Virus record (IMG/VR): IMGVR_UViG_3300029950_000054
Span: 1-32,163 of that record
Length of the DNA stretch: 32,163 nt
Reading direction: 5' to 3' (one strand)
Source of the DNA: a virus
In this document: positions 1 through 32,163 of the stretch, one piece after another
Numbering within the stretch: the first letter of the stretch is position 1
Layout: every line of letters starts with the position of its first letter
Translations under genes and position numbers: made by a program
The notes under the pieces: generated by a model
The model's database searches: none
Told to the model about the DNA's origin: nothing
What the model saw: the letters and a program-made list of their open reading frames with translations, nothing else

Positions 1-516
1 CTACTTGTAAATCGCGTCATAGGCCTGCTCGCAGGTCACTCCCCGGCTGTGGCTTTGATCAGCAAATCCTGCCAGGTCGCCCGCTCGCTGGTCAGCGCGC
101 TTGAGCACGTCGGCAAGCACCATGACGGCACGGGTAGCTGCCGCGCTTGCGGCGGCAGTGCAGGAATGGCTGCCGGCTTGACCGACTGCGAGTCGAGCGG
201 CAAGGTTGTCTGCCGCCCCGCGCAGGCTGTCAGCAGAAGCGCGAGCGGTAGCAGCATCACCAACCGCTTGATCGATCGCATGTTGTCCATCTTCCGTCAC
301 CTTGTCGAGTTTGAGTTGCCATGCTTGTTCTTTGTCGCGCGCGGCGGCCTCGTTAACGGCTTTTGCCGTAGCGTCATCCGTATCGCGGGCACTCCACTTG
401 GCCTGCCAGTCGTCATTTGTGACGGACACCCCATGGTGATAGGCGCCATACAGCACGCCCAGGGCCAGAAGCACCGCGGCTATATAAGGAATGGATTTCA
501 GCAGGATCGTGTTCAT
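1..516 (-). CDS. Inner-membrane spanin, Rz-like (DUF2514-type)
   Basis: This 171-residue protein probably is the inner-membrane half of the spanin pair that fuses inner and outer membranes at the last step of lysis. Residues 7-27 form one hydrophobic N-terminal segment with few charges before it. The rest is an Ala/Asp/Lys-rich, largely helical periplasmic domain, as in Rz and DUF2514 proteins. There are two cysteines near positions 118 and 161. The gene follows the endolysin with a 4-nt overlap, and a lipoprotein ORF lies wholly inside it in another frame, which is the lambda Rz/Rz1 arrangement. The TAG stop is at bases 1-3, so the gene is complete. The role is inferred from topology and context. 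The DUF2514 assignment is from memory. Confidence 0.8.
   Translation of the reverse strand: MNTILLKSIPYIAAVLLALGVLYGAYHHGVSVTNDDWQAKWSARDTDDATAKAVNEAAARDKEQAWQLKLDKVTEDGQHAIDQAVGDAATARASADSLRGAADNLAARLAVGQAGSHSCTAAASAAATRAVMVLADVLKRADQRAGDLAGFADQSHSRGVTCEQAYDAIYK
36..290 (-). CDS. Outer-membrane spanin lipoprotein, Rz1-like, nested in the Rz-like gene
   Basis: An ORF of 84 codons lies entirely within the Rz-like gene in a different frame. It starts with charged residues and a hydrophobic stretch ending in a lipobox, LLTAC, with Cys23 as the lipidated residue. The mature part is short and proline-rich (for example IPALPPQ), as in Rz1 o-spanins. It would be lipidated, anchored in the outer membrane, and bind the Rz-like protein across the periplasm. 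Two starts are possible, at 290 and at 281 (Met4). Neither has a strong ribosome binding site, so translation may depend on the gene that contains it. The lipobox plus the full nesting make this more than a chance ORF. Confidence 0.8.
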   Translation of the reverse strand: MDNMRSIKRLVMLLPLALLLTACAGRQTTLPLDSQSVKPAAIPALPPQARQLPVPSWCLPTCSSALTSERATWQDLLIKATAGE

Positions 517-1064
517 GCCAACACCTTCAGCGCAGTGTTGTAGAAGGCGACGCGCTCGGCCAAGCCGTTGATCCCACCATTGATGCGACGGGTGATCATC
601 TCGAACGAGCCAGAGTCAGCCAGTTTGTTCAGGTCGCGGGAGTTCCAGAACCAGGCCGCAGACTTAGCCGCCAACTCGGCCTGCTCCAATAGCTCTGGTG
701 TGCGTAGCAGGCGGTCGTCGCCGAACAGCGCCTTACTGCACGCCAGATAGTTGTCATGCCCTGTAATCTGGATCAGCCCGCGCCCGCGGTACTTCTGCCC
801 GTCACCGTCGGCCTCTGGTGTATTGCCCAGCCGCTTCGCCAGGGTGCCAGTGTCGTACTTGCTCAGGTACTGATCGCCGCCCAGCTCGCGCACATACAGG
901 AACTGGCCCGACTCATGGCCGACCTGGGCGATAAACGCCGCCATCCGGAGCTTGGTGTTGATCTGGTACCGCTGCATGGCCAGGTTCAGCGCAGATGCAA
1001 AAACACCGGCATTGCGGCCGGCGTTCGGGGTGATCTGCAGCAGTTGCTGTGCTGTGATTGGCAT
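513..1064 (-). CDS. Endolysin, glycoside hydrolase family 19 (chitinase-like)
   Basis: This 183-residue protein has the GH19 fold signatures of phage endolysins: an AFIAQVGHES motif with the likely catalytic Glu51, a second acidic residue at Glu60 (VREL), and the substrate-cleft motif KYRGRGLIQITG at about 92-102. It should cut the glycan strands of peptidoglycan. There is no signal peptide or membrane anchor, so it needs a holin to reach the wall. The only holin-like gene seen is about 21 kb away, before the terminase genes. It overlaps the downstream spanin gene by 4 nt and lies 1 nt after the upstream gene, so the endolysin-spanin part forms one transcription unit. Confidence 0.9.
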   Translation of the reverse strand: MPITAQQLLQITPNAGRNAGVFASALNLAMQRYQINTKLRMAAFIAQVGHESGQFLYVRELGGDQYLSKYDTGTLAKRLGNTPEADGDGQKYRGRGLIQITGHDNYLACSKALFGDDRLLRTPELLEQAELAAKSAAWFWNSRDLNKLADSGSFEMITRRINGGINGLAERVAFYNTALKVLA

Positions 1065-1065
1065 G

Positions 1066-1647
1066 TCAGATCGCCTTGTAGAAGTTGATTTTCGTGGTCA
1101 TGCCTACAGGCTCGCCGTCCGTTCCGGCGTCGTCCGGCTGCACCTTGAAGCCCAGGCGTATTACAAAGGCCCGCGTCTCGCTCCACTGGTGCACCAGATA
1201 GAACCCATACCAGTGCTTCCCACTGTTCTCGGTAGTCACAAACTGCCAGCCAGCCTCGCCTGGGTGATCGCGGACGGTGTAGTCGCCGACATAGGTGATC
1301 GTGCTGCCCTTTATCGGCGCCTGCCACAGCTTGACGAACCGCATGTTGTTGACCGGGTTCCGTACCGCAGCCCACCACCACATCGCCATGAACGAGTCGA
1401 CCTTCCAGCCGAAAGGGGTGTTCTCAGCCCACCAGCCGCGCCGATCACCCTGAAGGCCGTCGTAGTCATTACCGAACAGCCATGCCCAGCGCGGAAGGCT
1501 CACGATTGCGCGGCCATCACTCTTGCTGATGTCGTCAACCCTGAACGGGATAGCGGCTGCGACCACAAGCAGGCCGACTAGGTCGGTGACAATATTGCAG
1601 GCAAGCAAAAACACCCACTGGCATATCGCCCTTGAGATTTTGAGCAT
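1066..1647 (-). CDS. Phage protein of unknown function with an N-terminal membrane segment (DUF7338-like)
   Basis: This 193-residue protein has no clear function. I chose ATG 1647 because GGAG lies six bases upstream; the longer reading starts at a TTG and is less likely. The N-terminus (about residues 8-35) is hydrophobic and could be one membrane segment or an uncleaved signal. The remaining domain is unusually rich in tryptophan and aromatics (WAWLFGNDYDG, FMAMWWWAAVRNP) and ends in a beta-rich region. It resembles a protein family common in Pseudomonas phages that I believe is called DUF7338, from memory. It lies between the fibre chaperone and the endolysin, so a part in lysis, host-surface change or virion accessory function is possible but unproven. 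Confidence 0.7.
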   Translation of the reverse strand: MLKISRAICQWVFLLACNIVTDLVGLLVVAAAIPFRVDDISKSDGRAIVSLPRWAWLFGNDYDGLQGDRRGWWAENTPFGWKVDSFMAMWWWAAVRNPVNNMRFVKLWQAPIKGSTITYVGDYTVRDHPGEAGWQFVTTENSGKHWYGFYLVHQWSETRAFVIRLGFKVQPDDAGTDGEPVGMTTKINFYKAI

Positions 1648-1725
1648 GGTCATCTCCAAAAGAAGCCCAAGGCGCAGCAGCCCCGGATTGTATTGCTTGA
1701 TTTATTAACTTGAACTATTAAACAA

Positions 1726-2088
1726 TTACGATGCCGGTTTTTCTGGCCAGACCGGATTAGTAACAGTGAGATCAACCGCTTTTAAAGCGCGGTAGTAAGC
1801 CTGCCAAGCTTTGGCGATTAATGCTTCTTCGTCTGTGGCATCGCCAAGCTGGAGAGACACCAAGATAGGCGCCATAACCCTCGATGCTTCATCAGTTCTT
1901 GCAAGCTGCTCGTTACCATTCCGCATAACGACCTGCTCGTGCGTTGGGACAGGATGCAGATGCGCTTCCAGCGCCGCGCCAACAAGCGGCACCATGTCAG
2001 CACCATACCCCATAGCGATCTGACTCTCGTCATATGCGTATACGAGCCCGTCAATAGGGTTTGTAAAATACAAGTATGTATCGTTCAT
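1726..2088 (-). CDS. Tail fibre assembly chaperone-like protein
   Basis: This 120-residue protein starts MNDTYLYF and has the layout of phage fibre-assembly proteins: a short N-terminal strand region that describes a page of fibre-like sequence (YFTNPIDGLVYAYDE), then a helical C-terminal part ending NPVWPEKPAS. Such proteins help fold or attach the fibre encoded just upstream. The start at 2088 is chosen because its ATG overlaps the fibre stop codon as ATGA; an in-frame ATG at 2103 would overlap more. The region is visibly richer in A+T than the baseplate genes, as is common for host-range modules that are swapped between phages. Function is inferred mainly from position and overall look. 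Confidence 0.65.
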   Translation of the reverse strand: MNDTYLYFTNPIDGLVYAYDESQIAMGYGADMVPLVGAALEAHLHPVPTHEQVVMRNGNEQLARTDEASRVMAPILVSLQLGDATDEEALIAKAWQAYYRALKAVDLTVTNPVWPEKPAS

Positions 2089-3170
2089 ATCATTTCTACC
2101 CATTTGCTAATGGTTGCGCCGCCGGTAAGGTCCACTTTATAAGTCTGCCCATTCCCCACAAGGAAGCTTACCGGAGCCGTCGCCCCAGAAGTTCCGAGGT
2201 CTCCAGTGTAGACAATGGTCGAGCCAACCGTGACCGTGACCGTATCTACGCCAGGCTGGGTGGCTATGGAGACAACCACGAGAATCGGAAAGTTATTTGA
2301 GTTTGTGTAAGTGGTGCCGCCCACTCGCGAGCCGGTGACATCGGAGTATGTCCTGTTGTAACCAGCAGTCATCATCAGGGCGTTATTAATTTTACCCTGA
2401 AGGCGTAGCGGGGTTACTGCTTTTGTCGACTCGGTTCCCGCCGAAACCTCTTCGGAGGTCGCTAAGAAAACTAGGCCGCGAGCGGTCTCGCTTGCGGCAA
2501 TTAAATATGACTGAAGCTCTTGATAGACAAAGTTTGTATTTGCCAATCTCGCACTATTGTCGTGTAGTGGAGGAGTTGAGTTTGTGCCAGGCGTCCCGGT
2601 GAAAAATGGGCTGTTGATAGGTGCAAAAGAGGTAACATCTATTGGTAACTGGTCGAGAATTACCAAATCAGTGCCGTCGTACTCAACGTCTGCGAGCTGG
2701 TTGGCTGCGAACACGGCCGCCACCTTGGCACCGGTGGAGTCGTATTGCTTGATGCTCTTGGCGCCTTTGCCGGAAACGTTGATGGTGTCTGTGCCCGTGC
2801 TGTTTTGGCTGAATTTCACACGGAGTCGCAAAGGTGCCGAGTACGCAGAGATTGACGGAGTCGGAGTAAGAGTTAGTGCTCCAGCGCTTCCCGCAGTCGT
2901 AAATGCAGTTCCGGACTGAAGCTGCTTCAAGACCTGAAGTGCGTCGAAGAACTGCGACGCACCCACGGCATCAACAGCGCCATTGGCTGTAACGCCTGCA
3001 GCACTTAGAAGCGACTGAAAGAAACCTTCTTTGTCGTTCGCCCAGTCTTGCTCAAGATATGATCCGTCTTTGGCGTTCGGTGCAGTCCTGTTTTTGAATG
3101 ATCCCAGCGGGTATTCGGAAGATGGGTTGTTGAACCGGTTTGGGTACCGCTCGTTAAGCTTCAGCGACAT
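2085..3170 (-). CDS. Tail fibre protein
   Basis: This 361-residue protein is probably the receptor-binding fibre. The N-terminal part (about 1-60) has the sequence YPNRFNNPSSEYPLGSFKN and a stretch typical of the baseplate-attachment region. The middle includes a beta-rich Thr/Ser region and LIAASETARGLVFLATSEE, a segment often seen in phage fibres before the tip. The C-terminal approximately 90 residues (from GYNRTYSDVTG) form a Thr/Val-rich domain likely to make the tip. It is short for a myovirus fibre. It follows the DUF2612 baseplate gene by 1 nt and is coupled to the assembly gene. Receptor and trimer state cannot be read from the sequence. Confidence 0.85.
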   Translation of the reverse strand: MSLKLNERYPNRFNNPSSEYPLGSFKNRTAPNAKDGSYLEQDWANDKEGFFQSLLSAAGVTANGAVDAVGASQFFDALQVLKQLQSGTAFTTAGSAGALTLTPTPSISAYSAPLRLRVKFSQNSTGTDTINVSGKGAKSIKQYDSTGAKVAAVFAANQLADVEYDGTDLVILDQLPIDVTSFAPINSPFFTGTPGTNSTPPLHDNSARLANTNFVYQELQSYLIAASETARGLVFLATSEEVSAGTESTKAVTPLRLQGKINNALMMTAGYNRTYSDVTGSRVGGTTYTNSNNFPILVVVSIATQPGVDTVTVTVGSTIVYTGDLGTSGATAPVSFLVGNGQTYKVDLTGGATISKWVEMI

Positions 3171-3171
3171 G

Positions 3172-3813
3172 TTAAGCCCCTATATATCCTGCAAATTCTG
3201 CGTCTTCGTCACCGAACTCAGCATCCATATCGCCGAACTCGACCATTCCGAACCCCTCAAGGAATCCGTTAAATCTCACCGATTGCGGCTTAGGAACCAG
3301 TCCTGCATTTAGCAGTGCGAACCGCTCAAGATCGGTTATCTGCCCGTAGAACTCGATACTGAAAGACATATCCTCGCCGTCCGTCACGCGCAGAACATCA
3401 GCGTGCGGGAGCAGGAAATTCATACCGTCGAGGATGTTCTCAATCGTCGTATCGCCGTTGTTCTTGATGATCTTGGCTTTGATGACCAGTCGGTAAAGGT
3501 CATCCGATAGCTGCCCGTATTGATCGATCGTCAGGGCGCTGAACATCGCGCCATCGTCGCCAAACTCATCGCCGTCCGTTAAATCGAAAAGCCCAGGGTT
3601 CATTGGGAATGCGCCAACGAAACTACGCGGCGCCACGACGATCCGGCCGATTACGTTCAACTGTTCGCCGAACACGTTGTCGATGTCGTAACTCTTGCGC
3701 ACCGCCTCGGCTGCATCCTCAATGCTCCCGCCGAGCCTCTTGGCGATCGCATACCAGGCCACTGCCTTGGGCTTGTCGCGGTATTGCGCGTAAATGCGGT
3801 CTGGGATGTTCAT
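3172..3813 (-). CDS. Baseplate-associated protein, DUF2612 type
   Basis: This 213-residue protein starts MNIPDRIYAQY at 3813, where TGATG links it to the baseplate J gene stop. It fits the DUF2612 family, which follows J-like proteins in several myophages and probably joins the wedge to the fibre. The centre carries the segment QLSDDLYRLVIKAKIIKNNGD with a helical look, and the N-terminal part contains YAIAKRLGG. The C-terminus is odd: repeated acidic EFGD units (MVEFGDMDAEFGDEDAEF) echo an internal DGDEFGDDG, which could bind cations or reflect local duplication. The exact role is inferred from position between J and fibre. Confidence 0.75.
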   Translation of the reverse strand: MNIPDRIYAQYRDKPKAVAWYAIAKRLGGSIEDAAEAVRKSYDIDNVFGEQLNVIGRIVVAPRSFVGAFPMNPGLFDLTDGDEFGDDGAMFSALTIDQYGQLSDDLYRLVIKAKIIKNNGDTTIENILDGMNFLLPHADVLRVTDGEDMSFSIEFYGQITDLERFALLNAGLVPKPQSVRFNGFLEGFGMVEFGDMDAEFGDEDAEFAGYIGA

Positions 3814-5033
3814 CAGGTGATCACTACGGTGATGTTGCTCTCCGTCCACCGGGACATTTGGTTGTAGGCGATGACAGCGTTCGCCTGGACGCCATTGAGG
3901 CTTGACGAAGGAAAGTCGACGTAGCTGTTGCCGTATGCCCCGATGACCTTGTTGACCGGCGTGAAGATCGTGCTGAACGGCACGGTCTCGCCAATATCAA
4001 ACCCGCTGATCTTGAATCCCACGTCTGCTGGGATCAGGTCGCCGGCCGCGTACTCCATCATCGCCTCCTTGATGAGCTGGTCGGCGTTGTCCGGTAGCGT
4101 TCCATCGTTGACTACGTGAATGACCGGGAGCATGTCCACGTAGATCGGGCGGCTGGCGCGGATCACCTTCTTGTTGGTCGGGTATTTCGGCGACGTCACC
4201 TCAACCTCGAACGGCGTTCCTGCCTGGTACAGCAGAGGGCCGGGGTTCTTCTTCAGATAGATCGCCATAGCGATATCTTCATTGGTGCCGCCGTCGACGA
4301 TCACCGCATATGACTTTCTTGGAAGGCCGTGAGGGTTGTCGACTGATACGGCCGAGCTATCGGTATCGTTCTCGTAGATCTTGACGCGGCGCACGCCAGG
4401 CACCGAGTACAGTTCGCCGTAAGTGGAGTCGATCTGATTGTTGCCGGGGCGCCCTACTGCCGTCGCCCGGGTTACGCGTAGCTGTTCGTCGCGCTGACCG
4501 TCAGTGCCTGGTGTTGCCGGAGTGGCGTTTGTAACGCTTGCCAGGCCTGCCACCACGTCCACGATGCGGGTAATAGTGCCGGCGTCAGCCTGGGTAGGCC
4601 CGACGACTGTGCACGTCGCGTTGACGGTCGCCGACCCCAGGGAGTCAGCTGTCACGGCCTGGTCAGTCGTCCAGCGGCTGCCGGTGGTGACCGACTCGAA
4701 GCGGTTGCCCGACGGGATTGGTGTACCTGGAGTAGCGGTTATGGTCAGTTGCACGCTGGAGCGAGAACCGCCCGATCGGATGGTGGCAGTCAGCGAGCAT
4801 ACAATATCGAGGTCGTTGCCCTTGGCCTTTTTCGGGTCTTTCGAGTTGTAGGCCTGCTGCAGCCTTTCATCGAGCGCGTAGAAGATCTCCGAGTCGTGCG
4901 CCATCTTCAGGCCGTCGGGCGTCGAAGGGTCAAAGTTCCACAGCGGATCAATATCCAAGTAGAACTGGCGCTCCTGGGCAAACCAGTCGTTTTGCGTCTG
5001 TAGCACGTAGCCGGTCGAAGTCAGGCTAGCCAT
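3813..5033 (-). CDS. Baseplate J-like wedge protein
   Basis: This 406-residue protein has the pattern of the baseplate J / T4 gp6 family. It begins with an N-terminal helical region (SEIFYALDERLQQAYNSKDP), then a beta domain containing TPGTPIPSGNRFES, and the family motif ATPGTDGQRDEQLRVTR followed by YGELYSVPGVRRVKIYEN. The C-terminal part (KEAMMEYAAGDLIPADVGFK) ends in a beta region. J proteins form the wedge that rings the hub and opens when the sheath contracts. The gene overlaps the gp25-like gene upstream by 8 nt and the DUF2612 gene downstream by 1 nt, the usual wedge gene order. Confidence 0.9.
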   Translation of the reverse strand: MASLTSTGYVLQTQNDWFAQERQFYLDIDPLWNFDPSTPDGLKMAHDSEIFYALDERLQQAYNSKDPKKAKGNDLDIVCSLTATIRSGGSRSSVQLTITATPGTPIPSGNRFESVTTGSRWTTDQAVTADSLGSATVNATCTVVGPTQADAGTITRIVDVVAGLASVTNATPATPGTDGQRDEQLRVTRATAVGRPGNNQIDSTYGELYSVPGVRRVKIYENDTDSSAVSVDNPHGLPRKSYAVIVDGGTNEDIAMAIYLKKNPGPLLYQAGTPFEVEVTSPKYPTNKKVIRASRPIYVDMLPVIHVVNDGTLPDNADQLIKEAMMEYAAGDLIPADVGFKISGFDIGETVPFSTIFTPVNKVIGAYGNSYVDFPSSSLNGVQANAVIAYNQMSRWTESNITVVIT

Positions 5034-5376
5034 TCAGTGTTACCTCTTCCAGGCCGAACTCAGTGAGAATCCCAGCGGTTACGCTGTAGGTACGGTTGTT
5101 GATGTTGAAGTCGGCGGAGAAGCTGGTGAGCCGGATCACGCCGGGGGTGTTGGCGATTCGCGCCCTGAGGGCTGCCTCGGCAGTAGACAGGCTGGTGAAC
5201 TTCCCAAGGATCTGTTCGTACCACGGCGTGCCGTCGGTGATGTCTCGGAAGTACTCGCCCAGGAACAGGCGAAGCCGGGTCAGCACGGTCTGTGCAACCT
5301 CGGACTGTCCGGTGATGAACTGTTGCCCGCGCGTCACGATGTCGCCTGTTTCGTCGTCCAGCCTGCGTACTGTCAT
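5026..5376 (-). CDS. Baseplate wedge protein, gp25/W-like
   Basis: This 116-residue protein looks like the small wedge component related to T4 gp25 and P2 W. Visible features are RGQQFITGQSEVAQTVLTRLRL, a GEYFRD(I)TDGTPWYEQILGK segment where gp25-type proteins carry their conserved core, and a C-terminal strand region (FSADFNINNRTYSVTAGILTE) typical of the fold. It would sit near the sheath-baseplate joint and help start sheath polymerisation. Its start overlaps the stop of the spike gene as ATGA (5373-5376), and its end overlaps the J-like gene. The size is right for the family. Confidence 0.75.
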   Translation of the reverse strand: MTVRRLDDETGDIVTRGQQFITGQSEVAQTVLTRLRLFLGEYFRDITDGTPWYEQILGKFTSLSTAEAALRARIANTPGVIRLTSFSADFNINNRTYSVTAGILTEFGLEEVTLNG

Positions 5377-6080
5377 GGAACTGGAACTCCGCTTGTCCCG
5401 GAGCCCGGGGTTACACCGCCATGGCGATGCGTATTGAGGTTTGTGCCGGCGGCGGTGATGACGTTTCCGTCCGGCGTTATCTTCAGCCCGTTAATCAGGA
5501 AGGTGCCGTCTGCCTGCAACTGAAAGCTGCCCGCGCCGTTCTGCATCAGGGTTGTGCCGTCGGCCAGTACGTTGAACCTGGCCACCCCGTTGTCCATGGA
5601 GATGCTGTTGTCGTTCTTCAGCCAGACGAATTGGGTGCCAGCCTTGTTGCGCATGCGAACGCCGTTATTCTGGAAGTCCGGCAGCGCGTTGGGCTGCGAC
5701 CTGAACCCAGGCAGGAACATGGCGTCCTGCATGTTGTGGAAGCGCCCGATTGGGTTTTCCGCCACCCCGCCGCTCTGCACCCACCCATCAATGCAGCGCT
5801 GAGAGAACAGGATGTCCCCCTCACAACCAGCATCGATCTGGTACTCGACGCAGTAGTCACCGCCGGGGAAGTAGACCGGAACCTCGATGATTGGAGGTAT
5901 CGTGAACTCGGCACCGTTGATGTCGACCCTCAATATCCCTGGCTGCACCTGGGCAAGCTGCGTGACTGGGTCGAAGGTCCTGACGTGCCCGGGCAGCGAA
6001 GTGCAAACACCTTTCATCACCTCACGAAAGGCGTCGCGCATCATCTTGGCCTGCTTAGTGCGGCCTTCTTGTTTGAGCAT
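5373..6080 (-). CDS. Membrane-puncturing spike protein, Gp138-type
   Basis: This 235-residue protein matches the layout of the Gp138 spike family. Residues about 30-115 form the OB-fold-like N-terminal domain (SLPGHVRTFDPVTQLAQVQPGI, then IPPIIEVPVYFPGGDYC and GDILFSQRCIDGW). A region of short repeated strands follows that would make the triple-stranded needle (NGVARFNVLADGTTLMQNG, FQLQADGTFLINGLKITPDG). The C-terminus contains THRHGGVTPGSG; paired histidines of this kind hold an iron ion in related spikes. It should form the tip that breaches the outer membrane. GGGAG six bases upstream supports the start. A terminator lies just upstream, so it may be transcribed separately from the gene before it or by antiterminated polymerase. 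Confidence 0.85.
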   Translation of the reverse strand: MLKQEGRTKQAKMMRDAFREVMKGVCTSLPGHVRTFDPVTQLAQVQPGILRVDINGAEFTIPPIIEVPVYFPGGDYCVEYQIDAGCEGDILFSQRCIDGWVQSGGVAENPIGRFHNMQDAMFLPGFRSQPNALPDFQNNGVRMRNKAGTQFVWLKNDNSISMDNGVARFNVLADGTTLMQNGAGSFQLQADGTFLINGLKITPDGNVITAAGTNLNTHRHGGVTPGSGTSGVPVP

Positions 6081-6105
6081 TTCCCGCTCCCGCCTTTGTC
6101 GTGGG

Positions 6106-6132
6106 CAATAAAAAACCCGCCGAAGCGGGGTT
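6106..6132 (-). terminator. Intrinsic terminator after the secreted-protein gene
   Basis: On the minus strand the sequence AACCCCGC-TTCG-GCGGGTT is a GC-rich stem with a UUCG tetraloop, followed by a run of T (TTTTTTATT). It lies between the secreted-protein gene and the spike gene, in the middle of the baseplate operon, and marks the downstream edge of what looks like an independently expressed insert. Confidence 0.85.
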
Positions 6133-6159
6133 GTTAAATTTCGTGATGCTGGTTCTGTT

Positions 6160-6567
6160 TTATCTGACGCTTCCGAACCCGTCGGTCAGCACGCCTTTTT
6201 GGCTGTACTGACTGCTGATCAGCTTGCCAATCTTGGCGTCTACCTGACGCAGGCTGGACAACATTCCTTTGGTAGGTCCGCCACTCAGCGATTTGCATCC
6301 CATGCGCGCCAGGTAAAGGTCATGCTCTCGAATCGACACGGACATAGCGTTGTAAATCTCCATGTTCCTTGACCTTAGAGCCAGCGTAACGGCGCCTGCA
6401 CCATATAACGGATCATTGGCCACATTCACGACGCCAGAACCAGAGCTAAGCGCGGTGTCGACATAGTTGTACATCTGCCGACCATCGCACTGGCCGCCAT
6501 CATCAGCCAGCGCGATGAATGGCAGCATTGCTGCTGCGGTGAGGATAACCAGACTTGTCTTCAACAT
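6160..6567 (-). CDS. Small secreted protein of unknown function, moron-like insert in the baseplate operon
   Basis: This 135-residue protein has a clear N-terminal signal peptide: positive start (MLKTS), hydrophobic core and an A-L-A cleavage site, giving a mature start near DDGGQC. The mature part is about 113 residues with two cysteines (near 27 and 93) that could form one disulphide bond, and no recognised motif. It should act in the periplasm or be exported. It sits between the hub and spike genes, with a terminator right after it and a 74-nt gap before it, so it is not part of the structural set. There is no convincing ribosome binding site. I infer a lysogenic-conversion gene, for instance superinfection exclusion, but no function is shown. 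Confidence 0.75.
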   Translation of the reverse strand: MLKTSLVILTAAAMLPFIALADDGGQCDGRQMYNYVDTALSSGSGVVNVANDPLYGAGAVTLALRSRNMEIYNAMSVSIREHDLYLARMGCKSLSGGPTKGMLSSLRQVDAKIGKLISSQYSQKGVLTDGFGSVR

Positions 6568-6603
6568 TTAAGGGCACCAGCGAGGCTTTGGGTATTGCTC
6601 GGA

Positions 6604-6612
6604 AATGTAGCA
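6604..6612 (-). promoter_or_regulatory. Candidate extended -10 promoter for the secreted-protein gene
   Basis: On the minus strand TGCTACATT fits an extended -10 element and would start RNA about 30 nt before the ATG of the secreted-protein gene. No good -35 hexamer is visible. It is listed because a terminator follows the gene, which suggests a self-contained unit. Confidence 0.3.
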
Positions 6613-6641
6613 GATCGCCAGCGCAAGTCATTGACCAGTCG

Positions 6642-8057
6642 TCATCGCACGAACTGCTGACCGCGCATGTAGGAAGTGTTGACGGAGGCGACGGCCTCGC
6701 CACGGGTAATTACCCCGTTACGGTTTATGTCCAGGCCGGAGTTGGCCGCGTACTCGCGCTGGTAGGGGCCAGTGTCGCGCTCCCACATCACGTATGAGTC
6801 TGGGCGCCCTACCGCTGCCGGCCATAGAACGGCCAGGTAGGCGTCTCCCAAGTTGCGGATGCGACCTGAGTAGGGCTTGTAGTAGGCCTCCACGTAATCG
6901 AGTTGGCGCACAGCGGTCATGCGTGCGAGCTGAGCAGTGGATGTACCAACCTCGCGCGCAGACGCCTCCAGGAACTGAATAAGGCCCGTTGCTGTACTGC
7001 CTGGGTTCCGCGCTGCTGGACTGAACGTGTAACCAGTCTCGAAGCCCATCACGGCCATGAGCCAGTTGGGATCGAACGACATCCGTTCGCATATCTCACG
7101 CACCTTCACCCGGAACGCCTGGTCGACCCTGGCTCCCCAGATCAGCTTTCCGTTTTGCTGGGTTGCGATCTCGGTAGCTGCTGGCGCGGTACCGGCGCGC
7201 AGGCCGTCGATCTCGGTTCGCCACAGGTCGCTGTGCGAATCGCCTGAATGCTTCATCGCGAAGATGTTGTATTCGCCATTTGCGGTCGCGTCACCACTGA
7301 GCTCAGAGATGAACAAATTCCCGGTATTGAAGGTGGCAAACTCGCTTTCTACATTTATCCTTCCGTTGATTCGTAGTGCGGGATTGAGCTGCACGGCCAC
7401 GAATACGCCAAGGCCGTCAGGCCCGCGGGAAACCTCTGGGATGCCGATCATTCCGCTGAACTGATCAACTCTCACCATCGTGGTGGTGCGCGGCATGTTC
7501 GGCTTGGTAACGACGATGCGCCCGCGATCCTGCATCCATTCAAATTTGTAGGCGTATGCCAGTTCGGTCATTGCTTTCGGGATGTCTCCGTCAACCACGA
7601 GGCCCGAAGAAAGCGGCCTGGCGTCGGCAAACTGAGCGTTGTCGATATCGATTGGAAGCGGCCATGCCGCGGCAAGAGCGCGAATGACTTCCTCTACCCT
7701 GGTGCCGATGCCAAATGAAAGCTGGGCAGACGCCCGATCGGTGGCCGGCTGCCCAGACCTGCAGATCAGTCTTGTGATGATCTCTGGTGAGCCTGGCTCG
7801 CGCTCGCGCAAGGTGTTGGTCACGAAGCCTGTAAAAATCGCGTCTACGTTGTCGTTGTACCCAGCGCGAAGCACGATGCTCGAGCGCTGGGCGATGGCTG
7901 AGCCCTTGTTCATGTTGTAGAGGCGGATGTCGGCGAACGACAGCGCGTCACCGGGAGAGATATCAATGTTGAACTGGATGCGGAACTGCCGGCGACCGGA
8001 CTGGAGCCCAATGTACGGCTGGCCGTTCACGTCAATCGACCAAACACGCTCTCTCAT
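6642..8057 (-). CDS. Baseplate hub protein fused to a lytic transglycosylase domain, with an EF-hand loop
   Basis: This 471-residue protein appears to join two functions. Residues about 1-285 resemble a tail hub of the gp27/D type (IDVNGQPYIGL, IFTGFVTNTLRERE, ISELSGDATANGEYNIFAMKHSGD). Residues about 310-425 look like an SLT-type transglycosylase: FDPNWLMAVMGFETGYTFSP with the likely catalytic Glu340, then STATGLIQFLEASA. Near the end, residues 443-454 (DINRNGVITRGE) fit the 12-residue calcium-binding EF-hand loop exactly. The enzyme part would locally open peptidoglycan during DNA injection. The gene overlaps the plug gene by 4 nt and precedes the secreted-protein insert. Domain limits are estimates by eye. 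Confidence 0.85.
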   Translation of the reverse strand: MRERVWSIDVNGQPYIGLQSGRRQFRIQFNIDISPGDALSFADIRLYNMNKGSAIAQRSSIVLRAGYNDNVDAIFTGFVTNTLREREPGSPEIITRLICRSGQPATDRASAQLSFGIGTRVEEVIRALAAAWPLPIDIDNAQFADARPLSSGLVVDGDIPKAMTELAYAYKFEWMQDRGRIVVTKPNMPRTTTMVRVDQFSGMIGIPEVSRGPDGLGVFVAVQLNPALRINGRINVESEFATFNTGNLFISELSGDATANGEYNIFAMKHSGDSHSDLWRTEIDGLRAGTAPAATEIATQQNGKLIWGARVDQAFRVKVREICERMSFDPNWLMAVMGFETGYTFSPAARNPGSTATGLIQFLEASAREVGTSTAQLARMTAVRQLDYVEAYYKPYSGRIRNLGDAYLAVLWPAAVGRPDSYVMWERDTGPYQREYAANSGLDINRNGVITRGEAVASVNTSYMRGQQFVR

Positions 8058-8362
8058 GTTTCCACCAGTGGAGGTATCCAGACGAGGAAGTTATCGATGC
8101 CCAGGTTATCGAGGGTCACGTCTTTGCCGGTGAACACCATCTGCCCGATACCGGATCGGTAGCTCTGGATGATGTCGCTGCCAGGCTCGAGCATTGCACC
8201 GGCCACGATGCGGCTGCCGTCACGTAGCAGGTTCATGGACCAGGCTGGCGCATCCAGGTAGGAGATAAAGTCAATTTCAAAGTCGATCAGGTTGTCACCG
8301 AGCTGAACGCCAAAACGCTGGTGAGCGTTGGCGGCACCGGCGCGCAGCGGGATGGTGTACAT
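8054..8362 (-). CDS. Baseplate plug-like protein
   Basis: This 102-residue protein begins MYTIPLRAGAANAHQRFGVQL and is all-beta in appearance, with short strands separated by Gly/Asp turns and an end PPLVET. It matches the size, position and look of the small plug protein that lies beside the hub in compact myophage baseplates such as cyanophage Pam3. It would close the tube or link tube and hub before infection. It overlaps the hub gene by 4 nt and shares one base with the upstream Dit-like gene. The assignment is from family memory plus position. Confidence 0.7.
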   Translation of the reverse strand: MYTIPLRAGAANAHQRFGVQLGDNLIDFEIDFISYLDAPAWSMNLLRDGSRIVAGAMLEPGSDIIQSYRSGIGQMVFTGKDVTLDNLGIDNFLVWIPPLVET

Positions 8363-9018
8363 CAGACGACTCCGTCAAGAATTCCATTTACCGACTTTGA
8401 AACACTGTCGGATGCCTCTTTGGCAATTGCCTGTCCGCGGTTGATGGCGCGGGTCAGCGCCGACTTTGACGGGTCTCCGTCGCGCAGTTGGTCCGGCGTG
8501 CACTGGTAGTCCCGCTGTATGCGGTCGAGATCGATGATCTCCTGCATCTCCACAATGAACTCAAGGCCACCCTCGTTCCGGGGCTCCTTTGTTCGGGACA
8601 GGCGCGTGATAGCCATGTTCTTCAGCAGGATGTCGCCGGCGTCGATGTCGAACGGGTCGTACGATTTCATCAGCCAGATCAGGAAGTCGAGCGTAGTGCT
8701 TGCACGGGTTTCGTCACTACCCGCCAACCAGCCGGCAGACAGACCGGCCACCGTGGAAACGATGGGGTTGTCGGTCAGATTGGAAAGCGCGCCGCCGAGG
8801 AAATCCGTCAGTTGAACCTTGACCGGGTTGTTGCTGATAGCGCCGGTCATGGTCCACTTGAAGGGATTCAGGATTCGGTGATCCGATATCCTCACCCCCG
8901 ACTCAATCGGGATGGAGGTAATCGTAACCGTAGCCTCGAACGTGTCTTCCAGAACCGCATCGAACGAGTAGCCAGCAATGGTCGGGGCCTTGCGCGTGAA
9001 GATGTTGATAATGCTCAC
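8362..9018 (-). CDS. Baseplate protein with Dit-like N-terminal domain
   Basis: This 218-residue protein begins MSIINIFTRKAPTIAGYSFDAVLEDT and has ATVTITSIPIESGVRISDHRILNPFKWTMTG, the motif of the N-terminal domain of phage baseplate proteins related to distal tail proteins. Between residues about 60 and 110 there is a variable insert (LGGALSNLTDNPIVSTVAGLSAGWLAG). The later part, DFLIWLMKSYDPFDIDAGD...LEFIVEMQEI, belongs to the same fold. It would form the ring joining tube and baseplate. The gene follows the tape measure by 2 nt, the place where myophages of this type carry it. Confidence 0.75.
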   Translation of the reverse strand: MSIINIFTRKAPTIAGYSFDAVLEDTFEATVTITSIPIESGVRISDHRILNPFKWTMTGAISNNPVKVQLTDFLGGALSNLTDNPIVSTVAGLSAGWLAGSDETRASTTLDFLIWLMKSYDPFDIDAGDILLKNMAITRLSRTKEPRNEGGLEFIVEMQEIIDLDRIQRDYQCTPDQLRDGDPSKSALTRAINRGQAIAKEASDSVSKSVNGILDGVV

Positions 9019-9020
9019 GG

Positions 9021-10421
9021 CTATCGCTCCGTTGTGGTCTTCAGGTCGCCCAGCGTTTCGTAGTTCTGGCGCTCGTTGACCTGCATGATTTTTGACTCAA
9101 GCGCCTGGCCGTCGATCTGGATGGTTGCGTTCAGGCTGCTTTCAACCTTGATCGGGGTTCGATTCAGCGCCCCGGCCAATGCCTCGGCGTTTGCTTGACG
9201 GTCTTCGTCTGGCGTGGCTCCGCTCGATGGCGGCATGCTATCGGAGGCCGATCTGTCCCTGTGCTCAAGGAAGTCGACATCCTCCTGGGACCGAATGACC
9301 TTGCCCGTGTATTCCTCGGGCTTTTCATACCTGAAGCTGCTGCTTTGTGTTGGATTGCCATCGCCGCCGAACATCAGCTCCATCGGCCCCTTGATTCTTT
9401 CCAGCCCGGTGACGCCCTTGAGCATGTCGTCGAAGCCGCTGGCGGCCTCGCCGTAGCCGGGCACGTACTCATTCAAGGATCGGTTGAGCAGGTTCGATCC
9501 GATCGCGCCGCCAGTAATTGCCATACCGGCAGCGCCTGACTTGCTGATAAGACCCCCAACCGATGTAAGCCCCAGCTTGGCGAGCGTTGCGCCAACCACT
9601 GCCGCAACGGACGAGGCGCCCAGCGCGGCTGTTGCTTCCGGGTTGTTTGAGGCGTAATCAATCGCACCGCTGATGTTTCCGCGATGGTCCTTGAGGAATT
9701 CGTTGAGTGCGCTTCCTGCGCCTACAAGGCTTTTCATGAACTTCTCGGACAGCTCATTGCTGACGCCGTCAATGATCAGCCCAAACTCGGCCGAGTTTTC
9801 GGCGAGCTTCCTTGCGTTATCGGTCAGTTGGTCGACGCTTCCGGTCAGCGAGTTGGCCCGCTTCATGGTGTCGTCCAGCTTCTCTACGCCGCCGGCCAGC
9901 GAGCGGAATACACCGTCTGACAGCCCGAGCGAGCTTTGAACCTGGGCGCGCTGCCCCTCGTCCAGCTTGGGAATCATCTCCGCGAGCGCGCGCATGAACT
10001 CTTCGCCAGTGCTGGTCTGATACAGCGAACTGACATCAATGCCGGCTGTTGCCAGATCATTGATTGGTCCGGCATCACCCTTTAGGCGAAGGTTGTTTTG
10101 GATTTCCTCGAAGCGCTTCAGGGTATCGACGGCGTCCTCTGCGTCCCCACCCATCAGTTTTAGGGCGTTGCCGTAGCTGTACACGGCCGCCTGAGACGTG
10201 CGCATGTTCTGCGTGGACATGGCCAGCTTGTCGACCTTGCCCGCGACACCAACGATAGCGCCAGCAGCCGCACCAAACGCACCGACCAGCGATGCAGAAA
10301 TGCCCAGCGCGCCCGACTTGATTCCATTCAAACTGGCGTTGATCTTCTTGTCGCCCGCTTCAAGGGCTTTGGTGTCATAGCCGATGCCGATCAGGAATGA
10401 CTTCAGTACTTTGCTAGCCAT
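9021..10421 (-). CDS. Tail tape measure protein, short
   Basis: This 466-residue protein is Ala/Gly-rich and mostly helical, with a hydrophobic stretch near residues 35-60 (LGISASLVGAFGAAAGAIVGVAG) and another around 270-310 (ALGASSVAAVVGATLAKLGL). It follows the tail assembly chaperone, whose frameshift product overlaps its start by 8 nt, which is the standard tape-measure position. It sets tail length and helps DNA passage. At about 1.5 angstrom per residue it predicts a tail near 70 nm, short for a myophage. There is no peptidoglycan hydrolase domain here; that activity is on the hub instead. Confidence 0.9.
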   Translation of the reverse strand: MASKVLKSFLIGIGYDTKALEAGDKKINASLNGIKSGALGISASLVGAFGAAAGAIVGVAGKVDKLAMSTQNMRTSQAAVYSYGNALKLMGGDAEDAVDTLKRFEEIQNNLRLKGDAGPINDLATAGIDVSSLYQTSTGEEFMRALAEMIPKLDEGQRAQVQSSLGLSDGVFRSLAGGVEKLDDTMKRANSLTGSVDQLTDNARKLAENSAEFGLIIDGVSNELSEKFMKSLVGAGSALNEFLKDHRGNISGAIDYASNNPEATAALGASSVAAVVGATLAKLGLTSVGGLISKSGAAGMAITGGAIGSNLLNRSLNEYVPGYGEAASGFDDMLKGVTGLERIKGPMELMFGGDGNPTQSSSFRYEKPEEYTGKVIRSQEDVDFLEHRDRSASDSMPPSSGATPDEDRQANAEALAGALNRTPIKVESSLNATIQIDGQALESKIMQVNERQNYETLGDLKTTTER

Positions 10422-10979
10422 TCTTCGCAGCCTCGTATTGATCCCACAGTTCGTCCATCGCCTGATTGAAGCGCTCTACGCTCGCTAGAGAGTGGGTGCC
10501 GTCTTCAAGCTGGGCCCAGGTGCAAAGCGGCGGGCAAACCCCGACAATCCCCACACAGGGCCGCATCAGGAACCAATTTACTGCGCTGCGCTTGCCGCCC
10601 CTTCCTGCCGAGCGCCTTTTGCGCCGCTTGGCAGCCAATCGAAAAAATCGGAGAGGTTCCAGCGCAGCAGTTCCGACAGCAGCTGGTTGTACTGCACCAT
10701 CTTTCCGCCGAAGTCGGCGACGGTGACCGGGCGCTCGGTGCCGTTGATCAGCACGCGGGCCATGATCATCTGCGCGACCTGGGCTTTTACGTCCTGGCGC
10801 ATCGACATGAACATTGCGCAAAGCATCTGATCGTCTACTTCCAGGCCGGCGCCTGCCGCCGTGGCGAATCGCTCCAGCACGGCGGCAGACAGCAGGGACA
10901 TCAGGCGGTCTTGGTCGACAGCGCTGGCCATGGCGGCGTTGTATTGCACGCCGCCAACGGTGAATGATTTAACGCTCAT
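10414..10979 (-). CDS. Tail assembly chaperone, -1 frameshift extended form (GT-like)
   Basis: This is the joined product made if ribosomes slip back one base at the TTTTTTC heptamer (bases 10647-10641). Residues 1-113 are shared with the short form, and the new frame then adds about 75 residues, starting RLAAKRRKRR and ending WDQYEAAKNG, to give about 188 residues. The extension is open to 10414 and overlaps the tape measure start by 8 nt, as in lambda G/GT and many tail chaperone pairs. The long form normally binds the tape measure while tube subunits are recruited. The slip site and the open -1 frame are seen; that frameshifting happens is inferred. Confidence 0.75.
10578..10979 (-). CDS. 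Tail assembly chaperone, short form (G-like)
   Basis: This 133-residue protein begins MSVKSFTVGGVQYNAA and is mainly helical, with LERFATAAGAGLEVDDQ and SELLRWNLSDFFDWLPSG. Together with the tube gene just upstream (3-nt gap) and the tape measure after it, position and size point to the tail assembly chaperone. It normally ends at 10578, soon after the slippery heptamer, so most ribosomes would make this form. It is cytoplasmic, acts in tail assembly, and is not expected in the finished virion. Confidence 0.8.
   Translation of the reverse strand: MSVKSFTVGGVQYNAAMASAVDQDRLMSLLSAAVLERFATAAGAGLEVDDQMLCAMFMSMRQDVKAQVAQMIMARVLINGTERPVTVADFGGKMVQYNQLLSELLRWNLSDFFDWLPSGAKGARQEGAASAAQ
10641..10647 (-). 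promoter_or_regulatory. Programmed -1 frameshift slippery site (T TTT TTC)
   Basis: In the chaperone frame the codons read GAT TTT TTC GAT, so the heptamer T-TTT-TTC allows both tRNAs to re-pair after slipping back one base. The -1 frame is open through to 10414. No pseudoknot was worked out; a GC-rich stretch (AAGCGGCGCAAAAGGCGC) follows and could form a stem. Confidence 0.7.
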
Positions 10980-10982
10980 CTA

Positions 10983-11390
10983 TCAGCCCCTTGTCGCTTC
11001 CCAGATATTGAAGTGCATCGTGAACTGGTCGTCCGTGATGGTGGAGCCGGCCCGGCCGCGCTGGCCGTCGTTCGCGATGATGCCTTCAGAGCCAAGCGCC
11101 GTTTCCAGCGTGCCGATCTGGGTGAAGGTCAGCGTGATGTTGGCGTTCGAGTTCATCAGCCCCTGCACGTATGCGGAGTCGGACGAGCCCGGGTTGAGGT
11201 AGACGTTCACCTCGCGGCCCGGGTTTTGGCGGTCGAGGCGCACGGCGTTCCCACCCTGGCCCCGGCGCAACTGGCTGCGCGGGTCGATCGGCGCGTCCGT
11301 GTACGGGGTAGCGGTTTCGCCCCAGTCCTGGATCTGCCGGCCATTGATGGTGACGACTGTCAGGTCGTTCGAGAAATTACTCAGGCTCAT
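10983..11390 (-). CDS. Tail tube protein, DUF3277-type
   Basis: This 135-residue protein starts MSLSNFSNDLTVVTINGRQI and has the beta-rich pattern of tail tube proteins, with GREVNVYLNPGSSDSAYVQGLM and a closing DDQFTMHFNIWEATRG. It fits DUF3277, which I know as the tube family of this tail type. It would stack as rings inside the sheath and form the channel for DNA. It follows the sheath gene directly, as expected. The proper size is about 130-150 residues. Confidence 0.85.
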   Translation of the reverse strand: MSLSNFSNDLTVVTINGRQIQDWGETATPYTDAPIDPRSQLRRGQGGNAVRLDRQNPGREVNVYLNPGSSDSAYVQGLMNSNANITLTFTQIGTLETALGSEGIIANDGQRGRAGSTITDDQFTMHFNIWEATRG

Positions 11391-11400
11391 GGGTCACCTA

Positions 11401-12543
11401 TCAATAAACGTCGAGGTCGACATCAACAATGCGGATGGAGCCTTTGCGGAATAGTCGGATACGCAAAGGAGCTGCCTTGTGGTCATCCCGATCAACATCT
11501 GAAAGGTCAAGAATTTCCTCAGGCTTGGTCAGGATCTCGAAGCCAAAGGTGTACTTCTCAAGACCATCATCAGGATCGGTGTAGTTGCGCGGGCCGAGAT
11601 AACCGTTGCCGACAAAGGTCCGAAGGGTTGCGCGCGCAGAACCGATCAGCGTTGCCTGGCCAGCAGGGTCTTGACCCAATTTGGTCGGCTGATTTGCCGT
11701 CGTGTTGTAGAGGGATGTGCGCAGGAAGTTGATGCACGCATCAAGATTCACAACGTCGTCAATGGTCTCCCCATAGGTGCTATGGGTGTTGGTATTGATC
11801 CATCGACCCACGTCTTTCGAGCCCTGATTGTCCACTTCCGTGTAGAAGGCGACGTTCTTGGACTTGCTTTTCATGGTCGTATAGGCCGTACCGCTTAGAG
11901 ATTCAGCGATCACGCCTGGAGATTTCTTGTACTCGCCGTCAATGGTCGAGTTGTCGGCGCTGTAGTTCACGGCAGCGAAGTGCTTGGCCAGGGCCGAGCC
12001 TGAGTAGGCGTCAGTGGCGTGCGCGGCAGTGAATGCGTGACGGAAGCCGGCAGAAGTCAACTGAGTTGCAATATCGTCAACATCAGCCGGGTCGCGAATC
12101 TCGCCTACCGATGCGCCAGTCTGGTTGTCGATGAACATGCTGGTGTTGTCTTCGCACCATTGGGCGATTGCCAGCACGTCCGCCTTGACCGCCAGAACTG
12201 GAGCCGTCCACATGGTCCAGTACCACCAGGTGATGTTCCGGGCCTTGTTGAGCGTGGCAGCACGGGTAGCGTCGGCGGTGGCCGCACCCCAGACTTGAAT
12301 CTGGCGGGTTGCCGGAGTGCCGCCAAGCCAGCGCTGAGCCGCCTTGTACGTCTCGGTGGTGTCGGCGAAGTCTTCAGACAGCGCGGGAAGCGTGAAATAG
12401 GTCCGGTATGTGTCCGGCGCGAAGCCCACCGGCAGCTCAAGCTGCGGAGCGAACAGCATGGCGCTGGCAAAGTTCGCATTACCAAGGCCTGCCGGGCTGA
12501 TCCTGGCGTTGATGCGGATGATTTCTGAGGCGGGGTAACTCAT
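11401..12543 (-). CDS. Contractile tail sheath protein, DUF3383-type
   Basis: This 380-residue protein has the features of the sheath family in small myophages: an N-terminal beta strand region (MSYPASEIIRINARISPAG), the central SKNVAFYTEVDNQGSKDVGRW, and a C-terminal domain (ALRTF(V)-type, GFEILTKPEEIL...LRIRLFRKGSIRIVDVDLDVY) that contributes the strand exchange between subunits. Its presence shows that the virion has a contractile tail. The gene lies between the neck genes and the tube gene. The DUF3383 name is from family memory. Confidence 0.9.
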   Translation of the reverse strand: MSYPASEIIRINARISPAGLGNANFASAMLFAPQLELPVGFAPDTYRTYFTLPALSEDFADTTETYKAAQRWLGGTPATRQIQVWGAATADATRAATLNKARNITWWYWTMWTAPVLAVKADVLAIAQWCEDNTSMFIDNQTGASVGEIRDPADVDDIATQLTSAGFRHAFTAAHATDAYSGSALAKHFAAVNYSADNSTIDGEYKKSPGVIAESLSGTAYTTMKSKSKNVAFYTEVDNQGSKDVGRWINTNTHSTYGETIDDVVNLDACINFLRTSLYNTTANQPTKLGQDPAGQATLIGSARATLRTFVGNGYLGPRNYTDPDDGLEKYTFGFEILTKPEEILDLSDVDRDDHKAAPLRIRLFRKGSIRIVDVDLDVY

Positions 12544-12561
12544 CTCGAGCGCTCCAATGAT

Positions 12562-13107
12562 TTATGCGGGGTCAATTTCGACGGTGAAGGTCTCAATGAC
12601 CCGCGCCTTTTCGTTCTGGAGCGCCACTTCGACGCTCAGGATGTTGTTGATAGCCGGAAGGCTGCTGGTCTCGTACATCAGGCGGATGGTGATCTGCGCC
12701 CGCTGCTCGAAGTTGGCCGATTGCAGGCTGGTGAGGTTGTTCACGGCGTCCGTGCTGTTCCAGCCGATCTTTGCCCTGAGCAGCATCATGCTCACATCGG
12801 GGCGCTTGTTGGCTTGCTTCAGGCGCTCGGCGTACATCAGCGCCTCGCCGCGATAGAAGTTGATGCTTGCCGAGCACATGATCTGCGCTCGGACATCAAC
12901 CTCGACCTGATCCCCTGCTATGTCGCGCGACACGATGTTGGCCTGGCCGCGCTCACTGATGGACTGCCTGGGCGTGATCGTTGCGTATGCGCCCTTGGGC
13001 GCCGGCATGCTGCCTGGCCCGACCTGATCCGCCAGGATGCACTCAGGCACACCGGTCGCCAGCATCACGATCGGGCGCAGCTTCTTGAATAATTCTTCGT
13101 TGGTCAT
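12562..13107 (-). CDS. Neck/tail terminator protein, gp12-like (LIC_12616-type)
   Basis: This 181-residue protein begins MTNEELFKKLRPIVMLATGVPECILADQ and includes a beta region with ATITPRQSISERGQANIVSR and YRGEALMYAERLKQANKRP. It resembles the neck terminator family that caps the tube and sheath just below the head. It starts in an ATGA-type overlap with the gene upstream (13104-13107) and is followed by the sheath gene. The role is inferred from gene order; the fold cannot be checked by eye. Confidence 0.6.
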   Translation of the reverse strand: MTNEELFKKLRPIVMLATGVPECILADQVGPGSMPAPKGAYATITPRQSISERGQANIVSRDIAGDQVEVDVRAQIMCSASINFYRGEALMYAERLKQANKRPDVSMMLLRAKIGWNSTDAVNNLTSLQSANFEQRAQITIRLMYETSSLPAINNILSVEVALQNEKARVIETFTVEIDPA

Positions 13108-13481
13108 GCTGGGCCGCCTGACTGGTCGTCAATGCGCATAACGATGACTTTGCAGTAGTCGCGCCAGTATCGGTTGTCGCACTTGACGGCCTTCCACTGC
13201 TGGCCGAGAAACGTCCATGTCCCGGTCTGGTCGATCAACTGCATCTCGCCCTGGTTGATATAGATGCGGCGCACGTCGGTGATCCGCTCGCCGCCCTGGC
13301 GGATGAAATCCACTTCCCGGTCACTGGCCTGTTGGATGTTGACCGTGTAGGGCTTCGTATCGGTCGTGCCGGGAACCCATATGCCTTCGACATACTGACC
13401 GTCCACCGAGACAGTGCGCGATGCCGGAACACTGACGAACGTGTCATCAACGTGACCGGCCATGCTCAGCGTGCTGCTCAT
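13104..13481 (-). CDS. Neck or head-closure protein, function uncertain
   Basis: This 125-residue protein has a beta-rich look with VSVPASRTVSVDGQYVEGIWV and a C-terminal TGTWTFLGQQWKAVKCDNRYWRDYCKVIVMR. It sits among the neck genes, overlapping both neighbours by 4 nt, so it is almost certainly made with them and likely takes part in the head-tail joint. I did not recognise the family from its sequence. Size and position would fit a head-closure (Hc1-like) protein. Confidence 0.6.
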   Translation of the reverse strand: MSSTLSMAGHVDDTFVSVPASRTVSVDGQYVEGIWVPGTTDTKPYTVNIQQASDREVDFIRQGGERITDVRRIYINQGEMQLIDQTGTWTFLGQQWKAVKCDNRYWRDYCKVIVMRIDDQSGGPA

Positions 13482-14077
13482 TCCAGTCCCTCCGTAACGG
13501 GTCCGATAGATACTTTGTGCGTGACTGACTGGCGCATGTGCCCATCAGCAATCAGCGGGTTGGAGCTGCCTTTCTTGCGAATGGTCGATGCGGCGTTTGG
13601 CGGGGTCTTCAGTTCGGTCATGTAGACCTTCACCGCGGCCGCCGCGACCACGCCGACAGCCTCAAGGATCTGATCCATCGATTGTCCGGCCTCCATGCCA
13701 TCCTGAATGGTCAGCAGGACCTCTGGCGTTGCGCTCGACACTCCCGGCTCAAGCCATGGCCTAGCCGGGATGTTGATGGTGTGCGCCTGGGTCACGCCCA
13801 GTTCCATGTATCCCTTGCCCGTCTTGAGGAAGCGAACCTCATCGCGGTCGGCAGCAGCCTTGCTGGCGTAGCCGTAGGACGTTCCGCCCGGGTGTTTGAT
13901 GTCGGCGCCGAACTCGTTGATCGCGCCGAGACTGGCCATGGTCAGGTCGCCTGACTCGACATCGCCGGCCTCCTCATGAATGCCGACAGTTACGACCTTG
14001 TCTGACCTCAGCGCCGCAAGTTCCTTGGACAGTTCGTCCTGCAGCTCCTGAAAGCCTTGGATGTCGAGGGTGATCAT
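13478..14077 (-). CDS. Tail completion / HK97 gp10-like neck protein
   Basis: This 199-residue protein begins MITLDIQGFQELQDELSKELAAL and carries the pattern of the gp10/morphogenesis family: a short region with VGIHEEAG..., then LGAINEFGAD, ARPWLEPGV and a C-terminal end where PLIADGHMRQSVTHKV resembles the conserved L-x-D-T/H-G-x-L/M-R-x-S motif. These proteins bridge the head-tail connector and tail tube end. The gene overlaps its downstream neighbour by 4 nt and directly abuts the DUF4054 gene. The motifs support the assignment well. Confidence 0.8.
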   Translation of the reverse strand: MITLDIQGFQELQDELSKELAALRSDKVVTVGIHEEAGDVESGDLTMASLGAINEFGADIKHPGGTSYGYASKAAADRDEVRFLKTGKGYMELGVTQAHTINIPARPWLEPGVSSATPEVLLTIQDGMEAGQSMDQILEAVGVVAAAAVKVYMTELKTPPNAASTIRKKGSSNPLIADGHMRQSVTHKVSIGPVTEGLE

Positions 14078-14500
14078 TTAAACCGCCTTGGCACCCATGC
14101 CTACGCGACGACGCAGTCGCAGGAACTGAACGCCGTAGTTGGTGAGGGACAGCCAGTCGTTTTCGGTTTCCTGAATGGCGCCGACCCGGTATGTCACTGA
14201 CTCATCGCCAATCGACTTGGCAGCCACGTTGAGGCGTGCGGTCGACGGGATATTTGTCGGGTCAGTGGCGCCAAGACCGGTCGGGTACGTGACCGATAGC
14301 CAGTGCGCGGCGAAGTAGTAGAGCCCGCGGCGCTTGAGGTTGTGGCATTCATCCTCGTAAGCGCCCCAGCGGCTGCTACCGGTTTCGCAATCAGCCTCGC
14401 ACAGGGATTCCTGCACCACGGCATCGGGCCACTTCGTTGTGTCCGTGAATGCGAGCTGAACCGCCCGGAATGAGGCGACAATTTCGGGCGTGATTTGCAT
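14078..14500 (-). CDS. Head-tail connector protein, DUF4054-type
   Basis: This 140-residue protein starts [26 protein letters not shown]. It has the helical N-terminal half of the adaptor family with [24 protein letters not shown], and a C-terminal part with [19 protein letters not shown]. The family binds under the portal and completes the connector. It lies after the short 77-residue gene and before the gp10-like gene, as expected for head completion genes. DUF4054 is recognised from the tyrosine/histidine-rich central helix and overall size. Confidence 0.8.
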
Positions 14501-14519
14501 GCGTTCACCTTGAATGAGT

Positions 14520-14534
14520 GGGCGCCAGGCGCCC
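14520..14534. other. GC-rich intergenic hairpin
   Basis: GGGCGCC-A-GGCGCCC is a perfect 7-bp inverted repeat between two head genes. There is no T-run after it on either strand, so it is not a standard intrinsic terminator. It may affect mRNA processing or stability. Confidence 0.5.
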
Positions 14535-14539
14535 GGGTG

Positions 14540-14773
14540 TTACTTCTTGCTCTTTGCAGGCGCTTGCTCTGCTTCGCCGTCTTCCAGATCATCGGCGCCA
14601 ACACGGCGCAGGTCACCGTTTTTCAACAGCGCCTTGACGAAATCGATCTTGGCGGCCTCATCCGGTACTTCGACGGGTGGGTTTTCGCCCGGCAGGATCG
14701 GGTAGCTGGTCTCTTTTTCGCCGACCAAGTGGTTGATGGTGATCAGTCGTGCTGCTTCGTTCTTCAGGAACAT
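14540..14773 (-). CDS. Small conserved-looking head-region protein, unknown function
   Basis: This 77-residue protein starts MFLKNEAARLITINHLVGEKETSYPILPGENPPVEVPDE and ends with a basic, lysine-rich tail (APAKSKK). A GAGGA six bases before the ATG supports the start. Small proteins of this sort often lie between capsid and connector genes in phages and may be minor head parts. The gene follows a bidirectional terminator and an HNH remnant on the opposite strand, so it is separated from the capsid gene by about 290 nt. No function can be given. Confidence 0.65.
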   Translation of the reverse strand: MFLKNEAARLITINHLVGEKETSYPILPGENPPVEVPDEAAKIDFVKALLKNGDLRRVGADDLEDGEAEQAPAKSKK

Positions 14774-14794
14774 GTCGAATCCTCTTTGGGTTAG

Positions 14795-15025
14795 AATTGG
14801 GAGGCCCTTGGGTATTCACCGGCCGATTTCGCCGGACACATGGAATCCCTCTTTTTAGAAGGCATGTCATGGGCCAATCATGGCGAATGGCATATCGACC
14901 ATGTGATCCCACTAAGCGTATTGATCAGGCGCGGAGTAAGCAGCCCAGCAGTGATCAATGCGCTTTCAAACTTGCAGCCGTTGTGGGCTGAAGACAATCA
15001 GCGAAAATCAGCAAGGATTCAATAA
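14795..15025 (+). pseudogene. Truncated HNH endonuclease gene, opposite to the structural operon
   Basis: The plus frame stays open from just after a TAG at 14792 to the stop at 15025 and encodes LGYSPADFAGHMESLF, then GMSWANHGEWHIDHVIPLS and NLQPLWAEDNQRKS. These are the C-terminal HNH motifs of phage homing-type endonucleases (catalytic His in IDHVIPL and Asn in NLQPLW). The usual N-terminal DNA-binding half is absent, and no good start codon precedes it; the first ATG is at 14840 in the middle of the domain. I read it as a remnant of a selfish nuclease gene rather than a working enzyme. It lies opposite the transcription of head genes, within a 290-nt gap next to the major capsid gene. Confidence 0.7.
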
Positions 15026-15048
15026 AAAAGGCCCGTTCGGGCCTTTTT
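15024..15048. terminator. Bidirectional intrinsic terminator between the HNH remnant and the capsid gene
   Basis: AAAAAGGCCC-GTTC-GGGCCTTTTT is a GC stem flanked by A and T runs, so it would work on both strands. It starts directly at the HNH stop and ends 15 nt before the capsid gene's stop. It may stop head transcripts after the most needed protein unless polymerase is antiterminated. Confidence 0.85.
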
Positions 15049-15063
15049 CATATAACCAATCAA

Positions 15064-16092
15064 TCAAAATTGATCGCGATAAGCCCCTGCAAATACATAG
15101 CGGAATTCAACGCCAGAGCACTTGTATTCACACGGAATACTAACCGTCAGGTTATGGAACTGCGGGGCCAGGGAGCGCCACGGGATCGGCACCTGCATGC
15201 CCAGGTTCTCGTCGTTCAGCTCATAAGCGACGATGCGGTCCTTGTTGCCGTTGGACACGCCGGCGGCGGCCAGCTGGGCAGCAGACAGTTGCAAGCGGCT
15301 GAAGATGTTGATCGGGCGACCGGTCAGCGCGGTGAACTGGTTGTTGGTGCGGAAATACTCGAGGATCGTCTTGTCGGTGATGGTGCCCATACGCTTGTTC
15401 GAGATGAACGCGAAGCGGGCGGCATCCAGGATGATCGTGTCCGGGACGTGAACAGTGGCCGAGTTGATGTAGACATCAACCAGGATCTTATTCAGGTCGG
15501 CGACGATCTGGTCACCGGTGGTGGCCGCGTTGTACCAGTCGAGGGTGGAGTTCGACAGCGCCAAGTTGGGGTTGTTGAACAGGCCGGTCATGTTGCGAGC
15601 GGCGTCACCGAAGTAAGCCACACGCTGGGTGTGCTCCTGGGCGCCACGGAAGGCCAATCGCGCTTTGGTGGTGTCCAGCGGAATGCGCAACTGCTGCGAC
15701 TTGCGCAGCTCATCCAGGCTGTAGCTGTACTTGTTGCCCGCGTAACCGATCGGTACGGACGACTTGTTGGCAGACAGGGTTACATCCGGCAGGTCGTCAG
15801 CGCTGGCGCCGATGAACTTGCCCAGTGTCACGCCGTCGTAGCTGATGTAGTCCCAGCTATCCACCCACTCAGGGAGCGAGGTATCGACCGGGATCAGCTC
15901 GTCGTAGTTGATGGCTGCGTACTTGGCCTCGTAGATACGAGCTTCCAGGTTCGCCAACTGGCTGATGTAAAACGCCAAGCCGTCGTCGAGGGTCGGCAGA
16001 CCGTCGTTGAAGGTCACTTGATAAGCATCGCGGCCAATCTGGTGCGCAATAGCGGCATCGATGGCTACGACGATTTTTTTAAGCTGGGTCAT
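15064..16092 (-). CDS. Major capsid protein, DUF2184-type
   Basis: This 342-residue protein matches the major capsid family of HK97 fold found in this group. It begins MTQLKKIVVAIDAAIAHQIG and has YELIP-type N-arm text (INYDELIPVDTSLPEWVDSWDY), a central helix with KYSYSLDELRKSQQLRIPLDTTKARLA, and a C-terminal part with HVPDTIILDAARFAFISNKRMG. The C-terminus, FHNLTVSIPCEYKCSGVEFRYVFAGAYRDQF, fits the end of the family. It forms the icosahedral shell. It follows the cement protein gene, and a terminator follows it. Seeing this family next to DUF2213 and cement genes makes the assignment firm. Confidence 0.9.
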   Translation of the reverse strand: MTQLKKIVVAIDAAIAHQIGRDAYQVTFNDGLPTLDDGLAFYISQLANLEARIYEAKYAAINYDELIPVDTSLPEWVDSWDYISYDGVTLGKFIGASADDLPDVTLSANKSSVPIGYAGNKYSYSLDELRKSQQLRIPLDTTKARLAFRGAQEHTQRVAYFGDAARNMTGLFNNPNLALSNSTLDWYNAATTGDQIVADLNKILVDVYINSATVHVPDTIILDAARFAFISNKRMGTITDKTILEYFRTNNQFTALTGRPINIFSRLQLSAAQLAAAGVSNGNKDRIVAYELNDENLGMQVPIPWRSLAPQFHNLTVSIPCEYKCSGVEFRYVFAGAYRDQF

Positions 16093-16097
16093 GTCGA

Positions 16098-16592
16098 TTA
16101 GCCCCCGATCTTCAGAGAAATTTTAGCCAGCGCGCCGGCGCCGGCGGAGCTGACCCATTTGGCGTTCGGGATCAGAACGGCCAGGGTTGCAGCAGCGCCG
16201 ACCACGTTCGAGAACTGGCCCTGGTTGGTGCCGGTGCCGTCGCCGATGACCAGATACACCGGGTCATCCTTGGCGACTGCGACGCGGGCGGTCACCCACA
16301 CAGGCGCTACGGTCTCGACCGACATATCGCGCTTGGCGACTGCGCCGACCACATCGGTAGCGGTGTAGGCACGGTTCAGTTCGCGCTTAACGATGCCGAT
16401 GAACTGGGCCGCAGTGGAGCCGGCCACAGGCAGCTTGGCGCCGTCGTCACCATCGGTAACAACGCCCAGGCCGAACGCGATGTTCACGGTGCCCTTGTTG
16501 ACTTTGGAGACGGCGTTGGACAGTTCGCCGTCGGCGACCATACCTGCGTAAGCGACGCCGTGATTGAGTGCGTTACCACCTTGAACAGCCAT
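16098..16592 (-). CDS. Capsid cement/decoration protein, Gp24-like
   Basis: This 164-residue protein starts MAVQGGNALNHGVAYAGMVADGELSNAVSKVNKG and is Gly/Ala/Val-rich and all-beta in look, with AAQFIGIVKRELNRAYTATDVVG and APVWVTARVAVAKDDPVYL. It matches the structural cement family that binds capsid surface positions and strengthens the shell after expansion. It lies between the DUF2213 protease/scaffold gene and the major capsid gene, the standard place. Size is within the usual range. Confidence 0.85.
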   Translation of the reverse strand: MAVQGGNALNHGVAYAGMVADGELSNAVSKVNKGTVNIAFGLGVVTDGDDGAKLPVAGSTAAQFIGIVKRELNRAYTATDVVGAVAKRDMSVETVAPVWVTARVAVAKDDPVYLVIGDGTGTNQGQFSNVVGAAATLAVLIPNAKWVSSAGAGALAKISLKIGG

Positions 16593-16594
16593 GG

Positions 16595-17755
16595 TCAGGC
16601 TCCTTTCTGGGGTTGTTTGTGGGCGCCCGACAGCTTCTGCTTGTGCTGCTGGTATGGGGTCGGCGCGGCGTCGGCGGTCGCCGTGGTGGCTGCGCCGTCC
16701 TTAGCCAACTGCATGAACTGGGCGAAGAGCGCGGCAGTGTCACCAGTAGCGGCCTTGGGCTTCTTCTTGCCTTCTTCGTCCATGTCGTCTTCGTCAGGCT
16801 CTTTCTCAGCCTCGGCGTCGAAGGCGCACTCGACATAACCGGCAGACTTGTCGCCCCACGCCATTTTCGGACGCTTGACGGCCAGCGCGGCGCGCTTTAT
16901 CTCGATCACATCGAGGCTGTCGCAGGTGAACGAGTCGCCGGCGATCTTGCGGGCCAAGGCCTGGGTGCTGCCGATCAGGACGACGCGAGCATTGATCGCC
17001 TCGTCGCTCGAAGCCTTGCGGGCCTCGGCCAGATCTTCGGCTGCCTTGTCAGCGGTTGCCTGGGCCTTGTCAGCCAGTACCTGTGCATCGTTTGCCTTCT
17101 TGTTCAGGCGCTCGAAAGCGTCAGTGATCGCGACAGCGGTTGCCGCGTCTGACACTTCGACCGAGCTACCTGAGTCCAGCGTGACTTTATGGGTCATGTT
17201 GCTCTCCGGGGTGTGGTCAAAAACGCGAGCATTGGCGCCCGCCCTTGCTCTTTCTACGATCGCGACGTGATTTATCTTGATATCGCGCTGGATGTAGTCG
17301 TATGTCTGGCCGTCCTCGGTCACCCCTGGGGTTTCGTCGTAGACAGCGGTGTATCCGGCGGACAGTTCGCACTTTCCGCCAATGATCTCGTCGATGGTCT
17401 TCTGGTCTTTGACGATCAGGTCGCAGATCACGAAGTCGCCATCACGGCGCCCAGGGCCGCGCACTACGCCGACGGCGACACCCTTGTAGGTGGCAGCGGT
17501 GACCAAGGAATGCGGGTGGTTGTTCGTAACGTCCGAAGCGTCGTAGGTGCCGAGCGAGGCGTCGCTGAACACCTCATCTTCAGGCCGGTACACGCGGACA
17601 ACCCGCATCGGGTCGCCATCGAGACCAAGCTCGCGGGCCAGGTATTCCTGAATCCCCGTGCGGGCAACCCGGCCCGGAACCTTGAGGAACCCCTCGTCGG
17701 TGTACTCTCGCTGGGTAATGCGATACCCGGCCCGGTCGAAAACCGTGCATTTCAT
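16595..17755 (-). CDS. Prohead protease with scaffold-like C-terminus, DUF2213-type
   Basis: This 386-residue protein has two parts. Residues about 1-180 carry protease-like motifs: TNNHPHS (His80), CELSAGY (Ser132) and INHVAIVERARAG (His163), as in DUF2213 prohead proteases. From about 185 there is a long, helical Ala/Lys/Glu-rich coiled region, then an acidic stretch (EAEKEPDEDDMDEEGKKK) and a final Gln/Lys-rich tail. The C-terminal part looks like a scaffold. The protein probably guides capsid assembly and cleaves itself and other proteins. GAGG seven bases upstream supports the start. The catalytic assignments are by motif only. Confidence 0.85.
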   Translation of the reverse strand: MKCTVFDRAGYRITQREYTDEGFLKVPGRVARTGIQEYLARELGLDGDPMRVVRVYRPEDEVFSDASLGTYDASDVTNNHPHSLVTAATYKGVAVGVVRGPGRRDGDFVICDLIVKDQKTIDEIIGGKCELSAGYTAVYDETPGVTEDGQTYDYIQRDIKINHVAIVERARAGANARVFDHTPESNMTHKVTLDSGSSVEVSDAATAVAITDAFERLNKKANDAQVLADKAQATADKAAEDLAEARKASSDEAINARVVLIGSTQALARKIAGDSFTCDSLDVIEIKRAALAVKRPKMAWGDKSAGYVECAFDAEAEKEPDEDDMDEEGKKKPKAATGDTAALFAQFMQLAKDGAATTATADAAPTPYQQHKQKLSGAHKQPQKGA

Positions 17756-17780
17756 GTTGCGGCCTCGCGGGATGGATGAA

Positions 17781-18596
17781 TTAGCGAAGAACGCCCGGCG
17801 CTGTCTTGCCTGCGTCTTGGTTGGCCTTGACCTCGCGGGCGCTCACTGGCTCCGCGATGCATCGGCAGGAATAGTCAGACCCAGGCTTGATCGGGACACC
17901 CTTGTCGCTCAGCGGAAGGTTGTCCCAGCGGTAAACCCCTTTGCCGTAGGCGGTGACCTTGTTGGCGATCTCGTGATGGCGGTGCCGAACACGCTGGTCG
18001 TCCGAGTCACGCCATCTGAAGTACTCGAAGCCGGCACCCTTCTGCTGCTTCTCGGCCAGCTCGCCCTGAATCTTCGATGTCTGGTCGCGGGCGATCATCT
18101 TGGCGCGGCGCTGGGTCACCCCGAACTGCTCCTGCAACGCCTTCTCGATGTAGCCAGGCCGCATACCGGAGCGCATGTTCGCCATCACCAGCGTCTGCAC
18201 CTCTTCCAGATACTTGGCGGGGATTGACTTGATCAGCTGGGCGTTCTGTTGGGCCGAGGCCTTCAGGTAGTCCTGCATGACGCTGTTGCCGCTGTACACG
18301 TCGATGCCGGCCGACTTCTTCAGGTCGCGCTCGGACTTCTTCAGCGATGACTGGACGAACTCGCCGGCTATCCTGCTCGCGCCAGCGCTGACCCTTTCGT
18401 TTTGCCACTTGCTGAACAGGAACGACATTGCGTTGCTGATTAGGTCAGACCAGGCGTCAGTCGTGGTAACCGCGTCCTGCGTGTACTCCGGCGCCAACTG
18501 GCGAACCAGCGGCATGATTTCCTTGCTGATCGACGCCTTGACCTGCTTGACCAGCCGCTGCAGCTTGGCGTTGTACTGGATGCCGATCATGTCCAT
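17781..18596 (-). CDS. Minor head protein, Mu gpF / SPP1 gp7-like
   Basis: This 271-residue protein is helical in its first 120 residues. It then has the family motif region of phage head morphogenesis proteins: GVTQRRAKMIARDQTSKIQGELAEKQQ, and a Cys/His end YRWDNLPLSDKGVPIKPGSDYSCRCIAEPV, which is the classic minor-head signature (G-SDYSCRC). It usually associates with the portal and enters the head. AGGA before the ATG supports the start. The gene follows the portal gene and a possible 25-codon ORF. Confidence 0.9.
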   Translation of the reverse strand: MDMIGIQYNAKLQRLVKQVKASISKEIMPLVRQLAPEYTQDAVTTTDAWSDLISNAMSFLFSKWQNERVSAGASRIAGEFVQSSLKKSERDLKKSAGIDVYSGNSVMQDYLKASAQQNAQLIKSIPAKYLEEVQTLVMANMRSGMRPGYIEKALQEQFGVTQRRAKMIARDQTSKIQGELAEKQQKGAGFEYFRWRDSDDQRVRHRHHEIANKVTAYGKGVYRWDNLPLSDKGVPIKPGSDYSCRCIAEPVSAREVKANQDAGKTAPGVLR

Positions 18597-18599
18597 CAG

Positions 18600-18677
18600 C
18601 TATTCCTGCTTTGGCGGCTTTACCGGTGGCATGGGGAGCGGATTGCGCATCGGCGGCAAGTCATACGGGCGCGTCAT
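18600..18677 (-). CDS. Possible 25-residue proline-rich peptide overlapping the portal end
   Basis: A frame of 25 codons starting MTRPYDLPPMRN overlaps the portal stop by 17 nt and ends 4 nt before the minor head gene's ATG. AAGGTG six bases upstream could serve as a weak ribosome binding site. Seven or more prolines suggest that it is not a random coil of typical composition for this genome. It may only couple translation between the portal and minor head genes. Confidence 0.35.
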   Translation of the reverse strand: MTRPYDLPPMRNPLPMPPVKPPKQE

Positions 18678-20043
18678 CGTCATCACCTTCAGGCGGGTCA
18701 TTGAACATGGTCAGATCCTCATCAGCCTCCAGCGCTTCGATTTTCTTGTCGTCGAACTGGTAGAGCTCTTCGGCCTGCAGGCGTCGCATGATCTGGCTCG
18801 GCAGGACGATGCCGGCGTCCTTGTACATGATGTCGGTCTCGGCCTTGGCCTTGTTGGCGGTAGCGATTTGCACCGCGTCAGGCTGCTGGAATGGGTTCCA
18901 GACGTAGTTGAAGTCTTCGAGCCACTGCCCGGTAGCGGAACGCACCATCACCTCATCAAGCTGCCGAAGGCCTGGATCGATCTGGGTCAGGCGCTTCGAG
19001 GACAGCGAGTTGAAGTAGTTGTCCATGTCCCCTTCGCCGGTGGCGTTGAGGCCTTTGGCGGATGTGCCGAACAGCCGGGTGAGCGGGATGTCCGCCGCGC
19101 CGCTGATCCATGTCATGAGCGTGTCGAGCACCGGCGCAACCCCGGACAGGTCCAGGGTCTTGCGGTCGTAGGTCTCTTCACCGTCCAGCAGCGCCAGATT
19201 GATTGAGGACTTCATCATGCTGAACAGGGCGTAACGCGCCGTGATGGCGTCGTCCTGATCGCTCGCCAGCTCATCGGAGAGCCCGTTGCGCTGGATGATG
19301 TCGACGTTCGCTTCCTGCATCAGCTCGGCAATGCCGTCCTTGCTGGCTACGATGTCCATGACGTCGTCGAGGCACTTGCGCAGCTCTGAGTCTCCCCAGC
19401 CCTGCGTCTGTGCGCGCTGGCGGCGCGGCAACTTTGCACCAGCGAACCGGGCGAAGTGCGTCCAGTGGATCTGCTGGGCGCCGGCCGAGATGGTGTAGAA
19501 CTCCGGCTGCAAGTAGTTCGCAGCCAGGATGTTCGACTGGTTCATGTTCATCGCCGTCATGTCGAAGCGATCGATCACCAGCAGGCGGTAAAGGTCGCCC
19601 TTCTTGATCTTCTCCGGCCTGAGCGGCTTGGTCAGGTCCTGATTGGTCAGCATGAGGATGCCGGCGCCACCGTACAGGCGCGCCCAGCTTGTTGCCTCGC
19701 TCACCATTGCAGGCAGGTTCAAGCGGTCTTCTTCGGCCCGGATCACGTCCGCGTCGTCGCACTTGAGGGTGCGCCATTCGCGGGTCATGTCCTCGGCCGG
19801 GTAGTCCACGATCGCCCGGGCAAGCCAACTGGTTTGGTAGGCCGCGTCGAGTTGCTGGAAGTTGTTCAGGAAGCCGTATTCGAACTGGTTGTGCGACCGC
19901 TTGGCCTTTTCGGTTCCCAGGCCGGACACTACGTTCACCAATCCATCGGCGGTCTGTTTCGTGCCGGCCTTATATTCAACCAAGGCCCGAGTGAGGGCCT
20001 TGCCCAGCTTTTTGGTTGCTGGCGCTTGGCCCTTCTTACTCAT
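18661..20043 (-). CDS. Portal protein, DUF1073-type
   Basis: This 460-residue protein is the probable portal, the dodecameric DNA gate. It has SWLARAIVDYPAEDMTREW near residue 80, SWARLYGGAGILML at about 115-130, KKGDLYRLLVIDRFDMTA, and GAQQIHWTHFARFAG. The C-terminal third has the helical stem and crown pattern ending in an acidic tail (FNDPPEGDDDDAPV). It follows the large terminase by 16 nt. In current databases the DUF1073 domain has been renamed after the anti-CBASS protein Acb1; here the length and location point to portal function, and I see only one HxT-like site (HWT), not the two of a 2H phosphoesterase. Confidence 0.88.
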   Translation of the reverse strand: MSKKGQAPATKKLGKALTRALVEYKAGTKQTADGLVNVVSGLGTEKAKRSHNQFEYGFLNNFQQLDAAYQTSWLARAIVDYPAEDMTREWRTLKCDDADVIRAEEDRLNLPAMVSEATSWARLYGGAGILMLTNQDLTKPLRPEKIKKGDLYRLLVIDRFDMTAMNMNQSNILAANYLQPEFYTISAGAQQIHWTHFARFAGAKLPRRQRAQTQGWGDSELRKCLDDVMDIVASKDGIAELMQEANVDIIQRNGLSDELASDQDDAITARYALFSMMKSSINLALLDGEETYDRKTLDLSGVAPVLDTLMTWISGAADIPLTRLFGTSAKGLNATGEGDMDNYFNSLSSKRLTQIDPGLRQLDEVMVRSATGQWLEDFNYVWNPFQQPDAVQIATANKAKAETDIMYKDAGIVLPSQIMRRLQAEELYQFDDKKIEALEADEDLTMFNDPPEGDDDDAPV

Positions 20044-20059
20044 GGGGTCACCAATTTGG

Positions 20060-21610
20060 TTATAGGAGGTCGCGGATCGATCGCTTGCCTTTGATGTAAA
20101 CCTCGGACAAGGCGTCGATCATCACGTCTGTCTGGTCGTCGTACTTGTGGCTGTCGTCGGCGGTGAAGGATGCGACCTCACACACGAACTCGTAGTTTTG
20201 GCTGTCGTCGTACGGCAGGCAGACCAGCTTGGCAGCGTGGAAGCCTTGAACGTCCAGGGCGCGGGTCAGCTTGTCGCGGTCCCGAGGAACTGGCGTAACC
20301 TTGAGCGGCAGGCGCTTCTCCATCTCCTGGATCAGGCCGGTACCGCTTGATTTGTCCTCGACGTAGACCCGACGCAGGATGCCGTTGGCCTTCCCGTTCT
20401 TGGCCCAGGCGCCTTTGACGAACGCCTCGAACTCACGGCGTAGCGTCTTTGCGTCCATCCGCCCGCGCTTCATGCCAACGCGGTAGATGCGGCCCTCGGC
20501 GACGCCCCACTCCGCGAACACAGTCCAGTCATTCCAGGTGTTGGTCTTCTGGGCGGTATCCGCAGTGATGAAGCGGTAGTCGAACTTCTCCGGCAGCGGC
20601 AAGTCCGCCCCAGCATCCACGTCGCCGTAGTACTGGAAGTCATCAGCCGAGAATATCCCGCCGTCCAGCGTGTCGGGGTCTTGCATGTACTGGCTGCTGA
20701 AGGTGTACGGGTGAGCCGTGCGGAGCGCGATCAGGTCATGAACGCTTTCCTTGGCCGGCCAGTACGACCAGTAGCCGTCTACCTGCTCAGACCCGCACAC
20801 GCTCTTGATGCAGCGCTCGCGGATGCCGTCAGGCAGTGAGTCGATGTAGTCCTGATTGACCAGGGCCGGGATCTTGATGTGCAGGTCGATCTTCAGGCCC
20901 ATGCCGCCCGACAACAGGAACGCGGTCGAGTCGTCGATGTGGCCGCGCTGCTGGATCGCTACGAACGGTGTGCCGCTGTGCGCCTTCCGGCTGCGCAAGG
21001 TGTTCACCAGGCGCGTGTGCGATTTGCGGCGCTTTGCCTCGCTGAACAGATCGTCGATCTTGTCCCAGTCATCCGCCTGGATGTGGCCGCTGTACTCGTC
21101 GCCCATGTAGCCGCCACGGACACCGGTGATCTGTCCGCCACTGGAGCGGCTGAACAGTTGGTGTACGCGCTTCCCATCCTTGGCGAGCGTCCAGTCGTCT
21201 ACCTTGTCCTTCTCAATATCGAAGGGGTAGAACTCGCGAAACTCAGCAGACTTGACCAGGGCGCGGCTGCGCTCGCTGTTCTCGTCGACCAGGCTCTTGG
21301 AATAGCTGGTGTTGAGGATTCGCACCCGGCGGTGCTTGACCATCGTGTAGACCGGCAGGTGGACGGACCAGAATTCGGTCTTGGTGCCGCCTGGCGGTAT
21401 GTTCACGACGATGTTCTGCGCGTCACCTGCAAGCATCTTGCGGGCGGCGTAGTCGAAGTAGTGGTGGTGCCAGTTCGTTCTGAAGCTGTCGCCCTGGGTG
21501 ATGTTAAACCACAGGCTCGTGAAGGCCAGGGGGCTATGCTCGCCCGCCGCGACCAAGGCGGAGCGCTCAGCGTGGCTCAGCGCGTCCCACTCGATCGGTT
21601 TGATAGCCAT
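20060..21610 (-). CDS. Terminase large subunit (ATPase-nuclease)
   Basis: This 516-residue protein has a P-loop-like motif, PPGGTKTE at 72-79 preceded by NIVVNI, within the N-terminal ATPase domain, and RGGYMGDEYSGHIQADD at about 165-181. The C-terminal nuclease domain carries FITADTAQ (Asp351), VYVEDKSSGTG (Asp419) and KYDDQTDVMID (Asp491/492/495), the acidic triad expected for an RNase H-like fold. It packages DNA into the prohead and cuts it. The start shares one base with the small-subunit stop (TGATG). The family cannot be assigned to headful or cos cutting by eye. Confidence 0.92.
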   Translation of the reverse strand: MAIKPIEWDALSHAERSALVAAGEHSPLAFTSLWFNITQGDSFRTNWHHHYFDYAARKMLAGDAQNIVVNIPPGGTKTEFWSVHLPVYTMVKHRRVRILNTSYSKSLVDENSERSRALVKSAEFREFYPFDIEKDKVDDWTLAKDGKRVHQLFSRSSGGQITGVRGGYMGDEYSGHIQADDWDKIDDLFSEAKRRKSHTRLVNTLRSRKAHSGTPFVAIQQRGHIDDSTAFLLSGGMGLKIDLHIKIPALVNQDYIDSLPDGIRERCIKSVCGSEQVDGYWSYWPAKESVHDLIALRTAHPYTFSSQYMQDPDTLDGGIFSADDFQYYGDVDAGADLPLPEKFDYRFITADTAQKTNTWNDWTVFAEWGVAEGRIYRVGMKRGRMDAKTLRREFEAFVKGAWAKNGKANGILRRVYVEDKSSGTGLIQEMEKRLPLKVTPVPRDRDKLTRALDVQGFHAAKLVCLPYDDSQNYEFVCEVASFTADDSHKYDDQTDVMIDALSEVYIKGKRSIRDLL

Positions 21611-22257
21611 CAGTCAACCAGTTTGTCTACCAGCGCGGCGATGAGCGATGAGTCGACCGGCGCCTGGCCTGTATTGCTGCCTGGAGCCCTGTCGCCTTCC
21701 GCCTCATCAAGATTGAATGCCTGGCGCTCAAGCATGACGAGCGTCTTCAGGGTGTCGGCCAATTCCTTCATAGTCTTGGTGCGATTCGGGAGCCCGCTCA
21801 TCTTGCTGGCCAGCTTCAGGACATCGGCCATTGCATCGCCGTCGTCGTGATCGCCATCCTTCAGTTGAGCAATCAGTTCCTTGATCGTGCCCTGCTCATC
21901 AGTCAGCGCTTCCAGCTCATCCAGCAGTTTGTTGGTGAGCCGGCGAGACCTTCCAATGTCAGTCCGATGCGCAATCCGGACATCGGCAATAACCTGAGCG
22001 TTTGCATCAACGATGCCTTTCTCGGTTAACACCCGCTCCTTGTTAACCTCGGTGTTAACCACCTGGCTGTTAACCAGTGCATCAGCCTTTGCTTTGATCT
22101 TCCCTGCGAGGTCTCGCGTCCATCCGTCACGCTTGGCGCGCTTGTGGATGGAGACATGGGACACGGTGCAGGTTGTTGCGATCTCTCGCACTGACAGCAC
22201 GCCAGCCCTGTAGAGCTGCTCGATGCGCTCCCAGTCGGTGGGCTGCTTGTCGGTCAT
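21610..22257 (-). CDS. Terminase small subunit
   Basis: This 215-residue protein has an N-terminal helix-turn-helix (YRAGVLSVREIATTCTVSHVS, then IHKRAKRDGW), a central helical region, and an end rich in Leu/Asp. It recognises the packaging site and passes DNA to the large subunit. The region encoding VNSQVVNTEVNKERVLT has four GTTAAC hexamers in 50 nt and may itself be the recognition site. The gene starts after a small 57-codon gene and is directly coupled to the large subunit gene. Length is typical. Confidence 0.88.
   Translation of the reverse strand: MTDKQPTDWERIEQLYRAGVLSVREIATTCTVSHVSIHKRAKRDGWTRDLAGKIKAKADALVNSQVVNTEVNKERVLTEKGIVDANAQVIADVRIAHRTDIGRSRRLTNKLLDELEALTDEQGTIKELIAQLKDGDHDDGDAMADVLKLASKMSGLPNRTKTMKELADTLKTLVMLERQAFNLDEAEGDRAPGSNTGQAPVDSSLIAALVDKLVD
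22025..22074. repeat. Cluster of four GTTAAC palindromes in the small terminase gene
   Basis: GTTAAC occurs at 22025-22030, 22042-22047, 22054-22059 and 22069-22074, spaced 17, 12 and 15 nt. On the minus strand three lie within GGTTAACA-like contexts. The only other copy I noticed in the window is near base 352. Packaging sites often lie within the small terminase gene, so this is a candidate binding site. Confidence 0.55.
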
Positions 22258-22261
22258 GTCT

Positions 22262-22435
22262 TTACTCTTGCTCTGCTGGCTTGGCGATCAGGTAATCGAA
22301 CTCGGCGAAGATGGCAACATTCTGACCACTGGCATCCTCGATATGCAGCACGCCGCAATCGACATATGCGCGCGCGCCATTGACCGACTCAATTCGGTGC
22401 CCGCCATCAACCGAAACTTCATAAACCTTTTCCAT
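22262..22435 (-). CDS. Small protein of unknown function, 57 residues
   Basis: A frame of 57 codons begins MEKVYEVSVDGGHRIESVNG and ends IAKPAEQE. GGAG lies seven bases before the ATG, and this GGAG is the end of a 40-bp inverted-repeat element, so a hairpin in the mRNA could hide the ribosome binding site. The protein is beta-rich in look with one cysteine and has no signal or membrane segment. It lies between holin and small terminase genes, 4 nt before the latter. I do not recognise a family. Confidence 0.7.
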   Translation of the reverse strand: MEKVYEVSVDGGHRIESVNGARAYVDCGVLHIEDASGQNVAIFAEFDYLIAKPAEQE

Positions 22436-22443
22436 GCTCTATC

Positions 22444-22483
22444 TCCGCGCCACGTTTTCTAATGCGCCAAATCGTGGCGCGGA
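22444..22483. repeat. 40-bp inverted-repeat element, copy B (after the holin stop)
   Basis: Arms TCCGCGCCACGTTTT (22444-22458) and AAATCGTGGCGCGGA (22469-22483) are 15 bp with one mismatch and a 10-nt loop. It directly follows the holin stop codon and supplies the GGAG of the next gene. In the holin frame after the stop it reads SAPRFGALENVARR. Compare copy A at 30571-30610. Confidence 0.9.
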
Positions 22484-22816
22484 TTAATCGACCTTGCGAC
22501 CTGGCAACTTGAAGTCAGTCACCCGGTCAGCAATTGACCGGATCTTCTCCACGCCCAGGAAGCCAACCCAGCCGCCTGCGAAGGTGGCCATGCTCTGGGG
22601 CAGACCGAAGAAGTCCAGGCCGCTGATGATCGTCAGCGTCAGGCCGCCGCAGATAGCACCCTCGACCAGCATCTGGCGCCGCGTGCCGCCACCATAGGTG
22701 ATGCGCAGGACAGCCATGATGCAGGACAGCGCAGCCGCATAGAGGATTGGCGAATGCTGGCTCAACCACGCAAGCGCTATCGCCCATGTGTCTGGTTTGT
22801 CTGGCATGTTGGACAT
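22484..22816 (-). CDS. Holin
   Basis: This 110-residue protein has a short charged start (MSNMPDKPDTW), then hydrophobic segments at about 12-36 (AIALAWLSQHSPILYAAALS), 51-67 (VEGAICGGLTLTIISGL) and 76-88 (SMATFAGGWVGFLGV), and a basic tail ending KLPGRKVD. It resembles the lambda-family holins of Gram-negative phages. It would open the inner membrane to release the endolysin. GGAGG seven bases upstream supports the start at 22816. Its position as the first late structural-side gene, far from the endolysin, is noted below. Confidence 0.85.
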   Translation of the reverse strand: MSNMPDKPDTWAIALAWLSQHSPILYAAALSCIMAVLRITYGGGTRRQMLVEGAICGGLTLTIISGLDFFGLPQSMATFAGGWVGFLGVEKIRSIADRVTDFKLPGRKVD

Positions 22817-23166
22817 CTCGGTTCCTCCCCGTCAGGGAGTTATGGATATGACAGGCCATGACCTGCGGAATAGATCAGCCCCGGCGGCACTCCCAGCTCA
22901 GAGCGAAGGGTGTGGCGGGGCCGAAAACAAGAAGGCCCCGATCAATGTCGAGGCCCTGAATAGGTGCGCGTGTCTTCCCACGCTGCCAGCCAAAGACCAT
23001 CACGGCGTCGACACCCAAGTGCATCGATCTCGCCGTTCCTGTCTCGCGCCACCCTGAAAGCGTGTTAGGTCATGGCGCGCGGGCTGCCGGTGTTTTTCCG
23101 TAGCGCTGCACTACCGGCTTATCGACGTCTAGGCCTTCCCGAGGGCTGTCCTGGCTACAGGTGAAA
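22817..23166. other. 350-nt stretch without a supported gene before the holin
   Basis: Both strands have only overlapping short frames with no good ribosome binding sites or known motifs. The minus strand has a terminator-like hairpin at 22921-22955. I see no tRNA, promoter or repeat I can defend. A 49-codon minus frame runs through the hairpin and is not believed. Confidence 0.5.
22921..22955 (-). terminator. Intrinsic terminator before the holin gene
   Basis: On the minus strand GGCCTCGA-CATTGA-TCGGGGCC is an 8-bp stem with one G-U pair, followed by TTCTTGTTTTC. It lies about 105 nt before the holin start, after the 54-codon gene. Confidence 0.65.
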
Positions 23167-23331
23167 CTACAGATTCTTTTTGTGGATCCGCCAACCCATG
23201 GCGACACCGGGATGCAAATACTCGCCGGTGCGTGGATGGCGCGAGAAGTCGGTCTCGCCAACTTGGCGTGCGACCGCCTCCCATGCCGTTCTGGCGCGCT
23301 CCAGCAGATTGCTTTTGGCTTTCAGCTTCAC
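23167..23331 (-). CDS. Small protein of unknown function, 54 residues, GTG start
   Basis: I chose the GTG at 23331 because GGAGG lies five bases upstream; the longer frame from an ATG at 23454 would read through a strong terminator. The product is basic and helical at first (KLKAKSNLLERARTAWEAVARQVGET), then FSRHPRTGEYLHPGVAMGWRIHKKNL. It follows the putative late promoter-terminator pair, so it would be the first late gene and expressed only with antitermination. I do not recognise the family, and small size limits confidence. Confidence 0.55.
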   Translation of the reverse strand: MKLKAKSNLLERARTAWEAVARQVGETDFSRHPRTGEYLHPGVAMGWRIHKKNL

Positions 23332-23361
23332 GCGCACCTCCAGAAGGTTGAATTCGAGGCA

Positions 23362-23390
23362 ATAAAAAACCCGGCGCGGTGGCCGGGTTT
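23362..23390 (-). terminator. Strong terminator after the late-regulator gene (tR'-like)
   Basis: On the minus strand AAACCCGGC-CACCGC-GCCGGGTTT is a perfect 9-bp stem followed by TTTATT. It lies just after the candidate late promoter at 23435-23464, as expected for a site where Q-type antitermination acts. Confidence 0.85.
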
Positions 23391-23434
23391 CGTTAGTCAC
23401 TCCTCGATACGCGCAGGAATGACAGGATGGGTGA

Positions 23435-23464
23435 ATAATGCGACATGGCGACATGACATTGCAA
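23435..23464 (-). promoter_or_regulatory. Candidate late promoter (pR'-like)
   Basis: On the minus strand TTGCAA (23464-23459) and CATTAT (23440-23435) are separated by 18 nt. RNA would start near 23428 and meet the terminator about 40-65 nt later. The match to consensus is moderate; the position after the Q-like gene is the main support. Confidence 0.45.
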
Positions 23465-23483
23465 GCCCTTTTGAGGGACTATT

Positions 23484-24164
23484 TCATGCCGCCTCGCTTT
23501 CCAGCACTCCGACTGCTTCAAGCATGTGTTGCGCCTCGACCAGAGCCTCGTTCACAAGCGACTCCAAGCCATCCTTGATGGCCTTGTTCCAGCGCTGGTA
23601 AGTGCGCTCTGTAAGTCCTTGGGAATCCCAGTTCGTCATGTCGTAGTTCGAATCGGCCAGGACGATCATCTCGCCGGGCTTGTCCTCTGCTACCGCGCGC
23701 GCATGCTTGTTGGCCCGGGCAACATCAGCGTCTGCTGCCGCGTTGCGCCAATCCCACTGCCCCTCCTCCTTGTTCTCACGGTGCTTCGGCGCCTTGATCT
23801 GGGTAACCGCTCGCTGAATGCCCCTCACCTGCTGCGGCACCGCCCAGACCAAGACGGACTGTTGCGTGAAGCGCTGCGGTGCTGGGGTCTTCACCACGGC
23901 GACCAGCCGGCCGATGGAATCGATTTTGCGGCCACGGTGGGTGCTGTACTTCGCCACCAGGGCGTTCCAGTGCCGCGGGGAAAGCTGGGCGTGCAAGAGC
24001 TTGTGAACGATGCAGTCAGCCAGCAGCGCGGCATCCTTCCCGGATATCTCGCCCTTGAGTTTGCTGGCCTGCACCCGGGGCTCGACGTTGCATCCGCCGG
24101 AACTGTTGATCGTCTCGGCGGCCAAGGCCCGGACAACTGCTGAAATCACGTTGTGGTAGTTCAT
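23484..24164 (-). CDS. Putative late gene regulator in the position of antiterminator Q
   Basis: This 226-residue protein starts MNYHNVISAVVRALAAETI at 24164, where its ATG overlaps a 27-codon frame as ATGA and AAAGGGG lies eight bases upstream. A longer frame to 24239 exists but has no ribosome site. The middle has LSPRHWNALVAKYSTHRGRK, and the C-terminal helix-rich end (GLTERTYQRWNKAIKDGLESLVNEALV) could bind DNA or RNA polymerase. I did not identify a firm family. Gene order (after ninG, before a promoter-terminator pair and the late genes) suggests a Q-like antiterminator. Confidence 0.6.
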   Translation of the reverse strand: MNYHNVISAVVRALAAETINSSGGCNVEPRVQASKLKGEISGKDAALLADCIVHKLLHAQLSPRHWNALVAKYSTHRGRKIDSIGRLVAVVKTPAPQRFTQQSVLVWAVPQQVRGIQRAVTQIKAPKHRENKEEGQWDWRNAAADADVARANKHARAVAEDKPGEMIVLADSNYDMTNWDSQGLTERTYQRWNKAIKDGLESLVNEALVEAQHMLEAVGVLESEAA

Positions 24165-24244
24165 GCTGCCTGCCCCTTTATCAGCTCTCTGGTCTTTGTC
24201 CGGTATTCGGCGGTGATGGCTTTCACTTCTACGCGGCATTGCAT
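24161..24244 (-). CDS. Possible 27-residue peptide between ninG and the late regulator
   Basis: A frame of 27 codons starting MQCRVEVKAITAEYRTKTRE overlaps the end of ninG by 16 nt and the next gene by ATGA. GGAGG lies ten bases before the ATG. It may be a real small protein or only serve to couple translation. Confidence 0.45.
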   Translation of the reverse strand: MQCRVEVKAITAEYRTKTRELIKGQAA

Positions 24245-24858
24245 TGGATTCGAGCCTCCAGGCGTTTCGCCTTCTTTGTGAACACCGCCTTAAGGCGCTT
24301 CAAGTACGGGATTTCATGGCGGACCAGATCCTGATTGCACTCCAGCCATTCCACCTTTTCGGCGCCGATCTTCTCGACCAGGCGAGGCCGGTAAACCATG
24401 ATGTTTCCGCTCAGGTGGGCATTGCACTGAGAGCAGGACTTGTTCATGTTCCAGAGGTTGAAGCGCAGATGTGCGGCGGCGCCAACGCTGCGGAAGTGAG
24501 AGCAATGCCATTGGCCGCCCCAGGTCGCCGGCTTGTCGCAACTGATGCAGCCAAGGTGCGCGTCACGCAGACGGACATAGCGGTTTATGACTGCCTGGGC
24601 CTCTTTGGCATGATCCGCCCTCGTCTTCAGTTTCTCTTTGCGCACCTTGATGTCGGCGCGGCCAATATCCGCCAAGGCCTTCTTGGCGCTCGCCTGGACC
24701 TTCTCCGACTTACCGTGAGCGATGGCGCACTCGATCTCACCGCACACCGCCTGCGAGCTTCTGGAGGGCGTGAACATCGCTCGGCACTCTGGGCAGCGTT
24801 TGCGGCGTGGGGCGCCAGATTTGAGTGGGGTCTTGCGTTGCAGTGGGGTGCGCTTCAT
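24229..24858 (-). CDS. ninG: NinG/Rap-like recombination protein
   Basis: This 209-residue protein has the features of NinG: a basic start (MKRTPLQRKTPLKSGAPRRK), a first zinc-binding cluster (CPECRAMF then CGEIEC), a long basic helix (KKALADIGRADIKVRKEKLKTRADHAKEAQAVINRYVRLRDA), and a second Cys/His cluster with CISCDKPA, WHCSHFRSVGAAAHLRF and CSQCNAHLSGN, in the place of an HNH-type nuclease. In lambda NinG (Rap) is a Holliday junction endonuclease that helps RecBCD-dependent recombination. It overlaps both neighbouring genes by short amounts. The nin region location agrees. Confidence 0.9.
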   Translation of the reverse strand: MKRTPLQRKTPLKSGAPRRKRCPECRAMFTPSRSSQAVCGEIECAIAHGKSEKVQASAKKALADIGRADIKVRKEKLKTRADHAKEAQAVINRYVRLRDAHLGCISCDKPATWGGQWHCSHFRSVGAAAHLRFNLWNMNKSCSQCNAHLSGNIMVYRPRLVEKIGAEKVEWLECNQDLVRHEIPYLKRLKAVFTKKAKRLEARIQCNAA

Positions 24859-25256
24859 GCGAGAAACTCCTCGGTGAATCGCTCTATGCCGGTGCGGCGC
24901 TGAAACTCATTGCGCTTCGACACGGCCAGCAGGTAGCACTGATCGCATGGCGAAGAACCAGCACGCTCACCACGCAGAGCAGATGCACGGCGAAGCACGT
25001 ATGACCCGCAGCGACACTTACAAACCCATCGCCCACTTTTGGCTGCGGCCAGGCCCATCACTTTCACGCGGCCTATCTGCTTGCCAGTGAAATCCACAAA
25101 ATCTGGGTTCATCCGGTAGTCGGCTGGAATCGGCCGGGTCTCAATTGGAAGCGATGAGTCAACCGTGGTTTCGCATGGGCGGTAATCGAAAGACTCGCCA
25201 CGCGCCATGACTCGTGCGGCGGTGGCGTTGATTGGCAGTTCATGACCTGCTTTCAT
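24855..25256 (-). CDS. Zinc-ribbon-like protein of unknown function
   Basis: This 133-residue protein has FTGKQIGRVKVMGLAAAKSGRWVCKCRCG, followed by YVLRRASALRG and SSPCDQCYLL, so two pairs of cysteines that could hold one zinc ion. This G-x-x-IGR...W-x-C-x-C-x-CG module occurs in phage small proteins and next to HNH or AP2 domains, probably to bind DNA. There is no nuclease motif. The N-terminal half up to DYRMNPDF is not recognised. The gene is linked to ninG and the gene before it by ATGA overlaps. Confidence 0.65.
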   Translation of the reverse strand: MKAGHELPINATAARVMARGESFDYRPCETTVDSSLPIETRPIPADYRMNPDFVDFTGKQIGRVKVMGLAAAKSGRWVCKCRCGSYVLRRASALRGERAGSSPCDQCYLLAVSKRNEFQRRTGIERFTEEFLA

Positions 25257-25534
25257 GCCGCCACCTCCCGCGACTTCTGCTGCTCTGGAGCGAAGTCTCC
25301 GCGCAGGGGCATCAATTCCGATGGACGATAAAGCCGATTATCCTCACCAGAGCCATCGGTGAGGCGGCACTGCCATGCACATTCTCGAATGCGAAAACGG
25401 CTACCCGTTTCTGCCTCGACTAGGACCGATCCAGCGGCATGGAACACATCAAGCTCTACCTGCGTCATCGGTGGCCATCCCATGCGATCGCGTAAGGTAA
25501 GCGCCAGGTCGCCCGGCTTGAAGTTATGGCTCAT
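25253..25534 (-). CDS. Small protein of unknown function, 93 residues
   Basis: The start at 25534 (MSHNFKPGDLALTL) is chosen over an upstream ATG at 25627 because it overlaps the preceding stop as ATGA. The protein has a compact beta pattern: GDLALTLRDRMGWPPMTQVELDVF, SVLVEAETGSRFRIRE and LYRPSELMPLRG. One or two Trp-containing turns suggest a small barrel. No family recognised; the nin-like context suggests an accessory early function. Confidence 0.65.
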   Translation of the reverse strand: MSHNFKPGDLALTLRDRMGWPPMTQVELDVFHAAGSVLVEAETGSRFRIRECAWQCRLTDGSGEDNRLYRPSELMPLRGDFAPEQQKSREVAA

Positions 25535-26046
25535 GCGGCCTCCTTGAATGCTTCGAACTCGGCCATTTCGGTCAGGCGTTCTTCCGTGAGCGTCGGCCAA
25601 TCGTGCAGCACCAGGTACGCGCAGCACTGGCGCCAGAAGTCTTGGAAGGTCTCCTCCCCCATCGAGTCGTAGGAAAGGCTTCGGGGGGTCTTGCGGGTGA
25701 GCTGGCCCAGGCCTGGGATGTCGAACGCCTCTTCGTCGCAGTACACGCCCGACTCCAGTTGCAGGGCCTTGATCGCGTCGTGGGACTGCTTACCGGAGAA
25801 CCGATCGATGTTCTGGCTCAGCACCCGGCCCAGGCCGTGGACCAAACCGTTGAATCGTGGGTTGCGCGGCTGCTTGAGGTCGGCGCGGATCTTCGTGTTG
25901 ATCCGAAAATCACGCTCACGCAGGATCGACCGGTCGGCATCGGAGGACGGCACGAACGCGGCCACCTCCTTGCCAGTGGCAGGATCGACGAGGCGTCGCA
26001 GCACGAGGTACACGGGCATTTGGCGGGGCTTGGCTGGCTTGGTCAT
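25531..26046 (-). CDS. DUF1367-like phage protein
   Basis: This 171-residue protein starts MTKPAKPRQMPVYLVLR at 26046, joined to the stop before it by ATGA. Its features fit DUF1367 of lambdoid nin regions: a positively charged FRINTKIRADLKQPRNPRFNGLVHGLGRVL, and a later SPK-type stretch KTPRSLSYDSMGEETFQDFWRQC. The family has no known enzyme activity but occurs with Nin genes and may help DNA recombination. The match is by motif memory, and the size is near usual. Confidence 0.7.
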   Translation of the reverse strand: MTKPAKPRQMPVYLVLRRLVDPATGKEVAAFVPSSDADRSILRERDFRINTKIRADLKQPRNPRFNGLVHGLGRVLSQNIDRFSGKQSHDAIKALQLESGVYCDEEAFDIPGLGQLTRKTPRSLSYDSMGEETFQDFWRQCCAYLVLHDWPTLTEERLTEMAEFEAFKEAA

Positions 26047-26660
26047 TGCGCGACCTCCGTGCAACTTGCAAATCGCGCCCGGAGTGCCGCAGCAATGCGC
26101 TGATCGGACTGAAGCGCTGAATACATTTCAGCTAGTTCTTGCTTCCTCCGCCTCCATGCATCGTGGGATTCCTGCTCATTGACGAAGTATCCAAGATGCT
26201 CTTGCTTCCCAGTGAATGGATTACGGCACTGGGGATTAAACATTCCACTGCTCTTCTGGAAGTGAGTTCCAGGCAGAAGCTTTGATCTTGAGGTTTCGAG
26301 GCCGACCAAAAATGAATTCAGTTTCGCCGAGATGAAAACGCAAAAGTCAGGCCCGTAAATCTTGTTTCCAGGCAGTAAAACATCTTTATCTAGATGCTTA
26401 CCCTGCCAGTCCTGAAGGACCATCCAAGCCCTGAAGTTTGAAAATGTCAGCCACTCCTCGGCCACCTCACACTTGGCATATGTTGGCTTTCTTACCTTGT
26501 ATTTTGGGCAGTAGCTGCGCTCAAGCATATTTGACCACGCCTGATAAAATGGGCAGCGCCAGTTTGTTTTCTGATGGCCGTCGACCACCTTGGTAGAGCG
26601 GGTGACATAATCAGCATCATTGATGCCGACTCCGAAAATCAGGGTTTTACGAGCACTCAT
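26043..26660 (-). CDS. Putative HNH/treble-clef type accessory protein, AT-rich
   Basis: This 205-residue protein begins MSARKTLIFGVGINDADYVT at 26660, supported by GGAGG eight bases upstream and a 14-nt overlap with the gene before it. It has CPFYQAWSNMLERSYCPKYK, EEWLTFSNFRAWM, HLDKDVLLPGNKIYGPDFCVFI and KLNSFLV. This pattern is common in phage proteins found as mobile single genes and often listed with HNH-type nucleases. Catalytic residues are not secure. The gene is clearly richer in A+T than both neighbours, which points to recent arrival. It could equally be a DNA-binding accessory protein. Confidence 0.55.
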   Translation of the reverse strand: MSARKTLIFGVGINDADYVTRSTKVVDGHQKTNWRCPFYQAWSNMLERSYCPKYKVRKPTYAKCEVAEEWLTFSNFRAWMVLQDWQGKHLDKDVLLPGNKIYGPDFCVFISAKLNSFLVGLETSRSKLLPGTHFQKSSGMFNPQCRNPFTGKQEHLGYFVNEQESHDAWRRRKQELAEMYSALQSDQRIAAALRARFASCTEVAQ

Positions 26661-27327
26661 TGCTTTCGCCTCCCTGGCCCAGGGCGGCGTCGATGGCTTC
26701 ATCCAGCGTGTCGAGGCAGTGTTCTGCGACTAGCGCTATTGCCTTGGTGTTCCCTGCGCGCCTCAGCCACCGATACCGCCCTGCATCCTTGCGCAGCGCC
26801 TCGTTCTCGGCAGAAAGACGTGCCAATTCAGCAGCTAATACCTGGACGTTTTTCTTGTCGTTGAGGTCGTGGCGCCAGGCCTTGTCGTACTCATCGTTAA
26901 GCCCCTCCACCTCAGCCTTCAGCTCAGCATTCACCTGCTCGTAGGCTTCGTAGCCGGTGCGTAGGCCGGCGTTCTCGGCACGGAGCTGGTCGCGCTGCCG
27001 CCTCCAGTGCTCGTCGATATACTTGCTTGCCGCCTCGTCCGCGTGCTTTACCCCGGCCTCAAACTGCTTACCGCCGCACGCGTTAAACCAGTATTTGACC
27101 GATGCAGACAGATCCTGCTCGCGCTGCTGTAGTCGCTCGTTCTCTGCGATCAGCGCCAGCACGGCGGCAGGGTTGGCGGCTGCGATGAACTGAGCATCAG
27201 TCAGCCAACTGCACCGAGCGACACGACGATCTTCAATCCCATCGCTGACCACCTCAAAGGCGTCCTGCACCCATGCACCTTCGGATGCAGCCTCGGCCAA
27301 TTCCTTCAATTTCTCGTAATTGCTCAT
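26647..27327 (-). CDS. Ead/Ea22-like coiled-coil protein
   Basis: This 226-residue protein starts MSNYEKLKELAEAASEGAWVQD, then DAQFIAAANPAAVLALIAENERLQQ, the opening shared by Ead/Ea22-like phage proteins. Residues about 90-185 are a long coiled coil with Leu/Ala heptads (RQRDQLRAENAGLRTGYEAYE, LAAELARLSAENEALRKD). The end, GRYRWLRRAGNTKAIALVAEHCLDTLDEAIDAA, is also typical of the family. Function is unknown; such genes are early and variable. Its start overlaps the 29-codon peptide gene. Confidence 0.85.
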   Translation of the reverse strand: MSNYEKLKELAEAASEGAWVQDAFEVVSDGIEDRRVARCSWLTDAQFIAAANPAAVLALIAENERLQQREQDLSASVKYWFNACGGKQFEAGVKHADEAASKYIDEHWRRQRDQLRAENAGLRTGYEAYEQVNAELKAEVEGLNDEYDKAWRHDLNDKKNVQVLAAELARLSAENEALRKDAGRYRWLRRAGNTKAIALVAEHCLDTLDEAIDAALGQGGESNECS

Positions 27328-27413
27328 GCCGTCACCGCCATTGTGATCAGGACGCAGAACACGCCAATGGAGAAACCCGCCAGGGTGCAGGCTGCTGTGA
27401 TTGGGAGGCTCAT
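27324..27413 (-). CDS. 29-residue hydrophobic peptide, probable membrane microprotein
   Basis: A frame of 29 codons (MSLPITAACTLAGFSIGVFC, then VLITMAVTA) is joined at both ends by ATGA overlaps, at 27410-27413 and 27324-27327. Almost the whole peptide is one hydrophobic segment with no charges, so it would insert in the inner membrane. It could be regulatory, toxic, or simply a coupling peptide. It is too short for most gene finders. The double coupling argues that it is real. Confidence 0.55.
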   Translation of the reverse strand: MSLPITAACTLAGFSIGVFCVLITMAVTA

Positions 27414-27682
27414 GGCTTCACCTTCAGGCCAGCGGCTTCGATTGCCTCGACAACATCGGGGGCGTAGTACATGTACCCTGGCTGTTCGGTCGGCAACTCA
27501 ATCACCAGCACCTCGCGAGAGGCCGTCCAAGCCAGCCAGCGATTTCTACAGGCGGCGTCGCGGTGATCGACAAAGCCAAAACGCCGGTGATGCCAGATAT
27601 TGAATTGGGTCAACTCTGTTTTCTCGCCCGTGAGGGGAGCCCAATGGGCCTCAGCCCAATCTTTAGTGGAATTTCCGCTCAT
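27410..27682 (-). CDS. Small protein of unknown function, 90 residues
   Basis: This 90-residue protein begins MSGNSTKDWAEAHWAPLTGEKT and has a Trp/His-rich first half with FNIWHHRRFGFVDHRDAACRN, then VLVIELPTEQPGYMYYAPD and a last helix EAIEAAGLKVKP. The clustered histidines and cysteine could bind metal. No family recognised. It is linked to both neighbours by ATGA overlaps in the nin-like operon. Confidence 0.7.
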   Translation of the reverse strand: MSGNSTKDWAEAHWAPLTGEKTELTQFNIWHHRRFGFVDHRDAACRNRWLAWTASREVLVIELPTEQPGYMYYAPDVVEAIEAAGLKVKP

Positions 27683-27867
27683 GCCCGCTCCTCCCCTGCT
27701 TCTGCGATCAATGCCATGCGCTCCAGGCGCTCTGCGGCCTGGCTGGCCAGATTCATACCGTCGGCCTCATCCACCACCGGCATGCACACGAAACGGATTC
27801 CGTGCTTGACCATGGTGTTCGCCATCTCAAGGGATTGGTGTAGCTGTGCTGGGGTTGCTCGTTTCAT
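27679..27867 (-). CDS. DUF1382-like small protein
   Basis: This 62-residue protein begins MKRATPAQLHQSLEMANTMV, then KHGIRFVCMPVVDEADGMNLA and LASQAAERLERMALIAEAGE, the pattern of DUF1382 in lambdoid early regions. The family has no known function. It overlaps the replication gene before it by ATGA and the gene after it in the same way, so it is translationally coupled on both sides. Confidence 0.8.
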   Translation of the reverse strand: MKRATPAQLHQSLEMANTMVKHGIRFVCMPVVDEADGMNLASQAAERLERMALIAEAGEERA

Positions 27868-28640
27868 GTCCGTTGCTCCAATTCCTGGACCTGCTTGATC
27901 AGCAATGCGCGGCGATCTGCCAATTCGTTGGCCGCTGCAATCCGCATTTCGGTTTTCCGTTCGGCGCTGGCCATTCGCATTTCCATCATTGAGTTCTTGA
28001 CCAGTTCCAACTTCTTGCGCAGCACAGGCGCTGGCTGAGTGACGTTGCCAGTCAGCAAGCCGGCAATGGCGCGACCGTCTTCGGTGATCGGCTCAACGCT
28101 CAGGTCAGCGAGGTACTTCTGGGCGTGTTCGCGAGGAATGCGCTTCAGCTCCATTGCCTTGGTTACCGCCTGGATTCTGCGGTTGGCGTCAAAGCCAACA
28201 GAGACGTGCCAGTTCACAGGCTTGGCATCCTCTCGGGATTGGCCGACAAACCGCTCATACGCGCTGATGAACGCCATCCTGGCCCCAATCTTGTCCCCGG
28301 CATCGAGCACAGGCTTTGCGGCAGCCAGGGCCAACTGGATTTCGTCGGTCAGGACAACGGTTTCGTATTCGTCGTTGGTGGTCATGGCGATGGCCCACGC
28401 TTCGTCCTTGCCTGGGCGGCCGTCGGCGGCCTGGACGCGCTGGAGGATCGCGGCCAGGGTCAATTTTCCAGTGACTTCGCGGCGACAGGCCCACAGTGCG
28501 TTGGCGATCACGTCCATAGGGTGTTCGGCCAGATCCTCGGCCATCAGCTTGGCGGCTGGAGCGCTCAGGGTTTGCCCAAGGGTTTCAGCAGTGGCGCAGA
28601 TGGCCATGCTCAGTTCAGCGGTTTCGGCGTAGGAAAGCAT
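27864..28640 (-). CDS. Replication partner protein (P-like position)
   Basis: This 258-residue protein starts at ATG 28640 (MLSYAETAELSMAICA), supported by AAGGAGG eight bases upstream; a GTG at 28649 would lie within the ribosome site. It is helical: ELSMAICATAETLGQTL, DVIANALWACRREVTGKLTLAAILQRVQAADGRPGKDEAW, and ends in a long charged coiled coil. The middle resembles a domain in phage proteins that follow O-like initiators, so it may load or recruit a helicase. That role is inferred from context. It overlaps the O-like gene by 26 nt. Confidence 0.65.
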   Translation of the reverse strand: MLSYAETAELSMAICATAETLGQTLSAPAAKLMAEDLAEHPMDVIANALWACRREVTGKLTLAAILQRVQAADGRPGKDEAWAIAMTTNDEYETVVLTDEIQLALAAAKPVLDAGDKIGARMAFISAYERFVGQSREDAKPVNWHVSVGFDANRRIQAVTKAMELKRIPREHAQKYLADLSVEPITEDGRAIAGLLTGNVTQPAPVLRKKLELVKNSMMEMRMASAERKTEMRIAAANELADRRALLIKQVQELEQRT

Positions 28641-29535
28641 TGGGCGCACCTCCTTCGAGAATGCTGCGGCTGGCTTCCTGGGCGGCGCTGATGTTGGCCT
28701 GGGTGTTCTCCATCTGGCGGGCGGTTACAGCATTGACCTGACGCCCGGTGAGCCACTGCGTGCGGATGCCCTCGGCGCGCGAGACCAGCAATCCGAACTC
28801 GTGCGAGGCGCGAATGAAGAACGAGTCGTTGATCGTCACGTAGAACGCGGCGACACCCGGAGCCTCTTCAGCCCCGAGACGCTGAACAAGTTGGGCAACC
28901 TGCCCATTGACCTTGGCGTTGCGCACCGGCTCCACTCCATAGCGCTCAAGGTAAGCGATGGTGTAGGCGTCCCAGGTGTTGGTGTTGGCAATCTGCGCGT
29001 CGGTCTTTTGCTTTTGCTTCGGCTTCAGAACCTTGATGTTCGTCGGCGCCGGAGCCTTGGCGACCGGCAAGGTTTTTGAATCCGGGTTCAGGACATCAGG
29101 AATCAGTGAATCAGGAATCAGAAGATCAGAATCAGAAGAGAGGGAATCAGCCCGAGTCGTACCGATAATTTCGGAACGAGTACCGAGAATATCGGAAGTG
29201 ATACAACCGTCTGAAATAGAAGGGATTTCTGAGTCCTTCTCGTTCTTGTGTGGGTTCTGGTGTTTGGTGAAGTTCACGACCTCGATGTAGGCCTTCCCGC
29301 TCGCCGTGTACCGAACGATGAAGCCTTTGTGCGCCAACCAGTGCAGCATCGCGTCAACGTCGGCTTCGCGGTAAGGGAAGATTTCGGCCTTGATGCGCAG
29401 AGGGCGATCCTCAAGACGGCCCTCTTTATCAGCCAGCAGCCATAGACCCTGGAACAGAAGGGTACATAGGGGGTGTCCAACGCCGAGTATCTCATTGGTG
29501 AACAGCGCGGGTTTTATGTTGCGTGCGCGGGCCAT
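28615..29535 (-). CDS. Replication initiation protein, O-like with winged-helix domain
   Basis: This 306-residue protein has an N-terminal DNA-binding domain (about 1-95) with FTNEILGVGHPLCTLLFQGLWLLADKEGRLEDRPLRIKAEIFPY and ADVDAMLHWLAHKGFIVRYT, then NFTKHQNPHKNEKDSEIP. A low-complexity region (about 110-150) is encoded by two sets of tandem repeats, probably the origin. The C-terminal part (WDAYTIAYLERYGVEP...) is helical and may bind the helicase loader. It follows the 106-codon gene as TAATG with AAGGAGG upstream. The overall plan matches lambda O, with initiator and origin in one gene. Confidence 0.85.
   Translation of the reverse strand: MARARNIKPALFTNEILGVGHPLCTLLFQGLWLLADKEGRLEDRPLRIKAEIFPYREADVDAMLHWLAHKGFIVRYTASGKAYIEVVNFTKHQNPHKNEKDSEIPSISDGCITSDILGTRSEIIGTTRADSLSSDSDLLIPDSLIPDVLNPDSKTLPVAKAPAPTNIKVLKPKQKQKTDAQIANTNTWDAYTIAYLERYGVEPVRNAKVNGQVAQLVQRLGAEEAPGVAAFYVTINDSFFIRASHEFGLLVSRAEGIRTQWLTGRQVNAVTARQMENTQANISAAQEASRSILEGGAPNAFLRRNR
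29095..29138. repeat. Iterons set 1: three tandem 15/15/14-bp repeats inside the O-like gene
   Basis: ATCAGGAATCAGTGA (29095-29109), ATCAGGAATCAGAAG (29110-29124) and ATCAGAATCAGAAG (29125-29138) are consecutive, with a further AATCAG at 29145-29150. They code for the DSLIPDS-like repeats. A lambda-like origin within the initiator gene is the likely meaning. Confidence 0.75.
29159..29200. repeat. Iterons set 2: two 21-bp repeats with palindromic cores
   Basis: Two consecutive 21-bp units (29159-29179 and 29180-29200) share 16 positions, and each contains CCGA-N5-TCGG. With set 1 they form a probable initiator-binding region; the A+T-rich stretch that follows could be the unwinding part. Confidence 0.7.
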
Positions 29536-29855
29536 TACGCGGCCTCCTTGGTCTTGGCAGGCCGGTATGCGTTGAGAGCCCGCAACGCGGTGTGGTGACG
29601 ACGCTGGGCGTTGTACTCGGTCTTCTTGGCAGCGCGAACACGCTGGAACTGCGCCTCGGTGAAATCCATCACAGGAAAGAAGGCGTCGTTGTAGGGGTCG
29701 AACTTCCCATCAGGTCGGCCATGGGCTCGGAAGTAGGTGTCGTACAGCGATCGCAATTCAGCCTTGAGGGCCTTTTTAGTAGTCTGCGCCTGGAACAGCT
29801 CAAGGGCTGTCAGGGCTGCGCGCTCGATCAGTTGCTGGTAGGTCATGGGCTTCAT
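29535..29855 (-). CDS. Conserved-looking small phage protein, unknown function
   Basis: This 106-residue protein begins MKPMTYQQLIERAALTALELFQAQ and is helical with many basic residues: KKALKAELRSLYDTYFRAHGRPDGKFDPYNDAFFPVMDFT, then QRVRAAKKTEYNAQRRHHTALRALNAYR. GGAG eight bases upstream supports the start. It lies between the KilA-N gene and the O-like gene, whose start shares one base with its stop. It might help replication, but nothing in the sequence proves this. Confidence 0.65.
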   Translation of the reverse strand: MKPMTYQQLIERAALTALELFQAQTTKKALKAELRSLYDTYFRAHGRPDGKFDPYNDAFFPVMDFTEAQFQRVRAAKKTEYNAQRRHHTALRALNAYRPAKTKEAA

Positions 29856-29857
29856 AG

Positions 29858-30646
29858 TCAGAACTCCAGGCGCTTTATTTCGGAGAGAAGAGCCCGGCTA
29901 TGGCGCTGGATGTAGATCTGGCTGAGCTTCTGCTTGCGGGATTCGAAGTCCATGCCCACGTCGATAAGGGATGCATTGACGCGCTGCAAGTGTTCAATGC
30001 AGCGGATCTCGCAGGGAGTGAGGTGGTCGCGGATCGAATCGGTTGGGCTGATGCAGTGCGCCGCCCGGTACGCCTTGGAAGGCATGCCCAGGGCAATGCG
30101 GTTGATCAGGTCGAATTCATTGCTGAAGTGGTAGTGCTTGGTTTCTTTACCGGCGGCGAGACGCCCGTGCTTGATCGCGTCAGTTAGCGCTGGAGCCTCA
30201 AGACGAGCACGCTCCCTAGCCTGCTTCCCCTCGACAAGCTGAATATGACCGATGACGACAGCGTCGAAGGTGCGGATGACGTGCAAGTGGAATCGAGCAT
30301 TGACCCACATTGCATAGGCGTAGATCAGCTCCTTGACCACGTAAGTCCCGCCGCTGCGCCCCTCAATAGTCACCACAGGTAAACTACCCGGATTCTGGGT
30401 AGTTAATTCATCGAACATTTCCGTGAACGATTCGGTTGCCATGTACTTGCCCGGCTCTTTGGTGCGCTTGTTCGCGCCATCCGCCACCGCCGCCTTGTGT
30501 AGGTCATTCAGGCAATACCGACCTTCAAGGTCTTGCTTGATTTTGACGCCGCCGAGACTAAGGGCCATTGTCCGCGCCACGTTTTGCGATTGCAGAAAAC
30601 GTGGCGCGGATTCGTTGGTGTTGACGACTGATTGTGGAATAGGCAT
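29858..30646 (-). CDS. KilA-N domain protein, probable antirepressor-type regulator
   Basis: This 262-residue protein has a KilA-N domain at about 27-120: SLGGVKIKQDLEGRYCLNDLHKAAVADGANKR, then YMATESFTEMFDELT, VVTIEGRSGGTYVVKELIYAYAMWVNARFHLHVIRTFDA. KilA-N proteins are DNA-binding and often act as antirepressors or early regulators. The C-terminal part is helical and unrecognised. GGAG six bases before the ATG at 30646 supports that start, but a second ATG (Met27, 30568) follows an inverted-repeat element that encodes SAPRFLQSQNVAR. Both starts may be used. Confidence 0.85.
   Translation of the reverse strand: MPIPQSVVNTNESAPRFLQSQNVARTMALSLGGVKIKQDLEGRYCLNDLHKAAVADGANKRTKEPGKYMATESFTEMFDELTTQNPGSLPVVTIEGRSGGTYVVKELIYAYAMWVNARFHLHVIRTFDAVVIGHIQLVEGKQARERARLEAPALTDAIKHGRLAAGKETKHYHFSNEFDLINRIALGMPSKAYRAAHCISPTDSIRDHLTPCEIRCIEHLQRVNASLIDVGMDFESRKQKLSQIYIQRHSRALLSEIKRLEF
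30571..30610. repeat. 40-bp inverted-repeat element, copy A (in the KilA-N gene start)
   Basis: Arms TCCGCGCCACGTTTT (30571-30585) and AAAACGTGGCGCGGA (30596-30610) match perfectly over 15 bp with a 10-nt loop. It lies within codons 13-25 of the KilA-N frame and just before Met27. Copy B lies at 22444-22483. Confidence 0.9.
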
Positions 30647-30681
30647 TATTCGCTCCAGAACTGATTTGTATGTGCTGCACG

Positions 30682-30710
30682 AAAAGCCACCCTTGCCCGG
30701 TGGCTTTTTT
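30682..30710. terminator. Intrinsic terminator between the early regulators and the KilA-N gene
   Basis: AAAAGCCACC-CTTGCCC-GGTGGCTTTTTT is a 10-bp stem; the plus strand has six T and the minus four, so it could act in both directions. For early minus-strand RNA it takes the place of a tR1-type terminator before the replication genes. Confidence 0.7.
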
Positions 30711-30773
30711 GTGCGTCCGATTTACTGCTTGGTTGTTTCATTGGCAGATCCTCAATAGTCCCTGAGGGGCTAA

Positions 30774-30962
30774 TCAGCCCTTGCGTCCTATGGAAGCGAC
30801 GTTGCTCCGGCTTTTTGGTGGGCGCGTCATTCGATCTAGCGCCTCGTTCATGATCTTGGTGGTCAGCTGTTCGGTTGTGATGCCGTTCGCTTTGGCTAAC
30901 AGCTCCAGTTGCGATTGGCCTTTCCCGTCAAGCCAGACCTCCAATGGTTTTCTTTCAGGCAC
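30774..30962 (-). CDS. Ribbon-helix-helix-like small protein (second copy), GTG start
   Basis: This 62-residue protein begins at a GTG (30962) with AAGGAG five bases upstream. After a short strand (KPLEVWLDG) it has two helices (QSQLELLAKANGITTEQLTTKIMNEALDRM), which fit a ribbon-helix-helix DNA-binding fold. Its tail is basic (KSRSNVASIGRKG). It probably regulates early transcription together with the similar-sized gene before it. The sequence is too short to name a family. Confidence 0.65.
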   Translation of the reverse strand: MPERKPLEVWLDGKGQSQLELLAKANGITTEQLTTKIMNEALDRMTRPPKSRSNVASIGRKG

Positions 30963-30980
30963 AGGGACTCCTTGGCAACT

Positions 30981-31169
30981 TCATGCCACGTCTGTTTTCG
31001 CGTTAAGCTCTTCCATCATCTGGTTCAGGCCGCGCTCGAGGATTTCCCGGGCGAGTACTGCTTTCTGGGTCCGCTGGAACCTGGCCATGGCGGTCAGCAG
31101 GTCGTCGGCCACCTCGTCGAGGCGGACCTTTGTGGGTTTGTCGTGCATGTGGCTTGGGTCGAAGTGCAT
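30981..31169 (-). CDS. Ribbon-helix-helix-like small protein (first copy)
   Basis: The start at 31169 (MHFDPSHMHDKPTK) is supported by AGGAG eight bases upstream; a longer frame to 31262 overlaps the Cro-like gene and is not likely. The 62-residue product has a strand TKVRLDEV followed by helices ADDLLTAMARFQRTQKAVLAREILERGLNQMMEEL, an Arc/CopG-like pattern. It may bind early operators. It has the same length as the next gene but different sequence. Confidence 0.7.
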   Translation of the reverse strand: MHFDPSHMHDKPTKVRLDEVADDLLTAMARFQRTQKAVLAREILERGLNQMMEELNAKTDVA

Positions 31170-31200
31170 CGTTTTTGCTCCTTTGAGCATGCAAGGTGAA

Positions 31201-31404
31201 TTAAGCGGCTTGAGTAGCAGTGTTCTTGGCGGCTTCTTCGCGATCAGCCAGCAGCAGCTCAATGGCTTTGCCGGTGCTGTAGCCGACCATCGTCCCGCTG
31301 GTTGCGCGGGAGATCGTGGCCTGCGTGGTGCCGCACTTCTCAGCTACTTCTGTCTGCGACAGCCCGAGCTGGAAAAGGCGATTCAACATCTCTTGAACTG
31401 TCAT
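31201..31404 (-). CDS. Cro-like helix-turn-helix regulator
   Basis: The 67-residue product starts MTVQEMLNRLFQLGLSQTEVAEKCGTT at 31404, with AGGA eight bases upstream. A longer frame reaches into the promoter region and is unlikely. It has one HTH: LSQTEVAEKCGTTQATISRATSG, then a short helix with IELLLADREEAAK. It is the first gene of the early rightward transcript and faces the repressor gene. It should act as Cro, shutting off the repressor promoter and modulating its own. Confidence 0.85.
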   Translation of the reverse strand: MTVQEMLNRLFQLGLSQTEVAEKCGTTQATISRATSGTMVGYSTGKAIELLLADREEAAKNTATQAA

Positions 31405-31435
31405 GACGGGAATCCTATGAGGTTTTGCATGACAA

Positions 31436-31464
31436 ATCATACGAATAAGTATGAGTCCATGCAA
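31436..31464 (-). promoter_or_regulatory. Early promoter PR-like
   Basis: On the minus strand TTGCAT (31464-31459) and TATGAT (31441-31436) are separated by 17 nt, close to the sigma-70 consensus. RNA would start near 31429, about 25 nt before the Cro-like ATG. The palindrome TCATAC-N6-GTATGA lies across its spacer and -10. Confidence 0.75.
31437..31454. promoter_or_regulatory. Operator-like palindrome in the early promoter
   Basis: TCATAC-GAATAA-GTATGA is a perfect 6+6 bp inverted repeat overlapping the PR-like -10 and spacer. On the minus strand it contains TATTCGTATGA, close to the two repeats near the repressor promoter. Confidence 0.65.
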
Positions 31465-31467
31465 TAG

Positions 31468-31493
31468 AATTCGCATAACCCGTATTCGTATAA
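31468..31493. promoter_or_regulatory. Two operator-like direct repeats near the repressor promoter
   Basis: AATTCGCATAA (31468-31478) and TATTCGTATAA (31483-31493) start 15 bp apart. The second overlaps the TATAAT of the repressor promoter. They share the half-site WATTCGYATAA with the palindrome at 31437-31454. Confidence 0.55.
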
Positions 31494-31494
31494 T
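31489..31494 (+). promoter_or_regulatory. Repressor promoter -10 (PRM-like), leaderless arrangement
   Basis: A perfect TATAAT lies only 9 nt before the repressor ATG, so RNA should start within a few bases of the ATG. The -35 region is poor, which is normal for an activated maintenance promoter. No Shine-Dalgarno sequence precedes the ATG. Confidence 0.6.
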
Positions 31495-31503
31495 TGGTGA
31501 GCA

Positions 31504-32163
31504 ATGGATATCGCTGGGCGCTTGCGCGCAAAAATGGCTTCTCTTGAGATGAGCGAGAGTGAGCTTTCGAGGCGGTGCGGTGTTCCCCAGCCAACCATCA
31601 ACCGCATTCTTTCCGGTGAAAGCAGCAGTCCACGCAAGAGCACTGTCGAGCCGCTGGCCAGGGCCCTGAAAGTTTCGCCTGACTGGCTTCTATTTGGAGG
31701 CGATGACTCCAGATCTAACGGATCTCCCAGTGAGGCCGACTATGCACTCATCCCCCAATACAAGGCGCACGGCTCGTGTGGCGATGGATACCTGAACGAC
31801 CACGTCGAGGTCACCGAGGGCCTGGTATTCAAGCGGGACTGGCTAGCGCGCATGAAGGCCAAGCCTGAAAACCTGCGCATTATCTACGCCGAGGGGGATA
31901 GCATGGAGCCCTACGTGTTCGAGGGCGATGTCGTGCTGTTTGATAGCTCAAAGACCGAGCCAAAGGATCGCCAGGCCTACGTCATCCGACGACCAGATGG
32001 TGGGATCAGCATCAAGCGCATGATTCAGCAGATGTCCGGGGCCTGGATGATCCGTAGCGACAACGGTGACAAGGCCAAGTACCCGGACGAAATGCTGTCG
32101 GAGAACGCTTTGCACGAGATTCCCATCTTGGGGCGCGTCATCTGGCGTGGCGGCGAGATGTAG
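31504..32163 (+). CDS. CI-like repressor with LexA/S24 autocleavage domain
   Basis: This 219-residue protein has an N-terminal HTH ([23 protein letters not shown], about 16-38) and a C-terminal S24 peptidase domain with the serine motif [15 protein letters not shown] (Ser133) and the lysine region GGISIKRM (Lys171). The expected cleavage site lies between the domains; the best candidate is Cys92-Gly93 in HGSCGDG, since no Ala-Gly is seen there. This would resemble UmuD more than lambda CI. It keeps lysogeny by binding the operators next to the Cro-like gene and is removed on RecA-dependent induction. The gene is complete, ending TAG at the last base. Confidence 0.92.

Follow-up and report, generated by a model that had tools for sequence, protein, structure and literature searches.

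Several classes of short DNA elements are known in temperate phages and their hosts. The stoperators of cluster A mycobacteriophages are short asymmetric sites that are bound by the immunity repressor and occur many times per genome. The extended start-associated sequences (ESAS) of cluster K mycobacteriophages are inverted repeats with a spacer, which are repeated within each genome and often lie just upstream of start codons. The operator of NikR, a host metal regulator that binds as a ribbon-helix-helix (RHH) tetramer, is GTATGA-N16-TCATAC. Lambdoid boundary sequences are short conserved stretches that separate modules and whose neighbours differ. Finally, the aba element of BstA prophages is 63 bp long, carries terminal CCCGCC direct repeats and exists at one locus (PMC8585504).

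The palindrome examined in this paper, hereafter the Pseudomonas site, resembles each of these in part. Like stoperators, it is a dispersed and putatively protein-binding site within phage transcription units, present several times per genome and conserved in relatives; unlike them, it is a dyad of 36-37 bp with 1-4 copies per genome, common to phages with different repressors. With the ESAS it shares spaced inverted repeats, several in one phage and often near start codons, whereas the sequence and host are unrelated, the spacing of the Pseudomonas site is fixed and one of its slots lies inside a gene. The NikR operator also consists of two half-sites separated by approximately two or more helical turns, and an RHH-type binder is proposed here as well, although half-site and spacing differ and NikR is not phage-borne. 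Lambdoid boundary sequences are likewise conserved short sequences between modules with varied neighbours, but they contain no fixed-spacing dyads, and breakpoints at the Pseudomonas site are no commoner than at gene ends. The aba element, which acts as DNA (PMC8585504), is comparable in that it is short and extends over the start of a prophage gene of the KilA-N type; the Pseudomonas site, in contrast, is palindromic and present at several loci. A BstA protein was not identified, and aba was set aside.

The window, meaning the whole stretch of DNA analysed, is a 32,163-bp IMG/VR viral contig with a lambdoid gene order, one end of which is cut within cI. Its two palindromes and the genes around them are as follows.

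21610-22257, minus strand: probable terminase small subunit (MTDKQPTDWERIEQ...), function judged from position
22262-22435, minus strand: 57-aa ORF, PHROG 37193, after site 1; its GGAG overlaps the site 1 arm
22444-22483: site 1, C-type, spacer 18, core 22446-22481; late slot
22484-22816, minus strand: holin, lysis protein S family; its stop codon abuts site 1
29858-30646, minus strand: antirepressor-type regulator with a KilA-N domain; 262 aa if started at the upstream ATG, 236 aa if started at the ATG at 30568
30571-30610: site 2, C-type, spacer 18, core 30573-30608; right-operon slot
31504-32163, plus strand: CI-like repressor, cut by the contig end

Site 1 reads TCCGCGCCACGTTTT-CTAATGCGCC-AAATCGTGGCGCGGA, with 1 mismatch between the arms, and its dyad can be written CGCGCCACG-N18-CGTGGCGCG; site 2 reads TCCGCGCCACGTTTT-GCGATTGCAG-AAAACGTGGCGCGGA and has perfect arms. 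The preliminary description of this DNA was correct in reporting two matching 40-base palindromes with near-identical arms and different loops, and in its mismatch count, but had its labels for copies A and B reversed: the copy after the holin lies at 22444-22483, that of the KilA-N gene at 30571-30610. No third copy was found in the window at up to 3 mismatches. Shuffled windows gave a mean of 0.14 matches, and two matches were seen in 0 of 100 shuffles.

On the gene strand, the holin TAA is followed by TCCGCGCCACGATTTGGCGCATTAGAAAACGTGGCGCGGA, GATAGAGC and the ATG of the 57-aa ORF, while site 2 appears as TCCGCGCCACGTTTTCTGCAATCGCAAAACGTGGCGCGGA, then CA and the KilA-N ATG, ending 2 nt ahead of the short-form start. 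Both palindromes stand just ahead of a start codon, and the statement that an arm supplies the GGAG of the next gene holds for the 22444 copy (GCGCGGAG-ATAGAGC-ATG). Site 1, which comes after the holin stop, reads SAPRFGALENVAR in frame. Site 2 encodes SAPRFLQSQNVAR when KilA-N translation begins at the upstream in-frame ATG, which would give the protein the extra leader MPIPQSVVNTNE-SAPRFLQSQNVAR-T; the KilA-N domain homology starts at residue 29-34, past this site-encoded leader. Just upstream of the holin lies a strong Rfam match to Proteo-phage-1 RNA (RF03044, E 5e-11; 23082-23160, minus strand), whose position is likely that of the leader of the late operon. A terminator-like hairpin, AAAAGCCACCCTTGCCCGGTGGCTTTTTT, is located at 30683-30715 and separates the KilA-N gene from the cro-side genes. 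The left operon lies beyond the contig, and with it the PHROG 5439 protein discussed below and, presumably, a third site.

The two palindromes belong to a family with the consensus CGCG(C/A)CACG - N18 or N19 - CGTG(G/T)CGCG, the core being a dyad of 36-37 bp. According to the base at arm position 5, the sites can be divided into C-type and A-type. Among 299 Pseudomonas genomes, an 8-mer pattern gave 160 C-type matches in 76 genomes (14 for the reversed control), and 39 A-type sites were found in 30 genomes; some genomes carry both types, and the total is approximately 200 sites. Only 4 sites in these genomes are discordant, with the arm types mixed within one site, and there are 0 sites with T or G at arm position 5, though pairing would hold in them. 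No sites were found in the 113 genomes of other gammaproteobacteria searched, or on plasmids; matches that pattern searches gave outside Pseudomonas look like chance in GC-rich genomes and were discarded. Judged from these searches, the family appears to be confined to Pseudomonas prophages and phages. It is also apparently undescribed: no published description was found in the open-access literature, and one match to the arm sequence that was examined proved to be a primer sequence, the remaining ones being, by their titles, on unrelated subjects. A search of this scope lends novelty weak support.

In viral contigs, the C-type pattern CGCGCCACG-N{10,24}-CGTGGCGCG was found in at least 120 stretches, and the compensated A-type variant CGCGACACG/CGTGTCGCG in at least 120, being as common there as the C-type and in the same slots. 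Among the viral matches listed, the spacer is 18 in 82 and 19 in 50, with at most one match at each of five other lengths. The exact or one-mismatch sites in 0.9 Mb of prophage have spacers of 18 (34 sites) and 19 (14 sites) only, and none has a spacer of 14-17 or 20-23. Symmetric half-sites at a set spacing, as expected of a dyad operator, are thus present in both arm types.

It can be seen that the sites recur in the same slots across phages, at about one site per operon (left early, right early and late). Slot 1, in the late operon, lies 2-4 nt past the lysis genes, and in most members 2-3 nt past the last of them; the genes after it vary (genes of 64, 70, 77 and 144 aa, the terminase small subunit and others); in the relative L282, a gene with the same start as the 21610-22257 gene directly follows the site, without the intervening 57-aa ORF. 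Slot 2, in the right operon, comes after a cII-like gene, at the antirepressor start or before a ParB-like/replication gene, and its leader, NxxAPRFxxSENVAR, is found fused to various domains, KilA-N and Rha among them. Slot 3, in the left operon, is at codon ~73 (or ~127) of a gene of 101-163 aa (PHROG 5439). A fourth site exists between head genes in some phages. The slots agree in the following isolated phages.

phiAH14a: sites at 6073, 19109 and 27228
phiPSA1: sites at 23420, 32436 and 39333
LESphi3: sites at 7619 and 13917
AH02: sites at 18346 and 32766
PseuP_222: sites at 10203 and 56376

Placement close to start codons, as the preliminary description proposed, is seen in the window copies and the right-operon slot and is contradicted by slot 3, a main slot that lies mid-gene. 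The peptide frame shared by the two window copies, which had been listed as a feature, is a by-product, because the third slot reads the same DNA in a different frame and encodes PRHExxISENVAR. Compared with the late-slot cores of L282, L059 and L036, that of site 1 is inverted, with 16-17 of 18 positions matching when inverted and 6-7 when read directly. Against L282:4499-4534, 17 of 18 core positions agree once inverted; such in-place inversion is rare. The slot-2 core is likewise inverted in place between L263 and L047.

Assembled prophages mostly carry 2-4 copies, several kb apart. The palindromes do not behave as a dispersed host repeat (REP/REPIN), an origin the earlier account had allowed for: each Pseudomonas genome holds 0-8 copies, clustered a few kb apart, and phage genes surround the clusters examined. 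A selfish mobile palindrome, similar to REPINs or Rickettsia palindromic elements and spread by a transposase in trans, would account for the many contexts, the in-frame residence in genes and the occurrence of both core orientations in the same slot. Such an element is nevertheless highly improbable, considering the few recurrent slots with slot-specific cores, the lack of fresh identical copies across slots, the limit of 1-4 copies per phage and the lack of clear copies in the chromosome; the carriers were not found to share a transposase.

In 32% of eligible cases, the homology between two phages ends no more than 33 bp from the site, compared to 10% at random points, and one and the same site connects unrelated genes on its upstream and downstream sides, in slots between functional modules. 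Together with a layout of arms plus spacer as in the 34/35-bp loxP and FRT, this could indicate a joint kept for module exchange, served by a site-specific recombinase or by short-homology recombination. However, the strong breakpoint excess of the first analysis vanished with ordinary gene ends as the control, since these are breakpoints in 41% of cases, no less often than the site. There is therefore no excess at the site, which is an ordinary kind of mosaic joint, and the excess recombination expected at a tyrosine recombinase core site (loxP/FRT/dif-like) was not observed. Family clustering also revealed no recombinase common to the phages, and a dedicated role in module exchange is considered improbable.

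Shared arms with different loops had been taken as a sign of selection on structure. Selection as such is upheld by hundreds of relatives in Pseudomonas phages, which carry frozen arms at the same places, while selection on RNA structure is not. In slot-3 genes chosen by protein similarity, the arm codons are invariant (CAC 71/71, AAC 55/55, GTG 71/71 and GCG 66/66), whereas conserved codons next to the arms do vary synonymously. Arm core positions 3 and 6-8 are constant in 76/76, and the arm variants occur at the arm ends and are one-sided. Sites of the 19-spacer class have four A/T-rich inner positions beyond the arms, typically AAAT opposite AAAA, and only 4 of the 86 sites have all of these paired. 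The rigid spacing, unpaired inner bases, frozen codons and absent T/G types therefore favour two-fold-symmetric recognition of duplex DNA. From these patterns we infer that the palindrome is a dyad-symmetric DNA-binding site rather than a hairpin in RNA or a leader of the Ash/Icd/c4 kind.

If the arms instead paired in mRNA, the palindrome would be a hairpin controlling translation or processing of the next gene, possibly as an antisense-controlled leader. As RNA, the window palindromes both fold well (z -3.4 to -7.1), and each stands close ahead of a start codon. Arm position 5 is also compensated (C-G to A-T), the 4 discordant sites comparing with ~64 expected under independent arms. This scarcity is the best argument for pairing and, being equally expected from a stem, counts against the DNA-binding reading; a symmetric protein that has two specificities would account for it as well, as would template switching through which quasi-palindromes correct themselves. 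Template switching could produce compensated changes and core inversions alike, and the inversion of the site 1 core is the kind of event it makes. Moreover, loops normally tolerate changes in length, whereas the spacing here is locked at 18/19, and a hairpin is also at odds with the unpaired inner bases of the 19-spacer class, the one-sided changes at arm ends, the mid-gene slot and the fact that arm position 5 never shows a T-A or G-C swap. No match to c4 or any other Rfam family falls at the sites: cmscan of the window returned only Proteo-phage-1 and a chance snoRNA match, with c4 RNA absent. Among ten window proteins searched against Pfam, Ash and Icd were absent, and the KilA-N protein matches KilA-N alone, so the suggested link to a c4/Icd/Ash leader was found by neither search. 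An RNA hairpin is accordingly judged unlikely.

For a DNA-binding site, the likeliest binder would be the RHH-like PHROG 5439 protein encoded in the left operon. Of 24 site-bearing prophage regions, 20 carry this protein, as do 6/6 isolated temperate phages checked: phiAH14a, phiPSA1, LESphi3 (a divergent 101-aa form annotated as a DNA-binding protein), AH02, PseuP_222 (gene at 56318-56632) and PfDIW6. A gene for a candidate DNA-binding protein thus accompanies the sites, with the exceptions of G109, G046, G201b and phiAH14b. One of the four regions without it is the window, where the contig stops short of the left operon; the others are G046 and G201b, which have one site each, and G109, a true gap with three sites and no detected homologue. 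The AlphaFold model (pLDDT 82) is extended at residues 22-30 with helices at 31-44 and 49-63, an arrangement that would match the strand-helix-helix fold of an RHH monomer. RHH proteins predominate among the good short matches from Foldseek, with NikR (1.1 A over 43 columns), MatP, Reg576, VapB and AtaR, but all matches have E >1; a profile search gave a weak RepA/CopB-type match (E 0.02).

The predicted DNA-contact strand co-varies with the type of site inside the gene. Counts uncorrected for ancestry are 58:0 for C-type versus A-type with the strand R-x-[RK]-x-R, and 17 A-type versus 2 C-type with R-x-H-x-[LM], one of the two being the discordant L450. This link, between a gene and a site within it, follows clades and may reflect hitch-hiking. 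Mismatches of strand motif and site type in trans were found in G036 and G286, and two IMG/VR contigs have a C-type left site and an A-type right site.

Several variants of the slot-3 gene were also observed. In L012, L017 and L129 (146-173 aa), PHROG 5439 is duplicated, two RHH-like units flank the site, and the second PPRHxISxS copy has no site at the DNA level. L360, L372 and the P. aeruginosa phages LESphi3, TC7, MD8 and phi2 encode a 101-aa A-type protein that keeps the site-bearing tail SRHEYTPSENVSR and differs in its N-terminal part, with a sub-threshold Pfam Abi_alpha match (E 0.05). In addition, phiAH14b (16.8 kb, with primase and helicase genes) has one perfect site (L001:7003-7038), and no PHROG 5439 homologue was detected in the 13.3 kb scanned; it is possibly a satellite exploiting the regulator of a helper.

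In the mechanism proposed, each half-site would consist of approximately CGCG(C/A)CACG plus an A/T-rich run, with two of them held 18 or 19 bp apart. The PHROG 5439 protein would bind the site on double-stranded DNA, one dimer per half-site, with the dimers joined across the spacer as in NikR. With protein bound, a site might work as a roadblock or an internal operator through which the lytic operons are coordinated or dampened. The targets would be the gene of PHROG 5439 itself, which contains a copy, the antirepressor or replication genes (site 2), and the late genes that follow the holin (site 1). As a whole, this explanation is considered about as likely as not.

Put forward more tentatively, the sites and the protein may constitute an undescribed regulon. 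An RHH-like PHROG 5439 protein with 1-4 dyad sites, about one per operon, would exist in diverse temperate Pseudomonas phages whatever their repressor type, in at least 2 specificity classes, C and A, matched by variation in the DNA-contact strand, and co-resident prophages could affect each other's operons. If this is true, approximately one third of Pseudomonas species genomes would hold prophages with a control layer that is invisible to annotation, and a concrete candidate protein with a 36-bp target would be available. The frozen codons in phage genes would also be explained, and a handle would be gained on the coordination or cross-talk of prophage operons.
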